The position numbers were made by a program, and so were the translations under genes. 64,000 nt of DNA from positions 1,860,001-1,924,000 of the forward strand of contig NZ_JADOTZ010000001.1 in assembly GCF_015751895.1 (NCBI RefSeq), written 5' to 3'. Positions 1 through 64,000 of this stretch are shown in pieces (the first letter of the stretch is position 1; each line of letters begins with the position of its first letter). The notes below the pieces were generated by a model. It saw nothing but the letters and a program-made list of their open reading frames with translations. It was not told the DNA's origin and searched no databases. The DNA comes from Zhihengliuella flava. Lineage in GTDB: Bacteria > Actinomycetota > Actinomycetes > Actinomycetales > Micrococcaceae.

Positions 1-1
1 C

Positions 2-3000
2 CTATTGACGGCCACGCTCGAGGGCTCCGAGCCTTCGATCGGTGAGCTGCAGCCCGTGCACAACGGCACCGGATACCAGCTAGTGGTGGATGAGGATGCC
101 AGCGGCACGGCCACGTTCACCTACACGGTGGATGACGGCCGGGGCGGCACTGATGCGGCCACCGTGACGATCCAGGTGGCGGGCGAAGGGGAGAACGAAG
201 CGCCGCAGCAGGACCGCGTCACCGTGCTGCGCGTGCAGCAGGGTGAGTCCGTGGCCCAGAACGTGCTGACGGACTGGACGGATGCCGAGGGCGACGAGAT
301 GCAGCTGCTCGGCGGCACCAGCGACGGAGACGACGTGATCCGGGCGCAGGCCGACGGCACGCTCACCTTCCAGGACGACGGCAAGCGGATTGGCCAGAAG
401 GAAGTCACCATTCAGGTCTCCGACGGCGAGGAATCAACCAGCGGCCGCGTGCTCGTCGAGGTGCTCGCCGAGTCCACTGTCCCGCCCGTGACCGCCACGG
501 ATCACGTGGTGGCGACGGTGGGGGAGCCGACCGTTTTTGAGCCCCTCACCAATGACCGGGATCCCTCCGGTGACGGGCTACGCTTGGCCTCCGTCAACGA
601 CGTCACGGGCGTGGACACGGTGGTCAACAACGCGACCGGAACCGTCACCGTGACGGGCGAACGCACGGGCACCTTCTACACCGAATACGTGGCCACGAAC
701 GGCCCCGCCAGCGCGCCGGGCCTCGTCCGGATCGACGTGGAAGAAGAGAACGAGGACGAGTCGGCCCCGATCGCCGTGCGGGACAACGCCCTCCTGCCGG
801 CGGGTGAAGACGTTTTGGTCAACGTGCTGGGTAACGATGAGGACCCCGGCGGGGGAGTCCTGGTGGTGACGGCCGCGGAGAACAACACCGAGCTGCCCTT
901 CTCCGTGAGCATCGAGCGTAACGGCTTTGTCCGGATCACCGACGTGCGCGGCCTGACGAGCCAAGCCAGCGTTGAGTACACCATCTCCAACGGTGAGCGC
1001 GAGGCGACGGGCGAGATCATTGTGAACCCCGTCCCGGCCCCGCCGCGGATGGACCCGCCGCAGGCCAACCCGGACACCGTCTCGGTCCGCGCCGGGGACG
1101 TCGCCACTGTCAAGGTGCTGGACAATGACATTCACCCCAACGGAGGTGAACTGACCCTGTTGCCGGAGCTCTCGGAGACCGAGGATTTGGGCGAAGGGTC
1201 GCTCATCTCCGTCGCGGATGACTCGGTCCGGTTCCGCGCCGGTGCCTTCGACGGCAGCGCGGACCAAGTCTCCGCCGTGTACACGGTGGCCGGCCCCGAT
1301 GGGCAGGAGGACAGCGCTACCGTCACGTTCAACATCCAGCCAGAGGCCGAGGCCGCGGACCTCGAGACGAACACGCCGCCGGTTCCTGAGCCCGTCGTCG
1401 GGCGCGTCTTCGCCGGCTCCAGCACCAACGTCGTCGTCCCCCTCGACGCGATCGATGCGGACGGAGACTCCGTCTCGCTCGTGCAGTTCGGCGATTCACC
1501 GACGCAGGGCACGGCCAAGATCCGCGGTGCGTCGATCGACTACACCGCCTATGAGGACGCCTCGGGGACGGACGAGTTCACTTACGTCGTCGAGGATCGA
1601 CTTGGCGCCCGGGCCACCGGCACCATCAAGATCGGCATCGCCCCGTTGGCCGAGGCCAATAACCCGCCGGTAGCGGTCAACGATTTCATCACCGTCCGCC
1701 CGGAACGTCCCGTCGCCGTCGACGTGCTGAGCAATGACACGGACCCGGACGGGGACCCCGTGTCCCTCATGCCCGAGGTCTCGAGTGAATCCACCGCCGA
1801 CGTCGAGGTCATCGATGGTCGCGTGGTCCTCACCTCGGCACCCGACGACGGCACGATCTCCGTGCGGTACACGGCCAGCGACGGCCGTGGCGGCACGGGG
1901 CGTGGCACCCTGACGGTGGCCTCCGACCCCGAGGCCACGCTGCTGGCCCCCATTGCGCGGGACGATCGCGTCTCCCTCGAGGAGATCATCGACTCGGAGA
2001 CCGTCACCGTGGACATCCTGCGCAACGACGAGGACCCGGACGGGTTCGTGGACGAGCTCGAGGTCTCGCTCCCCGACAACCCCGCCGGGGTGAACATGGG
2101 CGAGGACGGGCTGACGATTCCCGTCAGCGCCGAATCCCAGGTCATCGCCTACACCCTGACCGATGTGGATGGACTCACCTCCACCGGGTTCGTCCACGTG
2201 CCAGGCACGGGTGAAGCCGCCCCGATTCTGGCAAGCGACTTGGCGTTGGAGGTCACCGCCGGTGAGGCGCTGCCGCTGAACCTCGAAGAGATCGTTCTGG
2301 TCCGTGACGGCCGCTCGCCGCGCCTGACCACCGAGGACACCGTGCAATCGTCCCCGCAGAGCGAATCGGACCTCGTCGTTTCCGCGACCGAGCTCGAATT
2401 CACCGCGCCCACCGACTTTGCCGGCTCGGCCTCGATCACGTTCGAGGTGACGGACGGATCCGGCCCGGATGATCCGGAAGGCCTGACCTCCGTGCTGACC
2501 GCACCCGTGAACGTGTTGCCCGCCCCGGGCAATTCCCCGGACGACGGCGAGGAAGGCGAAGGAGCCGACGGGGACCCGGAGGACGAAGAAGACCAGCCAG
2601 ACCCGGAGAACTTCCCGCCAACGCTGCAGGCCAACAGTCTGTCCGTTGGTCAGGGCGAGGAGCCGGCCTTCATGGATCTGCGCCTCGCGGCGAACGATCA
2701 GAATGAGGACGACGTCCCGAACCTGCAGTTCGCGATTGAGGAAGTCGCGATGGAGGGCATCGAGGCCAGCTTGGTCGACGGGCACACGCTGCGCGTCGAG
2801 GCGCCCGCAGACACTCCGAAGGGCACCACGGGCACCGTCACGGTCTCGGTCTCGGACGGGGTCAATCCCAAGGCCACGGCGGCCATGGCGGTCACCGTCA
2901 CCGGGTCCACCCGCGAGCTGGCCGTGGCCAATGCGGACAACGTTCCGGACGCGGCACAGGGCCAGACCAGCGTGGTGGACGTGTTGGCCAATGACCACAA

Positions 3001-4870
3001 CCCGTATGCGGGCGAGGGTGATCTGCGCCTGATTAGCGCCCGTCCGCTGGTGGCAAGCGAGCACGATGTCGACGTGCGGGGGGACCAAGTCGCCATCACG
3101 CCCAACAGCGACTTCGTCGGCACCATGCGCGTGGAGTACGTCATCGGTGACATGACCGGGGACCCGGAACGCAATGTTTCCGGCACCGTCACTTTGAACG
3201 TCCGCGGCGCGCCGGAGGCGCCCGGTCTGCCGCGCGTTGAGTCGACCGGGGATCAGCAGGCCGTCTTGACGTGGGATCCGCCCGCCGACAACGGTGAGGA
3301 CATCACGCATTACACCGTGACCGGCGGCGGTCACGAGCAGCAGTGCGCCACCACCACGTGCACTATTACTGAGCTGACCAATGACAAGATCTACAACTTT
3401 GTGGTGACCGCGACCAACGCGATCGGAACGTCCGATCCGTCGCCGGAGTCCGCCGACGCACGGCCGGATGTCCGCCCGGAGCGGCCGCAGGCCCCGACTG
3501 GCACAGACGGGGACCAGCAGGCCACCTTCACGTGGAAGGCTCCGGTGAGCCGCGGCTCGGCCATCCAGTCCTACACGCTGGAGATCTCGCCCGCACCGGC
3601 TAATGGCCGCACCCAGGTCACGGGCATCACGGGCACCAGCTACACCTGGGAGGGGCTCAAGAACGGAACGGCCTATCAGGTCCGGGTCCGCGCCGTGAAC
3701 AAGGCGGACCGGCCGTCGCAATGGTCGCCGCCCTCGGCCGCCGTCACGCCGGCCGGCAAGCCCTTCCAGCCGGATGCCCCGACGGCGTCCCGCGCCGATT
3801 CGGAGATCGACGGCGGCGTGGTCAACGTGGCGTGGAATGCCCCCGGGAACAATGGCGCCGCCATTAACCAATACACGCTGCGCGTGTTGGAGTCCGGGTC
3901 CGTGGTGAAAACGATTGGCGGGATTTCCGCCAACACCACGCGGCAAACGGTGACCGGTTTGTCGACAACGGGCTCCTACCAATTCACCATTCAGGCGAAG
4001 AATCGGGTGGGGCTCTCCAAGCAGTCCGCACAGTCGGTGGCGGTGACCCCCTACGGGCGCCCCAAGACCATCGGCGGCGTCACGGCCACGGCAACGGGAT
4101 CCAGCGGGGAGATCAAGCTCAACTTCTCCAAACCGGGTGCCAACGGCTCCTCCATCACGGGCTACCAGTACTCCATGGACGGTGGCTCATGGCAGAGCAT
4201 GAGCGGCCCGGGCGACGTCATCGGCGTCGGCTCTAACGGCGACCCGCACACCTTCCGGGTGCGCGCGGTCAACGCCGCCGGGGCCGGACGTCCCTCTGAC
4301 CCGTCCAACAGTGAAAGCGCCTACCGCCCCCTGCGCTCCAACGCGGATATCTCCAAGTCCTCCGGCAAGGGGTACGTCGAGTTCCGCTGGAACCCGGACG
4401 CGGGGGAGTACAACGGGCGCAGTGTCACTCAGACCGTCAAGATCAATGGCAGTACGACGTCCAATGATGGACAGTGGCGGGACAACAATCTGGGGTACTC
4501 CACCACCCGAACCATCGAGATTGTGGCGCGGGACTCTGAGGGACAGTCGCGCTCCTGGTCCAAGTCGGCGACCACGGATCCGAAGCCGGCACGCAGTGTG
4601 ACCCTCAGGCAAGGCGACTCGAATAATAGCTATGCCGGTTGTTCGCGGTACTGCTACACCTTCAAGGTGTGGATCGATAACTTTGATCCCGGGACGTACC
4701 GCCTGAATTGCTATAACCAGAACGGGCGATTCAACAACTACCCGCACACCATCACCGCCGGTGGTGACGGCAAGGGGTACAAGAACGTCTCCTGCGTCAA
4801 CGGGTCGGGTCACGCCATGCCCGTCTATGTCATTGTCGATGGCACGAGGTCCAATAATGCGAGCTGGTGA
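2..4870 (+). CDS. Giant Ig-like / fibronectin type III surface protein, 5'-truncated by the window
   Basis: Open from the left edge in this frame, so the true start lies upstream; about 1,620 residues are visible. Roughly the first 1,070 are tandem cadherin-like or bacterial Ig-like modules of about 90-100 residues, each with a recurring VLxNDxDPxG-type motif (for example VLSNDTDPDGD and ILRNDEDPDG). Four fibronectin type III domains follow, at about 1,075-1,440, with typical 'AP..P' linkers, 'WDPPADNG' strands and 'Y.V.A.N..G' ends. A short C-terminal domain carries a cysteine cluster (CSRYC, LNCY, VSCV). There is an acidic linker near residue 840-870 (EEGEGADGDPEDEEDQ). Such proteins are usually exported and act in adhesion or envelope structure; the signal or membrane anchor would be upstream. 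In related genomes they often sit beside MoxR/DUF58/transglutaminase genes, which cannot be checked here. Confidence 0.85.
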   Translation, partial: LLTATLEGSEPSIGELQPVHNGTGYQLVVDEDASGTATFTYTVDDGRGGTDAATVTIQVAGEGENEAPQQDRVTVLRVQQGESVAQNVLTDWTDAEGDEMQLLGGTSDGDDVIRAQADGTLTFQDDGKRIGQKEVTIQVSDGEESTSGRVLVEVLAESTVPPVTATDHVVATVGEPTVFEPLTNDRDPSGDGLRLASVNDVTGVDTVVNNATGTVTVTGERTGTFYTEYVATNGPASAPGLVRIDVEEENEDESAPIAVRDNALLPAGEDVLVNVLGNDEDPGGGVLVVTAAENNTELPFSVSIERNGFVRITDVRGLTSQASVEYTISNGEREATGEIIVNPVPAPPRMDPPQANPDTVSVRAGDVATVKVLDNDIHPNGGELTLLPELSETEDLGEGSLISVADDSVRFRAGAFDGSADQVSAVYTVAGPDGQEDSATVTFNIQPEAEAADLETNTPPVPEPVVGRVFAGSSTNVVVPLDAIDADGDSVSLVQFGDSPTQGTAKIRGASIDYTAYEDASGTDEFTYVVEDRLGARATGTIKIGIAPLAEANNPPVAVNDFITVRPERPVAVDVLSNDTDPDGDPVSLMPEVSSESTADVEVIDGRVVLTSAPDDGTISVRYTASDGRGGTGRGTLTVASDPEATLLAPIARDDRVSLEEIIDSETVTVDILRNDEDPDGFVDELEVSLPDNPAGVNMGEDGLTIPVSAESQVIAYTLTDVDGLTSTGFVHVPGTGEAAPILASDLALEVTAGEALPLNLEEIVLVRDGRSPRLTTEDTVQSSPQSESDLVVSATELEFTAPTDFAGSASITFEVTDGSGPDDPEGLTSVLTAPVNVLPAPGNSPDDGEEGEGADGDPEDEEDQPDPENFPPTLQANSLSVGQGEEPAFMDLRLAANDQNEDDVPNLQFAIEEVAMEGIEASLVDGHTLRVEAPADTPKGTTGTVTVSVSDGVNPKATAAMAVTVTGSTRELAVANADNVPDAAQGQTSVVDVLANDHNPYAGEGDLRLISARPLVASEHDVDVRGDQVAITPNSDFVGTMRVEYVIGDMTGDPERNVSGTVTLNVRGAPEAPGLPRVESTGDQQAVLTWDPPADNGEDITHYTVTGGGHEQQCATTTCTITELTNDKIYNFVVTATNAIGTSDPSPESADARPDVRPERPQAPTGTDGDQQATFTWKAPVSRGSAIQSYTLEISPAPANGRTQVTGITGTSYTWEGLKNGTAYQVRVRAVNKADRPSQWSPPSAAVTPAGKPFQPDAPTASRADSEIDGGVVNVAWNAPGNNGAAINQYTLRVLESGSVVKTIGGISANTTRQTVTGLSTTGSYQFTIQAKNRVGLSKQSAQSVAVTPYGRPKTIGGVTATATGSSGEIKLNFSKPGANGSSITGYQYSMDGGSWQSMSGPGDVIGVGSNGDPHTFRVRAVNAAGAGRPSDPSNSESAYRPLRSNADISKSSGKGYVEFRWNPDAGEYNGRSVTQTVKINGSTTSNDGQWRDNNLGYSTTRTIEIVARDSEGQSRSWSKSATTDPKPARSVTLRQGDSNNSYAGCSRYCYTFKVWIDNFDPGTYRLNCYNQNGRFNNYPHTITAGGDGKGYKNVSCVNGSGHAMPVYVIVDGTRSNNASW

Positions 4871-4927
4871 CGCGTCGGTGGCGCGAGGTCATCCAATGTC
4901 GCGCTGACCGGCCGGTAACGGTAAACT

Positions 4928-4960
4928 CACGGCGTAAGAGCCCCTGACTCTTACGCCGTG
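4928..4960. terminator. Perfect 13-bp hairpin between the Ig-like gene and purA
   Basis: CACGGCGTAAGAG pairs perfectly with CTCTTACGCCGTG across a 7-nt loop, 58 bases after the Ig-like stop codon and about 140 bases before purA. There is no following T-run, which is common for actinobacterial terminators. It most likely ends the Ig-like transcript; a role in the purA leader cannot be excluded. Confidence 0.6.
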
Positions 4961-5097
4961 ACGCGCCCACCCGCTGAGCACTGACCGTAGGAGGCGCAGG
5001 GGCTTACGTGTGTCCGGTCCCACCGGAACCCGGTTCCGCGCGCGATGTGCCGCGCACCCAAGGACCGGACGCTGAAACGAGCAAGGGGGAGGATCCC

Positions 5098-6387
5098 ATG
5101 CCAGCAATCGTGATCGTCGGAGCCCAGTGGGGCGACGAGGGCAAAGGCAAAGCCACCGATCTCCTCGGCGGCCGCGTCGACTACGTGGTCAAGCCCAACG
5201 GCGGCAATAACGCCGGCCACACCGTCGTCGTCGGCGGAGAGAAGTATGAGCTGAAGCTGCTGCCCGCCGGCATTCTCTCCGACAACGCGACGCCGATCAT
5301 CGGCAACGGCTGCGTGGTCAACCTCGAGGCCCTGTTCGAAGAGATTGACGGGCTCGAGGCCCGCGGCGCGGACACCTCCAAGCTCCGCGTTTCCGCCAAC
5401 GCCCACCTAGTGGCCCCCTACCACCAGACCATGGATAAGGTCACCGAGCGCTTCCTCGGCAAGCGCGCCATCGGCACCACCGGCCGCGGCATTGGCCCCG
5501 CCTACATGGACAAGATTGGGCGCCTCGGCCTGCGCGTGCAGGACGTGTTTGACGAGTCGATCCTCCGGCAGAAGGTGGAGGGCGCCCTGCGCCAGAAGAA
5601 CGAGCTGCTGCTGAAGGTCTACAACCGCCGCAGCGTCGAGGTCGAGGAGATCGTCGAGTACTTCCTCTCCTTCGCCGAACGGCTCAAGCCGCTCGTCGTC
5701 GACTCCACGTTTGTCCTCAATGAGGCTCTGGACCAGGGCAAGGTGGTCCTCATGGAGGGCGGCCAGGCCACGTTCCTCGACGTCGACCACGGCACGTACC
5801 CGTTTGTCACCAGCTCCAACCCCACCGCCGGCGGTGCCTCGGTGGGCTCCGGGATCGGGCCCACGCGGATCGACCGCTCGATCGGCATCATCAAGGCCTA
5901 CACCACGCGCGTGGGTGCGGGCCCCTTCCCCACCGAGTTGTTCGACGACTGGGGGATCTACCTGCAGAAAACCGGAGGCGAGTTCGGCGTGAACACCGGC
6001 CGCCCCCGCCGCTGCGGCTGGTATGACTCGGTGCTGGCCCGCCACGCCTGGCGCGTCAACGGCTTCACGGACTACTTCTTGACCAAGTTGGACGTGCTGA
6101 CCAACATCGAGCAGATTCCGGTGTGCGTGGCGTACGACGTCGACGGGGTCCGGCATGACGAGATGCCGATGACGCAAACCGAGTTCCACCACGCCAAACC
6201 CATCTTCGAGTACTTCGACGGCTGGACCGAGGACATCACGGGAGCCCGCACGCTGGAGGACCTGCCGGAGAACGCCCGCAAGTATGTGCTGGCCCTGGAG
6301 GAGCTCTCCGGCGCACGGTTCTCCGCGATCGGCGTGGGCCCGGACCGCGAGCAGACGATTGTCCGCTACGACCTCATCGAGGGCTAG
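5098..6387 (+). CDS. purA: Adenylosuccinate synthetase
   Basis: Catalyses the GTP-dependent joining of IMP and aspartate to adenylosuccinate, the first committed step to AMP, in the cytoplasm. At 429 residues it is normal length. Family signatures are plain: [12 protein letters not shown] at the N terminus (GTP/IMP site, catalytic Asp), [19 protein letters not shown], and [20 protein letters not shown] with the following GIGPTRIDR. The ATG at 5098 is chosen because the AAGGGGGAGG ribosome-binding site lies just before it and family homology starts at once ([12 protein letters not shown]); an in-frame GTG further upstream adds a non-homologous leader. It appears to be transcribed alone. Confidence 0.97.
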
Positions 6388-6432
6388 GCGCGGCAGAAAC
6401 GGTCGCGGCGTCGCGTGAGGCGACGCAGGGGG

Positions 6433-6464
6433 GGCGTACCCGGCTATCCGAGCCGGTGTGCGCC
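6433..6464 (+). terminator. Imperfect GC hairpin after purA
   Basis: GGCGTACCCGGCT and AGCCGGTGTGCGCC form a near-complete stem with one mismatch and one bulge, followed by a pyrimidine-rich stretch (TCCTTCTCCTTGTTCC). It lies 46 bases after the purA stop, so it is a plausible purA terminator. Confidence 0.4.
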
Positions 6465-6620
6465 TCCTTCTCCTTGTTCCGAGGCCGCGGGCGGGGTCCG
6501 CTCAGCGTGAGCTGGCAACCGCCTGAGAGTACGCCGTTTCTTTTTAGGCTCGGCGCCCGCGTGCCGTAGTCTCGCGTGCAGGACTGACGGGGCGACGGAA
6601 CGGCAGGCAGGGGCCGCCGG

Positions 6621-7133
6621 GTGAGGACAGCAGTGACGGGGGAGCAACAGATACGGGCGCTGCGGCGGACGGACCATGAGTTGCTGCGGGTGGCAACGCA
6701 CACCACCATGAACTGGCGCGGCCGCGAGTCCTTCACGTACCGGGATCTCGATTCCCAACCTCACTTCAGCCACTACACCGACTTTCGCCCGCAGCGCGGC
6801 GACTTTGGCTTCGTGGCCGAGTATCGCGGAAATGCCACCGGTGTGGTCTGGTGCCTGTTCCTCGATGCGTCCAGCCCGGGCTATGGGTACGTCTCCGACG
6901 ACGTTCCGGAACTCAGCCTGTGCGTTTTCTCCGGTTACCGCCGGCAGGGTATCGGGGCCCGGCTGCTCGGCGGCGCGTTGGAGGCGGCGCAGCAGGCCGG
7001 GGTGGCCCGTGTCTCGCTGAGCGTCGCGGCGGAGAACGTCGCGGCCTCGCGGCTCTACGCCGCGGCGGGGTTTCGGCGCGCGCCGGAAGCGCTCGACGCT
7101 GGCACGCAGGTCGTTGACCTCGGGCAGCGTTGA
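6621..7133 (+). CDS. GNAT family N-acetyltransferase
   Basis: A 170-residue protein with the acetyl-CoA-binding motif A of the GNAT fold (YRRQGIGARLL, about residues 110-120) and the usual C-terminal motif B (NVAASRLYAAAGFRRA). It should transfer an acetyl group from acetyl-CoA to an amine, but nothing in the sequence or neighbourhood identifies the acceptor. The GTG at 6621 is preceded by a weak purine-rich stretch; a second in-frame GTG at 6633 is an alternative start. The gene stands alone between purA and the amidase. Confidence 0.8.
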   Translation: MRTAVTGEQQIRALRRTDHELLRVATHTTMNWRGRESFTYRDLDSQPHFSHYTDFRPQRGDFGFVAEYRGNATGVVWCLFLDASSPGYGYVSDDVPELSLCVFSGYRRQGIGARLLGGALEAAQQAGVARVSLSVAAENVAASRLYAAAGFRRAPEALDAGTQVVDLGQR

Positions 7134-7223
7134 GCTGACCTCACGCTAGGTTGACCCGTGCGCGGGGGTGCGCCGGGTGAGTAGGCTGGGTCACAGCAGC
7201 TCCGTTCCCCAGAGGAGGCGACC

Positions 7224-8003
7224 ATGAAACTGAGTGTGGCACAGCTGAACCCGTCCGGTCAGCTGGAGCAGAACCTAGAGGCCGTGCGCCGATTAACGCG
7301 GCGGGCCAAGGCTGACGGGGCCGAACTGGTGCTCTTTCCCGAGGAGACCATGTTTACCGTCCGGCACGTCGAGGGGGACTTGCGGCAGGCGGTGGAGCGG
7401 GACTGGTCCACTTTCGTCCAGCAGCTGAGCTTGTTAGCCGCCGAGGAGAACATCGCCATCATCGCCGGCGGCTACGAGTCCAGTGGCGAGCCGCGCCCCT
7501 ACAACACCGTGGTCGCCATCGATGAAACGGGCCGGATTGTCACCACCTACCGCAAGGTGCACCTCTTCGACGCGTTCTCCTACCAAGAGTCGGAGCGCAT
7601 TAAGCCGGGAGAAATCGACGGCGTGGGCGTGATCGAGATGTGCGGGCTGAAGCTGGGCATCATGACGTGTTATGACATCCGCTTCCCGGAATTGGCCCGG
7701 CAGCTGACCGCGGCCGGAGCGGAGGTGCTGCTGGTGGGGGCGGCCTGGTTCAAGGGCGATCACAAGATTGAGCATTGGGAGACCCTCCTCAAAGCCCGCG
7801 CCATCGAAAACACGGTATGGGTGGCGGCGGCAGGCACGTGCTCGGACAATACCGTGGGGCATTCGGCCATTCTGGATCCCATGGGCCTGCCGGTGGATTT
7901 CCTCAGCGATGAGCAGGAGGATCTCGTGACGGTGCAGGTCTCCCGCAAGCGCATCGATGAGGTGCGCGAGTTCCTCCCCGTGCTGGCCAACCGCCGCCTT
8001 TAG
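7224..8003 (+). CDS. Carbon-nitrogen hydrolase (nitrilase superfamily amidase)
   Basis: The 259-residue protein has the nitrilase-superfamily catalytic triad: Glu in LFPEETMF (about residue 40), Lys in YRKVHLFD (about 110) and the nucleophile Cys in MTCYDIRFPELAR (about 148). The YDIRFPE context and length fit the Nit/omega-amidase branch, which hydrolyses deaminated glutathione, alpha-ketoglutaramate or related small amides in the cytoplasm. The ATG has an excellent AGGAGG ribosome-binding site 6 bases upstream. It is apparently monocistronic, with two hairpins downstream. The precise substrate is not readable from sequence. Confidence 0.88.
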   Translation: MKLSVAQLNPSGQLEQNLEAVRRLTRRAKADGAELVLFPEETMFTVRHVEGDLRQAVERDWSTFVQQLSLLAAEENIAIIAGGYESSGEPRPYNTVVAIDETGRIVTTYRKVHLFDAFSYQESERIKPGEIDGVGVIEMCGLKLGIMTCYDIRFPELARQLTAAGAEVLLVGAAWFKGDHKIEHWETLLKARAIENTVWVAAAGTCSDNTVGHSAILDPMGLPVDFLSDEQEDLVTVQVSRKRIDEVREFLPVLANRRL

Positions 8004-8065
8004 GCCATCGGGAGGGCTATACGCGCCCTCACGATCCCCGGCTTCACGGGCAGCACGGGCCGTGG

Positions 8066-8087
8066 GAAAAAGTTTTTGAACTTTTTC
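8066..8087. other. AT-rich 9-bp hairpin downstream of the amidase gene
   Basis: GAAAAAGTT and AACTTTTTC form a perfect 9-bp stem with a 4-nt loop, an unusually A/T-rich element in this genome. It could be a weak terminator or a DNA-level site; no function is assigned. Confidence 0.35.
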
Positions 8088-8131
8088 TGCGCGCGCGTAA
8101 CTTCTGCGGTACCCGAGACGATGACGTATGT

Positions 8132-8177
8132 GGAGCCGGGTTGAGAGTTTCCCCCCAACGATTTTCAACCCGGCTCC
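8132..8177. terminator. Long hairpin between the amidase and sigma-factor genes
   Basis: GGAGCCGGGTTGA pairs perfectly with TCAACCCGGCTCC (13 bp, extendable by a G-T and an A-T pair), enclosing a loop of about 20 bases, followed by TTCATC. It lies 70 bases before the sigma-factor start. A terminator of the upstream transcript is likeliest; an element in the sigma-factor leader is possible. Confidence 0.5.
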
Positions 8178-8246
8178 TTCATCACAAATTCATCACTTCG
8201 CACTACACTGGTTCCCGACCCCGCTGCCGAGAGCCTGAGGAGTGCT

Positions 8247-8795
8247 GTGGCCGCCACCGTGACGGACGACGTGCTCGAGGAAGCTCAGCGCGGCGCACCG
8301 GAGGCGTTGACCGCTATCTACCAGAGCCTTGCCGCTCCGGTTCACGGGTACCTCGCCGCCAAGGGCGTTGAGGACGCCGAGGGTGCCGCCCAGGAGGTGT
8401 TTCTCACGGTGTTTGCGCGACTCCATGAAGTCTCCGGTGGGATGGCTGGATTACGCACCTTCACCTTTTCCGTCGCGCACGCGCGCATGGTGGACGCGAC
8501 CCGCGCCCGGGCGCGCGGCCCACGCCTGACGGAGTACGACGCCGCCACGGACCCTCGCCAGGCCCCGTCACCTCAAGATGAGGTCATGAATCAGCTGGCG
8601 GCCTCGGATCTCATGCCGGCGCTGGATACGCTGGGCGAGGATCAGCGCGAGTGCATCGTCCTCCGGATCGTCGTCGGCATGAGCCTTGAGGAAACGGCGC
8701 ACCTCATGGGCAAGTCCGTCGGTTCGATCAAGCAGCTGCAGCGGCGAGGACTGAAGGCGCTCAAGACGGCGTTTGAGGAGGTGAAGGGCCAGTGA
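8247..8795 (+). CDS. ECF-type RNA polymerase sigma factor
   Basis: The 182-residue protein has only sigma regions 2 and 4. Region 2 spans about 15-85 (AAQEVFLTVFARLHEV then FTFSVAHARMVDATRARAR), and region 4 about 120-175, with a helix-turn-helix (GMSLEETAHLMGKSVGSIKQLQRRGLKAL). It should direct RNA polymerase to a stress or envelope regulon. The GTG start at 8247 has GAGGAG upstream. Its stop overlaps the start of the next gene, which encodes a membrane protein; this is the standard sigma/anti-sigma arrangement. It is unrelated in role to the second sigma factor at 19791. Confidence 0.88.
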   Translation: MAATVTDDVLEEAQRGAPEALTAIYQSLAAPVHGYLAAKGVEDAEGAAQEVFLTVFARLHEVSGGMAGLRTFTFSVAHARMVDATRARARGPRLTEYDAATDPRQAPSPQDEVMNQLAASDLMPALDTLGEDQRECIVLRIVVGMSLEETAHLMGKSVGSIKQLQRRGLKALKTAFEEVKGQ

Positions 8796-9598
8796 ATCCC
8801 CAGCGGTCACAGAGTATTCGCGAGCTCCTCGAGGATGTTGACATCGTCGATGCCGACTTCGAATCCGCCCTCGGCGCGCTCGCCGCGGCAGCCGACCAGC
8901 CGGCCCCGACGCCGCGCGGTGCGCTCGCCGAGGTCCTCGCCGGGCGAATGAGCCCGCACGACGCCGTCGCCGATCAGTCCTCGACCTCCACCGTCACCGG
9001 CGGAACGGCCAGCGACGTCGTCGCCCTCGCCGAGCACCGGGCCCGCAAGCGCCGCAATCGTGGCATCACGGGCGGGGCGACCGTGATCGCCTTGGCCGCA
9101 GCGGCTTCCCTCGCCGGGGTCGCGGCGGCAGACGACGTCCCGCGCGCCTCCGCACCGGTGGTCAGCGTGCAGGTGGACGCCACCGAAGACGTGGACCCCG
9201 TCGAGCGGCCGGACCTCGAGGTCACCGCCCCACCCGCAGCGGACGTCGAGCGGACCGTCGAGCGCGCACCGATCAATGCCGCGGCACCGGAGCCCTCCCG
9301 GGCGGCGGAAACTCCACCGGCCGTCGAAGAGACGCCCGAGGCCCCGCCGACGGCGCCGCCGACCGCCCCGGCGGAGGTCTCGACGCCGCAGCCACGCCCT
9401 GCACAGGATCGAAAGGCGGTGCTCATCAATCCGGAGGCCCCCGGAAAGTCCAAGCCGGCCAAGGTCACGGTCAAGCCGGGCCTGCGCGGCGAGAAGGGTC
9501 ATCAGAAGGACCGCCCCGCCTGGGCCGGTCAGCCCGGCAAGCCGCCGCACGCGGGGTCCGGCGGCCGCGGGCCTTCCCACCGCTCGGCCGATCGGTAA
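8792..9598 (+). CDS. Single-pass membrane protein, putative anti-sigma factor
   Basis: The GTG start overlaps the sigma-factor stop by 4 bases, so the two are translationally coupled. The 268-residue protein has a cytoplasmic N-terminal part of about 90 residues (IRELLEDVDIVDADFESAL), one membrane segment near 92-112 after a basic RKRRNRG stretch, and a long Pro/Ala/Glu- then Lys/Gly-rich external tail. No zinc-binding HxxxCxxC anti-sigma motif is visible. Anti-sigma function is inferred from position and topology; RsdA-like anti-sigma factors are the closest conceptual match, but no firm domain is recognised. Confidence 0.6.
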   Translation: MNPQRSQSIRELLEDVDIVDADFESALGALAAAADQPAPTPRGALAEVLAGRMSPHDAVADQSSTSTVTGGTASDVVALAEHRARKRRNRGITGGATVIALAAAASLAGVAAADDVPRASAPVVSVQVDATEDVDPVERPDLEVTAPPAADVERTVERAPINAAAPEPSRAAETPPAVEETPEAPPTAPPTAPAEVSTPQPRPAQDRKAVLINPEAPGKSKPAKVTVKPGLRGEKGHQKDRPAWAGQPGKPPHAGSGGRGPSHRSADR

Positions 9599-9649
9599 CA
9601 GACCGCGTCGAGTCGATTCGGCGCGGGGGTGATTCGCTCCCCGCTCTGT

Positions 9650-11104
9650 CTAGTCGGTGGACGTGCCCAGCTGATCCAGAATCGAGTCCGCCTCGGTGGT
9701 GACCGTGGCCGCTTCGACGAGGTCTGAGGCCTCGTCCTGCAGCAGCGTGCTCCACGAGTTGACGATGTCCTCGGCAGCCCCCGAATCGATGAGCTCGGAC
9801 TGCAGCCGCTCCTGCGCCTCGCTGTAGAGTTCCGCGAACCCCTCGTCCGCGAGGAATCGCTCGACCAGCGGGTTGGAGCCGCCTCCGGGGCCGCCGGCAC
9901 CGCCGGCATCAGGGGTCGTGCCCGTGCCGTCCCCGGGCGCGGGCCTCTCACCCTCGGCGGGCGGCTCGAACCCTTCGGGCATTTCGCCCTCGGCAGGGGG
10001 CTCGAACCCTTCGGGCATTTCGCCGTCGGCAAGTGGTTCGAAGCCCTCGGGCATCTCTCCGTCGGCCGGGAATTGGCCGTCTTCGCCGGCCTCCCCGCCC
10101 GGGAACTGACCTCGCTCGCCCCCACCCATGCCACCCATGGTGCCGAAGGACAGGTTCATATCCCAGGTGAGGACCGTCATCTGGCCCGTCTCCTCGTCGT
10201 AGCGCAGGAACGAGTTATTGCCCGGGCCGTCGATGTCATCGGTGTTGCCCACGAGATCCTGCAGCGCCAGGTAGGTGGCGAACGAGTCGACGTCGAGGTA
10301 CTGCTCGAGGTGTGCCGCGAAGTCCTCGTCGCTGGAGTTGTTCACGAAGTCGAGGAACTCGATCAGCGGCGTCATGTCCTCCTCGCCATCCTTGACGCTG
10401 AAGGCCTCCGCGTAGTCCTCGGCGGCGTCGCCCCGGTAGCTGTAGTCCCCGCTGGACTCCGCCTCGTAAGTGATGCCCTCGCTCGTGAAGTAGGACTCGT
10501 TCCAGAGCGGGTCATCCGGCGCATCGATGACGAGGCGCAGTTGCGCCTCCGCCCCGTTAACGCTGAATCGGGTGGCGGCGGCCTCTTCCGTCTCGAGGCC
10601 GGCGGCGCCGATGAGTTCCAGGGCCACGGCTTCGTTCAGGCTGGTTTCCGTGTTGTTCTGCCGCACCACGTAGTCGGCGCGCCCGGCATGCTGTTGCCCG
10701 TCGACGTACTTGTCCAGCCGAATGAGCCAGGGAAGATCCGTGGGGTCAGAATCGGCGCTGGTGCCGCGCAGCGAGGAGTTTCCCTTAAGCCGCAGGCCGA
10801 CGTTTTCATAGACCGTGCCGTCGATCGTCACCGTCGCCTCGACCCACTCCTTGCTGCCGTCGGCCGCGTAGGCATCAAGCGCGGCGTCGAGTTGTTCTTG
10901 ATCGGCCTCCACACTGACCTCGTGGACGTCCGTGCTGTTAAAGAACGACGACGTCTGGCTGGCCTCGCTCGCGCTGTCCGCGGCGCTGGTCTCGATCTGC
11001 AAGGCGTCGGCGAGGGAGCCGGAGCAACTGGACAGCAACAGGGAGGCGGCGACGCCCGCCGTGATGGCGGTGGCGAGGCGGCGGCGTGGGCGTGGGGTCG
11101 TCAT
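9650..11104 (-). CDS. CotH kinase family lipoprotein
   Basis: The 484-residue protein starts with a lipoprotein signal (AASLLLSSCSG, lipobox Cys about residue 28), so it should sit outside the membrane. CotH hallmarks are visible: RLKGNSSLRG, the LIRLDKYVDGQQ/ADYVVRQNN segment, NEAVALELIGAAGLET, a VIDAPDDP strand, and TVLTWDMNLSFG, equivalent to the catalytic D-bearing strand. CotH proteins are atypical kinases first known from spore coats. Between the kinase core and the C-terminal helices lies an acidic insert with three copies of a 12-residue repeat (GEMPEGFEPPAE-like). Its start overlaps the stop of the upstream VTC gene, making it the last gene of a three-gene operon. Activity on proteins here is inferred from family. 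Confidence 0.88.
   Translation of the reverse strand: MTTPRPRRRLATAITAGVAASLLLSSCSGSLADALQIETSAADSASEASQTSSFFNSTDVHEVSVEADQEQLDAALDAYAADGSKEWVEATVTIDGTVYENVGLRLKGNSSLRGTSADSDPTDLPWLIRLDKYVDGQQHAGRADYVVRQNNTETSLNEAVALELIGAAGLETEEAAATRFSVNGAEAQLRLVIDAPDDPLWNESYFTSEGITYEAESSGDYSYRGDAAEDYAEAFSVKDGEEDMTPLIEFLDFVNNSSDEDFAAHLEQYLDVDSFATYLALQDLVGNTDDIDGPGNNSFLRYDEETGQMTVLTWDMNLSFGTMGGMGGGERGQFPGGEAGEDGQFPADGEMPEGFEPLADGEMPEGFEPPAEGEMPEGFEPPAEGERPAPGDGTGTTPDAGGAGGPGGGSNPLVERFLADEGFAELYSEAQERLQSELIDSGAAEDIVNSWSTLLQDEASDLVEAATVTTEADSILDQLGTSTD
9965..10072 (-). repeat. Three 36-bp tandem repeats inside the CotH gene
   Basis: Three in-register copies of a 36-bp unit encode GEMPEGFEPPAE-like peptides. The copies begin near 9965, 10001 and 10037, with the third diverged. 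Unit length is a multiple of three, so copy-number change would keep the frame. Confidence 0.85.
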
Positions 11105-11892
11105 CGTGGGGCTCCTGTGGGGGTGAGGCGGCGTACGCGGTGTTGGGTCAGGGTGCGGTGCCAGCGGTTGGCGGGCAGGTGTGGATGGAGGACGGCGAGG
11201 CCCGTGGCGAACTTGGAGATGCGGACGGGGCGAATGCCGGCTCTCCAGAGCAGCCGGTCCAACGGGCCCGCTGCGCCGGCGGACTTGGTTTCCAGAATGA
11301 CTTGGTCGCTCAACGTGAACGCGTGGTCAGGATCGGCGGTGTCCTCCCAGATCAGCCCGGTGTCCACGGTGATGCGGCCGGCACCCTCCGGAAGCAGGAC
11401 GCTCTGGCGGCGGTAGCGCGAGGTGAGCACGGGATGTAGCTGCTCCAAGCCCTCCGGGCAGTGTCCCCAGGCGGCGTCGAGTCGCTCGGCGAGGTAGCGC
11501 CGGCCGGTAGGGGTCAGGGTCTGCGCGTGGCCGGGCGGGTGGGCGATCCGTTCTTTGATGGTCTGTCCGCGCCCTCCGCGCGTCTTGAGTTCCAGGAAGC
11601 TGCTTCCCGTGTCCTCGTAGGTGCGCGTGCGCACCTTGAAGCGACGCCGCCTCCGGTGCGCGGAGAGGTGGTAGCTGGCCAGGTCTTCGGTGTCGAAGTA
11701 GACGGAGTGGTAGCCGAAGTCCCGCCGGCCAGCGATCTCGAGGACGCGGCTGCCATCCGGCAGGTCCGCGAGGACCCGCTCGGCGGTGCCGGTGCCGAGG
11801 ATGTACTTGCGGTCCGTGCGGTGCTGGAGCGCGGCGGCGGCGTTCATGGTCTCCAGGTCGACGCTCGGTAGGGAGGCGACGGGGGAGATCAT
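11101..11892 (-). CDS. VTC-domain polyphosphate polymerase family protein
   Basis: The 263-residue protein matches the VTC tunnel domain throughout: RTDRKYIL near the N terminus, SVYFDTEDLASYHLSAH, the basic strand RRRRRFKVRTRTY, FLELKTRGG, ITVDTGLIWED, and the late strand VILETKS. In yeast Vtc4 these Arg/Lys/Glu residues line a tunnel that makes polyphosphate from ATP. No membrane segment is seen, so the protein is probably cytoplasmic or bound to the DUF4956 partner. Its ATG overlaps the DUF4956 stop and its stop overlaps the CotH start, indicating a tightly coupled operon. Polymerase activity in this bacterial branch is inferred. Confidence 0.85.
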   Translation of the reverse strand: MISPVASLPSVDLETMNAAAALQHRTDRKYILGTGTAERVLADLPDGSRVLEIAGRRDFGYHSVYFDTEDLASYHLSAHRRRRRFKVRTRTYEDTGSSFLELKTRGGRGQTIKERIAHPPGHAQTLTPTGRRYLAERLDAAWGHCPEGLEQLHPVLTSRYRRQSVLLPEGAGRITVDTGLIWEDTADPDHAFTLSDQVILETKSAGAAGPLDRLLWRAGIRPVRISKFATGLAVLHPHLPANRWHRTLTQHRVRRLTPTGAPR

Positions 11893-12488
11893 GCGTGGCT
11901 CCGTTCCGCCGGCAGCACCTCGTGATTCGCTGTCGTCAGGGACCGTTCCGGGACGGAGAAGCGGACGTTGACCACCGTCTTGTCATTGATCAGATCCAGC
12001 TGCTGCGTCACGGCGGAGTGGACGCGCCCGCCCAGCAGGGCTTCGAGGCGTGCGTGCAGCTCGGCCTCGTCGGCGATTGCGCGGTCCAGAATGACGCTCT
12101 GCTGGCGGTAGGTGGGCAGCACGCGGGCGTGATCGGCCACCGCCATGACCGTCAGGATGAGCCCAACGAGCGCGATGGTCAGCCAGAGCGGTGTCTGATT
12201 GAGGCCGGCAATCAGGCCGATGGCCAGAGCCGAGAAGTAGTAGGCGATCTCATGCTGCTCGAGCTCGTTGGAGCGCAAGCGGATGATGGACAGGACACCG
12301 AACAGGCCCATGCCGACGCCGAGGCCGATGCTGGAACCGCTGAGCGTGGCCGCCACACCGAAGACACCGATGTTGATGCCCATATAGGAGACGGCGAGGT
12401 CGCGGCGGCGGTGGCGGCGCAGGTAGAGGCCGAAGGTCAGCAACAGGATGGCCAGCAGGTTGACGCCGGCGGCTAGCAACAAATTCAC
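11889..12488 (-). CDS. DUF4956 membrane protein
   Basis: The 199-residue protein has four predicted membrane helices in its first 125 residues, including the family-typical GINIGVFGVAATLSGS and FGVLSIIRLRSNELEQHEIAYYFSALAIGL, then a soluble C-terminal domain of about 75 residues. DUF4956 proteins have no established biochemical function but co-occur with VTC-domain and CotH proteins. The start is GTG, preceded by AGGAAG at a good distance. It is first in the minus-strand operon DUF4956-VTC-CotH, so its promoter should lie in 12490-12600. Confidence 0.85.
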   Translation of the reverse strand: MNLLLAAGVNLLAILLLTFGLYLRRHRRRDLAVSYMGINIGVFGVAATLSGSSIGLGVGMGLFGVLSIIRLRSNELEQHEIAYYFSALAIGLIAGLNQTPLWLTIALVGLILTVMAVADHARVLPTYRQQSVILDRAIADEAELHARLEALLGGRVHSAVTQQLDLINDKTVVNVRFSVPERSLTTANHEVLPAERSHA

Positions 12489-12610
12489 GGGGATTCTTCC
12501 TCAGGGGGATGGGGACGAATCCACTCTGCTGACCGAAGCTAAGCGATTGCTTTGAGAGGACGTTGATGGGGCTTTGAGGTTCTGTTCAGTTTCTGTGTGC
12601 GGTGAACAGA

Positions 12611-12648
12611 CGGCTGCCGGGCGCGCTGTGTAGCGCGCCCGGCAGCCG
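12611..12648 (-). terminator. Strong terminator hairpin of the sfnG-metY operon
   Basis: CGGCTGCCGGGCGCGCT pairs perfectly with AGCGCGCCCGGCAGCCG: 17 bp with a GTGT loop. On the minus strand it follows the CoA-binding protein stop by about 24 bases, separating this operon from the DUF4956 operon. Confidence 0.75.
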
Positions 12649-12671
12649 AGGAGTGATGGCGGTTGCTAGGC

Positions 12672-13166
12672 CTACGCCAGCTGTTGGCGCTTGGAGCTGA
12701 TCACGCCCGTGTTGAAGCCAGCGAGGTGCAGCCCGCCGTGGAAGCGCGCGTGCTCAATCTTCACGCACCGATCCATCACGACGTTGAGGCCGGCCGCCTC
12801 GGCGTCCCGGGCCACCTCCTCGTGCCAGGATCCCAGCTGCAGCCACAGCGTTTTGGCGCCGACGGCTTTGGCCTCCTCCAGCACGGTGGGAAGGTCATCG
12901 TGTTTGCGGAACACCTCGACCAGATCCGGGGCTTCCGGCAGGTCCGCCAGCGACTTGTAGACCGGCTGGCCGAGGATCTCGTCCGCCACCGGGTTCACAA
13001 AGTAGACGGTGTACTTCGAGGAGGACAGCAGGTACGTGGCCACAAAGTAACTGGCGCGGGAGGGCTTGTTGGACGCGCCGACGATCGCGATGGACTTTGT
13101 GTTGCGCAGGATGCCCAGCCGCTCGGCTGCGCCGGGGCCCTCCCACGTGCGGGTTTCCGTGCTCAT
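12672..13166 (-). CDS. CoA-binding (YccU-like) protein
   Basis: The 164-residue protein is a single Rossmann-type CoA-binding domain: SIAIVGASNKPSRASY (nucleotide loop), YTVYFVNPVADEILGQPVYKSL, and LWLQLGSWHEEVARDAEAAGLNVV followed by the conserved DRCVKIEHARF. The ATG at 13166 is preferred because it overlaps the metY stop (ATGA) and homology begins shortly after; a longer upstream reading would run into metY. Members of this family are often encoded directly after metY in actinobacteria, which suggests an accessory role in sulfur or methionine metabolism, but the biochemical role is unknown. Confidence 0.88.
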   Translation of the reverse strand: MSTETRTWEGPGAAERLGILRNTKSIAIVGASNKPSRASYFVATYLLSSSKYTVYFVNPVADEILGQPVYKSLADLPEAPDLVEVFRKHDDLPTVLEEAKAVGAKTLWLQLGSWHEEVARDAEAAGLNVVMDRCVKIEHARFHGGLHLAGFNTGVISSKRQQLA

Positions 13167-14557
13167 TGGGCGGCTCCTGCCTGGGCGTTCGCGGCGCCGG
13201 CCACGGCGGCCGGTGCGGGGCTCGGCACGGCGCACGCGGCGCCGTCGTACTCGGTCACGGACGACGACGCCGCCCGCTGGGAGGCGTCCAGCGCTTGGTC
13301 CAAGTCCCAGAGGATGTCGTCGACGTCCTCGATCCCCACGGACAGGCGGATGAGATCCTCCGGCACGCCGCCCGCGACCAGCTGCTCCGGCGTGAGCTGC
13401 TGGTGGGTGGTGGAGGCCGGGTGCAGCACCAGCGTGCGCGCGTCGCCAATATTGGCTAGGTGGCTGGCCAACTGGAGCGACTCAATGAACGTCGCCCCCG
13501 CTGCGCGTCCGCCCTGGACACCGAAGCTGAAGACCGAGCTGATGCCCCGCGGGAACAGAGCCTGCGCCCGTTCGTACTGTGGGTGGGACGCAAGCCCCGC
13601 GTAGTTGACGTAGCTGACGCGCGGATCCGCCTCCAGCCATTCGGCCACCCGGCGCGCATTGGAGACGTGTTCTTCCATGCGCTGGGCCAGCGTCTCCACG
13701 CCCTGCAACAGCTGGAACGCGGACTGGGCCGGGAGCGAGGGGCCGAAGTCGCGCAGCTGCTCGCTGCGTAGCTTGGTCAGGAAGCCGTACTCGCCGAAGT
13801 TCGCCCACCAGGAAACGTTGCCGTAGCTCGGCACCGGCTCCGTCATGGTGGGGAAGTTGCCGTTGCCCCAGTTGAAACGCCCGGACTCAATCACCACGCC
13901 GCCGAGCGTGGTGCCGTGCCCGCCCAAGAACTTGGTGGCGGAGTGAATGACGATATCCGCGCCGTGCTCGATCGGCCGCAGGAGGTACGGCGGCGTGAGC
14001 GTGGAGTCCACCACGAGGGGAACGCCGGCGGCGTGCGCGACGTCGGCCAGGCCCGGCAGGTCGACCACGGTGCCGGACGGGTTGGACACCACCTCGGTGT
14101 ACACGGCCTTGGTGTTCGGCTGGATGGCGGCGGCGAAGTCGGCGGCCTCCGTGGAGTCCACGAACGTGGTCTCGATGCCGAAGCGGCGCAGGCTCACATC
14201 CAGCTGCGTGATGGTGCCCCCGTACAGGCGTGAGGAAGCGACGATGTGGTCGCCCGCCTGGGCGAGCGCCGCGAAGGTGACGAACTCCGCGGACATGCCC
14301 GACGCCGTCGCGACCGCCCCAATGCCGCCCTCCAGAGCGGCCATGCGCTCCTCGAAGGCCGCGACGGTCGGGTTCCCGATGCGCGAGTAAATGTTGCCGT
14401 ACTTTTGCAGCGCGAACAGGTTGGCGGCGTCGTCCGTGTCCTTAAAAACGAAGCTCGTGGACTGGAAGATCGGCACGGCCCGGGCGCCGTGCTCGGCATC
14501 CGGCGTCCCGCCGGCGTGCAGTGCGCGGGTGCGGAACCCGAACTGGTGGTCGGTCAT
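13163..14557 (-). CDS. metY: O-acetylhomoserine/O-acetylserine sulfhydrylase
   Basis: A PLP enzyme of the Cys/Met metabolism family, 464 residues. It replaces the acetyl group of O-acetylhomoserine (or O-acetylserine) with sulfide or methanethiol, releasing acetate. Visible motifs are RALHAGGTPD, PIFQSTSFVF, YSRIGNPT, the substrate loop ASSRLYGGT, and the PLP-binding lysine in HSATKFLGGHGT (about residue 210). A C-terminal Ala-rich extension of about 30 residues follows the normal family end. The start codon abuts the sfnG stop (TAA then ATG), so metY is the second gene of the SAM-riboswitch operon, and sulfite released by desulfonation can feed it after reduction to sulfide. Confidence 0.95.
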   Translation of the reverse strand: MTDHQFGFRTRALHAGGTPDAEHGARAVPIFQSTSFVFKDTDDAANLFALQKYGNIYSRIGNPTVAAFEERMAALEGGIGAVATASGMSAEFVTFAALAQAGDHIVASSRLYGGTITQLDVSLRRFGIETTFVDSTEAADFAAAIQPNTKAVYTEVVSNPSGTVVDLPGLADVAHAAGVPLVVDSTLTPPYLLRPIEHGADIVIHSATKFLGGHGTTLGGVVIESGRFNWGNGNFPTMTEPVPSYGNVSWWANFGEYGFLTKLRSEQLRDFGPSLPAQSAFQLLQGVETLAQRMEEHVSNARRVAEWLEADPRVSYVNYAGLASHPQYERAQALFPRGISSVFSFGVQGGRAAGATFIESLQLASHLANIGDARTLVLHPASTTHQQLTPEQLVAGGVPEDLIRLSVGIEDVDDILWDLDQALDASQRAASSSVTEYDGAACAVPSPAPAAVAGAANAQAGAAQ

Positions 14558-15748
14558 TTAGGCGGTAGCTCCTTCGAAGTGGGTGACAGGCAGCAGGTCG
14601 GTGTTCAGCTCGGTGCCGTGCTGGCGGGCCAAGTCCGCCTCCAGCTCGCGAACGATCGGCAGCACGTCGCGGCCGAAGGCTTCGACTTCCTCCTGGAAGT
14701 GCAGGTAGCAGGTGAGCATGAGGTTCACGCCGATCTTCTTGAATTCGATGATGCGCTCGGCGATCTGTTCCGGGGTGCCGATCAGCTTGGACCGGAAGCC
14801 GTCGTTGTACTGGACCATGTCCTCAAACGTCGAGTCTGCCCACATGCCCTTGCCGTCCTGCGTGGACTGCCCGGCCTCCTTGACGGCCTCGGCGAAGCCC
14901 TCGACGGCCGGCCGGTGCGCCTTGGCGATAATCTCCCGCAGCGTCTCCGTGGCCTCGGCCTCGCTATCGCGGGCGATGACGAACCCGTTCAGGCCGAACT
15001 TCGGCGGCTGGGGTGCCCGGCGGGCACCGGACGCGGCGGCGGCCACGACGCCGGCGATGTTCTCCTGGAAGCCCTCGAGGGAGCGGCCGTTGGAGAAATA
15101 CCAGTCGGCCGTCTTGCCCGCGGCGGCCTGGGCGGCCGTCGAGTTGCCGCCGAAGAAAATCTCCGGGTGCGCGCGCCCGGGGATGTCCAGCGGGGCGGGG
15201 TTCAGGGTGAATTCATCGATGTTGTAGTAGTCGCCGGAGTAGGAGAATCCCTGCTCGGTCCACAGCCCGCGGAGGATGTCGATGAATTCCTGCGTGCGGT
15301 CATACCGTGCGTCGTGCTCCAGCCACGGCAGGCCGAACTTGGTGAATTCGTCCTTGAGCCAGCCGGAGACGATGTTCACGGCGGAGCGCCCGCCGGAGAT
15401 GTGGTCCGCGGTGATGATGAACTTGGCCAGCACGCCCGGGTGCCACATGCCGGGGTGCACCGCGGAGATGATGTTCAGCCGCTCCGTGGCGCCGAGCAGG
15501 GCCAGGGAAAAGCTGGTGGCCTCGTGCTGCTTGTCGGCACCGTAGCTGGCGGCGTAGCGCGTCTGCGTCAGCGCGTACTCGAAACCGGAGTGTTCCGCGA
15601 TCTGGGCCAGCTTCTTGTTGTAGTCGAAGTCCCAACTGGTGCGCTGCTCGATCGTGGAGACGACGAGCCCACCGGAGACGTTGGGCACCCAATAGGCAAA
15701 TTTGAGAGGGGTCTCCAGATCGGCGACCGGGCTGATAGAAGCGCTCAT
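14558..15748 (-). CDS. sfnG: FMNH2-dependent dimethyl-sulfone monooxygenase-like protein
   Basis: The 396-residue luciferase-like monooxygenase matches SfnG closely: KFAYWVPNVSGGLVVSTIEQ, YALTQTRYAASYG, TSFSLALLGATERLNIISAV, HPGMWHPGVLAKF, HISGGRSAVNIVSGW and EFTKFGLPW. SfnG converts dimethyl sulfone to methanesulfinate with FMNH2 and O2, giving access to sulfur. The ATG at 15748 is chosen because AAGGAG precedes it at proper spacing; an upstream in-frame start exists but lacks homology. It is the first gene of an operon with metY and a CoA-binding protein, and a SAM riboswitch lies about 127 bases upstream. A flavin reductase partner is not encoded nearby. Confidence 0.88.
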   Translation of the reverse strand: MSASISPVADLETPLKFAYWVPNVSGGLVVSTIEQRTSWDFDYNKKLAQIAEHSGFEYALTQTRYAASYGADKQHEATSFSLALLGATERLNIISAVHPGMWHPGVLAKFIITADHISGGRSAVNIVSGWLKDEFTKFGLPWLEHDARYDRTQEFIDILRGLWTEQGFSYSGDYYNIDEFTLNPAPLDIPGRAHPEIFFGGNSTAAQAAAGKTADWYFSNGRSLEGFQENIAGVVAAAASGARRAPQPPKFGLNGFVIARDSEAEATETLREIIAKAHRPAVEGFAEAVKEAGQSTQDGKGMWADSTFEDMVQYNDGFRSKLIGTPEQIAERIIEFKKIGVNLMLTCYLHFQEEVEAFGRDVLPIVRELEADLARQHGTELNTDLLPVTHFEGATA

Positions 15749-15874
15749 CGAAGCTCCTTGCGAACGGTCGCGCGCCGTGTTGTCCACGCCGCGCGAGGGT
15801 GTATGGGGCTCCCGAGGACAACGATGACCCACGGCACTGGCGGTGCCGGTGGACCAAGAAAGCGTGAAGCTTCT

Positions 15875-15963
15875 CCATCGTTTCTGGCAGTAGCACCTTT
15901 CCGGATGAATCCGGGTGGTTGCTGCGGCGTCGTAGAGCCAGATCTCTCAGCCGCTCGGGATGG
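15875..15963 (-). ncRNA. SAM-I riboswitch 1 (sfnG-metY leader)
   Basis: Read on the minus strand, P1 pairs CCATC with GATGG. Between them are the S-box core elements AGCGGCTGAGAGATCTGGCT, GACGCCGCAGCAACC, a small P3 hairpin (CCGGAT/ATCCGG), and AAGGTGCTA. These match the conserved SAM-I core (AGAGnGG-GAGRGA-UGGC, GCAACC, GGUGCUA). Unlike the other four copies, about 127 bases separate it from the gene start, so control may act through transcription termination or a leader rather than on the ribosome-binding site. Confidence 0.88.
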
Positions 15964-15988
15964 TTGCTCTTCTAGTGTGAAGCCAACA

Positions 15989-16002
15989 TGACGCCGCAGC
16001 AA
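15989..16002. promoter_or_regulatory. Shared motif TGACGCCGnnGCAA upstream of riboswitch 1
   Basis: TGACGCCGCAGCAA lies 26 bases before the riboswitch, on the opposite strand. Closely similar elements occur at 25862 and 30283, upstream of the other two minus-strand SAM riboswitches. It sits around the expected -35 position and could bind a sulfur regulator. Confidence 0.35.
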
Positions 16003-16042
16003 GGAATGTTTACGCCGGTTGCGTCATGAACCGCGGCGCGGC

Positions 16043-16792
16043 CTAGAGAAAGTCGAGGCACAGCGCGGCCGAGAAGCCGGCCGTCGCGGCGATGCCGGTG
16101 GCGAGGTGCTGATCCTCGAAGGCCTCCGGGATCATGGTGTCGACGATCATGGCCAAGATGGCCCCGGCGGCGATCGCGTTGATGCCGGCCACCAGCGCTG
16201 GCGGCGCGGATTCGAGCGCCAGGAACCCCACCAAAGACGCCACGCCACACAGCACGGTCAGGCCCGCCCAGATGCCGAAGATGTAGGAGGCGGGGCGCTG
16301 CGCCCGCTTCATGCCGGCCGTGCTGGAGAGGCCCTCCGGGATGTTGGAGAGGAACACGGCGCCGAGCATTGCGGGGTTCACCGCGCCAGCCGTCACCATC
16401 GACAGGCCGAGCACCAGGGACTCCGGAATCCCGTCCAGTAGGGCGCCGACGGCGATCGCCGTGCCGCTGCCGGGGACGTCCTGTTCCGCCGGTTGCTGGG
16501 CGCCGGAGCGTTTGCGGTGCCGGGCACCGCGCGCCGCGAGCAGCGCGTTGGTGGCCACGAAGACGACGGCGCCGGCGAGCAGCCCGAACACGGTGGGCCA
16601 GAGTCCCCCGGTCTCCACCGCTTCACCGACGAGCTCGAAGGCCAGAGCCGCCAAGAGGACCCCGGCGCCGAAGGCCATGATCGCGGCGACCACCTTTTGC
16701 GGCACCCGGAAGAACCACGCGGCGGCGGAGCCGATCAACAGGGCCAGACCGCCGGCCGCACCGACGGAGAACGCCACGATCCATTCGGGCAT
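16043..16792 (-). CDS. ZIP family metal transporter
   Basis: The 249-residue integral membrane protein has about eight hydrophobic helices and a His/Arg-rich variable cytoplasmic loop (ARGARHRKRSGAQQ) between helices 3 and 4, the usual ZIP layout. The metal-binding helices contain GALLDGIPESLVLG and LSNIPEGLSS, typical of the GufA/ZupT-like branch that imports Zn2+ or other divalent metals. It starts at ATG with AGGAGG upstream. It is transcribed alone on the minus strand, toward the sfnG riboswitch. The exact metal cannot be told from sequence. Confidence 0.9.
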   Translation of the reverse strand: MPEWIVAFSVGAAGGLALLIGSAAAWFFRVPQKVVAAIMAFGAGVLLAALAFELVGEAVETGGLWPTVFGLLAGAVVFVATNALLAARGARHRKRSGAQQPAEQDVPGSGTAIAVGALLDGIPESLVLGLSMVTAGAVNPAMLGAVFLSNIPEGLSSTAGMKRAQRPASYIFGIWAGLTVLCGVASLVGFLALESAPPALVAGINAIAAGAILAMIVDTMIPEAFEDQHLATGIAATAGFSAALCLDFL

Positions 16793-16863
16793 ACCTACCT
16801 CCTTGTGGGCCCAGCCTAGCCGCGGACGGGCCGCGACGTGCCCGTCGTGTGAGGGCGGGTCGG

Positions 16864-16876
16864 TAGGGTGGGCCCA
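16864..16876 (+). promoter_or_regulatory. Leaderless -10 element TAGGGT-N6-ATG before the ycaQ-like gene
   Basis: TAGGGT is followed by exactly six bases and then the ATG at 16876, with no Shine-Dalgarno sequence between. This spacing puts the transcription start at the start codon, the usual actinobacterial leaderless arrangement. The same arrangement recurs at 18530. Confidence 0.5.
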
Positions 16877-17994
16877 TGCTTGAGTTGTCCGCAGCGGAGG
16901 CCCGCCGCGCCGTCGTCAACGCCCACTTCGCCGTGCCCGCCGCGCACGCGTCCGACGTGCTGGAGAACGAACGCCTCATCCAACTCGACGGCATCAGCCG
17001 GGTGGACAAGGCCCACCGGTTGACCGTCGCCGCGCGCCTGAGTGCGCGGCACCGCGCGCAGGGGTACGACGCCGGGCTCTGGGGCAGTGCCACTGCCCGT
17101 TCCTTTGAGACGTTCACGGACGTCGCCTGCCTGTTTCCGCTGGGGGACTGGCCCCTGTTTGAGCTTTCCCGGCGCGGCTTTCGGGACCGGATGGCCGCGA
17201 AAGGGACCACCCCTCCACCAGAGTTGAAGGACAGCATCCTGCGGATCGTCGCCGACGCCGAGGGCGGGGCCACCATTGGGGACATCGAAGACGGCGGCCC
17301 GCGCGGCGGTAGCTGGGGCTGGAGCGAACGGCAAAAGGCCGCGGAGTTCATGCTCTGGTGCGGGGAGCTCGTGTGCACGCGGCGCAGCGGGATTAAACGC
17401 CTCTTCGACCTGCCGGCCTCCCGCATCCCCGCCCACCTGTTGAACGCTGAGCTCAGCGAGCAGCGGATGCTCACCGGGCTGGTGGCCTCCGCGCTGCGCG
17501 CCCTCGGCCTCGCCACGGTCCCGGACCTGCGCCGGCACTACCGCCTCAGCGCCGATGAGGTGCGCCGCGGGCTGGAAGGCGCCGGCGCCGTCGTCGTCCG
17601 GGTTGAGGGGTGGGGTGAGGAGGCCTATGCCCTCGCCGAGCCGGACACGTCCGTGGTGCCGACGACGCCGTCGCGCGGCAGCCGGATGATCGGGCCCTTC
17701 GATAACTTGCTGCGGAACCGGAAGCGGGCCGCCCGCATCTTCGGGTACGAGTACCTGTTTGAGGCGTACGTGCCGCAGGCCAAGCGCACCTATGGTGCCT
17801 ACGTTCTCTCCGTCCTGCACGGGGACCGATTTGTGGCGCGGGCCGACGCGCAGCGGCAGGGGCGCGACGTGCACTTGCACCGGGTGTTCGGTGAGCCGGG
17901 CGTTCCAGGGCGCATCGTCGACGCCGCGGTGCGCCGGGCCGGGAACCATTTGGCGAAGCAGCTCGGCGGCGAGCTGGTGAGGAGTCAGGGATGA
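16876..17994 (+). CDS. YcaQ-like winged-helix DNA glycosylase family protein
   Basis: The 372-residue protein matches the HTH_42/YcaQ family: LIQLDGISRVDKAHRLTV (conserved QLDxIxxVxRAHxL), an LWG/F..A.C.FP segment, GWSERQKAAEFMLWCGELV, RIPAHLL, and the IGPFDNLLRNRKRAARIFGYEYLFEAY block near residues 280-305 (the family's 'PFDNLIWDRxRxxxLFxFxYxxE.Y'). YcaQ unhooks interstrand DNA crosslinks and related fused-ring actinobacterial enzymes protect against natural products. It probably acts on DNA in the cytoplasm. It overlaps the downstream DUF2087 gene by 4 bases. Confidence 0.85.
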   Translation: MLELSAAEARRAVVNAHFAVPAAHASDVLENERLIQLDGISRVDKAHRLTVAARLSARHRAQGYDAGLWGSATARSFETFTDVACLFPLGDWPLFELSRRGFRDRMAAKGTTPPPELKDSILRIVADAEGGATIGDIEDGGPRGGSWGWSERQKAAEFMLWCGELVCTRRSGIKRLFDLPASRIPAHLLNAELSEQRMLTGLVASALRALGLATVPDLRRHYRLSADEVRRGLEGAGAVVVRVEGWGEEAYALAEPDTSVVPTTPSRGSRMIGPFDNLLRNRKRAARIFGYEYLFEAYVPQAKRTYGAYVLSVLHGDRFVARADAQRQGRDVHLHRVFGEPGVPGRIVDAAVRRAGNHLAKQLGGELVRSQG

Positions 17995-18497
17995 GCGAAC
18001 TCAAGCGGCTGGCCGCGGTGCTGGCGAACGCTGATCAGCGGCGCGTGCTGGCCCGGCTGTTGCTCGGCGAGGAGGCCGAGCCGGAACTCGACCGGGTGAA
18101 ACCGAAGGCGCGCGAGAAGACCCGCCGCGCACTGTTGGACGCGGGGCTCGCGGAGGACAGCGGTGGCGTGCTGGCGCTCCGCGAGTCAGTGTTCAAGGAG
18201 CTCTTGGCCGCCGAGGCCCCGCCGCGCCGGGAGGGCCTCGACCGGTTCCGTCAGGGCGCGCGGGTGGTGCAGTGGCCCGCTCAGCAGGCCGAACGGTACC
18301 GATTGATGGCGCAGGTAGCGGCGGAGGTTCTGCAGCCGGGCGAGGAAGTGAGCGAAGCGGAGCTGAATGGTCGGCTCGTTGCTGTGCACGAGGACACCGC
18401 GTTCGTGCGGCGGTACCTGGTGGACCACGCGTTGGTGCGGCGCGCACCGGACGGATCCGTCTATTCGCTGTCCGGAGCCGACGAACCGTCATCGTGA
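17991..18497 (+). CDS. DUF2087 domain protein
   Basis: The 168-residue protein has an N-terminal helical region (LAAVLANADQRRVLARLLLG) of the kind predicting winged-helix DNA-binding domains, and a C-terminal DUF2087 domain: YRLMAQVAAEVLQPGEEVSEAELN followed by FVRRYLVDHALVRR. The family occurs with ArsR/MerR-type helices and is presumed regulatory. Its ATG overlaps the glycosylase stop, so the two genes are co-transcribed and translationally coupled; a regulatory or accessory role for the glycosylase is inferred only from this. Confidence 0.7.
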   Translation: MSELKRLAAVLANADQRRVLARLLLGEEAEPELDRVKPKAREKTRRALLDAGLAEDSGGVLALRESVFKELLAAEAPPRREGLDRFRQGARVVQWPAQQAERYRLMAQVAAEVLQPGEEVSEAELNGRLVAVHEDTAFVRRYLVDHALVRRAPDGSVYSLSGADEPSS

Positions 18498-18529
18498 CGC
18501 CCGCCGCAGCGGCCTGCCTAGGCCGAGGC

Positions 18530-18542
18530 TAGGGTGGAATCA
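18530..18542 (+). promoter_or_regulatory. Leaderless -10 element TAGGGT-N6-ATG before the phosphatase gene
   Basis: TAGGGT at 18530 is followed by six bases and the ATG at 18542, with no ribosome-binding site, matching the arrangement at 16864. Probably a leaderless transcript. Confidence 0.5.
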
Positions 18543-19093
18543 TGGCGAACACACTGGTGATGGTGCGGCACGGGCAGACCGACTGGAACGCGGCGGGCAA
18601 GCTGCAGGGTCAGGTGGATATCCCGCTGAACGAGGCGGGGCGTCAGCAAGCGCGCGAGGCCATCGCCGAGCTGCACGAGCTGGGACGCGCGGTGGGCGGC
18701 TGGGACGTCGTCGTCTCCTCGCCGCTGGGCCGCGCAGCCGAGACGGCGCAGATCATCGCGGACGGACTGGCCCTTCCGCTCGGAGAAACCGACCTAGGGC
18801 TCATTGAGCGGTCCTTCGGTTCCGCCGAGGGGGCCGAGGTGTGGGGCCTGACCGACGAGGAGAAGGAGTCCCTCTTCGCCGTTGCCGAGCCGGAGGCTGA
18901 GGTGGCCGCTCGCGGGATCGATGCCCTGCGGCGGACCGCGCAGCTGTATCCCGGACGCAACGTCCTGGTCGTGGCGCACGGGACGCTGATCCGGCTGACG
19001 CTGAACGAGCTCACCGGCTCCGAATACCCGCGGATCGATAATTGTGAGGCCGTCGAGGTGGACACCACGCTGATCGTCGAGCCCGCGGTGTAG
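18542..19093 (+). CDS. Histidine phosphatase family protein
   Basis: The 183-residue protein has the phosphoglycerate-mutase-like catalytic signature VRHGQTDWN at residues 8-16 (His forms the phospho-intermediate), the conserved LQGQVDIPLNEAGR, the SSPLGRAAETAQII motif, and the second catalytic His in VVAHGTLIRLTL (about 145). It hydrolyses a phosphate ester in the cytoplasm; substrates in this family range from phosphoglycerate to adenosylcobalamin phosphate precursors and cannot be assigned here. It appears monocistronic with a leaderless start. Confidence 0.9.
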   Translation: MANTLVMVRHGQTDWNAAGKLQGQVDIPLNEAGRQQAREAIAELHELGRAVGGWDVVVSSPLGRAAETAQIIADGLALPLGETDLGLIERSFGSAEGAEVWGLTDEEKESLFAVAEPEAEVAARGIDALRRTAQLYPGRNVLVVAHGTLIRLTLNELTGSEYPRIDNCEAVEVDTTLIVEPAV

Positions 19094-19165
19094 GCCAGCG
19101 CCCCGAAGCGGCGCCAGCGTCGACGGCGCGCTCCACGCCGGGGGAACTGCCCGAGGGGCGGCCGG

Positions 19166-19591
19166 TTAGCCCCGCTGCTGGCGGGAGGCCTTACGCTGGC
19201 GACGCTTCTGGGCCTTCAAGGCGATGATCCGTGCCGCGCCCGCGAGGGCCACAATGATGCCGCCAGCCACCGCCGATCCCAGCACCAAGACGCCCACGTT
19301 GATGGAACCGGACCACCCGAAGTAATTCAGGGACGTGTCCTGCGGGTTCTGGTAGATGAAGATGATCAGGAGCACCAGCACGATCAGGGAGACGATGGTG
19401 GTGGCCCAGATAGCACCGGAGCGCGTGGTGGTCATCCGGTCCTGGTACTCCGCCGGGGTCTCCTCCGGCTTCTTCTTCGGAGTTTCCTGTTTGGTGGGGG
19501 CCAGCTCAATGTCCGGGGTGGTTCCGGCGTCCTGCGTACCGGTGGTCTCCAGCGGCTCGTTCTTCTCCGGCGTCGTCTCCTTGGCGGCCAT
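19166..19591 (-). CDS. LapA-domain membrane protein
   Basis: The 141-residue protein has a hydrophilic Thr/Pro/Lys/Glu-rich N-terminal half (residues 1-52) and two membrane helices at about 58-78 and 93-115, the second pair-member ending in a basic KAQKRRQRKASRQQRG tail. The FIYQNPQDTSLNYFGWSG loop between helices is the hallmark of the LapA domain. Function in actinobacteria is unknown. ATG at 19591 has AAGGA upstream and is preferred over an in-frame upstream start. It is convergent with the phosphatase gene. Confidence 0.8.
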   Translation of the reverse strand: MAAKETTPEKNEPLETTGTQDAGTTPDIELAPTKQETPKKKPEETPAEYQDRMTTTRSGAIWATTIVSLIVLVLLIIFIYQNPQDTSLNYFGWSGSINVGVLVLGSAVAGGIIVALAGAARIIALKAQKRRQRKASRQQRG

Positions 19592-19790
19592 GATGATCCT
19601 TCCCGAGGGGTCCTTGCAGCGTGGCGGCGGCCCTGCACCGCCCGTATGCATGAAACTACACGTCACGGGGCGGTGAGGCTACGTTGGGGCGGGACATGCG
19701 GAGCCGGCGTTGAGAAAAATGCGGGTCACCACCTCACAATGTGTACAGGTCCAGCGTCTACAGGGTGTGAGTGATGGAAAGGAACCGGGC

Positions 19791-20318
19791 GTGAGTCCCC
19801 GGCCAGCCGCTGCGCTGCCGCCGTTCGAATCCGTGGTGCAGCAGCACGGGGTCGCCGTGCTGCGGCTCTGCCGCGCCCACGTGGGCGCCCAGGAGGCCGA
19901 CGACGTCTGGCAGGAAACGTTCCTCGCCGCGCTGCGCGCCTACGGGCAGGGACTCGAGATTGCGGATTATCAGGCGTGGTTGATTCGGATCGCTCGCAAC
20001 AAGGCCATCGATCACCTGCGTGCGGCGGGGCGCCGCCCGGAGCCCGTCGCCGAGGTGGGCGACGACGTGGCCGCCGCCGTGCCGGACGTGGCCGATCCGG
20101 ACGCGTCCGTGTGGGCCGACGTCGCCCGGTTGCCCCCGAAACAGCGCCAGTGCCTCGGGTACCGGTACCTCGGTGGGCTGAGTTACGCGCAGACCGCCGA
20201 GATCCTCGGCGGGACGGCGGCGGCAGCGCGCCGGGCGGCCGCTGATGGCATCGCCACGCTCCGGCGCCAACAGCAGGAAAGCACAGAGCAACGGACGGCA
20301 GAGGGGAGCACGTCATGA
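19791..20318 (+). CDS. ECF sigma factor heading the alkylation-repair operon
   Basis: The 175-residue protein has region 2 (LCRAHVGAQEADDVWQETFLAALRAY, then YQAWLIRIARNKAIDHLRAAGR) and region 4 with its helix-turn-helix (RLPPKQRQCLGYRYLGGLSYAQTAEILGG). The GTG at 19791 is chosen for the AAAGGA upstream; longer in-frame readings extend through a region with no homology. Its stop overlaps the start of the MGMT gene (ATGA), and that gene in turn overlaps alkB. No anti-sigma gene is adjacent, so its activity must be controlled otherwise, perhaps by its own expression or by the MGMT protein. Confidence 0.85.
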   Translation: MSPRPAAALPPFESVVQQHGVAVLRLCRAHVGAQEADDVWQETFLAALRAYGQGLEIADYQAWLIRIARNKAIDHLRAAGRRPEPVAEVGDDVAAAVPDVADPDASVWADVARLPPKQRQCLGYRYLGGLSYAQTAEILGGTAAAARRAAADGIATLRRQQQESTEQRTAEGSTS

Positions 20319-20968
20319 CGCCGGGAATGCATGACCGGGCGGACACCACCGTGGGGGACGCCGCAGCGGAGGAGGACGCGCGGCACGTCGCAGCGCTCCG
20401 GCGCCAGCTGGTGGGGGCCGCGGAGGCGGCCGGCATCGTCGACGTCGCCTACCGGGTGGTCGATTCCCCCGTGGGGCCGCTGCTGGTGGCGGCCACGGAG
20501 GACGGTTTGGTGCGGGTGGCGTTTTCCAGCGAGGGGCACGAGTCCGTGCTGGAACACCTCAGCCAGAGCATCAGCCCCCGCGTGTTGCAGGCGCCGGGGC
20601 GGCTCGACGACGCCGCACGCCAGTTGGAGGCGTACTTCACCGGCCGCAGCCAGACCTTTGACCTGCGGGTCGACTTGCGGCGCTCCACGCCGTTTCGCAG
20701 GCGGGTGCAGGAGTACCTGCCGCTGATCGAGTTCGGACAGACCGCCTCGTACCGTCAGGTGGCCGAGCAGGTCGGTAGCCCGCGGGCCGTGCGCGCCGTC
20801 GGGACCGCCTGCGCCACCAACCCGCTGCCGATCGTCATCCCGTGCCACCGGGTGTTGCGCAGCGACGGTGGGCTCGGCGGGTATCTCGGCGGCACGGACG
20901 CCAAAGCGGAGCTGCTGGCTCTCGAGGGCCACCCGCCAGCGGGGTCAGGCCAGGGGCTGTTGCTATGA
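20315..20968 (+). CDS. ogt: Methylated-DNA-[protein]-cysteine S-methyltransferase
   Basis: The 217-residue protein removes methyl groups from O6-methylguanine onto its own cysteine in a suicide reaction. The C-terminal domain has the active-site motif IVIPCHRVLRSDGGLGGYLGG and the DNA-binding helix region YRQVAEQVGSPRAVRAVGTACATNP. The N-terminal domain (VDSPVGPLLVAATEDGLVRVAF) is typical. A 40-residue N-terminal extension of low conservation, rich in Ala/Asp/Glu, precedes it. Overlaps with both neighbours place it mid-operon between the sigma factor and alkB. It lacks an Ada AraC-type domain, so the regulatory part of the classical adaptive response appears to be carried by the sigma factor instead. 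Confidence 0.93.
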   Translation: MTPGMHDRADTTVGDAAAEEDARHVAALRRQLVGAAEAAGIVDVAYRVVDSPVGPLLVAATEDGLVRVAFSSEGHESVLEHLSQSISPRVLQAPGRLDDAARQLEAYFTGRSQTFDLRVDLRRSTPFRRRVQEYLPLIEFGQTASYRQVAEQVGSPRAVRAVGTACATNPLPIVIPCHRVLRSDGGLGGYLGGTDAKAELLALEGHPPAGSGQGLLL

Positions 20969-21657
20969 GTCGCGCGCTGTTCGACGCCGACTTTGGCGAC
21001 CGTGCGCCGCGGCTCCTCGCGCCCGGGGCCGTGCACGTGCCCGGGTGGTTGGAACCGGAGGCCCAGCGGTGGATTGCCGAGCAGTTCCGCCGCTGGGCGG
21101 CCGGGCCGGTCCCTCCGCGCGGGGCCCGCATCCGGGGGCATGAAATGTCGGTGAAGACCGTCTGCCTCGGCTGGCACTGGCAGCCCTACCGGTACTCCCG
21201 CACGGCGGACGATGTGAACGGCCGCCCGGTGCTGGACCTGCCGGACTGGATGGTGCGCATGGGCCGCCGCGCGCTCGCCGACGTCGAGCAGGACCCAGCG
21301 GTGGCCGCCTTCGCGGGCGAGTCCGCGACGTACCGACCGGACACCGCGCTGGCGAACTTTTACACCGAGTCCGCCAGCATGGGCATGCACCAGGACAAGG
21401 ATGAGAAGTCCGGCGCGCCCGTCGTGTCCATTTCCCTCGGCGATGCGTGCACGTTCCGCCTCGGGAATCCTGAACACCGTGGCAGGCCATACCGGGACAT
21501 TCTCCTCGCCTCGGGCGACCTGCTGATCTTTGGCGGGCCCTCCCGCTTCGCCTATCACGGGGTGACTAAGGTCCACCCGGGCACCGCCCCCGCGGACTGC
21601 GGCGTCGAGGGCGGCCGCATCAACATCACCCTGCGGGAGACGGGCCTGAGCGGCTAA
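20965..21657 (+). CDS. alkB: AlkB-family alpha-ketoglutarate-dependent DNA dioxygenase
   Basis: The 230-residue Fe(II)/2-oxoglutarate oxygenase reverses N1-methyladenine and N3-methylcytosine damage. Visible residues are the iron-binding HxD in MHQDKDE (about 143-145), the second His in FAYHGVTKV (about 198), and the oxoglutarate-binding arginines in RINITLRETG at the C terminus. YRYSRTADDVNG and NFYTESASMGMHQD are typical AlkB contexts. The ATG at 20965 overlaps the MGMT stop; longer in-frame readings lie inside the MGMT gene. It is the third gene of the sigma-ogt-alkB operon. Confidence 0.93.
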   Translation: MSRALFDADFGDRAPRLLAPGAVHVPGWLEPEAQRWIAEQFRRWAAGPVPPRGARIRGHEMSVKTVCLGWHWQPYRYSRTADDVNGRPVLDLPDWMVRMGRRALADVEQDPAVAAFAGESATYRPDTALANFYTESASMGMHQDKDEKSGAPVVSISLGDACTFRLGNPEHRGRPYRDILLASGDLLIFGGPSRFAYHGVTKVHPGTAPADCGVEGGRINITLRETGLSG

Positions 21658-21700
21658 ACCACTACAGTAGCTGTGAGCCGTTGTGTACCCAGGGGAGACG

Positions 21701-22110
21701 ATGACCACGCACGCCTACCGCCACCTTTCCAGCGCTGCCTTTGCGGTGCTCGCCGCGGGAATCGCTCTCAAGCCCACGCTGGGCGAGCTCACCATGTGGG
21801 TGGTGGGCCTCGCCGCCCTCGCCGCGCTGGTGCTGCCGCCACTGGTCAATCAGGAGATTCGCCAGACGTACGCCAGCGCGGGTCTCAAGGCCGGCGACGG
21901 GCTGTTGCTGCCGGCGGCCGTCATTCTCGCGGCGATCTTCATCTCCGGCAGTGATCCCGGATTCTGGAACGTTGCCCTCGGCGCACTGACCCTCGCGGTC
22001 GGCTACTTCATGGGCACCAGCTTCTGGCGCCAGGCACTCGCGAAGGCGGAGTCGGCGCGGCAAGACGAAGCGCGCGGGCAGGACGACGGCGGCCCGGCGG
22101 GCCCCACGCC

Positions 22111-22114
<4 letters not shown>
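21701..22114 (+). CDS. Small integral membrane protein of unknown function
   Basis: The 137-residue protein has about four membrane helices (LSSAAFAVLAAGIAL, LTMWVVGLAALAALVLPPL, LLLPAAVILAAIFISG, VALGALTLAVGYFMG) and a charged, Gln/Asp/Gly-rich cytoplasmic tail. No family is recognised. The ATG at 21701 follows AGGGGAGA at good spacing. It lies 43 bases after alkB and may be co-transcribed with it. Its end overlaps the convergent M23 peptidase gene by 4 bases. Confidence 0.7.
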
Positions 22115-23532
<1,418 letters not shown>

Positions 23533-23638
23533 GGGTCCCTGCCCGTTCAATGACACCCGGAAATAACGATTCGATATCTACGGTAGACACGATTCGGTCA
23601 CGGCAACAGGGGTCCGGCCTGAAAATTTGAAGAATAAA

Positions 23639-25708
23639 TCAGCGCGCGCCGCAGATGGTCTCGATCTGCGCCACACACGGCTCATTCTGCAGGCTGGTGG
23701 TGTCCCCGAGCGGCGTCTGCTCGAACAGCTGCGTGAGCAGCCGCCGCATGATCTTGCCCGAGCGCGTTTTGGGCACGTCCGGCACGAACACCACGTCCCG
23801 GGGCTTCGCGATGGGCCCGATCTCCCGGGCCACCTGCTCGCGCAGCACTCGCACGGCCTCCCGCACGGCGTCCGGCAGGTGCTCCGCCGCCTCGTTCCCG
23901 CGGGCGACGACGCCGACGAGGGAGCGATCCGCGGGGACCACAAAAGCGGTGGCCGCGTGGCCGGTCTTCGCATCCGGCGTGGGGCAGACGCCCGCCTCCA
24001 CCACGGCGGGGTGGGACACCAGCGCGGATTCGATCTCGATGGTGGAGAGCAGGTGCCCGGAAATGTTAATCGCATCGTCAATGCGGCCGAGGATCCACGC
24101 GTCCCCGTCCCCATCAAACTTGGCGCCATCGCCAGCGAGGAACCACCCCTGCTCCACGTAGTCCTCCCAATAGGACGTGTAGTAGCGCTCCGGGTTCCCC
24201 CACACGGTGCGAGCCATCGAGGGGCTGGTGGAGGTGAGCACGATCTTGCCCTGGGCGCCCACCGCCACGCGCGCGCCGTCGTCGTCCACGATGTCGATCC
24301 CGACGCCGGGCAGCGGGCGCGTGCCCGAGCCGGGCTTGAACGCGGTGTCTGTCGGGCGCGGCGACAGCACGGTGGCACCGGTCTCCGACTGCCACCACGT
24401 GTCCACCATGGGAATGCCCGCCGCCGGGTTGACGGGGTCCAGTGCGTCCCGGCCCACCTGCGTGCGCAGCCAGCGCCACGCCTCGGGGTTCACGGCCTCG
24501 CCGACGGTCCCCGCCAAGCGGATCGACGAGAGGTCGTAGCTCTGTGGGATGCCGTCCGGGAACCAGCCCATGAGTGAGCGCACCAGCGTCGGCGCCGTGT
24601 AGTAGCTGGTCACGCCGTAGCGCTGGATGATCTCAAAGTGGCGGCCGGGGTGTGGCGCGTTCGGTACGCCCTCGTAGATCACTTGAGTGACGCCGTTGGA
24701 GAGCGGACCGTAGATCTCATAGGTGTGGGCGGTCACCCACGCGAGGTCTGCGGTGCACCAGTGCACGTCGTTCTCCCGCTCGGCCGGGTCCGGGTGGCTG
24801 AAGAGGAATTCGTGGGACCAGCTGGCATTGGTCAGATAGCCGCCGGTGGTGTGCACCAGGCCCTTGGGTTTCCCCGTGGTGCCGGAGGTGTACATGATGA
24901 ACAGGGGCGTTTCGGCGTCGAAGGCCTGAGCCCGGTGAGTGCGCGGCTGGGGGTCGACGACGTCGTGCCACCACACGTCGCGGCCCGCGGTCCACGGCAC
25001 GTCCGTGTGGCCGGTGCGCTTAATGACCAGCACGTTTTCGATGTTGTTCTCACCCGCGACGGCGGCGTCCGCGTTGTCCTTCACCGCCACGGCCGCGCCG
25101 CGGCGGAACTGACCGTCCGTGGTGACCAACAACTTGGCGCCGGTGTCCTCCACCCGGAACTTCAGGGCCTCCGCGGAGAACCCGCCGAACACGAGCGAAT
25201 GGATGGCGCCGATGCGCGCGCAGGCCAAGGTGATCACGATCGTCTCCACCAGGACGGGAAGGTAAATCACCACGCGATCGCCCTGCCCGATCCCGAGGGA
25301 TTCCAGCGCGTTGGCGGCTTGGCTGACCAGTTCCGTCAGCTCGGCGTACGTGACGGTGCGGGTGTCGCCCGGTTCGCCCTCGAAGTGGAGCGCCACCTTG
25401 TCCCCGCGCCCGGCCGCCACGTGCCGGTCCGCGCAGTTGACGGCGGCGTTCAGTGTTCCGCCCTCAAACCAGCTGATGCGGGGCCCGCGCCGCGCCTCGG
25501 CGTCGGCCGGCACCAGGGTGTGCGCGGTGTGCCACTCGGTGTCCCACGTCAGCCGGCGGGCGGCGGCCTCCCAGTGAGCGATTCGCTCGGCCTCGCTCCA
25601 CCGCTGTTCGGCGGCCTCCGCCGCGGTGCGGGCGGTGAGGTTTGGGGCCGGTTCGCTGCTCGTGTGCGCGGTTTCGGGTACGGCGGCAGGGGGCGTTTGA
25701 GTGCTCAT
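23639..25708 (-). CDS. acs: Acetyl-CoA synthetase (AMP-forming), SAM-riboswitch controlled
   Basis: The 689-residue protein converts acetate, ATP and CoA to acetyl-CoA. Motifs are the adenylation loop MYTSGTTGKPKGLVH, WWQSETG (the Trp that restricts the pocket to acetate-sized acids in Acs), GRIDDAINISGH, and the C-terminal acetylatable lysine motif TRSGKIMRR. ISWFEGGTLNAAVNCADRH and VFGGFSAEAL are Acs-specific. The ATG at 25708 has GGAG 4 bases upstream, within or touching the 3' strand of the SAM riboswitch P1. This regulatory link is unusual for acs; acetate release during O-acetylserine/O-acetylhomoserine sulfhydrylation offers a rationale (inference). Confidence 0.95.
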   Translation of the reverse strand: MSTQTPPAAVPETAHTSSEPAPNLTARTAAEAAEQRWSEAERIAHWEAAARRLTWDTEWHTAHTLVPADAEARRGPRISWFEGGTLNAAVNCADRHVAAGRGDKVALHFEGEPGDTRTVTYAELTELVSQAANALESLGIGQGDRVVIYLPVLVETIVITLACARIGAIHSLVFGGFSAEALKFRVEDTGAKLLVTTDGQFRRGAAVAVKDNADAAVAGENNIENVLVIKRTGHTDVPWTAGRDVWWHDVVDPQPRTHRAQAFDAETPLFIMYTSGTTGKPKGLVHTTGGYLTNASWSHEFLFSHPDPAERENDVHWCTADLAWVTAHTYEIYGPLSNGVTQVIYEGVPNAPHPGRHFEIIQRYGVTSYYTAPTLVRSLMGWFPDGIPQSYDLSSIRLAGTVGEAVNPEAWRWLRTQVGRDALDPVNPAAGIPMVDTWWQSETGATVLSPRPTDTAFKPGSGTRPLPGVGIDIVDDDGARVAVGAQGKIVLTSTSPSMARTVWGNPERYYTSYWEDYVEQGWFLAGDGAKFDGDGDAWILGRIDDAINISGHLLSTIEIESALVSHPAVVEAGVCPTPDAKTGHAATAFVVPADRSLVGVVARGNEAAEHLPDAVREAVRVLREQVAREIGPIAKPRDVVFVPDVPKTRSGKIMRRLLTQLFEQTPLGDTTSLQNEPCVAQIETICGAR

Positions 25709-25714
25709 CAGTCT

Positions 25715-25813
25715 CCATCGGTCCTGGCGTTAGCACCAATGCCGGGTGCCGTGGGGCACCTGCGGTGGTTGCTGCGGCGTCGTCAAGCCAGATCTCTCGG
25801 CCGCTCGGGATGG
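25715..25813 (-). ncRNA. SAM-I riboswitch 2 (acs leader)
   Basis: On the minus strand, P1 pairs CCATC with GATGG. The core AGCGGCCGAGAGATCTGGCT, GACGCCGCAGCAACC and TTGGTGCTA is intact, and P3 is extended (GGTGCC...GGCACC). The acs Shine-Dalgarno GGAG begins inside the P1 3' strand and the acs start is 6 bases beyond P1, so ligand-stabilised P1 should block ribosome binding. An ATG inside P1 is out of frame with acs. Confidence 0.9.
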
Positions 25814-25861
25814 TGTGCTGACTCCACTCAACGCCACACGGGCGGTGCGAGGCAAAACGGG

Positions 25862-25876
25862 TGACGCCGCGCGCAA
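25862..25876. promoter_or_regulatory. Shared motif TGACGCCGnnGCAA upstream of riboswitch 2
   Basis: TGACGCCGCGCGCAA, 48 bases upstream of the riboswitch; see the copies at 15989 and 30283. Possible regulator-binding site. Confidence 0.35.
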
Positions 25877-25898
25877 TATTGTGATGGGCTCCGCCACA

Positions 25899-25977
25899 CC
25901 GTCGTCTGGCATCTGCCCGCGGCGCGCGGCAGAATCGAGAGTATGGACACTGCAGGACAGAACGACGCCGGCGCGGG
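25899..25977 (+). repeat. 79-bp direct repeat, copy 1
   Basis: Identical over 79 bases to 26584-26662. It holds the presumed promoter (CTGGCA, 18-base gap, CAGAAT), seven bases, then the ATG and the first dozen codons (MDTAGQNDAGAG) of the gene at 25943. No Shine-Dalgarno sequence is evident, so both copies probably drive leaderless transcripts. Confidence 0.95.
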
Positions 25978-26578
25978 TGCACTAGGCCGCCCGGCGAATG
26001 ACTCGCCGGTTACGGAACCTACTCCGGCCGAGCGCGGACGTTTTGTCGAGCGAATTCTCTGGACCTTCGCCGCCGGGGCGGCGGTTTATGCGCTGGTGTT
26101 TGCGTTGATCTCCGGCGGGCTGGGGCACCTCGTCGTCGGGCGGCCACCGGCACTGATCGTGACGCTGTTGATTGGCGCGTTTCCCCTCGTGATGATGCTG
26201 GCCGGTTATCTGGCTGCGCGGCCGGTGGAGGCGTACCGGGGTGTGGCGCTCATTGGCATCTTGCTGGGCGCGGCGCTCACGATCTTCGGCTTTTCGCATG
26301 GCGCAGTCCATGCGGTCACCGGCATCGGGCTCTTGCTGTGGGCGTTTAAGACGCGGGAACAGATCCTCGTTTGGGCGGGCGTCGCCAGCCTGGTGCTCAC
26401 CGCGGCACACCTGTTCGTGGGTGGGCTCATGGTGCCGGCAAGTTATGCAGAGACTCGGCCGGATGCCTTCGGGCCCGCGTTCACCGTGGCACCCTACTGG
26501 GTCGGCGTGCTGTGCGCGCTGATGCTGGCTGCTTGTGCCATCGCCCAGTGGTTCCGCCGCCGACGAGCGGCCGCCTAG
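25943..26578 (+). CDS. Polytopic membrane protein, family not recognised
   Basis: The 211-residue protein has six hydrophobic segments: about 38-56, 70-92, 101-117, 121-130, 136-156 and 182-202. A short charged N terminus begins MDTAGQNDAGAG, identical to that of the next gene because of the 79-bp direct repeat. The C terminus ends in RRRRAAA. No catalytic motif is seen. The preceding CAGAAT-N7-ATG suggests a leaderless start. It is divergent from the acs riboswitch region and tandem with a second membrane protein of similar size but little similarity outside the N terminus. Confidence 0.75.
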   Translation: MDTAGQNDAGAGALGRPANDSPVTEPTPAERGRFVERILWTFAAGAAVYALVFALISGGLGHLVVGRPPALIVTLLIGAFPLVMMLAGYLAARPVEAYRGVALIGILLGAALTIFGFSHGAVHAVTGIGLLLWAFKTREQILVWAGVASLVLTAAHLFVGGLMVPASYAETRPDAFGPAFTVAPYWVGVLCALMLAACAIAQWFRRRRAAA

Positions 26579-26583
26579 CGCCG

Positions 26584-26662
26584 CCGTCGTCTGGCATCTG
26601 CCCGCGGCGCGCGGCAGAATCGAGAGTATGGACACTGCAGGACAGAACGACGCCGGCGCGGG
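26584..26662 (+). repeat. 79-bp direct repeat, copy 2
   Basis: Perfect second copy of 25899-25977, 685 bases downstream. It provides the presumed promoter, start codon and first twelve codons for the gene at 26628. Confidence 0.95.
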
Positions 26663-27227
26663 CCAGGCGCCCCAGCCCAGCGCGGCTCACGCGGCGGAAA
26701 CCAGCCGCTTCACCTCCAAATTGCTGTGGATCTACTCGGTGGCCTTCGTGCCGTGGGTGATTGTGGCGATCGTTCTGGCTGGCATGGCGCAGCAGGGTGG
26801 CGGGGATGCGGCCCTCTCCGGGGCCGCCCTGTGGCTATGGTTCCTCGCCGCGGCGGCCCCCACCGCCGCGGCCATTGGTGTGCTGTTCATCGCGCGTTCC
26901 CACCCCGCGCCCGCTGTGGCGCAGACGGCGCTGATCCTCGCCGGGGTGAGCCTGCTGCTGCTCGTGACGGCCTTGATGTTCGGCGCGCCAAAGCTCACGC
27001 TGCTCGCCATGTTGGCCGTCTGGGCGGCGGTGCTGCGCACGCACTGGATGACCGTTGCCGCGGGCGCGATGCTCGTGGCGTTGGCGGCGCCCCTACTCCT
27101 CGCCCCACTGGTGGGCAGCGGGGCGGTCCCCGCTCAGACCGTGCCGGTGATCGACGCCGCGATGCTGGGCACCCTCATCGCGTGCGCCGTCAAGGCCCGC
27201 ACCACGGCGGCCGAGCGCCGGTCCTAG
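26628..27227 (+). CDS. Polytopic membrane protein sharing a duplicated 5' end
   Basis: The 199-residue protein has about six hydrophobic segments (for example LLWIYSVAFVPWVIVAIVLAG and ALILAGVSLLLLVTALMFG). Start at ATG 26628 is set by the 79-bp repeat, which carries the same promoter-start arrangement as the gene at 25943; longer readings would extend back into that gene. No family is recognised. The body resembles the upstream protein only in size and topology, so either an old gene duplication has diverged or only the 5' region was copied. Its end overlaps the convergent ssuC gene by 4 bases. Confidence 0.7.
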   Translation: MDTAGQNDAGAGQAPQPSAAHAAETSRFTSKLLWIYSVAFVPWVIVAIVLAGMAQQGGGDAALSGAALWLWFLAAAAPTAAAIGVLFIARSHPAPAVAQTALILAGVSLLLLVTALMFGAPKLTLLAMLAVWAAVLRTHWMTVAAGAMLVALAAPLLLAPLVGSGAVPAQTVPVIDAAMLGTLIACAVKARTTAAERRS

Positions 27228-28138
27228 GTCCAGCGCTTGATGGCCCAGCGCTCCACCAGTCCCAACACGGCGTCGGACAGCTTGCCGATCACGGCGAGCA
27301 GGATGATGGTCAGGATCAGCCGGTCCGTGCGCCCGTTGTACTGAGAGTCCGTCAGCAGGAAGCCAAGTCCCATCGAGGACGCGATGAGCTCCGCCGCAAC
27401 GAGGAACAGCCAGGCCTGCGCGAGCGCGAGCCTCAGGCCAGAGAAGATGGACGGCACCACGGCCGGCAACTGCACGGCCGTGAGGAGTTTGACCCCGCGC
27501 ATGCCGAACGCCCGCGCCGCCTCGATGAGGTTCTTGTCCACGTGGCGCAGCGCCAAGTAGACGGTAGTGAAGACGGGGAAGAACGCACCGATCGCGATCA
27601 GGGTGACCTTGGAATCCTCGCCGATCTTCATCCACAGAATCAGCAGCGGAACCCACGCCAGCGACGGCACCGCCCTGAAGGCCCCGATGGTGGGGGAGAG
27701 CAGCGCGTCCGCCAGCCGGGACAAACCGACCAGCGAACCCGCGGCCAGGCCCACGAGGCCACCGATGGCGAAGCCCAGCAGCACGCGCTGGGTGGAAATG
27801 CCGATGTGAGGGCCCAGCTCTCCGCGCTCCATGAGCTCCACACCCGCACTCCACACGGCGGTGGGAGAGGGCAACTGCACCGGGGAGAACACGCCCAAGG
27901 CGGTGGACAGGTACCACGCCGCGAGCATGACCACGGGCACGACGGCGCCGAGGATCACGCGCCCGCCCGTCGTGTTCAGCAGCCGCGAGGCGCCGCGGCC
28001 CGACGGTTCGGTGGCGGGTTGCTCTCGCTCGCTGGCCGGCTCGACCGCGCTGGACCCGAAGGAGCCTACGGCGACGTGCGCGGCGACGTCGTGCTCCGGC
28101 GTCTCGCGGCTACTGTGCGTGTGCGGGGTGGGGCTCAT
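27224..28138 (-). CDS. ssuC: Sulfonate ABC transporter permease
   Basis: The 304-residue permease has a 55-residue polar N terminus followed by six membrane helices. The BPD_transp_1 coupling motif EAARAFGMRGVKLLTAVQLP lies at about 200-220. Family-specific segments such as LPSPTAVW, FRAVPSLAWVPLLILWMKIGE and WLFLVAAELIASSMGLGFLL identify the SsuC/TauC group that passes alkanesulfonates or taurine through the membrane. ATG 28138 overlaps the ssuA stop. It is the last gene of the riboswitch-led operon ssuB-ssuA-ssuC. Confidence 0.9.
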   Translation of the reverse strand: MSPTPHTHSSRETPEHDVAAHVAVGSFGSSAVEPASEREQPATEPSGRGASRLLNTTGGRVILGAVVPVVMLAAWYLSTALGVFSPVQLPSPTAVWSAGVELMERGELGPHIGISTQRVLLGFAIGGLVGLAAGSLVGLSRLADALLSPTIGAFRAVPSLAWVPLLILWMKIGEDSKVTLIAIGAFFPVFTTVYLALRHVDKNLIEAARAFGMRGVKLLTAVQLPAVVPSIFSGLRLALAQAWLFLVAAELIASSMGLGFLLTDSQYNGRTDRLILTIILLAVIGKLSDAVLGLVERWAIKRWT

Positions 28139-29151
28139 GATGACTCCGTGATGGTGGAGGAGTCGGCGTTCTCGGCGAAGGACGGGTCAAAGAGCGTCTC
28201 GAGGGCCTCGTCAATGCTCTCCTGATCGGAGACATCGCCAATTTCCACGAAGATCGGGCCGACGGCCTCGAGGACGCTGCGCTGGGCATCGCCCGGCACG
28301 GGGTCCACATCGAGGTTGGACCGCTCGAGGATGACCTTGTTGGCGATCGGCTCTTCGAGGCCCGCGACGTCCGCGAGGATTTCCGCCGTTTCCTCTGGAT
28401 TCTCCGCGGCCCACTCACGGGCCTTCTGGTAGGCGTCGATCACGGTCTGGGCCAGCTCGGGCTCGTTCTCGAGGAAGTCCTCGGTGGCGTTGAGGAATCC
28501 GTACGTGTTGAAGTCCAGGTTGCGGTACATCAGCTCCGCGCCCTCTTCCTCGGCGCCGGCCATGATCGGGTCAAGGCCTGCCCACGCGTCCACGGAACCG
28601 TTGTTCAGCGCCGACCAGCCGTCGGCGTGCTGCAGGTTCTCCACCGTGACGTCGTCAATGGTCATCCCGTGCTCCTGCAGGGTCTGCACCAAGAAGAAGT
28701 AGGGATCCGTGCCCTTGGTGGCGGCGATCTTCTTGCCCCGCAAATCCTCGACGGAGGCGATGTCCGAGCCCTCCGGCGTGACAATCGCGGACCATTCCGG
28801 CTGCGAGTACATGGCGATGGTCTTGATGGGCGTGCCGTTGGCGCGGGCCAGCAGGGCGGCGGAGCCAGCGGTGGATCCCACGTGCAGCGCCTCGGAGCGC
28901 AGCCCCTCGTTGGCCTTGTTGGAGCCGGCGGACTGCAGCCAGTTCACCTCGACGCCCTCGTCCTCGAGCGTCTCCTCCAGCCAACCCTGATCCTTGATGA
29001 TCAGGCTCAGCGGGTTGTAGGTGGCGAAGTCCACGTTGAGGGTCTCCGCGCTGGCTTCGGCATTCTCGCCGGCGCAGCCAGTGAGGGCCACGGTGGCGGC
29101 CACGGCGGTGGTCAGTCCCAGCAGGCGGTGGGTGCGGGTCAAAGATTTCAT
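28135..29151 (-). CDS. ssuA: Sulfonate ABC transporter substrate-binding lipoprotein
   Basis: The 338-residue lipoprotein has the signal TAVAATVALTGCAGE with lipobox Cys at about 27. SsuA-like features follow: DFATYNPLSLIIKDQGWLEETL, VNWLQSAGSNKANEGLRSEALHVGSTAG, GKKIAATKGTDPYFFLVQTL and WAGLDPIMAGAEEE. It captures aliphatic sulfonates outside the membrane for SsuBC. The ATG at 29151 follows AGGAGC; longer readings run into the intergenic hairpin region. No ssuD-type sulfonate monooxygenase is in this operon; the LLM enzymes at 14558 and 40006 are candidates for oxidising imported substrates. Confidence 0.92.
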   Translation of the reverse strand: MKSLTRTHRLLGLTTAVAATVALTGCAGENAEASAETLNVDFATYNPLSLIIKDQGWLEETLEDEGVEVNWLQSAGSNKANEGLRSEALHVGSTAGSAALLARANGTPIKTIAMYSQPEWSAIVTPEGSDIASVEDLRGKKIAATKGTDPYFFLVQTLQEHGMTIDDVTVENLQHADGWSALNNGSVDAWAGLDPIMAGAEEEGAELMYRNLDFNTYGFLNATEDFLENEPELAQTVIDAYQKAREWAAENPEETAEILADVAGLEEPIANKVILERSNLDVDPVPGDAQRSVLEAVGPIFVEIGDVSDQESIDEALETLFDPSFAENADSSTITESS

Positions 29152-29290
29152 GATGCTCCTGATGATGAGTGCGAGGTGATGCGGTACGGAAAGGTGTGTG
29201 GGGCCGGGCGGTAGCGCGGCGGGGAGGTGAGCGCCAGGCGTGGGTGGGCCGGGTGCGCCCGGTGCGTGGGGCGGCCGCTCATCGAGGTGA

Positions 29291-29331
29291 ACGACGGCGG
29301 CGCGTCGGTGGGCGCCGGACGACGCCGTCGT
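29291..29331 (-). other. Intercistronic hairpin between ssuB and ssuA
   Basis: ACGACGGCG and CGCCGTCGT form a perfect 9-bp stem around a structured 23-base loop directly after the ssuB stop. It may limit readthrough or protect the 3' end of ssuB mRNA. Confidence 0.45.
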
Positions 29332-29332
29332 C

Positions 29333-30160
29333 CTAGTGCCGGTGGGGGTCCACGCCGAGCTCTTCGAGCAGGCGTGAGCGCAAGGCGCTGAGCTCTGTTC
29401 CGGAACGGTCCCGCGGGCGCCGACCGGGGACCTCAAGGCATTCGGCGACGGTGGCGCCGTCGGTGCCCGGCGTGCGGCCGAGGACCAGGATGCGGTCCGC
29501 GAGTTGGAGGGCCTCATCCACGTCGTGGGTGACCAGCAGAATGGTTGCCGGGTGCTTGGCGTGAATGTCCAGCAGCAGGTCCTGCATCTTCAAGCGCGTG
29601 AGCGCATCCAGCGCGCCGAACGGCTCGTCTAGCAGGAGGACGCCGGGCCGGCGGGCCAGTGCGCGGGCGAGCGAGGCGCGTTGGGCCATGCCGCCGGAGA
29701 CCTCGCGCGGCCGGTGATCGGCGTGCGCGGCGAGTTCTACGTGCTCCAACAGTTCCGTGACCAACTGCTGGCCCGCCGACTTGTCGGTGCCGCGCGGCAG
29801 GCCCACCGCGACGTTGTCCCGAATCGACTTCCACGGCAGCAGGCGGGGTTCCTGGAACGCGAACGCCGCGGACTCGGCGATGCCGGTCACCGGTGTGCCG
29901 CCGATCCGGACGGCGCCGGTGGTGGGGGAATCCAGCCCGGAGACGGCGCGCAGCAGCGTGGATTTGCCGCAGCCGGAGGGCCCGAGGATGGCCAGGACCT
30001 CTCCGGGGCGCACGTCAAGGGTGATGTCCCGCAGCACGGTGGCGGAGCCGAAGGCCTTGGACACCGCGTCGAAGGTCACGGGCAGGGCGCGCTCCGAGGC
30101 GACGGGCGCGGCGGTGCTGGCCGTCGTGGCTGCAGCGGGGGACAGCGTAGAGGAAGTCAT
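29333..30160 (-). CDS. ssuB: Sulfonate ABC transporter ATP-binding protein
   Basis: The 275-residue ATPase has Walker A (GPSGCGKST), signature (VSGGMAQR), Walker B (VLLLDEPFGALD) and the H-loop His (LVTHDVDEAL). FAFQEPRLLPWKSIRDNV is the Q-loop context typical of SsuB/TauB. A 30-residue Ser/Thr/Ala-rich extension precedes the domain. Start: three ATGs follow in frame (30172, 30166, 30160); 30160 is chosen because GGAG lies 6 bases before it. The first ATG is inside riboswitch P1. It drives sulfonate import with SsuA and SsuC and is repressed when SAM is plentiful (inferred from the riboswitch). Confidence 0.92.
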   Translation of the reverse strand: MTSSTLSPAAATTASTAAPVASERALPVTFDAVSKAFGSATVLRDITLDVRPGEVLAILGPSGCGKSTLLRAVSGLDSPTTGAVRIGGTPVTGIAESAAFAFQEPRLLPWKSIRDNVAVGLPRGTDKSAGQQLVTELLEHVELAAHADHRPREVSGGMAQRASLARALARRPGVLLLDEPFGALDALTRLKMQDLLLDIHAKHPATILLVTHDVDEALQLADRILVLGRTPGTDGATVAECLEVPGRRPRDRSGTELSALRSRLLEELGVDPHRH

Positions 30161-30168
30161 GCTCATCT

Positions 30169-30255
30169 CCATCGGTCCTGGCGTTAGCACCTTTCCGTCA
30201 TGACGGATGGTTGCTGCGGCGTCGACGAGCCAGATCTCTCAGCCGCTCTGGATGG
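30169..30255 (-). ncRNA. SAM-I riboswitch 3 (ssuBAC leader)
   Basis: Minus-strand P1 pairs CCATC with GATGG. The core AGAGCGGCTGAGAGATCTGGCT, GACGCCGCAGCAACC and AAGGTGCTA is complete, with a short P3 (CCGTCATGACGG). The ssuB ribosome-binding site GGAG overlaps the P1 3' strand, so control is probably at translation initiation. Confidence 0.92.
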
Positions 30256-30282
30256 TTGGTGTGCACTACTAAAGACTGAACA

Positions 30283-30297
30283 TGACGCCGAGCGCAA
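30283..30297. promoter_or_regulatory. Shared motif TGACGCCGnnGCAA upstream of riboswitch 3
   Basis: TGACGCCGAGCGCAA, 27 bases upstream of the riboswitch, the same distance as the copy before riboswitch 1 (26 bases). Possible sulfur-regulator site. Confidence 0.4.
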
Positions 30298-30388
30298 CGT
30301 CGTGGGCCTTCATGTGACGCGATGTTGAGCCATCGGCGGCCTCGAAGACGCGCTGTGGCGTCCGGACCGGCCCCTCAATCCGTGTTTA

Positions 30389-30402
30389 GTAAACGTTTGC
30401 GT
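30389..30402. promoter_or_regulatory. Candidate LacI operator, site 1
   Basis: On the minus strand this reads ACGCAAACGTTTAC, differing at one position from site 2 at 30441. LacI-family operators commonly contain such CAAACG.TT cores. It precedes the LacI gene at 30542, suggesting autoregulation. Confidence 0.6.
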
Positions 30403-30440
30403 GGCCCAAATCACCACCTCTAGTGTCGAGGGCAGTCGTC

Positions 30441-30454
30441 ACGCAAACGATTAC
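30441..30454. promoter_or_regulatory. Candidate LacI operator, site 2
   Basis: ACGCAAACGATTAC, in opposite orientation to site 1 and 52 bases from it, close to five helical turns, which suits cooperative binding or looping by a LacI dimer pair. Confidence 0.6.
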
Positions 30455-30541
30455 GTGACGACGCCGGATGCGGCACTGCTTACGCAACACAGGCGCCGGG
30501 TGCCGTCCGGCAGGCGAGGTCTCAACGGGAGGGAGAAGAAC

Positions 30542-31525
30542 GTGGCGACGATCCGCGAAGTGGCAGCTCGAGCGGGCGTCTCCGCCGCCACGGTGTCGCG
30601 CGTCGTTAACGGCGTTCCCGGCTTTTCTGAAGGGACCCGGGAGCGCGTGAAAGCCGCCATCGACGAGCTCGGCTACGAGCCAGACTCGCTTGCCCGCGGC
30701 CTGAAGACCTCGCAAAGCGCCCTTCTCGGCGTCTTGGCGCCGGCGGTGTCCGACGCCTTGGCCTCCCAAATCCTCAGCGGCGTGGAAAGTGCCGCGCGGG
30801 AATCCGGGCACGCCGTCATGCTGGGACGCACGGGAGCTGGCGCCGAGCTGGCCACCGACTACCTCAGGACGCTCCGGGCCTACCGGCCCGCCGGCGTCGT
30901 CCTCATTTCCTCCGCGATCACTCCGGACATGCGCCGCGCCGCGGGATCGCGCATCCCCCTGATCTCCGTGGCCATTCGCAAGGGCAGCGAGTTCGCCAGC
31001 ATCGCGATCGACGACGAGCTGGCGGCCTATGAGGGGACCAAAGCACTCCTCGACGCCGGGCACCGACGCATTGGGCTCTTGGCCGGGGACGAGTCGTCGG
31101 TCCTCGTGAACAAGCCTCGCGAACGCGGCTACCGCCGCGCGATGGCTGAGGCCGGGGCCACACCGCTGGAAGAGCGTGGCAACTCGCTCTATGAAAGCGC
31201 ACTTCCGGCCCTCGAGAGACTGTGGCGGCGCGACCCCGGCCTGACCGCAATCTTTGCCCTCAGCGATGAGATGGGCGCCGCCGCCGTCAACGAGGCGCAG
31301 CGCCGAGGCCTCCGCGTCCCGGATGATCTTTCCGTGCTGGGATTCGATGACACGCCAACCTCCCGGCATGTCCATCCGCCCCTCAGCACGGTGGCCCAGC
31401 CCTTGGTACCCATGGGCGAACTCGCCGTCAGAGTTCTGCTTGGCGAACACGGAAGAAACCGCATCCTGCCGCACCGATTGATCACGCGGGGAACCACCGG
31501 CCCCGTGCCTGCCTACTCGCCCTAG
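30542..31525 (+). CDS. LacI family regulator of the alpha-glucoside operon
   Basis: The 327-residue repressor has an N-terminal helix-turn-helix with hinge (TIREVAARAGVSAATVSRVVNGVPGFSEGTRERV) and a periplasmic-binding-protein-like effector domain ending in GFDDTPTSRHVHPPLSTV. The GTG at 30542 follows GGGAGGGAGA; an upstream in-frame start would add a non-homologous leader crossing the operator sites. Two candidate operators lie 90-150 bases upstream. It precedes the sugar-binding-protein gene by 134 bases in the same direction, and presumably senses the imported sugar or a phosphorylated derivative. Confidence 0.92.
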   Translation: MATIREVAARAGVSAATVSRVVNGVPGFSEGTRERVKAAIDELGYEPDSLARGLKTSQSALLGVLAPAVSDALASQILSGVESAARESGHAVMLGRTGAGAELATDYLRTLRAYRPAGVVLISSAITPDMRRAAGSRIPLISVAIRKGSEFASIAIDDELAAYEGTKALLDAGHRRIGLLAGDESSVLVNKPRERGYRRAMAEAGATPLEERGNSLYESALPALERLWRRDPGLTAIFALSDEMGAAAVNEAQRRGLRVPDDLSVLGFDDTPTSRHVHPPLSTVAQPLVPMGELAVRVLLGEHGRNRILPHRLITRGTTGPVPAYSP

Positions 31526-31659
31526 CGATTCCCACACACCCACCATCGCGCCGCTGACTGGCCGCGTTCGACACGCGAGTCCGCAGCGCCGTACTGAGTC
31601 CTGCCCAGAAACCCTGTTCATCAACCCGCCCGCACCACCGTTCCACGAGGAGAAACATC

Positions 31660-32964
31660 ATGAAGCAACGTCGCTCGAATCGTCCCTTCGCCGTCACGGC
31701 CATCGTCTCCATCGGCGCCCTCGCGCTGACCGGCTGCAGCTCGGCCGCGAGCTCTGAATCCGGTGACCCGCAATCCTTCGAAGGGCGAGGTCCCATCACC
31801 TATGTCAGCAGCCCGGATTCCTCCGGGGCAGCGCAGGAAACCATTGACGCCTGGAACGCGGAGCACCCGGACGAGCAGGTGGAGTGGATCGAGCTCCCCC
31901 TAGACGCCGATCAGCAGCGTCAGCAAATGGTGCAGAACGCCCAACTCGAATCGGACACCTACACGGTTCTCAACCTCGATGTGGTGTGGACCAGTGAATT
32001 CGCCGCCAACCGCTGGATTGCTCCGTTGCCCGAAGACGAGTTGCCGGTGGCGGAGATGATCCCCGCGACGGTTGAGGCCGGCACGTACGCGGATCAGCTC
32101 TTTGCCGCCCCGTATTACACCGATGGGGCGCTGCTCTATGGGCGGTCTGACCTGTTGGACGCGGCCGGGGTGCAAATGCCGCAGACGTGGGATGAGATGC
32201 AGGCTGCGTGCGATGCGGTGTTGGCGTTGCCTGAGGCCGAGGGCATGAGCTGCTACGCCGGGCAGTTCGACAAAAATGAGGGCCTGACGGTGAACTTCAG
32301 CGAGGCCGTCACCTCCGCCGGCGGCACCCTGTTTACTGAAGACGGGCAGCCCAGCGTTGACACGCCGGAAGCCCTGACGGCGCTCAACTTCCTGGTGGAC
32401 GGATTCGAGTCGGGAATGATCCCGGAAAAGGCCATCACCTTCCAGGAAGAACAGGGGCGTCAGGCCTTCCAAAGTGGTGACCTCGTGTTCCTGCGCAACT
32501 GGCCATACATCTACAACCCGCTGAGCGCCGAGGACGGGTCCAGCGAGGTAGCGGGGAAGTTCGAGGTTGCCCCGATCCCGGGCTTGGAGAGCACGGGCGT
32601 TTCCACGCTGGGCGGCCGGAATCTGGCCGTCTCCACCTTCGCCGAGAATAAGGCCACTGCGCTGGACTTCATCGACTTCTTTGTCAGCCGTGAGCAGGAG
32701 GGCCAGCGCCTCGAGCTCAGCTCACGGGCCCCGGTCTACGGCGAGTACTTCGAGGACGACGACGTGGTGAGCTCGTTGCCCTACCTGCCCACTCTGTTGG
32801 GTTCCATTGAGTCGGCCCAGCCCCGGCCCAAGACCGTCCAGTACGGCCAAACCACCGCCGCGATTCAGGACGCCGTCTACGCCGCCATCACCGGCGAACA
32901 GTCGCCCGAAGACGCGCTCGCGGAGCTGCAGGTGCTGCTCACGTCCCAGACCGCGAGCCAGTAG
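31660..32964 (+). CDS. Sugar ABC transporter substrate-binding lipoprotein (trehalose/maltose type)
   Basis: The 434-residue lipoprotein has the signal SIGALALTGCSS with lipobox Cys at about 26. The fold is the class I/MalE-like family: ITYVSSPDSSGAAQETIDAWNAEHP, VLNLDVVWTSEFAANRWIAPL, LPQTWDEMQAACDAV-like hinge sequence, and ISTLGGRNLAV-type C-lobe. Similarity to LpqY/ThuE-type trehalose binders is suggested by DVVWTSEFAANRWI and FLRNWPYIYN. RBS GAGGAG precedes the ATG. It is the first transport gene after the LacI regulator, followed by two permeases and a GH13 glucosidase. Confidence 0.88.
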   Translation: MKQRRSNRPFAVTAIVSIGALALTGCSSAASSESGDPQSFEGRGPITYVSSPDSSGAAQETIDAWNAEHPDEQVEWIELPLDADQQRQQMVQNAQLESDTYTVLNLDVVWTSEFAANRWIAPLPEDELPVAEMIPATVEAGTYADQLFAAPYYTDGALLYGRSDLLDAAGVQMPQTWDEMQAACDAVLALPEAEGMSCYAGQFDKNEGLTVNFSEAVTSAGGTLFTEDGQPSVDTPEALTALNFLVDGFESGMIPEKAITFQEEQGRQAFQSGDLVFLRNWPYIYNPLSAEDGSSEVAGKFEVAPIPGLESTGVSTLGGRNLAVSTFAENKATALDFIDFFVSREQEGQRLELSSRAPVYGEYFEDDDVVSSLPYLPTLLGSIESAQPRPKTVQYGQTTAAIQDAVYAAITGEQSPEDALAELQVLLTSQTASQ

Positions 32965-33024
32965 CCCGAACCGGCCGATTCGCCTGACCAGCAGGCGACC
33001 CGTGAACCGATCCTTAGGAATCTC

Positions 33025-34137
33025 ATGACGCCTCCCACCGCGGCCACCGCGCCGAAAACGTCTCAGCCGCCCGAGCTGCCTCCAACTGATCCGAGAGGGC
33101 ACACCGCCGACTCGCCGGCGCCGCGGGGCGCCACACCCGCCCCGCGCCGGCAGGACGGCAAAGCGGCAGCATTTCTCCTGTCGCCCACCCTCATCGTCCT
33201 GGCACTGGTCATTTTCTACCCGCTCCTGTCCGCGGTAGGGCAGTCCCTGTATTCCTCTGATGCGGGACTCGATGATCAGGGATTTGTGGTGCAGGGTGAT
33301 GTCTTCGTCGGCCTGCAAAATTACGCGCAGATCTTTGCGGGCCCGGAGAGCGCGCGTTTTTATAACGCTCTCTGGAACACCACTTTCTTCACCGTGGTGT
33401 CCGTGGCTCTCGAAACCGTCATCGGCGTGATGTTTGCGTTGATGATGAACCGCGCCTTCAAGGGCCGCGCGTTCTTGCGGGCCGCCGTTCTGGTCCCGTG
33501 GGCCATTCCGACGGCGGTGTCCGGCCTGTTGTGGCGCTGGATGTTCCAGACGGACGGAATCGTCAACACGTTGAGTGGCGCGCAGGTTCTTTGGACGGCC
33601 GAGGGGATGGCGGCCCAGGTTGCTGTCATTACCGCTGAAGTCTGGAAGACGGCACCCTTCATTGGCTTGCTGGTGCTTGCGGGTCTGCAGATCATTCCCG
33701 AAGAGGTGTACGAGGCCGCCAAGCTCGATGGCGCGACCGCCTGGCAGCAGTTCTGGTCCATCACGCTGCCTCTGGTGAAACCCGCGCTGCTGGTGGCGGT
33801 GCTGTTCCGCTTGCTGGATGCGCTACGCATGTTCGATTTGCCCTTTGTGCTCATTGGGCCGCGGAAGGAGTCCGTCGAGACCCTTTCCATCTTGGCGTGG
33901 GACTCCGCCAACCAGCTCGAGTACGGCATGGCGTCCGCGTTTGCCGTGGTTCTCGTGGTCTACGTGGCGGCGATCGTGTACGTCTTCGTGCGGCTTCTGG
34001 GAGCGGACATCTTCACCTCCTCTGACGCCGCGACGCCACGCAAGCGGTTCCGTCGCGCAGCAGCTGACGACGCCGTCGTACCTCCAGCACGGCAACCGGG
34101 CGCCCGTACAACGACCCACGAGGTGAAGCAGCCATGA
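33025..34137 (+). CDS. Sugar ABC transporter permease 1 (MalF/ThuF type)
   Basis: The 370-residue permease has a 50-residue Pro-rich N-terminal tail, then six membrane helices starting with FLLSPTLIVLALVIFYPLL. The EAA coupling loop YEAAKLDGATAWQQFWSITLP is at about 230-250, and the C terminus is a basic cytoplasmic tail. It forms the membrane channel with the permease encoded next; the genes overlap (ATGA at 34134). No ATPase gene is present in the cluster. Confidence 0.92.
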   Translation: MTPPTAATAPKTSQPPELPPTDPRGHTADSPAPRGATPAPRRQDGKAAAFLLSPTLIVLALVIFYPLLSAVGQSLYSSDAGLDDQGFVVQGDVFVGLQNYAQIFAGPESARFYNALWNTTFFTVVSVALETVIGVMFALMMNRAFKGRAFLRAAVLVPWAIPTAVSGLLWRWMFQTDGIVNTLSGAQVLWTAEGMAAQVAVITAEVWKTAPFIGLLVLAGLQIIPEEVYEAAKLDGATAWQQFWSITLPLVKPALLVAVLFRLLDALRMFDLPFVLIGPRKESVETLSILAWDSANQLEYGMASAFAVVLVVYVAAIVYVFVRLLGADIFTSSDAATPRKRFRRAAADDAVVPPARQPGARTTTHEVKQP

Positions 34138-34991
34138 CCACGCAAACACTGACCCTTCCGCGGGCCCCGCGTTCCTGGAAGAAGCTGGCCCAGCCAGTGG
34201 CCTTGATCCTCATCGGGGTCTACTGCCTGGCCCCGTTCTACTGGATGCTGGTCTCCAGCCTGCGCCGAACCAGCGATATTTTTGATACGTCCCTGTTCCC
34301 GCAGACGCTGTCCGTGGAAAGCTACGCCAAGGTTTTTAGCGGCTCCTCCGACTTCGCGCGGGCCCTCGTCAATAGCCTGATCGTCGCCACCGTCACCACG
34401 ACGCTCGCGTTGCTCTTGGCCATCTTCGCGGCCTACGCGATCTCGCGCTTGCACTTCCGGTTCAAGAACGTGATCCTCGCGGTCATTATCGCTACCTCGA
34501 TGTTCCCCGGAATCTCGGTCGTGGTGCCGTTGCTGCGGCTGTTCTCTGACATCGGGTGGATCAACACGTATCAAGCCATGATCGTGCCGAGCCTGTCCTT
34601 CGCCATCCCCCTGGCCGTCTATAACCTGACCACGTTTATGAAGCAGTTGCCGTTCGACTTGGAAGAGGCGGCCATGATCGACGGCGCCACGAAGTGGCAG
34701 GCTTTCCGGAAGATCCTCTTGCCGCTGGCCGCGCCCGGAATCTTCACGACCGCGATTCTGACGTTTATCCACAGCTGGAATGAGTTCATCATTGCCCTAT
34801 CGATGGTCAATAACCCGAAGTTTCAGACGGCCACCGTGGCGATTTCCAAGTTCACGGGCGCCAGTGAATTTCAGGCGCCGTATGGCGAGCAGATGGCCGC
34901 TGGCGTCATTGTGACCATCCCGTTGGTGATCGTCGTGCTGATCTTCCAACGCCGCATTGTTGAAGGACTTACGTCAGGAGCAACCAAGTGA
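34134..34991 (+). CDS. Sugar ABC transporter permease 2 (MalG/ThuG type)
   Basis: The 285-residue permease has six membrane helices; the first is PVALILIGVYCLAPFYWML. The EAA motif LEEAAMIDGATKWQAFRKIL lies near 180-200, and the family segment HSWNEFIIALSMV follows. It starts with ATG overlapping the permease 1 stop, and its own stop overlaps the glucosidase start, so the whole cluster is one operon. Confidence 0.92.
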   Translation: MTTQTLTLPRAPRSWKKLAQPVALILIGVYCLAPFYWMLVSSLRRTSDIFDTSLFPQTLSVESYAKVFSGSSDFARALVNSLIVATVTTTLALLLAIFAAYAISRLHFRFKNVILAVIIATSMFPGISVVVPLLRLFSDIGWINTYQAMIVPSLSFAIPLAVYNLTTFMKQLPFDLEEAAMIDGATKWQAFRKILLPLAAPGIFTTAILTFIHSWNEFIIALSMVNNPKFQTATVAISKFTGASEFQAPYGEQMAAGVIVTIPLVIVVLIFQRRIVEGLTSGATK

Positions 34992-36640
34992 TGCCCACTC
35001 CCGCCGAGCTGAGCGGACCGCCGGTTGGTCCTAGCGTTTCCCCGCTGGACCAGCGCGCCTTAGACGAGAAGTGGTGGGAGACCGGGGTGGTCTATCAGGT
35101 CTACCCACGCTCCTTCGCGGACTCCAACGGCGACGGGGTCGGGGACCTCCGCGGGGTGATCGAGCGCCTGCCGTATATCGCAGCGCTGGGCGTGAGCGGT
35201 ATCTGGTTGACGCCGTTCCAGCCGTCTCCCGGGGTGGATCAGGGGTATGACGTTCAGGATTACTGCGGCGTTGACCCCCTGTTCGGGACGCTCGAGGACT
35301 TCGACGAACTCGCGGCTCGCTGCCACGAGCTTGGCCTGCGTGTGCTGATGGACATCGTCCCGAACCACACGTCCACCGAGCATCCGCTGTTCAAGCAGGC
35401 TGTGGCGGAAGGGCCGGGATCCGCGGCCCGCCGCTTGTTCCACATCGAGCCCGGCCGGGAAAATGGGCAGCCGCCGAATAACTGGTTGAGCGTCTTTGGC
35501 GGCCCGGCGTGGTCCCGCATCGCGCCGGAGTCGGCCGTGGACACGGAGTGGTACCTCCATCTCTTCTCCCCGGGTCAGCCCGATTGGAACTGGGACGAGC
35601 CGGAGATCTGGGACATGTTTGATGACGTGCTCCGCTTCTGGTTCGACCGCGGCGCGGACGGGGCGCGCATTGATGTGGCCCACGGCTTGTTCAAGGCGCC
35701 CGGTTTGCCGGATTCACCGAGCGTTCCAGCGGTGATTGATGGCTTGCGCTCGAACCCCCTGGTCATGGACCAGGAAGCGGTGCACGAGGTGTACCGGCGC
35801 TGGCGCCGGCTGGCAGAGGAGTACCAACCGCCTCGCGTGCTGGTCGGAGAAGTGAATCTGGAGCCAGAGCGGTCCGCCCGGTATACGCGACCGGATGAAA
35901 TGCACCAGACGTTCGCGTTCGCTTTCGCCCGGCTCGGATGGGAACCGGAGCGTTGGGTGGATGCCGGACGACGCTTCGAATCCATGCGCCGGGAGCATGG
36001 CGCGGCACCGACGTGGGCGTTGGAAAATCACGACCTCGTGCGGACGGTGACCCGGTTTGGAGGTGGGACCGTGGGGGCGCGGCGGGCGCGCGCCGGGGTG
36101 TTGGCCACACTGGGCTTTCCCGGCGGGGCGTACCTCTACCAGGGGCAGGAGCTAGGGCTTCCGGAAGTCGACGTTCCCGAACATCAACGCCGGGATCCGA
36201 TGTGGTTCCGTGGGGGCGTCAGCCGGGATGGGGCCCGCGTGCCCCTGCCGTGGTCGGTGGGCGGTGACGGCGCCCACGGGTTCGCGGACGACGCCGGTGC
36301 GGTTCCGTGGTTGCCTCAGCCGGAGTGGTGGGGGCGGTACAGCATTGACGCGCAAGAACAGTCGGCGGATTCCCTGCTGGCGATGACGCGGCAGGCGGTG
36401 CGGATCCGGCGCGAGCTGGTGGCCTCGGGGCAGTTCGACCCGCATGCGGGGGCCGACTGGAACCTCGAGGGGGAGGCCATGGTGTGCCGCAGCGGCACCG
36501 GCCTCGCCGTCGTCGTGGCCATGGGCGAGCACGCGGTGGAGTTGCCGGAGGGACGGTTGTTGATCGCTTCAGCCGAGGTGAAGGAGCATCGGCTCCCGGC
36601 TGATGCGGCAGCCTGGGTTCTGACCGGTCCCGCTGCGTAA
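34988..36640 (+). CDS. GH13 alpha-glucosidase (oligo-1,6-glucosidase family)
   Basis: The 550-residue cytoplasmic glycoside hydrolase has the four GH13 signatures: DIVPNHTS, GARIDVAHG with nucleophile Asp near 228, LVGEVNLE with acid/base Glu near 288, and ALENHD with transition-state Asp near 348. YQVYPRSFADSNGDGVGDLRG is the subfamily's N terminus. It should hydrolyse short alpha-glucosides brought in by the adjacent importer. The GTG at 34988 has AGGAG at about 7 bases; ATG 34991 is an equally plausible start one codon later. LacI regulation is inferred from operon position. Confidence 0.92.
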   Translation: MMPTPAELSGPPVGPSVSPLDQRALDEKWWETGVVYQVYPRSFADSNGDGVGDLRGVIERLPYIAALGVSGIWLTPFQPSPGVDQGYDVQDYCGVDPLFGTLEDFDELAARCHELGLRVLMDIVPNHTSTEHPLFKQAVAEGPGSAARRLFHIEPGRENGQPPNNWLSVFGGPAWSRIAPESAVDTEWYLHLFSPGQPDWNWDEPEIWDMFDDVLRFWFDRGADGARIDVAHGLFKAPGLPDSPSVPAVIDGLRSNPLVMDQEAVHEVYRRWRRLAEEYQPPRVLVGEVNLEPERSARYTRPDEMHQTFAFAFARLGWEPERWVDAGRRFESMRREHGAAPTWALENHDLVRTVTRFGGGTVGARRARAGVLATLGFPGGAYLYQGQELGLPEVDVPEHQRRDPMWFRGGVSRDGARVPLPWSVGGDGAHGFADDAGAVPWLPQPEWWGRYSIDAQEQSADSLLAMTRQAVRIRRELVASGQFDPHAGADWNLEGEAMVCRSGTGLAVVVAMGEHAVELPEGRLLIASAEVKEHRLPADAAAWVLTGPAA

Positions 36641-36679
36641 CGCATCGCCTCAGCGGCCTGTCACAGAGTGAGTTGATGA

Positions 36680-36700
36680 CGCCGGCGCCGCGCGCCGGCG
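36680..36700 (+). terminator. GC hairpin after the glucosidase operon
   Basis: CGCCGGCG, a CCGCG loop and CGCCGGCG form a perfect 8-bp stem 39 bases after the glucosidase stop. The adjacent TGACGCCG overlaps it. It probably terminates the alpha-glucoside operon before riboswitch 4. Confidence 0.5.
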
Positions 36701-36802
36701 GGTCACCGGCTCGCCATCTGGCGACACATGACGAAATGTGCGGTCACCGCATCGCCTCAGGTTGTCATGAGCGCGCTTCTGTGGCCGAATGGTTCAACCA
36801 AA

Positions 36803-36898
36803 CCATCCAGAGCGGCCGAGAGATCTGGCTCCATGACGCCGCAGCAACCCCCACCGGTACAGCCCGGCGCGGGAAGGTGCTCACGCCAGAAGCGATGG
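36803..36898 (+). ncRNA. SAM-I riboswitch 4 (DszC-like gene leader)
   Basis: P1 pairs CCATC (36803) with GATGG (36894). Core elements AGAGCGGCCGAGAGATCTGGCT, GACGCCGCAGCAACC and AAGGTGCTC are present, the last with A to C at its end, and P3 is longer than usual. The downstream ATGGAGG overlaps P1. Confidence 0.88.
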
Positions 36899-38250
36899 AG
36901 GCTGATTCTTCCTTGGGTATTTCCACCACCAACCCGTCCGCCACGGATCCGCAGCGTGCCGCCGTCGAGCAGGCCCAACAGGCGGCCGCCGCGGCAGCGC
37001 AGGACGCCGAGCCACGGCTGCTGCTCAAGGTCACCCCGGGAACGCCGGTGGGGAGCCAGTATGACGAGCTCGCGGGGCGTTTTCGGCCCGTTTTTGCGCG
37101 GATCGCCGCGGGGGCGGCGGAGCGGGATGCGCTGCGCCGCCTGCCGATCGAACAGGTGGGCTGGCTGAATGCGGAGCGTTTCGGCGCGCTGCGGCTCCCC
37201 GCCTCCGAGGGTGGGTACGGGGCGTCCCTGACTGACACGTTCCGCCTGCTGATCGAGCTCGGCGAGGCCGACTCGCAGATCGCCCATCTCTTGCGTGCCC
37301 ACATCGCCTTCGTGGAACAGATCCTGGTGCACCCGGATGAGGCGGTCCGGGCCAAGTGGGTGGCGAGGATCGCCGCCGGTCAGCTCATCGGCAACGCCTA
37401 TGCGGAGCGCGGCGGCAACCGCATGGGCTCGTGGAACACGCAATTGAACGTCACGCCCTACGGGGTCAGCGTCACGGGGACCAAGTACTACTGCACCGGC
37501 ACCATCTTCGCCGACTGGACCGTCGTCGCCGCGACGAACCCGACCCGCGAGGGGCGGCACCTGGCCGTGGTGGCGACGTCCCATTCGGGCGTGCAGATTT
37601 ACGACGATTGGGATGGGTTTGGGCAGCAGCTGACGGGTACCGGTTCCACGGTGTTCGACGACGTCCCGGTGGACACGCTGTTCGGCCCCACGGAGCAGCC
37701 GCACTTCCCGGAGTCCTCGATCTTCCAGCTGGTTCTGCTGGCCGTGCAGGCCGGCATCGCGCGCGCCACGTTGGCGGATGCGCGGGCCGCGGTGCAGGCC
37801 CGAACCCGGGCTTTCACCACCGGGACCGGCGTCCCGCTCCGCGATGAGCCCCAAGTCTTGCAGCTCATCGGGGAGATCTCCGCGCAGTCCTTTGCGGCCG
37901 AGTCCGTGGTCCTCGCGGCGGTGGCGGAGGTGGAGAGCCTGTTCGCCCAGGAGGAGCTGAGCCCGCAGGAGACCTATACGGCGTGCGAGCTGGTGGCGAA
38001 TCGCGCCCAATCGGCGGTGCAGCCGCTGGTGCTCGCGGCCGCGTCCAAACTCTTCGACGGGCTCGGCGCTTCCGCCACCTCAACGAGCTGTAACTTCGAC
38101 CGCCACTGGCGCAACGCGCGCACCATCGCCACACACAACCCGGCGATCTACCGGGCGCGCATCATCGGCGACTACGAGGTCAATGGCACGCCCCCGGCCA
38201 CGCACGACTCGGCGGGCGAGGCGGCGTCGTCGTACATCCGGCAGATCTAG
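36895..38250 (+). CDS. DszC/SfnB-like flavin monooxygenase (acyl-CoA dehydrogenase fold)
   Basis: The 451-residue protein belongs to the acyl-CoA dehydrogenase-like flavoproteins that oxidise sulfur compounds (DszC, SfnB group): FGALRLPASEGGYGAS, NAYAERGGNRMGSWNT, KYYCTGTIFADW, IYDDWDGFGQQLTGTGST and FDRHWRNARTIATHNP. These replace the acyl-CoA chemistry with FMNH2-dependent sulfoxidation; the exact substrate is unknown. A Ser/Ala/Gln-rich N-terminal extension of about 50 residues is unusual. Start: ATG 36895 is used, but it lies inside riboswitch P1; TTG 36913, 11 bases after GGAGG, is an alternative. Alone on its transcript, followed by riboswitch 5. Confidence 0.85.
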   Translation: MEADSSLGISTTNPSATDPQRAAVEQAQQAAAAAAQDAEPRLLLKVTPGTPVGSQYDELAGRFRPVFARIAAGAAERDALRRLPIEQVGWLNAERFGALRLPASEGGYGASLTDTFRLLIELGEADSQIAHLLRAHIAFVEQILVHPDEAVRAKWVARIAAGQLIGNAYAERGGNRMGSWNTQLNVTPYGVSVTGTKYYCTGTIFADWTVVAATNPTREGRHLAVVATSHSGVQIYDDWDGFGQQLTGTGSTVFDDVPVDTLFGPTEQPHFPESSIFQLVLLAVQAGIARATLADARAAVQARTRAFTTGTGVPLRDEPQVLQLIGEISAQSFAAESVVLAAVAEVESLFAQEELSPQETYTACELVANRAQSAVQPLVLAAASKLFDGLGASATSTSCNFDRHWRNARTIATHNPAIYRARIIGDYEVNGTPPATHDSAGEAASSYIRQI

Positions 38251-38293
38251 GCCACGTCACACAGCGTCACACGAGCGCAACACTCTGACTTGT

Positions 38294-38328
38294 GACGCCG
38301 CGTGCGTCGGATCGTGACGCGCGGCGTC
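38294..38328 (+). terminator. Hairpin between the DszC-like gene and riboswitch 5
   Basis: GACGCCGCG pairs with CGCGGCGTC (9 bp, 17-base loop) 43 bases after the DszC-like stop. It contains inverted copies of the TGACGCCG motif seen upstream of the other riboswitches, so it may be a terminator, a regulator site, or both. Confidence 0.4.
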
Positions 38329-38389
38329 GGCGCGATTCGCCGCACCTGAGACCACCGGCACAAGCTGGAATCACAACCGCATAGAACAC

Positions 38390-38476
38390 CCATCCAGAGC
38401 GGCCGAGAGATCTGGCTCGACGACGCCGCAGCAACCATCCGTCACGACGGAAAGGTGCTACCGCCAGGACCGATGG
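38390..38476 (+). ncRNA. SAM-I riboswitch 5 (metN leader)
   Basis: P1 pairs CCATC (38390) with GATGG (38472). Core AGAGCGGCCGAGAGATCTGGCT, GACGCCGCAGCAACC, short P3 (CCGTCACGACGG) and AAGGTGCTA are intact; nearly identical to riboswitch 3 beyond P1. The metN ribosome-binding site GGAGGA starts within the P1 3' strand and the ATG is 8 bases beyond it. Confidence 0.92.
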
Positions 38477-38484
38477 AGGAGAGC

Positions 38485-39318
38485 ATGATTAGTCTTCGTA
38501 ACGTGTCCACGCACTTCGCCGGCAAGCGGGGTGAGGACGGCTTCACCGCGGTCGACGACGTTTGCCTCGACGTCCCCGCCGGATCCATTCAGGGAGTGAT
38601 TGGCTTCTCCGGGGCCGGCAAGTCCACCCTGCTGCGCAACATCAACCTGCTGGAGCGCCCCACCAGCGGCCAGGTCGTCGTCGACGGCGTCGATCTCACC
38701 GCGTTGGACGATGAGGGGCTGCGCCGCGAACGCCACCAACTCGGCATGATCTTCCAGCACTTCAACCTGCTGAATAACCGCACCGCACAGGAGAACGTGG
38801 AGCTGTCCCTGAAGTTCGCCGGCGTGCCCAAGCGCGAGCGCCGGGAACGGGCCGCGGAGGCACTGGAGATCGTCGACCTCGGCGACCGCGCGCGGTCCTA
38901 CCCGGCGAAGCTCTCCGGCGGGCAGAAGCAGCGCGTCGCGATCGCCCGGGCCCTCGCCACCAAGCCCAAGGTGCTGCTGTGCGACGAGCCGACCTCGGCG
39001 CTGGATCCACGGACCACCGGATCCGTGTTGCAGTACCTCGCGGACATCAACCAGCAGTTGGGCATTACCACCGTGGTGGTCACCCACGAGCTGGACGTCG
39101 TCAAGAACATCGTGGATGACGTCGCCGTCATGGAAGCCGGGCGCATCGCCGAGCGGTTCGCCGTCGATGACCTCCGCTCGGGAGCGTTCCAGCCCACCAC
39201 GGAGATCGGCCGCTACCTGCTCGACGCCGACCTGCACATCAAGCGCGTCCCACTGGCCGAGCGCCGCCGGCACGTGGCCGCGAACTCCACCGCCGCGAAG
39301 GAGCTGGCCCATGTCTGA
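38485..39318 (+). CDS. metN: MetN-like ABC transporter ATPase lacking the NIL domain
   Basis: The 277-residue ATPase has Walker A (GFSGAGKST), signature (LSGGQKQR), Walker B (VLLCDEPTSALD) and H-loop (VVTHELDVV), with MetN-typical GMIFQHFNLL and VLQYLADINQQLGIT. E. coli MetN is about 65 residues longer because of a C-terminal NIL/ACT domain that binds methionine and inhibits transport; here the chain ends soon after the ATPase domain, so that feedback is probably missing. ATG 38485 is chosen for GGAGGA 4 bases upstream; an in-frame ATG lies within riboswitch P1. It overlaps metI by 8 bases. Confidence 0.9.
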   Translation: MISLRNVSTHFAGKRGEDGFTAVDDVCLDVPAGSIQGVIGFSGAGKSTLLRNINLLERPTSGQVVVDGVDLTALDDEGLRRERHQLGMIFQHFNLLNNRTAQENVELSLKFAGVPKRERRERAAEALEIVDLGDRARSYPAKLSGGQKQRVAIARALATKPKVLLCDEPTSALDPRTTGSVLQYLADINQQLGITTVVVTHELDVVKNIVDDVAVMEAGRIAERFAVDDLRSGAFQPTTEIGRYLLDADLHIKRVPLAERRRHVAANSTAAKELAHV

Positions 39319-39997
39319 CGTCGAGGGATTCGATTTCAACCGCATCATTGAGCTGCTGCCGGAGATCGGCGTGGCGATGGGGCAGACGTTTGCCATGTTG
39401 CTGGTGGCCATCCCCGTGGCCGTGCTCATCGGCACGCCCCTGGGCATTTGGCTCTACTCCGCCTCACCGGTGGGCCTGAAGCCGCGCCCGCGCCTGCACC
39501 GGATCGTGGACTCGTTGGTCAACGTGATCCGTTCCTTCCCGTTCCTGATCCTGCTCATCGCGATCATCCCGATCACCCGCATCATCGTTGGCACCACCAT
39601 TGGCACCGCCGCGGTGATCGTCCCGCTGACCATCAACGCGATTCCGTACTTCGCCCGGTTTGTAGAGCAGAACATGACGCAGCTGGGATCCGGGGTCGTC
39701 GAAGCCGCCCGGTCGATGGGCGCCACGCGCGGCCAAATTGTCCGGGACGTGCTCCTCGTCGAAGCGCGCCCGGCGCTCATCGGCTCCATCACCATCATGA
39801 CGGTCAGCTTCATCAGCTATTCGGCGATGGCTGGGCTCGTCGGTGGCGGCGGCATCGGCGACTTTGCCATCCGCTACGGCTACTACCGGTATGAAACCGC
39901 CGTCATGCTGCTCGCGATCGTGCTGATGATCGTCCTCGTCCAAGCCGTCCAGATTGGCGGAACGCGCTACGCCCGCCGCCTCGACAAGCGTCACTAG
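39311..39997 (+). CDS. metI: MetI-like ABC transporter permease
   Basis: The 228-residue permease has five or six membrane helices; NVIRSFPFLILLIAIIPITRI and the AVIVPLTINAIPYFARFVEQN segment are MetI signatures. The coupling motif VVEAARSMGATRGQIVRDVLL is at about 130-150. The ATG at 39311 overlaps the metN end; longer readings would lie inside metN. It pairs with MetN as the membrane part of a methionine-type (MUT family) importer, with two MetQ-like lipoproteins encoded downstream in the same operon. Confidence 0.93.
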   Translation: MSDVEGFDFNRIIELLPEIGVAMGQTFAMLLVAIPVAVLIGTPLGIWLYSASPVGLKPRPRLHRIVDSLVNVIRSFPFLILLIAIIPITRIIVGTTIGTAAVIVPLTINAIPYFARFVEQNMTQLGSGVVEAARSMGATRGQIVRDVLLVEARPALIGSITIMTVSFISYSAMAGLVGGGGIGDFAIRYGYYRYETAVMLLAIVLMIVLVQAVQIGGTRYARRLDKRH

Positions 39998-40005
39998 GAG
40001 TTTTC

Positions 40006-41415
40006 TTGGCTACCTTTGCCACTCGCCCGCGCCTTCTGCTGAGCGCGTTCGTCATGAATACCCCCAACCACATCCTGGGCGGCCACTGGCGCCAGCCCGA
40101 GGCCCAGCAGCACCGCTTCAACGAGCTGGCGCTCTGGCAGGACGTGGCCCGCACGTTGGAGGATGCCAAGTTCGATGCGCTCTTCTTCGCCGACGTCGCC
40201 GGTTTGTACGGCGAATACGACGGCGGCCACGACGCCCACGTGCGCAAGGGCCTGCAGGTGCCCGCGAACGATCCGCTGGTGCTGCTGTCCGCGCTGACGG
40301 CCAGCACGAGCGAGATTGGGCTGGCGCTGACCAGCTCCATCATCCAGAACCACCCCTTCCAGTTCGCCCGGCAGCTCTCCACACTGGACCACCTGTCCGG
40401 TGGGCGCGTCGGCTGGAACGTCGTCACCAGCGTGCTGGACAACGCGCATCGAAACTTCGGTGGCGCCGGGCTGGCGGACCACGAGGACCGCTACACGTGG
40501 GCCGAGGAGTACCTCGAGGCCGCCTACGCCTTGTGGGAGGGCTCGTGGGAGGACGACGCCGTCGCCGCGGATAAGTCGGCTGGCCTGTACGCGGACCCGG
40601 CCAAAGTGCACCGGATCCATCACGCCGGGCCGCGGTACAGCATTGAGGGCCCGCACCTGGTGGAGCCCAGCCCGCAGCGCACCCCGTTCCTCTTCCAAGC
40701 GGGCTCCTCGGACCGCGGTCGGCGCTTCGCGGGCCAGCACGCGGAGGCGACCTTCATTTTCGCCCCGGGACCGGAACACGCCCGCCGCAACGCCACGAAG
40801 TTCCGTCAGCAGGCTGTGGCGGCCGGGCGCTCGCCGGAGGACCTGAAGGTCTTCGCCGGGCTCTCCTTCCTCGTGGGCAGCACGGAGGCCGAGGTGCAGC
40901 GCAAACAGGCGGAGTTCGACGAGTGGCTGGACCTGGACTACGTCGTGGCGCACATTGGAGGAGGCCTGGGCGTGGACCTCGGCGGCCTAGACCTCGACAC
41001 CCCGGTGGGCGATCTGCAGACCGAGGGCAACCAAGGGCACCTGGACACGATCCGCCGACTGGCCCCCGACGGGCGGCCCACCTTGCGCCAGATCGCCCGG
41101 GCCCGCGCCTACGGTCAGCAAATCGCGGGCACCCCAGAGCAGATCGCGGACACCCTCGAGATCTGGCAGGACGCGGGCGTGGACGGCATCAATGTGCTCA
41201 ATCACGTGCTGCCCGGCTCCTACGTCGAATTCATCGAGGGGTTGCTGCCGGAGCTGCGCCGCCGCGGACTCGCCCAGAGCGAGTACGCGCCGGGCACGCT
41301 GCGCCAGAAAGTCTTTGGCCAGGGTGACCGCTTGCCCGCCGGCCACCCCGGCGCCGCCTACCGAACGTCCGTTCCCGCCGCCGCCCGCGGCGCCTTCGCA
41401 GGAGCCGCCCAATGA
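40006..41415 (+). CDS. FMN-dependent LLM-class monooxygenase (DszA/NtaA/SnaA family)
   Basis: The 469-residue protein is typical of the NtaA/SnaA/DszA group: RLLLSAFVMNTPNHILGGHWR, DALFFADVAGLYGEYDGG, NHPFQFARQLSTLDHLSGGR with the following VGWNVVTSVLDNAHRNFGG, RYTWAEEYLEAAYALWEGSW, and QAGSSDRGRRFAGQHAEATF. It oxidises a substrate with FMNH2 supplied by a separate reductase; in DszA this opens a sulfone ring. The TTG start has AGGAG 6 bases upstream and is 8 bases after metI. It overlaps the DszC-like gene by 4 bases, suggesting the two act in sequence on one sulfur compound. Confidence 0.9.
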   Translation: MATFATRPRLLLSAFVMNTPNHILGGHWRQPEAQQHRFNELALWQDVARTLEDAKFDALFFADVAGLYGEYDGGHDAHVRKGLQVPANDPLVLLSALTASTSEIGLALTSSIIQNHPFQFARQLSTLDHLSGGRVGWNVVTSVLDNAHRNFGGAGLADHEDRYTWAEEYLEAAYALWEGSWEDDAVAADKSAGLYADPAKVHRIHHAGPRYSIEGPHLVEPSPQRTPFLFQAGSSDRGRRFAGQHAEATFIFAPGPEHARRNATKFRQQAVAAGRSPEDLKVFAGLSFLVGSTEAEVQRKQAEFDEWLDLDYVVAHIGGGLGVDLGGLDLDTPVGDLQTEGNQGHLDTIRRLAPDGRPTLRQIARARAYGQQIAGTPEQIADTLEIWQDAGVDGINVLNHVLPGSYVEFIEGLLPELRRRGLAQSEYAPGTLRQKVFGQGDRLPAGHPGAAYRTSVPAAARGAFAGAAQ

Positions 41416-42671
41416 CCAGCTATGAGATTCTGCGGGAGCGGTTTGCTCCCGTGTTCGAGCGCATCGCGGCCGGAGCTTGGGACCGGGACCGCGAGCGCGT
41501 GTTGCCGCACGAACCCATCGCCGAGCTCAACGCGGCTGGCTTTGGCGCCTTGCGCGTGCCGACGGCGCGCGGCGGGTATGGCGTCAGCGTCCAGACGCAG
41601 ATGCGGCTGCTCATCGACTTGGCCGCGGCGGATTCCAACATCGCCCATCAGTACCGTTCCCACTTCGGCTTCGTGGAGACCCTGCCGTGGCAGTCAGAGG
41701 CAGTGCGCGAGCGCTGGTACCCCCGCGTTGCCGCCGGACAAAGCGTCGGCAACGCCTCCACGGAGCGTGGCGGCAACGCCCTCGGCACGCTAAACACCAC
41801 GCTGAAACCCGCCGGGCCTCAGTGGACGCTGACGGGGAGCAAGTTCTACTGCACCGGGACGATCTTCGCCGACTACACCCGGGTCAGCGCCCAGGTGATG
41901 GGTGCGGACGGTGAGCCCACCGCCGAGCGGTACTTCGCCGTCGTGCCTGTCAACGGCCCGGGGGTGCAGGTGTATGACGACTGGGACGGATTTGGCCAGC
42001 GCCTGACCGGCACGGGCACCACCGAGTTCGACGGCGTCGCGGTGGACCCGCTGGACGTTTTGCCGCGGGTGCGCGGCACGGCGGAGGCCGTGCATGAGGC
42101 GGCGTTCTTCCAGCTCGTTTTGCTTGCGGTGCAGGCCGGAATCGCCCGCAACGCCCGGGACGACGCCGCCGCACTCGTCGCCCGCCGATCCCGGACCTTT
42201 AACACCGGATCCGGTAAGCCGTTCCGTGAGGAGGACCTGATCCAGGCCGAGGTCGGGAAGATCGCCGCCAAGGCGTTCGCCGCCGAAGCCACGGTGCTGG
42301 CGGCCGCGCGGGCCATCGACGCCGCGTGGGACCACTACGCGGCGGACGGTTTCAGCCAGGAGCCGGGTCGCGTGCCGGCGGAGGCCCATACCGCCGAGTT
42401 GGCGGTCGAAGCCGCCCACGTCGAGGTGCCGGAGCTGGTCCTGGCGGCCGCGCAGGCGTTGTTCCAGACGGTCGGCGCGTCAGCCACCAGCACGTCGAAG
42501 GGGTTGGACCGGCACTGGCGGAACGCCCAGACCGTCGCCACACACAACCCCATCGCCTTCCGCGCCCGGTCGCTCGGCGATTTCCACATCAACGGCACCA
42601 CCCCGGTGGGCCTCAACGCGATCGGTGAGGCGACGTCGTCGTCCGCCGTTACCCCCTCCGCCACCGCCTAA
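41412..42671 (+). CDS. DszC/SfnB-like flavin monooxygenase, second copy
   Basis: The 419-residue paralogue of the protein at 36895 shares FGALRVPTARGGYG, NASTERGGNALGTLNTTLK, KFYCTGTIFADYTRV, VYDDWDGFGQRLTGTGTT and GLDRHWRNAQTVATHNP. It lacks the long N-terminal extension of the first copy and is normal length for DszC-type enzymes. Its ATG overlaps the stop of the LLM monooxygenase. Being inside the MetN-MetI-MetQ operon suggests it oxidises what the importer brings in. Substrate unknown. Confidence 0.88.
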   Translation: MTSYEILRERFAPVFERIAAGAWDRDRERVLPHEPIAELNAAGFGALRVPTARGGYGVSVQTQMRLLIDLAAADSNIAHQYRSHFGFVETLPWQSEAVRERWYPRVAAGQSVGNASTERGGNALGTLNTTLKPAGPQWTLTGSKFYCTGTIFADYTRVSAQVMGADGEPTAERYFAVVPVNGPGVQVYDDWDGFGQRLTGTGTTEFDGVAVDPLDVLPRVRGTAEAVHEAAFFQLVLLAVQAGIARNARDDAAALVARRSRTFNTGSGKPFREEDLIQAEVGKIAAKAFAAEATVLAAARAIDAAWDHYAADGFSQEPGRVPAEAHTAELAVEAAHVEVPELVLAAAQALFQTVGASATSTSKGLDRHWRNAQTVATHNPIAFRARSLGDFHINGTTPVGLNAIGEATSSSAVTPSATA

Positions 42672-42705
42672 CGCGCCACGGAAACCCCAGGACTTAAGGA
42701 GAGCT

Positions 42706-43605
42706 ATGTCTGCTATGCCCCAGAATCACCGCGGCCTGAGCCGCCGCACCGTGCTGCGTTCCGCCGCGGGCCTCGGCGCGCTCGCTGGGCTCGGGGGCCT
42801 GAGCGCGTGCGGTGCGGCCAACGCCGGCGGTGACAAGACGATCACCATCATCGCCACCGAGACCGCCCCGTGCCAGGAGCCCATCAAGATTGCCCAGCGC
42901 CTGCTCGCGGAGCAGGGCTGGGACCTCAAGCCGACGTTTGTCACGGACATCGTTCAGCCCAACCTTGTGGTGGCGCGCGGCGAGTATGACGCGAACTACT
43001 TCCAGCACGGGGCCTACCTGAGCCAGTTCTCTCAGGACAACGACTTGGAGCTGGAGCCATCCTTCTACACCTACTCGTCACCGGCCGGGCTGTGGTCCGC
43101 CGAGTACGCCACGGTGGAGGACCTGCCGCAGGGTGCGCGGATTGCGCTGCCCGTGGATCCGGCCAACAACGGCCGCGGGATCAAGTTGCTCGCCAAGGCG
43201 GGCTTGCTGGAGATCGATGACGCGAAGCCCGTCATCCACCTGTCCCAGCAGGACATCCGATCGAACCCGCGCGGATTCGAGTTTGTGGAAGTGGATCAGC
43301 AGTCGCTCGCCACCACGTTCGAGGACGTGGACGCAGGGTTCATGTTTGTGCGCCTGGCGGGGGAGATCGGCCTGACGCCGGAGGATTCGATCGCGTTCGA
43401 GGCGATCGAGGACTCGCTGCCCTACATCAACCTCGTCGCGGGCCAGCCCGGATTCCGCGAGTCAGAGAAGGGCACGGCCCTGCGCGAGGCGATCCAGTCT
43501 CCGGAGGTCCGCGCCTGGTTCGAGGGCTACATCGACGGCGCGCTCGGCACCCCGTGGGACCGGGATGTAGACGCGGACTTTGACCAGTGGGCCACGGACG
43601 CCTGA
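42706..43605 (+). CDS. metQ: MetQ/NlpA-family substrate-binding lipoprotein 1
   Basis: The 299-residue lipoprotein has a twin-arginine signal (LSRRTVLRSAAGLGALAGL) with lipobox LSACG near residue 33, so it is likely Tat-exported and lipidated. MetQ/NlpA body: IKIAQRLLAEQGWDLKPTFV, QPNLVVARGEYDANYFQHG, ALPVDPANNGRGIKLLAKAG, and FVEVDQQSLATTFEDVDAGF. It delivers methionine or a related sulfur compound to MetNI. Start ATG 42706 follows AAGGAG; ATG 42715 is an alternative. A near-copy follows immediately downstream. Confidence 0.92.
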   Translation: MSAMPQNHRGLSRRTVLRSAAGLGALAGLGGLSACGAANAGGDKTITIIATETAPCQEPIKIAQRLLAEQGWDLKPTFVTDIVQPNLVVARGEYDANYFQHGAYLSQFSQDNDLELEPSFYTYSSPAGLWSAEYATVEDLPQGARIALPVDPANNGRGIKLLAKAGLLEIDDAKPVIHLSQQDIRSNPRGFEFVEVDQQSLATTFEDVDAGFMFVRLAGEIGLTPEDSIAFEAIEDSLPYINLVAGQPGFRESEKGTALREAIQSPEVRAWFEGYIDGALGTPWDRDVDADFDQWATDA

Positions 43606-43671
43606 GCCGTCCCGATCCACCCCACGACCCCTTCACTCGCATTGACCTGACACCCCCCGAAGGAAAACATC

Positions 43672-44583
43672 ATGACGACTTCTATTTCCCGTTCCTCCTC
43701 ACCCTTGGCGGCCGCCGCGAGCCGCCGGAACTTCCTGCGCGGCGCCGTGGGACTCGGCGCCTTGGCCTCACTCGGTGCCGTGAGCGGCTGCGGCCTCACC
43801 GGCGGCGCCTCCGCTGCGGAGAAAACCATCACGATCATCGTCACGGAATCGGCCCCCTACCAGGAGCCGATCAAGATTGCTCAGGGCCTGCTGGAGGAGC
43901 AGGGCTGGGAACTGAAGCCCACCTACGTGACGGACATTGTGCAGCCGAATATCGCCGTCGCCAACGGCGAATTTGACGCCAACTTCTTCCAGCACGGCGC
44001 CTACCTGCAGCAGTTCTCCCAGGACAACAACTTGGACCTGGAGGCCTCGTTCTACGTCTACTCGTCCCCGGCCGGACTGTGGTCCAACAGTTACGCGTCG
44101 GTGGACGAGCTGCCGGATGGCGCCCGCGTGGCGCTGCCCGTGGACCCCTCCAACAACGGGCGCGGCCTGAAACTGTTGGCCCAGGCCGGCGTCATCGAGA
44201 TCGACGAGTCGAAGAGCGTGATTCAGCTGTCCCAGCAGGACATCACGGCGAATCCGAAGAACTTGGAGTTCGTGGAGGTGGACCAGCAGTCGCTGGCCAC
44301 CACCTTTGAGGACGTCGACGCCGGGTTCATGTTTGTTCGCTTGGCCGCGGAGATTGGCCTGACGCCGGAGACGGCGCTCGCCTTCGAGGCCACCGAGGAT
44401 GCGCTGCCTTTCATCTGCCTGGTGGCCGGTCAGCCGGGCTTTGCCGAGACCGAGAAGGGGCAGGCTCTCCAGGCGGCGCTGCAGTCGCCTGAGGTGGAAG
44501 CGTGGTTTGACGACTACATCGGCGGCGTCCTGGAGACCCCGTGGGACCGGGATATTGACGCCGACTTTGCCGAGTGGTCCTAG
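43672..44583 (+). CDS. metQ: MetQ/NlpA-family substrate-binding lipoprotein 2
   Basis: The 303-residue paralogue of the preceding gene, identical over long blocks (for example QQSLATTFEDVDAGFMFVRL, and ALPVDPSNNGRG differing by one residue), with perhaps two-thirds of residues identical by eye. It also has a twin-arginine signal (ASRRNFLRGAVGLGALASL) and lipobox VSGCG. The two probably arose by tandem duplication and may differ in ligand preference. The ATG follows AAGGAAA. It is the last gene of the operon, ahead of a 15-bp terminator. Confidence 0.92.
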   Translation: MTTSISRSSSPLAAAASRRNFLRGAVGLGALASLGAVSGCGLTGGASAAEKTITIIVTESAPYQEPIKIAQGLLEEQGWELKPTYVTDIVQPNIAVANGEFDANFFQHGAYLQQFSQDNNLDLEASFYVYSSPAGLWSNSYASVDELPDGARVALPVDPSNNGRGLKLLAQAGVIEIDESKSVIQLSQQDITANPKNLEFVEVDQQSLATTFEDVDAGFMFVRLAAEIGLTPETALAFEATEDALPFICLVAGQPGFAETEKGQALQAALQSPEVEAWFDDYIGGVLETPWDRDIDADFAEWS

Positions 44584-44604
44584 TCCGGCCCTGATCTGAC
44601 GCAG

Positions 44605-44644
44605 AAGAGTCCCCCGTGGTGCACGCTCGCCACGGGGGACTCTT
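44605..44644. terminator. Bidirectional 15-bp terminator between metQ2 and the GH36 gene
   Basis: AAGAGTCCCCCGTGG pairs perfectly with CCACGGGGGACTCTT across a 10-base loop. It lies 22 bases after the metQ2 stop and 36 bases from the convergent alpha-galactosidase stop, so it can serve both transcripts. Confidence 0.85.
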
Positions 44645-44679
44645 GATGGGGCCCCGATTCGCTGGACCCGAATGCCGGC

Positions 44680-46833
44680 CTAGGCCTCGCTGACGCGCAG
44701 CAGGAGGGCGTGTTCCGGGTTGAGGATGGGCAACTGGATTCCCACGTGCTCCAGGAAGGCCCCCGAGGCCGTCAGGGCACCCTTCTTCACCCATGCCGGC
44801 GGCTGGATCTGGGTAAAGGTGTCCGCATAGTCGGCGTCCGCCGGGGTGGGGAGCTCGACGACGACCCGGTAGGTCCGCTGGGGGTCCAGCCCGGGAACCG
44901 GGACAGACCCTGGCATCTCCGCCGTAGAGGTCCCGAGGCTGACGGCAGCGAACAGCCCCTCGGTCCGGTCCGCGGAGACGACCCCGTGCAAACGCAGCGA
45001 CTCGTCCGTCAGGTCCGCATTCACGCGGGTCCCCGAGTGCAGGAGCGCGCGGTGACGCTTGTAGAGCGCGATGGCACGGGCCAACGTGTCCCGTTCCGCC
45101 TCCGACGCCTGCCGGATGTCCCACTCCATCCCGAAGTGCCCGAACAGGGCGGTGATGGCGCGGAAAGAGATGTCGTGGATGCGGCCGGTGGTGTGCGAAT
45201 GCGTGGGGCCCACGTGGGAGCCCACCAATTCCGGCGGCAAGACCGCCTGCGTCCACCGTTGGATGGTCTGCCGTTCCAGAGCATCGTTGCAGTCCGACGC
45301 CCAGACCCGGTCCGTGCGTTCCAAGATGCCGAGGTCAATCCGCGCCCCACCGGAGGAACAGCTCTCGATCTCGACCCCCGGGTGGGCGGCCCGCAGGGCG
45401 TCGAGCAGCCGGTACGCCGCCCAGGTTTGGCGGTGCACGGAGGGGCGGCCGCTGCTGCCGTGCTCCGTGAGGTCCCGGTTCTGGTCCCACTTGAGGTAGG
45501 CGATGTTGTTCTCACGCAGCAGCGCGTCAAGCTGGTCAAACACGTGCTGCCAGGCCTCGGGATGGGTCAGATCCAGGATGTGCTGCTGCCGCCATTCCAG
45601 CGGCAACCGCGCCCCGGGCCTCGCGTCGGGACCCACGATCCAATCGGGGTGTGCGTGCGCGACGTCGGAGTCAAGGTTCACCATTTCGGGTTCAACCCAC
45701 AGCCCAAATTCCATGCCCAGACCGTTGACGGCCTCGATGAGCGGCGTCAGCCCCGTGGGCCACGCCTCGTCTGAGACGACCCAGTCGCCCAGCCCCGAGG
45801 TGTCGTCCCGGCGGCTGGAAAACCAGCCGTCGTCGAGCACAAAACGCTCGGCGCCCACGGCGGCACCGGCCGCCGCCAGTTCTGTGAGCGCGTCCAGGTC
45901 ATGGTCAAAGTAGACCGCCTCCCACGTGTTGAGCACCACGGGGCGCACCCGGCCCGTGGTGGTCTCCACGTGGTGATCGCGGCTGCGGAACCAGTGGTAG
46001 AACTGCTCCGTGACGCCATCGAGCCCTGCGCCGGAATAGGACACAAAGAACGCCGGCGTGCTGTAGGACTCACCGGGGGCCAAGATCACCTCGCCGGAGC
46101 CGAGGAGTTCGCTCGCGCCGATCAACCGCCGGCCATCGGCGAGCGCGTCGACAAACTGCTCGTGATTGCCGCTCCACCCGAAATGGGCGGCCCAGACCTG
46201 ACCGCTGCGATTGGCGAATCCGGCAGTCCCGAGCGCCACCAGGAGCGAGGAGTCGTGCCCGGTGCGCCCGTGCCGGCCGGAGCGAACCCATGTGCCCTGT
46301 CGGAGCCGGGCGCGCTGCGGGTGATTCTCTCGGCACCAGCGGCCGGTGAGGTCGAGGACCTCGTCCGCGTGGCGGGGAACGGGCACGACGGCGGCGAGTT
46401 CGTCGAGCTGGTACGGGTCGGTGCCGTGGTTGGTCAGCGTGTGGGTGAGCTCCAGCAACCCGCCCGGATGCAGGCTGAGGTGGCTGGCGATGGTCAAGCC
46501 CAGCGCGTCGTCCCGCTGCGTGATGGTCGCCGCGCTCTGCTGCACGTCGACCTCCTGGACGCGCAGGGCGGGGGAAAACCCATAGCCAGGGCGCCCGTCG
46601 GCGAGGAAGGAACCCCGCAGCCCGGGGCGGCCCAGCCACCCGGAGGAGGCCTGCGGGATCAGCCCCGCGACGGTGGGGACATCGAGTGCCGAGTGCGGGA
46701 TGGGCGGTGTGAGGGCGTCGAGTTGCGGCAGCGCGTCGCCGAGGTCGGGGCCGAAGTGGGCGATCTGCGCTTGGCCTGCTTCACAATTCACCACCAGGCT
46801 GACGCCGGCGGAGCGGAGGTAGATGGGGTCCAT
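44680..46833 (-). CDS. GH36 alpha-galactosidase
   Basis: The 717-residue cytoplasmic enzyme (no signal peptide) hydrolyses terminal alpha-galactose from sugars such as raffinose and melibiose. GH36 signatures: NTWEAVYFDHD, FVLDDGWFSSRRDD, GLWVEPEMVN, the nucleophile in YLKWDQNRD (Asp near 450), ESCSSGGARIDLGILERTD, and the acid/base in WASDCNDALERQ (Asp near 514). An N-terminal beta-sandwich and C-terminal beta domain flank the barrel. It is last in a minus-strand operon of two permeases and a binding protein, consistent with import of intact alpha-galactosides followed by cytoplasmic cleavage. Ribosome-binding site AAAGG precedes the ATG. Confidence 0.95.
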   Translation of the reverse strand: MDPIYLRSAGVSLVVNCEAGQAQIAHFGPDLGDALPQLDALTPPIPHSALDVPTVAGLIPQASSGWLGRPGLRGSFLADGRPGYGFSPALRVQEVDVQQSAATITQRDDALGLTIASHLSLHPGGLLELTHTLTNHGTDPYQLDELAAVVPVPRHADEVLDLTGRWCRENHPQRARLRQGTWVRSGRHGRTGHDSSLLVALGTAGFANRSGQVWAAHFGWSGNHEQFVDALADGRRLIGASELLGSGEVILAPGESYSTPAFFVSYSGAGLDGVTEQFYHWFRSRDHHVETTTGRVRPVVLNTWEAVYFDHDLDALTELAAAGAAVGAERFVLDDGWFSSRRDDTSGLGDWVVSDEAWPTGLTPLIEAVNGLGMEFGLWVEPEMVNLDSDVAHAHPDWIVGPDARPGARLPLEWRQQHILDLTHPEAWQHVFDQLDALLRENNIAYLKWDQNRDLTEHGSSGRPSVHRQTWAAYRLLDALRAAHPGVEIESCSSGGARIDLGILERTDRVWASDCNDALERQTIQRWTQAVLPPELVGSHVGPTHSHTTGRIHDISFRAITALFGHFGMEWDIRQASEAERDTLARAIALYKRHRALLHSGTRVNADLTDESLRLHGVVSADRTEGLFAAVSLGTSTAEMPGSVPVPGLDPQRTYRVVVELPTPADADYADTFTQIQPPAWVKKGALTASGAFLEHVGIQLPILNPEHALLLRVSEA

Positions 46834-46860
46834 GGGGGCCTTTCAGACAGGGGGGGGCGG

Positions 46861-46891
46861 CGGTGCCGCCTGCTGGACGCAGGCGGCACCG
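46861..46891 (-). other. Intercistronic hairpin between the sugar-binding protein and GH36 genes
   Basis: CGGTGCCGCCTGC and GCAGGCGGCACCG form a perfect 13-bp stem with a 5-base loop, without a T-run. In this position, after a binding-protein gene, such a hairpin may protect the upstream mRNA and lower downstream expression. Confidence 0.55.
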
Positions 46892-46928
46892 TGATGCGAG
46901 TTCGTGAAACGGATCTGCGTTTCGGGGC

Positions 46929-48257
46929 TTACTCGAAGAGGGCATTGACCTTCTCATTGGCTTCGGTCAGCGAGCTCGCTGGGGTCTTGCCGGAGACGAC
47001 GGCGTCCATGGCCGGAGCCATGATGCCGTCGATCTGCGCCGCGTGATCGGTGATCGGGAACATGAAGGTGGTGCCGTCTTCGACGTGGGTGGTGAAGGCG
47101 CTGACGTCCACGCCGTTGTCGGCGAATGCCGCGGTGGCCTGATCCATGGCGCTGGAAACGGCAGGGAAGACGACGGCGGCCTCGGCCACCACGCTTTGGC
47201 AGTCAGCGGAGCCCAGGTACGCCACCAGCTGGGCGGCTTCTTCCGGCTGGTCCGTGCCGGCGTAGATGGAGTCAGCGAGGCCGTTGAACATGGAAGCGCG
47301 CTCGCCGGTAGGACCCACGGGCGTCGGGGCGATGGACACGTCCACGCCCTCGTAGCCGGTGTACTGGCCGATCATCCATGAACCGTTGACGTTGATCGCG
47401 GATTTCCCGGCGGCGAACGTGTCCGGCATGCTGGCGCCGACCGTGGTCTCCAACGGCGGCATGTATCCCTTGTCGACGAGGGAGGCGTACCAGTCCATAG
47501 ACTGCTGGAAGTTGGGGTCGTCGTAGTTGTAGTGGGTGCCCCACGGATTCTCATCGGTGTGGGTCCACCCGGTGGTGGCCGTGAAGTAGCTCCACTCGGT
47601 CTGGCCGTGGCCCTCGCCAGCGCCCGGGAGTCCGAGCCCGTACACGGCGACGTTGTTGGGGTCGAAGCCGTCCTCATCGCCGCGGACGCCGTTCTGATCC
47701 ACGCTCAGCCGGGCGATCAGTTCCTCGTACGTGCCGCCGTCGTCCGGGTTCCACGTCAGGTTCTCGAGATCTTCGGCGCTGTATCCGGCATCGGCGATCA
47801 TTTGCTCGTTGTAGAACATGGCGACCGTGTCCCAGTCCTTGGGGAGGCCGTAGCGTTTGCCGTCCTGGGCCACCCAGAGTTCGGCGAGCCCCTCGTTGTA
47901 GATGGAGGTATCCACGCTGGCCGTCGCCTCCACGTCGTCGAGGGACAACAGCTGCGAATTCGCCACGAACTCCGGGTAGCGGGAGAGGTGGTTGGTGAAC
48001 ACATCTGGTGCCGTCCCGGCCACGAACCCATTGGTGAGGCTGCTCCAGTAGTCGTCCCACCCCAGCTGGGTGATGTTGACGTCGATCCCGGTCGACTCGG
48101 TGAAATCGGCCGCGCACTGTTCATAGGCGGGCAGCTGATTGGCGTCCCAGAGCCAGTAGTCCAAAGCGTCGGAGGAGCCGTTGCCGCCGCCTCCGCCGCC
48201 GCAGGCGGTCAGAGTGAGTGTGGCGGCGCCGAGGAGGCCGAGTGCGGATGCGCGCAT
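46929..48257 (-). CDS. Sugar ABC transporter substrate-binding lipoprotein (alpha-galactoside module)
   Basis: The 442-residue lipoprotein has signal LGAATLTLTACGGGGGG, with lipobox Cys at about 19 and a Gly linker. The SBP_bac_1 body contains DYWLWDANQLPAYEQCAADF, GFVAGTAPDVFTNHLSRYPEF, YGLPKDWDTVAMFYN and AAQLVAYLGSADCQSVVAEA. Context with a GH36 enzyme suggests raffinose-type galactosides as ligand. It is third in the operon, after the two permeases, the reverse of the usual order. Confidence 0.9.
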   Translation of the reverse strand: MRASALGLLGAATLTLTACGGGGGGNGSSDALDYWLWDANQLPAYEQCAADFTESTGIDVNITQLGWDDYWSSLTNGFVAGTAPDVFTNHLSRYPEFVANSQLLSLDDVEATASVDTSIYNEGLAELWVAQDGKRYGLPKDWDTVAMFYNEQMIADAGYSAEDLENLTWNPDDGGTYEELIARLSVDQNGVRGDEDGFDPNNVAVYGLGLPGAGEGHGQTEWSYFTATTGWTHTDENPWGTHYNYDDPNFQQSMDWYASLVDKGYMPPLETTVGASMPDTFAAGKSAINVNGSWMIGQYTGYEGVDVSIAPTPVGPTGERASMFNGLADSIYAGTDQPEEAAQLVAYLGSADCQSVVAEAAVVFPAVSSAMDQATAAFADNGVDVSAFTTHVEDGTTFMFPITDHAAQIDGIMAPAMDAVVSGKTPASSLTEANEKVNALFE

Positions 48258-48323
48258 GAGGATTTCCTTTCGATCCTTGAGGGCAGGCGCCCCAAGTTGG
48301 TGCGGTGTGTGAGGTGAAGTGAC

Positions 48324-49244
48324 TTACTTGACGCCGGAGAAGCCGATGGAGTTGACGATCTTTTTGCCGAAGATCATGAAGAGGGTGAGCACGGGAAGGG
48401 CGGAGATCAGGGTGGCTGCCATCAGCCCGGACCAGTCCGGTGCGCCCTGGGGCGACTGGGATTTGAAGACGCCGAGGCCCACCGTGAGGACGCGGACGTC
48501 GTCGGAATTGCCGACCAGTAGGGGCCAGAAGTACTCGTTCCACTGCTGGATGAACGTGAGGAGGGCGAGCGTAGCCAAGGGCGCCGCGGCATTGGGCAGG
48601 ATGATCTGAAAGAAAATCCTGAAGTGCTTGGCGCCATCGAGCATCGCCGCTTCCTCCACCTCGCGGGACATGCTGAGGAAGAACTGGCGGAGGAAGAAAA
48701 CGGCGAACGGCGTCATGAAGACGAACGGCAGCACCATGCCGACCATGGTGTTCAGGAGCCCGAGGTCCCGAATCAAGAGGAAGTTCGGCAGGGCGGTGAA
48801 GATCGGGGGAACCATCATGGTGGCCAAAAAGGCGGAGAACACCACGTTGCGTCCCCGCCAGCGCAGGCGGGCGAAGGCGTAGGCGGCCATGGCGCTGAAG
48901 AAGACGGCGCCGGCCGTGGAGATGGACGCGAAGATCACCGAATTGCGCAGGTACACCCAGAAATTGATGTCTGCGCCGGAACCGCCCTGAGCGATCGCTT
49001 CCTGGGTGGACTGCAACCCGAAGACGCGGGCAAAGGCGCCGAAGTTGAAGTCCACCGGGAGCAAGCTGGTGGCGTTGGTGGCCAGGGAGGCGTTCATGGA
49101 CAGCGAGGTACGCAGGATCCAGTAGAACGGCAGCACGGACACGGCGATGGCCAGAATGAGCAGAATCCAGGGCAGAACGTTGGCCCAGCGAAATCGCTGG
49201 GGCGTCCGGGCGTACGAACGATGAGGGGCGCGGGTCAACGGCAT
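48324..49244 (-). CDS. Sugar ABC transporter permease (MalG type)
   Basis: The 306-residue permease has six membrane helices, beginning WANVLPWILLILAIAVSVLPFYWIL. The coupling motif VEEAAMLDGAKHFRIFFQIILP is at about 195-215, and FIQQWNEYFWPLLV is the following conserved segment. It lies 10 bases downstream of the partner permease gene. No ATPase is encoded here. Confidence 0.92.
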   Translation of the reverse strand: MPLTRAPHRSYARTPQRFRWANVLPWILLILAIAVSVLPFYWILRTSLSMNASLATNATSLLPVDFNFGAFARVFGLQSTQEAIAQGGSGADINFWVYLRNSVIFASISTAGAVFFSAMAAYAFARLRWRGRNVVFSAFLATMMVPPIFTALPNFLLIRDLGLLNTMVGMVLPFVFMTPFAVFFLRQFFLSMSREVEEAAMLDGAKHFRIFFQIILPNAAAPLATLALLTFIQQWNEYFWPLLVGNSDDVRVLTVGLGVFKSQSPQGAPDWSGLMAATLISALPVLTLFMIFGKKIVNSIGFSGVK

Positions 49245-49253
49245 GGGGTCTCC

Positions 49254-50210
49254 TTAGTCCAGGTCCGTCTGGTTGCCGCGCATGAACTTCATTTGAACGA
49301 AGGCCATGAGCGCCAGGATGAGGAAGAGGATGACGGCGAGGGCGGAACCGTAGCCGAACTGGGATTCGGTGAACGCCTTCTGGAAGATGTAGTACTGCAT
49401 GACCCGGCTGGCGTTGACGGGGCCGCCCTGAGTCGTGACCGCCACCGTGTCGAACACCTGGAAGGACCCGATGACGGTGACGACGAGGACGAGGGCCAGG
49501 ACCGGGCGCAGCAATGGCAGCGTGACGCGGAAGAAGCTTTGTACCGCATTGGCCCCGTCGAGGCTGGCGGCCTCGTAGAGGTGACGCGGGATCATTTGCA
49601 GTCCCGCGAAAATGAGCAGGGCGGTGTAGCCCATGTGGCGCCACGTGTTGATGAGGGCCTGGGTGGGGATGGCCCACTGTTCGCTGCCGAAGAAGGCGAC
49701 GCGTTGGCCACCCAGCGTCTCCAGCAAGTGATTGACGATGCCGATCTGGTAGTCCAGCAGCCAGAACCACAGCAGCGCCGCGATGACGTTGGCCATGAGG
49801 TACGGCAGCAAGAGCATGCCGCGAATGAGCGTTGAGCGGGCGATGCGCTGCATCAAGAGGGCGATGCCGAGTGCCAAGACGGTTTGCAGGGTGATGTTGA
49901 TCAGCACGTATTGGATGGTGACCCATAGAGCGTTCCAGAAGAGTGGGTCCTGGGCGATCGCCTCATAGTTGGCCGTGCCCACCCACGTGGGTTCGCCGAG
50001 GATGTTGTACTCCGTGAAGCTCAGGTAGACGCCGCGCAACATCGGAAACAAGAAGAAAAGGCTCAGCCCCAGTAAGGCGGGGGCGATGAACAGGAGGGCT
50101 GCCGGCAGATCTCCCCGCGAGGGGGACCAGCCGGGCCGCGTGAAGCGCCGCTGCCGCGGCGGTACCGCCGGCTGCCTCGCTGCCTGCTCGGCGAGCGTGG
50201 ATGAACTCAT
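49254..50210 (-). CDS. Sugar ABC transporter permease (MalF type)
   Basis: The 318-residue permease has six membrane helices after a polar 35-residue N terminus (first helix LLFIAPALLGLSLFFLFPML). Coupling motif YEAASLDGANAVQSFFRVTLP at about 215-235; EYNILGEPTWVGTANYEAI is the periplasmic loop. First gene of the alpha-galactoside operon. A promoter with TTGCCA-17-TAGATT spacing lies 43-70 bases before its start. Confidence 0.92.
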   Translation of the reverse strand: MSSSTLAEQAARQPAVPPRQRRFTRPGWSPSRGDLPAALLFIAPALLGLSLFFLFPMLRGVYLSFTEYNILGEPTWVGTANYEAIAQDPLFWNALWVTIQYVLINITLQTVLALGIALLMQRIARSTLIRGMLLLPYLMANVIAALLWFWLLDYQIGIVNHLLETLGGQRVAFFGSEQWAIPTQALINTWRHMGYTALLIFAGLQMIPRHLYEAASLDGANAVQSFFRVTLPLLRPVLALVLVVTVIGSFQVFDTVAVTTQGGPVNASRVMQYYIFQKAFTESQFGYGSALAVILFLILALMAFVQMKFMRGNQTDLD

Positions 50211-50252
50211 GGTGGATCACTCCGAATGTGATGTGGCTTACAACTGCCCCAG

Positions 50253-50281
50253 AATCTACTGGAGTAAATTTCTCTTGGCAA
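50253..50281 (-). promoter_or_regulatory. Promoter of the alpha-galactoside operon
   Basis: On the minus strand, TTGCCA (50281-50276), a 17-base spacer and TAGATT (50258-50253) fit a sigma-A promoter with four or five matches per box. It drives the permease-permease-SBP-GH36 operon and is overlapped by a palindrome. Confidence 0.6.
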
Positions 50282-50284
50282 GAG
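50272..50284. promoter_or_regulatory. Candidate operator palindrome CTCTTGGCAAGAG
   Basis: A perfect 5-bp inverted repeat around GGC covering the -35 box of the promoter above, in the divergent region between the importer and the oxidoreductase/LacI genes. The LacI protein at 51595 is the natural candidate ligand. Confidence 0.5.
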
Positions 50285-50367
50285 TACAGTGCACAATTTC
50301 CGTGGATAACAAACAATCTAGCTGCCCACCGTTGACCCGAGTAGATTTCGCGTGCAGGATGATCAAC

Positions 50368-51591
50368 ATGACATTCACACTCGGAATTGTTGGTGCCGGC
50401 CAGTTCGCCGGCGTTTTTGCCAAGCTCTTCGACGCGCACCCGGGCGTCGAGTCCGTCTCGGTCACGGATTTACTGCCCGAGCGCGCTGGGGCGCTCGTCG
50501 AACGGCTGGGTCTGGCCGGGACCTACGCCACCTTCGAGGACCTCCTCGCCGGCGACGTCGACGCCGTCGCCCTCTTCACGCAGCGGTGGACGCATGGGCC
50601 CCTCGCGGTCGCCGCCCTGCGTGCCGGCAAGCACGTGTACTCGGCCGTGCCCATGGCGATCTCCGAAGCCGAGATTTCGGACATCATCGACGCGGTGCGG
50701 GACACGGGGCTGACCTACATGATGGGGGAGACGAGCTACTACAACCCTGCAACGGTCTATGCCCGTGCACGGCACGCCGCGGGCGACTTTGGGCGGATCA
50801 TTTACGCCGAGGGTGACTACGTCCATGACATGGACTTGGGCTTCTATGACGCGTACAAGTACTCCGGCGGTGCGGACTGGAAGCGCACCGCGAGTTACCC
50901 GCCCATGCTCTACCCCACGCACTCGGTGGGCGGCGTTCTCGGCGCGCTCGGCGGGCGCGCCACAAGCGTGAGCTGCATCGGCGTGCGGGACGAGCGTGAC
51001 GACGGCGTGTTCGACACGTCGATCAGCATGTTCGATAACGACTTCTCCAACGCCACGGCGCTGTTTGAGCTGGAGGGCGGCGGCAGCATGCGGATTAATG
51101 AGCTGCGCCGCGTGGGCTATCCATCCCATCTGCGGGAATCGCGCTTCCGCTACTTCGGCACGGACGCCAGCTTTGAGCAGTTGGCCACGGTCAGCGTGTG
51201 GCAGGACAAGGAGGCCGTCACGGACGTCAGTGCGGATCTGGCCACCCAGGCCACGATGGCGGACGACGACGCCGCGCTCGCCGACGTCTCGCCGGCCTTG
51301 CGTGAGGCCTTTGCCTCGGGCATGGCGCCCGTGCATGACGCGGGCCGTTTGCCGCGAGAATTCGTGGGCCTGCCGAACGGTCACGAGGGAAGCCATCACT
51401 TCTTGGTGGATGACTTTGTGACCGCGGTGAACGCGCACTCCTTGCCGCCCGTGAACGCCTGGGTTGCGGCACGCTATACGTTGCCGGGCATTGCGGCCCA
51501 CGAGTCCGCCCTGCGTGGCGGCGAACGGATCCCGGTGGCGGACTTCGGTGCTCCGTCCTCGGGTTCGGGCGGTGCGGGCGCCGGAGAATAG
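50368..51591 (+). CDS. Gfo/Idh/MocA family oxidoreductase
   Basis: The 407-residue NAD(P)-dependent oxidoreductase has the Rossmann loop LGIVGAGQFAGVFAKLF at its N terminus, the AGKHVYSAVPMAIS segment (EKP-like lysine position: here the conserved Lys lies in AGKHV), and a C-terminal alpha/beta domain beginning at about 125. It probably acts on a sugar or sugar derivative in the cytoplasm, given its divergent position to the galactoside importer. The ATG at 50368 follows AGGA at 9 bases; a GATG 9 bases upstream is too close to the ribosome-binding site. LacI at 51595 lies 3 bases downstream. Confidence 0.88.
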   Translation: MTFTLGIVGAGQFAGVFAKLFDAHPGVESVSVTDLLPERAGALVERLGLAGTYATFEDLLAGDVDAVALFTQRWTHGPLAVAALRAGKHVYSAVPMAISEAEISDIIDAVRDTGLTYMMGETSYYNPATVYARARHAAGDFGRIIYAEGDYVHDMDLGFYDAYKYSGGADWKRTASYPPMLYPTHSVGGVLGALGGRATSVSCIGVRDERDDGVFDTSISMFDNDFSNATALFELEGGGSMRINELRRVGYPSHLRESRFRYFGTDASFEQLATVSVWQDKEAVTDVSADLATQATMADDDAALADVSPALREAFASGMAPVHDAGRLPREFVGLPNGHEGSHHFLVDDFVTAVNAHSLPPVNAWVAARYTLPGIAAHESALRGGERIPVADFGAPSSGSGGAGAGE

Positions 51592-51594
51592 GCC

Positions 51595-52626
51595 GTGGGT
51601 ACGATGGCTGATGTGAATCAGACCTCAAGTAGCGCTAAGGCGCACGTGACGCGCAAGGACGTGGCGCGACTGGCCGGCGTCAGCACCGCCGTCGTGAGCT
51701 ACGTGGTCAATCAGGGCCCCAAGCGCGTGGCCCCAGCTACTGAGGAAAAGGTTCGCCAAGCCATCGAGGCGTTGGGATATCAGCCCAACGCCGCCGCGCG
51801 GGCCCTCAAACTGGGCTCCTCCGAGATGTTCGGCATGGTGGTTCCCGACGCCACCAATGCCTTCTTCGCCGGCATGGTGCGCGCCGTGGAAAACGCGGCC
51901 CTGGAGCGCGGTTTCGCCGTGCTCTTTGCGGACTCAGATGGCTCCCTCGCGACGGAGCGGCGGCTGGTGCAGAATCTGGTGAACCGGCGCGTCGACGGCG
52001 TGTTCCTCTCCAGTGTGCTGCTGGAACCGGACCTGACGGACCTCGAGCGCGCGGACATCCCGGTGGTCCTGCTGAACCGCAGCGTGGAGAGCCCGCTCTT
52101 CAGCTCGGTGGGCGTCACGTTTGCCAAGGGCGCGCGGATGGCCGTGGAGCATCTGATTGGACACGGCCACCAAGAGGTGGGACTCGTGATGGGCACCAAC
52201 TCCGGTGAGGAGCTCGACGGGCGCGAGGTGGGCTGGCAGGAGGCCGTGCGTGCCGCGGGATTATCCGAACGCAGCGTGATTCGTTCCGAATTCACGCGTG
52301 AGGGAGGGTTCGCGGCGGGGCAACGCTTCGTGGCCTTGCGCGAGCGTCCGTCCGCCGTCTTCGTCAGCTCCGATCTCCAAGCCATCGGCTTCCTGCGGGC
52401 CGTGCTCGCCGCCGGGTTGCGCGTGCCGGAGGACGTGGCGATCTTTGGGTTCGATGGATCCCCCGAGTCGGCCTACAGTTGGCCGCCGCTCAGCACGGTG
52501 GTGCAGCCGGTTGAGGCGATGGCGCGAGCCGCAGTCGATGCCCTGTTTGCCGCCCGCGAGGGTGGGGACGTGGAGCACCGCGTCTTCGAGGTGGAGTTGC
52601 TGCCCCGCGCCTCGTGCGGATGCTAA
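51595..52626 (+). CDS. LacI family regulator of the alpha-galactoside cluster
   Basis: The 343-residue repressor has the helix-turn-helix KDVARLAGVSTAVVSYVVNQGPKRVAPATEEKVRQAI and an effector domain ending IFGFDGSPESAYSWPPLSTV. GTG 51595 has GGAG 8 bases upstream; ATG 51604 is an alternative. It is co-directional and nearly contiguous with the oxidoreductase gene and probably controls the divergent importer operon through the palindrome at 50272. Confidence 0.9.
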   Translation: MGTMADVNQTSSSAKAHVTRKDVARLAGVSTAVVSYVVNQGPKRVAPATEEKVRQAIEALGYQPNAAARALKLGSSEMFGMVVPDATNAFFAGMVRAVENAALERGFAVLFADSDGSLATERRLVQNLVNRRVDGVFLSSVLLEPDLTDLERADIPVVLLNRSVESPLFSSVGVTFAKGARMAVEHLIGHGHQEVGLVMGTNSGEELDGREVGWQEAVRAAGLSERSVIRSEFTREGGFAAGQRFVALRERPSAVFVSSDLQAIGFLRAVLAAGLRVPEDVAIFGFDGSPESAYSWPPLSTVVQPVEAMARAAVDALFAAREGGDVEHRVFEVELLPRASCGC

Positions 52627-52630
52627 GGCC

Positions 52631-52951
52631 ATGAGCGGGGTGCAGGTGCGCGGCGCCGTCGTGGACGAGCAGACCCGGTGCGTGCACTACGCCAGTGCGC
52701 GCGACGTCGTCGCCATCCGTTTCTACTGCTGCCGCGAGTATTATCCCTGCCACCGGTGCCATGCCGAGGCCGCCGAACACCCCGCGCAGACGTGGCCGCG
52801 GGAGCTCTGGGATCGGCCGGCCGTGCTGTGCGGGGTCTGCCGCAGCGAACTGGCCGTCGCGGAGTACCTCGACGCCGACTCGAAGTGCCCGCGCTGTTCC
52901 GCCGCGTTCAATCCCGGCTGCTCCCTGCATCAGCATCTCTACTTCGGGTGA
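52631..52951 (+). CDS. CHY zinc-finger protein
   Basis: The 106-residue protein is a bacterial CHY-type zinc-binding domain: CVHY at the start, FYCCREYYPCHRCHAEAAEHP, LCGVCRSELAVAEYL and CPRCSAAFNPGCSLHQHLYF. The Cys/His pattern should bind three zinc ions, as in Pirh2-like proteins, but these small bacterial versions have no known job. ATG 52631 lies 4 bases after the LacI stop, without a clear ribosome-binding site, suggesting coupling. Why it sits in a sugar module is not apparent. Confidence 0.9.
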   Translation: MSGVQVRGAVVDEQTRCVHYASARDVVAIRFYCCREYYPCHRCHAEAAEHPAQTWPRELWDRPAVLCGVCRSELAVAEYLDADSKCPRCSAAFNPGCSLHQHLYFG

Positions 52952-52972
52952 CGCTCGGGCCGCATCGAAACG

Positions 52973-53007
52973 TGCTCATATGAGACAAGCCGCGTGCTCA
53001 AATGTTA
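52973..53007. promoter_or_regulatory. Candidate SorC operator pair upstream of the polyol dehydrogenase
   Basis: TGCTCATATGAGA (52973) and TGCTCAAATGTTA (52995) begin exactly 22 bases apart and match repeats near 55623-55728 around the SorC gene. Consensus GCTCATMTGAGC. They lie 66-100 bases before the dehydrogenase ATG. Confidence 0.6.
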
Positions 53008-53072
53008 TTCTCGACTCAATTCCTGTGGTGCGCGTCACGCGCGCCGGCATTGAATCGAGGAGACGGGTCCCC

Positions 53073-54652
<1,580 letters not shown>

Positions 54653-54656
<4 letters not shown>

Positions 54657-55594
54657 CGGGAGGCGTCGACGCCGACGCGTGCGGCCAGCGCCGCGGCGAG
54701 TTCGCCGTCGATGACGAGGCGCTGGGTGAAGCCGGCGCGCAGCGCTGCCAGAACGCCCTCGGCGTTGGCGGCTCCGGAGGCCACCGCGATGGTGGTGGTG
54801 GCGTGCCGCAACTGGTCCAGCGTCACGGACACCACGCGCCCGTCCAGGCCGGCGTCGAGGGGCGCGCCCTCCGCCGTGAGCAGGCGTCCGGAGACCTCGG
54901 CCACGGCCCCGGCGGCGGCGATCCGCTCCCGTTCCTCCTCGGTCAGGCGGGTCCAGACTGTCGAGCCGCCGTGCGCCCACGTGCCGATCGCGACCATGGC
55001 CACATCGAGGTGATCCGCCTTGGCCTGGGCTCCGGAGATTTCCGGCTGTCGGCGCAGGCTCTCGGCCAATTCCGCGCTCTCCACGATCAGCGGCGCCGGG
55101 AGTGGCCACGTGGTGCCGCCAGCCGCCGCGCCCAACCGGTGGATCAGGGCGCCGGAGCCGCCGTCGGGCCCCACCCGAAGGTCTCCGGCCAGCTGCACTA
55201 CGTCACACTCCGGTAGGCGGCCGAGGTGTTGAGTCATGAGATTGAGGGTGCGGGACCAGGAGACGCCGAGCGTGTTGCCCTGCTGGGCGACCTCCATGAG
55301 CGTGGCGGCGGCGCGCTCGGCCACGGCCTCCCGTGCCGAGCTGCCGGGGGAGGCCTCGGCGATGTCCACGGCGTCCACACCGAGGGCGGCGGCCAGCGCG
55401 ACGGCGTCGATGGCGCTCTGCCACGGGCGGTGCACGGTGATGGTCACGATGCCGTCCCGCAGGGCTTCGTCCAGGTAGCGGGCGACTTGAAAGCGGGAGA
55501 TGTTGTGTTCCTTGGCGATCTCCACCTTGGACGTGTTGTGGAGGTAATAGGCCGTGGCGATGTCCGCCAATAGCTCCTGATGCGTCGTCGACAC
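54653..55594 (-). CDS. SorC/DeoR-type sugar-binding transcriptional regulator
   Basis: The 313-residue regulator has an N-terminal helix-turn-helix (DIATAYYLHNTSKVEIAKEHNISRFQVARYLDEAL) and a C-terminal sugar-binding domain (VVQLAGDLRVGPDG, ADHLDVAMVAIGTWAHGGSTVW, LIDGELAAAL-like end). SorC proteins sense phosphorylated or free polyols and sugars. Several GCTCAtmTGAGC-like sites lie just upstream, between it and the divergent polyol importer, and before the dehydrogenase gene, so it probably controls all three and itself. Confidence 0.92.
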
Positions 55595-55622
55595 GGTGTG
55601 GCTCCTCCAGTCGGCACGGTCC

Positions 55623-55634
55623 GCTCATCTGAGC
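55623..55634. promoter_or_regulatory. Candidate SorC operator GCTCATCTGAGC
   Basis: Near-palindromic (GCTCA-TC-TGAGC), 29 bases before the SorC start on its upstream side, suggesting autoregulation. Confidence 0.6.
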
Positions 55635-55661
55635 GACTCATGACAAGTGAGTATGCCACCC

Positions 55662-55690
55662 TTGCTCATTTGATCAAATGTGGCTACAGT
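55662..55690 (+). promoter_or_regulatory. Promoter of the polyol importer, with a 14-bp palindrome in the spacer
   Basis: TTGCTC, a 17-base spacer and TACAGT form a sigma-A-like promoter. The spacer holds CATTTGATCAAATG (55667-55680), a perfect palindrome continuing from TGCTCATTTG, so a bound repressor would occlude RNA polymerase. Confidence 0.65.
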
Positions 55691-55696
55691 CACATA

Positions 55697-55728
55697 TCAG
55701 ATGAGCGTCGAGCATCGATCATATGAGC
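55697..55728. promoter_or_regulatory. Two further SorC-type half sites in the polyol importer leader
   Basis: TCAGATGAGC (55697-55706) and CATATGAGC (55720-55728) match the reverse complement of the GCTCATMTG half site, 23 bases apart, just downstream of the predicted transcription start. Confidence 0.5.
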
Positions 55729-55811
55729 GAAAGTTTCCGTACTTCGTCCGGGACCTGCCCCGCGTCATGGGTCGAGGCCGCGCCCGCCACAACTGCAAGG
55801 AGCGCACCATC

Positions 55812-57197
55812 ATGAATCGTCCACGCGCGCGGAACCTGACTGAGTTCTCGCTCAGCCGCCGCTCTCTGCTGGGGCTGGGAGTCGGCGCGGCCGCGGCCAC
55901 CACACTGTCCGCCTGCGGCTCCGGAGCCGGGGGCACCGCGCAGGAGCGGGAGATCGTCGTGGCGATCGTCGCCAACCCCCAGATGCAGGACGCGATCAGT
56001 TTGATCGACGACTTCCGGGCCAAGCACCCGGGAACGAATGTCCGCTTCGTCTCCCTGCCGGAGAACGAGGCCCGCGCCAAGATCACGGCCTCCGTGGCCA
56101 CCGGCGGCGGCGAGTTCGACGTCGTGATGATCTCCAATTACGAGACGCCGATGTGGGCTGAAAACGGCTGGATCGCCGACCTGGTCCCCTTCATGGACGC
56201 CACCGAGGGGTATGACCGGCAGGACTTCATCCCCACCATCCGCGAGGCTCTCTCCGTCGGCTCGGGCCAGTATTCGGTCCCGTTCTACGGGGAGTCCTCC
56301 TTCCTGGTGTACCGCGAGGACCTCTTCGAGCAGGCGGGTATCACGATGCCCGAGCAGCCCACGTGGGAACAGATCGCCCAGTACGCCGCCGAGTTTCACG
56401 ATCCGGCCAAGAATTTCTCCGGCATCTGCCTCCGCGGCTTGGCCGGTTGGGGCGAGGTCATGGCCCCGCTGAATACCGTGATCAACACCTACGGCGGGCG
56501 GTGGTTTGACGAGGCCTGGAACCCGCAGCTGAACAGCCCCGAGGTCCATGCCGCGGTGAGCGACTACGTGAACTTGGTGCGCACCTCCGGCCAGCCCGGC
56601 GCGGCGACGTCCGGCTACGGCGACTGCCTCACGCGGTTCGCCCAGGGCAACGCGGCCATGTGGTACGACGCGACGGCCATGGTCTCCTCCGTCGAGGACC
56701 CCGCCTCCTCCCTGGTGGTGGGCAAAACCAACTACGCGCTCGCGCCGGTCAAGGAAACGACGTCGGCCGGCTGGCTCTACACGTGGGCGCTCGCCATCCC
56801 CGCCACCAGCCAGCGCAAGCAGGCCGCGTGGGACTTCATCGCGTGGATGACCAACAAGGAATACATGCAGCTGGTGGGGAACAACGTCAGCTGGGAGCGG
56901 CTGCCCCCGGGGAGCCGGCAGTCCACCTACGAGATCCCGGAGTACGCCGAGATCGCCGAGTCCTACGCGGGCCCCACGCTCACGGCCATGGGCCAGGCGA
57001 ACCAGGACAACGCGATGGCCCAGCCCGTCCCTTACCCCGGCATCCAGTTCGTGGGGATCCCGGAGTTCCAGGACCTCGGCACGCGCGTCGGCCAGCAGGT
57101 CTCCGCCGCCATCGCGGGGCAGCAGTCCGTCGAGGACGCGCTCGCGCAGTCCCAAAGCTTCGCCCAGAGCGTGGCCCGAACCTACCAGGAAGGCTAA
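55812..57197 (+). CDS. Polyol ABC transporter substrate-binding lipoprotein
   Basis: The 461-residue lipoprotein has a twin-arginine signal (LSRRSLLGLGVGAAAATTL) with lipobox LSACG near residue 34. The body matches the SmoE-like sorbitol/mannitol binders: NPQMQDAISLIDDFRAKHP, FDVVMISNYETPMWAENGWIADL, FYGESSFLVYREDLFEQAGI, WGEVMAPLNTVINTYGGRWFD, and FIAWMTNKEYMQLV. ATG 55812 has AAGGAG 9 bases upstream; longer readings cross the operator. First gene of the polyol importer operon. Confidence 0.9.
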   Translation: MNRPRARNLTEFSLSRRSLLGLGVGAAAATTLSACGSGAGGTAQEREIVVAIVANPQMQDAISLIDDFRAKHPGTNVRFVSLPENEARAKITASVATGGGEFDVVMISNYETPMWAENGWIADLVPFMDATEGYDRQDFIPTIREALSVGSGQYSVPFYGESSFLVYREDLFEQAGITMPEQPTWEQIAQYAAEFHDPAKNFSGICLRGLAGWGEVMAPLNTVINTYGGRWFDEAWNPQLNSPEVHAAVSDYVNLVRTSGQPGAATSGYGDCLTRFAQGNAAMWYDATAMVSSVEDPASSLVVGKTNYALAPVKETTSAGWLYTWALAIPATSQRKQAAWDFIAWMTNKEYMQLVGNNVSWERLPPGSRQSTYEIPEYAEIAESYAGPTLTAMGQANQDNAMAQPVPYPGIQFVGIPEFQDLGTRVGQQVSAAIAGQQSVEDALAQSQSFAQSVARTYQEG

Positions 57198-57200
57198 GCC

Positions 57201-58166
57201 ATGAGCACGGATACTGCCTCGGCCGCGAAGGGCATCCGCACCGCCCGCGGCGCCGCTGACCGGCCCGCGCGCACCCCGGAGGAGCGCCGGGCGGCCCGGC
57301 GGGAAGGGTGGGCCCGCCGTGGGCCGCTCCTGCCGGCGCTGATCTTCACGATCATCGTCACCCAGATCCCGTTCCTGATGACCATTTGGTACTCGCTGCG
57401 GTCCTGGAACCTCCTCCGCCCAGACGGGCAGACGTTCGTCTGGTTCCAGAACTTCGTGGACATCTTCATGGATTCCACGTTCCGTTCCGCGGCACTGAAC
57501 TCCATCCTCATCACGGTGGGCTGCGTCTTCGCCGCCCTCATCCTCGGGACGCTGTTCGCCATCCTGCTGGACCGGGAATTCTTGGGCCGCGGCGTGGTCC
57601 GCACCCTGCTGATCACCCCGTTCCTCATCATGCCCGCGGCCACCTCCATGCTGTGGAGCGTCTCCCTGCTGAACCCCAGCTTCGGCCTGCTGAACTGGGT
57701 GATCGGCCTCTTTGGGGTGGCGCCCATCGACTTCACCTCCCAGCTGCCCCTGTTCTCCGTGATCATGGCGCTGGTGTGGCAGTGGACGCCGTTCATGATG
57801 CTGCTCATTCTCGCGGGTCTGCAGGCCCAGCCCAAGGACGTCCTCGAGGCGGCGGCGCTCGACGGCGCCGGCTGGGGCAAGACGTTCCTGTTTGTCACGC
57901 TCCCGCAGCTGCGCCGCTACATGGAGCTGGCCGTCCTGCTGGGAGCCATCTACGTGGTCAACACGTTCGACCAGATCTACCTGATGACCGCCGGCGGCCC
58001 CGGAACGGCCAGCGCCAACCTGCCCTTCTACATCTACCAGCGCGCGTTCCTCGGCTTCGACATCGGCCAGGCCGCCGCCATGGGCGTCGTAACCGTCATC
58101 GCCACCATCATCATTGCCACCTTCGCGCTGCGTCTGATCTTCCGCAGCTTCGACGCAAAGGACTAA
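57201..58166 (+). CDS. Polyol ABC transporter permease 1
   Basis: The 321-residue permease has a basic 45-residue N terminus and six membrane helices (first LLPALIFTIIVTQIPFLMTIW). Coupling motif LEAAALDGAGWGKTFLFVTLP at about 215-235; YVVNTFDQIYLMTAGGPG is conserved among SmoF-type permeases. It starts 3 bases after the binding-protein stop and is followed 3 bases later by the second permease. Confidence 0.92.
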   Translation: MSTDTASAAKGIRTARGAADRPARTPEERRAARREGWARRGPLLPALIFTIIVTQIPFLMTIWYSLRSWNLLRPDGQTFVWFQNFVDIFMDSTFRSAALNSILITVGCVFAALILGTLFAILLDREFLGRGVVRTLLITPFLIMPAATSMLWSVSLLNPSFGLLNWVIGLFGVAPIDFTSQLPLFSVIMALVWQWTPFMMLLILAGLQAQPKDVLEAAALDGAGWGKTFLFVTLPQLRRYMELAVLLGAIYVVNTFDQIYLMTAGGPGTASANLPFYIYQRAFLGFDIGQAAAMGVVTVIATIIIATFALRLIFRSFDAKD

Positions 58167-58169
58167 GCC

Positions 58170-59060
58170 ATGTCCACCACCCTGACTGCTGAAACCGCAC
58201 CCGAGCGCGGCGGTGCCGCGGGCGCCGCTCCCGTGCGACGCCGTCGTACTGGATCCGCCGGGCCCCGCCTGTTGACGGTGCTCACCTGGCTGCTGGCGCT
58301 GGTGTTCTTCGCGCCCGTGGCCTGGATGGTGGCCACCTCCTTCAAGCAGGAAAACGCGGCGGCCTCCACGCCGCCCACGTTCTTCTTTGAACCCACGTGG
58401 GACCAGTACGCGGCGGTGCTCGCGCAGAACGCCGGGCCGTACTTCCTGAACTCCCTCATCGCCACCGGCGTCTCCACGGTGCTGGTGATCGCCCTGTCCG
58501 TGCCGGCGGCCTACGCGCTGAGCATCCGGCCCGTGCAGCGGACGTCCGACGTCTTGTTCTTCTTCATCTCCACCAAGATGTTGCCGGTGGTGGCCGTCAT
58601 CATGCCGATCTACGTGATCTCCGGGCGCCTGCATGTGCTGGACAACGTCTGGACGCTCGTGGTGCTCTACACGTCCATGAACCTGCCCATTGCGGTGTGG
58701 ATGATGCGCTCCTTCTTCCAAGAGGTCCCGGGGGAGGTGCTGGAGGCGGCCCAGATGGACGGCGCGGGCCTGATGAAGACGCTGCGCTCGGTGCTCATCC
58801 CCATGGTCACCCCGGGGATTGCGGCCACCGCGCTGATCTGCGTGATCTTCGCGTGGAATGAGTTCTTCTTCGCCCTGAACCTCACCGCCGCGAAGGCCGC
58901 CACCGTGCCGGTCTTCCTCATGGGCACCATGACCAGCGAGGGATTGTTCCTGGCCAAGCTGTCCGCGGCGAGTGTGCTGGCCTCCCTGCCCGTGGTGCTG
59001 GCCGGTTGGGCGGCGCAGAAGCAGCTGGTCCGCGGCCTGTCCATGGGCGCGGTCAAGTAA
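58170..59060 (+). CDS. Polyol ABC transporter permease 2
   Basis: The 296-residue permease has six membrane helices starting at LLTVLTWLLALVFFAPVAWMV. Coupling motif LEAAQMDGAGLMKTLRSVLIP at about 190-210; FAWNEFFFALNLT and the C-terminal KQLVRGLSMGAVK are typical of SmoG-type permeases. Last gene of the polyol importer; no ATPase gene follows, so a shared ATPase is required. Confidence 0.92.
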   Translation: MSTTLTAETAPERGGAAGAAPVRRRRTGSAGPRLLTVLTWLLALVFFAPVAWMVATSFKQENAAASTPPTFFFEPTWDQYAAVLAQNAGPYFLNSLIATGVSTVLVIALSVPAAYALSIRPVQRTSDVLFFFISTKMLPVVAVIMPIYVISGRLHVLDNVWTLVVLYTSMNLPIAVWMMRSFFQEVPGEVLEAAQMDGAGLMKTLRSVLIPMVTPGIAATALICVIFAWNEFFFALNLTAAKAATVPVFLMGTMTSEGLFLAKLSAASVLASLPVVLAGWAAQKQLVRGLSMGAVK

Positions 59061-59097
59061 ACCGGCGGCCGGGCCCGCGGCGGCATATGCTGAACAG

Positions 59098-60168
59098 ATG
59101 CCTCAGCCCAACAACGGTGCGGGAGCCAAACGCGCCACGATGAAGGACGTCGCCGCCCTCGCCGGCGTGTCCCCGAAGACGGTCTCCAACGTGCTGACGG
59201 GGACGGTGGGGGTCCGCGAGTCCACGCGCACCGTCGTCGAGGACGCCATGGCGACCTTGGGCTACGTGCCCAACTTGGGCGCGCGCGGCCTGCGCAACGG
59301 GCGGACGGGCATCATCGGCTTCGCGCTGCCGGACTTGGCCACGGCCTTTTCCGCCAGCCTGACGCACGCGGTCGTGCAGCTGGCTCACGAGCGCGGCCTG
59401 GCGGTGCTGGTCGAGGAGACGGCGGCGGACCCCACCCGGGAGCACCTGTTGGTGGCGCGCGCCCGGGAACACTCGATCGATGGGCTCATCCTCAACCCGG
59501 TCCGGCTCCAGGACAGCGTCGTCGAGCATGTGGATCACTTGCCGCCGGTGGTGCTGATCGGCGAGGTGGAGCAGTACAAAACGGACCGCGTGTTCGTGGA
59601 CAGCCGGGCCGCAGCTCGCGAGGCCACCGAGCATCTGATCGCCCAGGGGGCGCGGCGCATCGCCGTCGTCGGCGGCTCGCGCGGCGCGCGCCCTGGGCTC
59701 GCGACGTCGGGACTCCGGCTGCGCGGTTACCTCGACGCCCTGGACGCCGCGGGGATTGAACCCGACGCCGAGCTGCAGATCTCCGTGCGGCAGTGGACGA
59801 TCGAGGGCGGGGCCGGGGCGGTCCGCGCCTTGCGGGCCACTGGCCGGCCCTTTGATGCCATCCTCTGCTTCACCGATTCCATGGCGCTGGGCGCCGTGCA
59901 TGCCTTGCATGAGGCGGGGCTACAGGTCCCGCGCGACGTCCTCGTCGCGGGGTTCGACGACGTCGAGCACGCCCGGTTCGCGGTGCCGGCCCTGACCACC
60001 GTTGGCTTTGACCACGTGGCGTACGTGACGGCGGCCCTAGATCTGCTCCAGCGGCGGATCGACGGCCGTGAACGCGCGGCGGAGGCCGTGGTGGTGCCGC
60101 ACAGCTTGACGCTCCGGGAGAGCACGGCGGCGCTCCCAGCCGGCGCGGACCCTGCTGCCGAGGCCTGA
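59098..60168 (+). CDS. LacI family regulator upstream of the arabino-oligosaccharide operon
   Basis: The 356-residue repressor has the helix-turn-helix MKDVAALAGVSPKTVSNVLTG and a full effector domain (IIGFALPDLATAFSASLTHAV, GARRIAVVGGSRGARPG, VAGFDDVEHARFAVPALTTV). ATG 59098 lacks a Shine-Dalgarno sequence but TATGCT lies 6 bases upstream, so translation may be leaderless; readings further upstream lie within the permease gene. A perfect 14-bp palindrome at 60224, just after its stop and before the next binding-protein gene, is the likely operator. Confidence 0.9.
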   Translation: MPQPNNGAGAKRATMKDVAALAGVSPKTVSNVLTGTVGVRESTRTVVEDAMATLGYVPNLGARGLRNGRTGIIGFALPDLATAFSASLTHAVVQLAHERGLAVLVEETAADPTREHLLVARAREHSIDGLILNPVRLQDSVVEHVDHLPPVVLIGEVEQYKTDRVFVDSRAAAREATEHLIAQGARRIAVVGGSRGARPGLATSGLRLRGYLDALDAAGIEPDAELQISVRQWTIEGGAGAVRALRATGRPFDAILCFTDSMALGAVHALHEAGLQVPRDVLVAGFDDVEHARFAVPALTTVGFDHVAYVTAALDLLQRRIDGRERAAEAVVVPHSLTLRESTAALPAGADPAAEA

Positions 60169-60223
60169 GCGCTCCCCCGCTGCTCACGCGTACCTGAGCG
60201 AATCCAGGGTCTTGCGGCGCCGA

Positions 60224-60237
60224 TTACATCGATGTAA
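60224..60237. promoter_or_regulatory. Candidate LacI operator TTACATCGATGTAA
   Basis: A perfect 14-bp palindrome with the CG centre common in LacI-family operators, 37 bases before the binding-protein ATG and immediately upstream of TGTAAT (60244-60249), a good -10 box. Repression of the GH51 importer operon is inferred. Confidence 0.7.
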
Positions 60238-60273
60238 ATTGACTGTAATCTTCGTCACAAGGAGTCGAGGTTC

Positions 60274-61602
60274 ATGTTGACTACGCACATCAATCGCCGC
60301 CGTTTCCTGAGCGCCGCTGCGGCATTGGCCGGCGCCGGGATGCTCGGTGGCTGCGCGGCGACACCGGCCACGGACGAGCGCACTCTCCAGTTCTGGCACC
60401 TGCTCAGCGGCGGCGACGGGGTCACGATGGCCGGGCTCATCGATCAGGTCAACGCCGCCCACTCGGGGTTCGAGGCTAAGCAGACCGTGCTGGCCTGGGG
60501 CGCCCCGTACTACACGAAGCTCGCCATGGCCGGCGCCGGCGGGAGGGCCCCGGAGGTGGCTATCATGCACGCCTCCCGCGTCCCCGGCTATGTCCCCGGC
60601 GGCCTGCTGGACCCGTGGGACAAGGACCTCCTCGCGTCCTACGGCGTCGGCGAAGCCCAATATTCCACGCCCGTCTGGGACAAGTCGCACCTCGGCGGTG
60701 AGCTCTACAGTGTGGCCCTGGATGCGCACCCGTTCATCATGCTCTACAACAAGGAGCTCTGCGCCGAGGCCGGGGTGTTGGACGGCAACGGCCGGCTCCA
60801 GCAAGCCACCTCTCCGGACGAGTTTCTGGCGCTAGGCCGGGAGCTTTCGGGCGTCAGCGAGGGCCACGGCATCTCCTACGGGTATTTGGGCGGCGGCTCG
60901 CAGATGTGGCGCCTCTTCTACACCCTGTACTGCCAGCAGGGGGCCACGATGGAGCTACCGCAGGGCGGCCCGGCACAGATCGACGAGGACGCGGCCGTGA
61001 CCGCGCTCCGGTTCATGCAGCAATTGCTCGACGGCGAGATCGCCGCGGCACAGAATGACGAGGACAACGCGATCGCCGAGTTCGCCACCGGCCAGAGCGC
61101 CATCCTCTTCACCGGGGTGTGGGAGCTTCCCACCATGCAGGAGCAGGGGATCGACGTCGGCGCCGCCACCCTTCCGACGATCTACTCCCAGCCGGCGGTC
61201 TACGCGGACTCCCACTCGTTCGTCTTGCCGCGGCAGCTGGATCCGGACCCGGAGCTGCGGGAGATGACCTACGCCTTCGTCGCGGACCTCTTGACCCGCT
61301 CCACCGAATGGGCTGCGGCCGGTCACATCCCCGCCTACCTCCCGGTCACGGAGAGTGAGGAGTATGCCCAGCTCGAGCCGCAGGCCGACTATGCCGACGC
61401 GGCGAACCATCTGGTCTACGACCCGCCGGCGTGGTTCACCGGATCCGGCTCCAACTTCCAGAACAACTTTGGCCAGGCCGTCCAAGGAGCCCTCATGACG
61501 GGCTCGGACCCGACGCCGGCGGTGCAGGCCGTCAAGCGCGATCTGGACGCGATCCTGGCCAAACCCAATCCCACCGATCCGGAAGGGGAGTGGTCAGCAT
61601 GA
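60274..61602 (+). CDS. Sugar ABC transporter substrate-binding lipoprotein (arabinoside module)
   Basis: The 442-residue lipoprotein has a twin-arginine-type signal (INRRRFLSAAAALAGAGML) with lipobox LGGCA near residue 27. The SBP_bac_1 body shows LQFWHLLSGGDGVTMAGLIDQ, APEVAIMHASRVPGYVPGGLLD, HPFIMLYNKELCAEAGVLDG, and ILFTGVWELPTMQEQGIDV. AAGGAG lies 9 bases before the ATG. With two permeases and a GH51 arabinofuranosidase downstream, arabino-oligosaccharides are the likely ligand. Confidence 0.9.
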   Translation: MLTTHINRRRFLSAAAALAGAGMLGGCAATPATDERTLQFWHLLSGGDGVTMAGLIDQVNAAHSGFEAKQTVLAWGAPYYTKLAMAGAGGRAPEVAIMHASRVPGYVPGGLLDPWDKDLLASYGVGEAQYSTPVWDKSHLGGELYSVALDAHPFIMLYNKELCAEAGVLDGNGRLQQATSPDEFLALGRELSGVSEGHGISYGYLGGGSQMWRLFYTLYCQQGATMELPQGGPAQIDEDAAVTALRFMQQLLDGEIAAAQNDEDNAIAEFATGQSAILFTGVWELPTMQEQGIDVGAATLPTIYSQPAVYADSHSFVLPRQLDPDPELREMTYAFVADLLTRSTEWAAAGHIPAYLPVTESEEYAQLEPQADYADAANHLVYDPPAWFTGSGSNFQNNFGQAVQGALMTGSDPTPAVQAVKRDLDAILAKPNPTDPEGEWSA

Positions 61603-62543
61603 GCCACGCCGCCACCGCCGCCACGCGCTCCGCGTCGGCCACGCCCACGCCCCCGGCGGCGCGGGGGATCAAGCGATTCCGCGAGGCGCGCATCGCGTGG
61701 ATCTTCCTCGCGCCGTTCATGCTCGCGTTCCTGCTCTTCCTCGTCTGGCCGATCCTGCACGGCTTCTACCTCAGCTTCACCGACCAGTCGCTGACCGGAG
61801 CGGGCGGCGGGTTCGTGGGCGGGACCAACTACGCCGAGGCGCTCGGCGACGCCACCATGTGGCGATCGCTGGCCAACACGGCGCTGTTCACGCTCCTGTC
61901 CACCGTCCCGCTGGTCGCGATCGCCCTCGTCATGGCGCTGCTGGTCGACACGGGCCTGCCGGGCCAGTGGTTATGGCGGCTGTCCTTCTTCATGCCGTAC
62001 CTGCTGGCCTCGACGGTGATCTCCCAGATTTGGGTCTGGATTTTCAACCCTTCAGTCGGCGCGGCCAACGAGCTGCTGCGCTCCATCGGGCTCGAGCCCA
62101 TCGCCTGGCTGCAGAACGAGAACACCAACCTCACCGCCATCGTCATCGCCACGGTCTGGTGGACCATCGGCTTCAACTTTCTGCTGTATCTGGCGGCCCT
62201 GCAGAACATCCCCAGCCACCAGTACGAGGCGGCGGAGCTCGACGGCGCCGGCAAGCTGCGCCAGATCTTCTCCATCACGCTGCCCCAGCTCGGCCCGACG
62301 ACCGTGGTAGTCCTGACGCTCCAGATCCTCGCCTCGCTCAAACTCTTCGATCAGGCCTACCAAATGATGGGCGGCATCTCGAGCGACACCACCCGGTCCA
62401 TCATCCAGTACATCTACGAGGCCGGATTCGTCGGCTATCGGTTCGGCTACTCGGCGGCGATCTCCTACGTCTTCTTCGCCGTCATCATCATCGTCGGCAT
62501 CCTCCAAGCCGTCCTGCTTCGGCAGAGGAAGGCGGAACAATGA
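61599..62543 (+). CDS. Sugar ABC transporter permease 1 (arabinoside module)
   Basis: The 314-residue permease has a Thr/Ala-rich N terminus and six membrane helices (first IAWIFLAPFMLAFLLFLVWPI). Coupling motif YEAAELDGAGKLRQIFSITLP at about 207-227. ATG 61599 overlaps the binding-protein stop; a longer in-frame reading would run inside that gene. Its stop overlaps the next permease start. Confidence 0.92.
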   Translation: MSHAATAATRSASATPTPPAARGIKRFREARIAWIFLAPFMLAFLLFLVWPILHGFYLSFTDQSLTGAGGGFVGGTNYAEALGDATMWRSLANTALFTLLSTVPLVAIALVMALLVDTGLPGQWLWRLSFFMPYLLASTVISQIWVWIFNPSVGAANELLRSIGLEPIAWLQNENTNLTAIVIATVWWTIGFNFLLYLAALQNIPSHQYEAAELDGAGKLRQIFSITLPQLGPTTVVVLTLQILASLKLFDQAYQMMGGISSDTTRSIIQYIYEAGFVGYRFGYSAAISYVFFAVIIIVGILQAVLLRQRKAEQ

Positions 62544-63472
62544 GCACCTCCATCGAGACCCCGCAGCCCGTCTCCATCGACGGCGGGGCGGCGCGCCCCG
62601 TGACCGGACACCGGGTGGTCCGCACCAGTCGGATGGCCGGAAAGAAGCGCTTCTCCGGGCTACGTCTGGCGGCCTTTGTGGCCCTCGCGGTCATGGCGCT
62701 GGGATGGTTGCTGCCCTTCCTGTGGGCGGTGGCCACGGCCTTCAAGACGGAGACGGACGCGGCCTCCGGCGGCCTGAACTGGATCGGCGCCTCCGGCATC
62801 ACCACTCAGGCGTTCGAGTCGATTCTGTCCCAGGGCAATATCTGGGTGTGGGCGTTCAATAGCCTGTGGACGTCCGTGGCCATCACGGTCATCACCGTGT
62901 TCATCTCGGCGTTCGCTGCCTACGCCTTCTCGCGGCTGGACTTCCGGGGCCGGCGCTGGCTGTTCGTGGTCGTCCTCGCCTCGATCGTCATCCCACCCCA
63001 GGTGTTGATCATCCCGCTCTTCTACCAAATGCTGGCGTTCAACCTCGTGGACACGCACTGGGGACTCATCCTGCCGCAGGTGGTCATGCCAGCCATGGTC
63101 TTCATCCTCAAGAAGTTCTTCGACGCCGTGCCGATCGAACTGGAGGACGCGGCGCGCGTCGACGGGGCCTCCCGCTTCCGCATCTTTTGGTCCGTGGTGA
63201 TGCCCCTGTCCCGGCCCATCCTGGGTGCCGTCTCGATCTTCGTGTTCATCAACGCCTGGAACAACTTCCTGTGGCCGTTCATCGTCATCAACGACACGCT
63301 CCTGATGACCCTCCCGGTCGGCTTGCAGACGGTCATCAGCGCCTACGGCGTCCAATACGCGCAGATCATGGCCCAAGCTGTCCTCGCCTCCCTGCCCCTG
63401 ATCGTCGTCTTCCTGCTGTTCCAGCGGCAGATCGTCAAGGGCGTTGCCACCACCGGCTTCGGCGGGCAGTAG
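62540..63472 (+). CDS. Sugar ABC transporter permease 2 (arabinoside module)
   Basis: The 310-residue permease has six membrane helices (first LRLAAFVALAVMALGWLLPFL). Coupling motif LEDAARVDGASRFRIFWSVVMP at about 200-220, followed by INAWNNFLWPFIVI. The ATG overlaps the preceding stop by 4 bases; a much longer in-frame reading is an artefact inside permease 1. Followed after 42 bases by the GH51 gene. Confidence 0.92.
   Translation: MSTSIETPQPVSIDGGAARPVTGHRVVRTSRMAGKKRFSGLRLAAFVALAVMALGWLLPFLWAVATAFKTETDAASGGLNWIGASGITTQAFESILSQGNIWVWAFNSLWTSVAITVITVFISAFAAYAFSRLDFRGRRWLFVVVLASIVIPPQVLIIPLFYQMLAFNLVDTHWGLILPQVVMPAMVFILKKFFDAVPIELEDAARVDGASRFRIFWSVVMPLSRPILGAVSIFVFINAWNNFLWPFIVINDTLLMTLPVGLQTVISAYGVQYAQIMAQAVLASLPLIVVFLLFQRQIVKGVATTGFGGQ

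Positions 63473-64000
<528 letters not shown>

Follow-up and report, generated by a model that had tools for sequence, protein, structure and literature searches.

In Zhihengliuella flava, a three-gene operon running DUF4956, VTC and CotH on the minus strand is organised around a conserved unit, the DUF4956-VTC pair, with a third gene that encodes an exchangeable, apparently exported protein. The window, by which we mean the whole stretch of 64,000 nucleotides analysed, contains the following features, read from its open reading frames (ORFs) and sequence:

12550..12578, minus strand: three 11-nt-spaced direct repeats (CTCAAAG / ATCAACG / CTCAAAG), a candidate binding site for an OmpR-type regulator, lying upstream of DUF4956 (window p < 0.01 in 100 shuffles)
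12488-11889, minus strand: DUF4956 membrane protein, 199 aa, GTG start (Pfam 2.8e-58)
11892-11101, minus strand: VTC protein, 263 aa, ATG start (Pfam 4.6e-26)
11104-9650, minus strand: CotH-fold apparent lipoprotein, 484 aa, ATG start (Pfam 8.5e-30; 5jd9 profile match 8.2e-22)
11024..11038, minus strand: predicted lipobox LLSSC, CotH residues 23-27, ending a signal-like stretch (sequence and regular-expression screen)
9940..10066, minus strand: 36-nt tandem repeats (period 36, 3.5 copies by Tandem Repeats Finder) that encode CotH's acidic linker of PEGFEP type

Both gene junctions overlap by exactly 4 bases, as the preliminary description had claimed and the ORF coordinates confirm, and the single-contig 2.90-Mb genome holds one match each for VTC, CotH and DUF4956. 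That description also had the trio recurring in bacteria; recurrence was indeed seen, but what is conserved is the pair; many loci have a different third gene or none, so that CotH is not needed for the basic function of the pair. The two genes of the pair, DUF4956 and VTC, adjoin each other in 59 of 61 fetched relatives (39/41 DUF4956-seeded and 20/20 VTC-seeded loci), and the arrangement is therefore not a product of chance. Beyond the genome sets, 10 of 12 plasmid records carry the two genes as full-length neighbours. Of 14 control genomes, the same 3 were matched by both families, and that of Corynebacterium glutamicum matches all three families of the operon. L031, L093 and a Hymenobacter locus (L126) have DUF4956 with no VTC gene next to it, and in Pseudoalteromonas (L123) the neighbour is no more than a short VTC-like stretch. 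As a gene association the trio is already published, among the accessory genes of Gram-positive Pel clusters (PMC7112168), while no functional study of it was found within the literature searched and the parts of it examined.

Among 62 loci, the third slot holds CotH in 24, a Cthe_2159 beta-helix protein in 23, both in 2 and neither in 17, three of these last (L094, L095, L097) being short or near a contig end; partners were counted by running iterated profiles against six-frame ORFs and checking examples with Pfam, and L086, the same stretch as L028, is included in this total and in the DUF4956 and CotH alignments. A loose export screen, which took a low-complexity stretch for a 'segment' in L079 at least, found a lipobox or other hydrophobic segment in 23/24 CotH and 24/24 Cthe_2159 proteins. 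On a quick tree of the pair, in which long branches meet (L115) and a second pair (L063) was labelled 'none' by the analyst, the third slot switches between four partner states 13 times or more. Furthermore, 11 closely related Micrococcaceae-type loci of one clade carry the pair without an exported partner, and a glycan operon was not recognised next to it in any of them.

The VTC protein models as a triphosphate-tunnel enzyme closest to yeast Vtc4, bearing out the polyphosphate-polymerase fold initially proposed for this putative polymerase. Pfam found VTC alone (92.2 bits against a cut-off of 23), as a single triphosphate-tunnel domain over residues 25-236 of 263. The 13 best Foldseek rows obtained with the model (pLDDT 94.5) are VTC chains, led by yeast Vtc4 (3g3r_B of 3g3r, 6.0e-13, TMq 0.59), and all sequence-profile matches at E < 0.1 are VTC proteins. 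E. coli YgiF also matched the model in Foldseek (1.1e-9), and phosphohydrolases belong to the same fold. Twelve Vtc4 residues, numbered by counting along the 8i6v_E alignment, were compared, namely nine with presumed roles (K200, E279, K281, K294, R361, R373, D377, K428, K458) together with R264, R266 and E426; all 12 are identical in the window VTC, and each is kept in at least 58 of 59 VTC rows, the alignment covering 59 of 61 with L086 and L099 left out. Changes of R264, R266 or E426 inactivate yeast Vtc4 (PMC9911596). Activity data for a bacterial member were not found in the literature searched. Since the same genome encodes both PPK1 and PPK2, the pair is dispensable for ordinary polyphosphate.

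The likeness to the yeast VTC complex (Vtc1/Vtc3/Vtc4) extends to the tunnel-domain fold, the catalytic residues and a membrane part with conserved basic residues, and in yeast, Vtc4 synthesis is described as coupled to a membrane channel lined with basic residues (PMC9911596). In contrast to the yeast complex, which resides at the vacuole, the bacterial system would belong to the plasma membrane, and its VTC chain has neither an SPX nor a transmembrane domain by Pfam, its model being without long helices able to span a membrane. The membrane partner is instead DUF4956, for which no relation to the VTC membrane parts was found. This protein, supported as the membrane partner first suggested (PF16316, 196.8 bits against a cut-off of 30.6), is modelled with five predicted helices and a small C-terminal beta-alpha-beta-beta domain (pLDDT 89.3), and its R70 and R72 are invariant in 61/61 alignment rows (61 of 63, L094 and L099 left out). 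With the DUF4956 model, Foldseek gave no match at E 0.001 or better (best E 0.075), VIA-align gave scattered helical or small-domain matches in its top rows (best Z 6.3, rmsd 4.1, 78 aligned), and a profile search against solved structures returned chance-level rows only; lacking a clear structural match, DUF4956 is a 'channel' by analogy only. The idea that DUF4956 is MgtC-like found no support in the Foldseek, VIA-align or profile lists and was discarded.

The third protein is a CotH family member by Pfam (104.8 bits against a cut-off of 23.8) and by its catalytic Asp pair, and a putative kinase. D289 (10238-10240) and D315 (10160-10162) are the counterparts of D228 and D251 in Bacillus CotH, described as catalytic (PMC7821199), and are kept in 17/17 aligned CotH rows, out of 24, with L096, L099, L100, L101, L109, L110 and L113 left out as divergent, long or partial. 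The extracytoplasmic kinase-fold lipoprotein initially proposed is upheld as an apparently exported CotH fold with both catalytic Asp kept. While it has this fold and both Asp in common with the Bacillus spore-coat kinase, the window protein differs in being an apparent lipoprotein with a long acidic Gly/Pro linker, and no sporulation context was seen. The linker is 22% Asp+Glu and 6% Ser+Thr, and at the latter content it is unlikely to be a Ser/Thr phosphorylation target.

We tentatively read the operon as a VTC-type, membrane-bound polyphosphate synthase-translocase whose parts are shared between two bacterial proteins, while an exported lipoprotein acts outside; of the readings considered this is the likeliest, and we hold it short of conviction. 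The soluble VTC enzyme would dock on the cytoplasmic face of DUF4956 and build a phosphate chain from nucleotide; the chain would leave through or along DUF4956, past the invariant arginines, and at the surface the lipoprotein, CotH here, would use, bind or modify something. In favour of this synthase-translocase we counted the conservation of the pair, the Vtc4 fold and active site, R70/R72, the exported third-slot proteins, the presence of PPK1 and PPK2, the phosphate-related neighbours and the shared promoter repeats. Against it we counted the YgiF-type phosphohydrolases in the fold, the DUF4956 structural match with a best E of only 0.075, the 17/62 loci with neither partner, the three loci with DUF4956 and no VTC neighbour, the short VTC-like stretch of L123, the repeats of L025-L029, which are not significant, and the absence of two-component genes next to the window operon. 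A more far-reaching version is conceivable, if doubtful: DUF4956 would be the translocating partner of a prokaryotic VTC complex, polyphosphate would be secreted to the surface and handled there by an interchangeable lipoprotein (CotH, Cthe_2159 beta-helix or phytase-like), and the system would be one arm, in the genus, of a two-component 'polyanion' regulon whose other arms are a poly-aspartate surface protein and a glycan that is exported. At its boldest, this version has an extracellular kinase, working where ATP is in short supply, draw its phosphate from the exported polyphosphate.

The OmpR-type 11-nt repeats upstream of the operon are new here. The window site is the sole match in its genome to its pattern at up to 2 mismatches. 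Over 41 of 63 upstream regions, some from close relatives, the repeat statistic reached z = 11.2 at lag 11 and at most 3.4 at other lags from 8 to 15, lags 9, 12 and 15 also lying above shuffles (z 3.2-3.4); several of the best repeat triples are not of CTCAT type, or lie further upstream. In the genus, the pattern stands upstream of an acidic (poly-Asp) surface protein, itself next to a two-component system, in 5/5 genomes, and upstream of a glycan-export operon (glycosyltransferase/ABC-exporter) in 4/5. Because the looser pattern was written after viewing the window site, the own-genome site beside two-component genes, L073, L078, L080 and L085, matches at those sites are by construction. 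Two-component genes lie near the pair in 21 loci (loose similarity clusters within 6.5 kb), none adjoin the window operon, and the neighbour regulator has an ortholog in the window genome (67% identity; next paralogue 41%). In L025-L029, which are the closest of the other loci with the trio, the repeats did not reach significance (p about 0.22-0.39). In Z. flava, an OmpR-type two-component system probably switches the operon on together with the poly-Asp surface protein and the glycan-export operon, its response regulator (C1:2488226-2488894) presumably binding the candidate site at 12550-12578, and the output would be a more anionic, cation-binding surface. The calcium-responsive CarSR system is a candidate parallel. 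A sigma-70 promoter scan found nothing. Sigma/anti-sigma genes lie near the pair in Aminobacter and Nitratireductor, which made an ECF sigma factor and the ORF next to it (8247-9598, plus strand) possible regulators here; both run towards the operon and were set aside.

Gene neighbourhoods bear on a rather unlikely alternative, in which the operon is a cytoplasmic accessory of surface-glycan production: a VTC polymer or oligophosphate, held on the inner face by DUF4956, would feed or regulate a polysaccharide synthase or exporter, nothing would be translocated, and CotH would regulate or modify the glycan machinery outside. Contiguity of the trio with pel genes in streptococci, clostridia and bifidobacteria, where a regulatory role of CotH has been proposed (PMC7112168), speaks for it, as do NELoc-2 of Clostridium perfringens, a cluster that combines VTC-domain genes with CotH and a glycosyltransferase (PMC2879425), the glycosyltransferases beside the trio in Planococcus and Pseudobutyrivibrio, and the promoter pattern common to the window operon and the glycosyltransferase/ABC-exporter operon. 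NELoc-2 also has small membrane proteins of DUF4956 size annotated as tubulin/FtsZ, which we infer to be DUF4956, and differs from the window operon as a larger cluster with two VTC genes (PMC2879425). This alternative is weakened by the 11 Micrococcaceae-type loci, which have neither an exported partner nor a recognised glycan operon alongside, and by the Rhizobiales loci, whose phosphate-transport and phytase-like neighbours fit phosphate handling better; in Nitratireductor, an inorganic phosphate transporter and then a phytase-like gene follow the pair downstream. It is further weakened by the absence from the window genome of DUF3492, the one pel family in the search scope and, as we take it, the PelF marker, an absence for which a plain 'Pel accessory' reading of the Z. 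flava operon was dropped. The published accessory genes (cotH-PPP-DUF4956) share its three families in one operon, and differ in that no DUF4832 gene was seen here (PMC7112168).

It is unlikely that the pair is instead a sensor or signalling module, in which VTC would make no polymer and would instead hydrolyse or cyclise a triphosphate or nucleotide, regulated by DUF4956 and the small domain it has in the cytoplasm. The fold family does take in triphosphatases and adenylyl cyclases, and DUF4956 ends in a small alpha/beta domain; the exclusively VTC profile matches and the 12 kept Vtc4 residues weigh on the other side, while still being compatible with another activity. Least probable is that CotH is an independent passenger, sharing only a promoter and a surface location with a pair that has its own job, for although the third gene changes repeatedly on the pair's tree and the Bacillus subtilis control genome has CotH without the pair, the same few families recur in the slot, usually adjoining the pair, in Actinomycetota, Deinococcus, Planococcus, Pseudobutyrivibrio and Paenibacillus plasmids.

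Among bacterial routes to polyphosphate, the well-studied one runs through PPK enzymes inside the cell. If the synthase-translocase reading is true, a VTC-like two-gene system tied to exported proteins would stand beside PPK1 and PPK2 as a route for phosphate polymers to the surface, with relevance to biofilm matrices, cation binding and envelope stress. DUF4956 would also gain a function, and proteins of the CotH fold a setting beyond spores, and the proposed regulon makes both questions directly testable, through two-component induction and surface polyphosphate.

The DUF4956, VTC and CotH genes form an operon in the window, which spans positions 1860001-1924000 of the single-contig 2.90-Mb genome of Zhihengliuella flava, and each product matched its Pfam family far above the cut-off:

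12488-11889, minus strand: DUF4956
11892-11101, minus strand: VTC, of the yeast polyphosphate polymerase family
11104-9650, minus strand: CotH, of the Bacillus spore-coat kinase family

ORF coordinates and Pfam matches bore out the preliminary description of genes overlapping by 4 bases, at both junctions. No NCBIfam model matched the three proteins at E 0.01, and each had a single match in the genome. The closest named relatives found were Arthrobacter and Glutamicibacter records (DUF4956 identity, 59-67%). With the own genome counted, VTC was present in 20/198 genomes of a phylum-wide sample and DUF4956 in 33/118 relatives; within the genus, DUF4956 occurred in 2/5 genomes. This patchy presence therefore denotes an accessory trait. 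An ECF-type sigma factor gene and an overlapping Pro-rich ORF (8247-9598, plus strand) are directed towards the operon, and sigma/anti-sigma genes are likewise close to DUF4956 and VTC in Aminobacter and Nitratireductor plasmids.

The core of the system is the DUF4956-VTC pair. When profiles iterated from the window proteins were run on every six-frame ORF of fetched neighbourhoods, VTC adjoined DUF4956 in 39 of 41 DUF4956-seeded loci (exceptions, L031 and L093), and DUF4956 adjoined VTC in 20 of 20 VTC-seeded loci; among the fetched loci, L086 is the same stretch as L028. Both genes were neighbors in 10 of 12 plasmid records fetched via DUF4956 or VTC matches and spanning Pseudomonadota, Deinococcota, Bacillota, Bacteroidota, and Actinomycetota; a Hymenobacter plasmid record carried DUF4956 without VTC. 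Moreover, among 14 control genomes DUF4956 and VTC matched in an identical set of three, and CotH in three forming a different set. DUF4956 precedes VTC in the main group; the order is reversed in L096-L105, L114, and L115. In the Pseudoalteromonas plasmid L123 (6622-7531), DUF4956 is preceded by just a short stretch resembling VTC, in a 107 aa frame and perhaps a remnant, and one genome (L063, 6573-9756) carries two divergent DUF4956-VTC pairs back to back. DUF4956 relatives, one 52% identical across 97% of the query, were also seen in four unannotated phage-labelled faecal-sample records (MT836222.1, MT837266.1, MT838813.1, and MT835527.1), which could be host DNA.

The gene beside the pair is exchangeable. 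Among 62 loci (window counted), CotH was found in 24, a Cthe_2159-type beta-helix protein in 23, both in 2, and neither in 17; the trio does recur in bacteria, as had been proposed, but the conserved unit is the pair. Pfam confirmed the Cthe_2159 assignment for L064, L091, and L072, and in Paenibacillus VTC, DUF4956 and a Cthe_2159-type gene are consecutive. A phytase-like gene lies downstream of the pair in Shinella (Pfam-checked protein) and Aminobacter, and in Nitratireductor the pair is followed by an inorganic phosphate transporter gene (Pfam-checked) and then a phytase-like gene. On a tree of joined DUF4956 and VTC (58 rows, quick method, with long branches), the four partner states needed at least 13 changes versus a mean of 29 with shuffled labels, well-supported branches forcing at least six for CotH; the window falls in a seven-locus CotH clade whose neighboring branches carry Cthe_2159. 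In a loose screen, a lipobox was present in 14/24 CotH and 19/24 Cthe_2159 proteins, and a lipobox or other hydrophobic segment in 23/24 and 24/24, respectively. Because of these segments, and as far as this shows, the third slot would hold an extracytoplasmic protein joined to a cytoplasm-and-membrane core. A further protein cluster occurs near the pair in L064, L066, L069, L072, L079, L092, and L115, the tested member (L115) being a phosphodiester glycosidase (NAGPA); in Deinococcus sp. QL22 (L118), HAD acid phosphatase and phosphate/phosphonate ABC transporter genes lie near VTC-DUF4956.

The predicted polyphosphate-polymerase fold of the VTC protein was upheld at the level of sequence and model. 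A 59-row VTC profile matched yeast Vtc4 at 2.7e-21, all its matches with E <0.1 being VTC proteins, and the best 13 Foldseek matches of the window model (mean pLDDT, 94.5) were VTC chains; E. coli YgiF and other tunnel enzymes came next. Window VTC and Vtc4 agree at K200, R264, R266, E279, K281, K294, R361, R373, D377, E426, K428, and K458 (residue numbers counted from the printed alignment with full-length Vtc4, 8i6v_E), each conserved in at least 58/59 rows of the bacterial alignment; the triple change R264A/R266A/E426N impairs the yeast enzyme (excerpts of PMC9911596). Since the genome also encodes PPK1 and PPK2, a further polymerase would have to serve another purpose.

DUF4956 was modelled as five helices plus a beta-alpha-beta-beta domain (pLDDT, 89.3). 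Close to where the third helix ends, R70 and R72 are invariant (61/61 rows), and the alignment has an Arg-rich loop after helix 1; by the positive-inside rule these arginines should face the cytoplasm. The yeast VTC channel has an entrance lined with basic residues (PMC9911596, in part). Profile search, Foldseek and VIA gave no convincing match to solved structures, and a DUF4956 channel is therefore an analogy.

For CotH, the kinase-like fold put forward earlier is likewise supported: a 17-row profile matched Bacillus CotH (5jd9) at 8.2e-22, and D289 and D315, invariant in 17/17 rows, align with D228 and D251 (printed alignment and the same 23-residue spacing in the chain), changes at which inactivate the Bacillus kinase (excerpts of PMC7821199). 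The second Asp is followed by a Gly/Pro-rich linker, acidic in the window protein and containing 36-nt tandem repeats. Residue 214 (10463-10465) is Lys in 15/17 rows and Glu in the window protein and sister-genome L070.

Upstream of DUF4956, outside the operon coordinates, lie 11-nt-spaced direct repeats. Across 41 upstream regions the best lag-11 triple scored 13.83 versus 11.15 when shuffled (z = 11.2), and the remaining lags from 8 to 15 gave z ≤3.4. Against a shared regulon, the repeats were weaker in L070 (p about 0.03) and not significant in L025-L029, which are the remaining close trio loci. In 21/62 loci, genes for an OmpR-type regulator and a histidine kinase are found no more than 6.5 kb from the pair. 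An unlinked gene of the window's genome encodes an ortholog of this regulator (67% identity; next paralogue, 41%) and adjoins those for a histidine kinase and the following protein, whose promoter carries a triple repeat of the same kind:

G000:C1:2487609-2487635 (own genome) and L139 4691-5149 (fetched region): small membrane-anchored poly-Asp-tail protein beside the OmpR-type two-component pair

Similar D-rich proteins were also seen in L081, L084, and L085, where they sit by the two-component genes close to the pair.

The operon's strict repeat pattern occurs once in the window's genome, allowing up to two mismatches. A looser pattern, designed after some of its sites had been seen, has exactly three sites there: one at the operon, one at the poly-Asp gene, and one at a second operon, which encodes glycosyltransferases, an ABC exporter and two APH-type proteins. 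It occurred five times in 61 relative loci, always upstream of DUF4956; four of these sites are 75-82 bases from the start of the ORF, and the one in L085 is ~70 bases from the start as aligned. In 118 genomes the looser pattern gave 72 sites in 44 genomes versus 3 for the reversed pattern, six of the 72 preceding DUF4956. With further repeat-site regions fetched (20 regions, 21 sites), a site preceded the acidic anchored protein beside two-component genes in 5/5 genus genomes (own counted) and the glycosyltransferase operon in 4/5, the fifth being seen at two of three sites. Since DUF4956 is absent from three of these five genomes, the trio would have an accessory place in a regulon older than itself. 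In L184, L185, L189, and L190 the repeat is ~80 bases ahead of a gene whose product, 386-419 aa long, looks similar among the four, and the two products searched (L184 and L189) had no Pfam match. Other sites elsewhere precede apparently unrelated genes. Taken from sequence, the operon is a candidate member of a two-component regulon.

The best reading, which we hold tentatively, is a VTC-type synthase-translocase split over the pair and sited at the plasma membrane and working with an exported handler, CotH in the window, the whole system lying inside a surface regulon; in this reading both the polymer and its export are inferred, as is the target of CotH. The main rival, a purely cytoplasmic role of the pair in glycan production, seems rather unlikely, even with the glycosyltransferase neighbors and the association of the trio with pel clusters (excerpts of PMC7112168) in its favor. 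That source, in the part consulted, already describes the gene association and suggests a regulatory role for CotH; no functional study of the trio was found in the papers searched. What is new is the anatomy of a pair plus exchangeable partner, the residue-level agreement of the window VTC with Vtc4, and the candidate two-component regulon.
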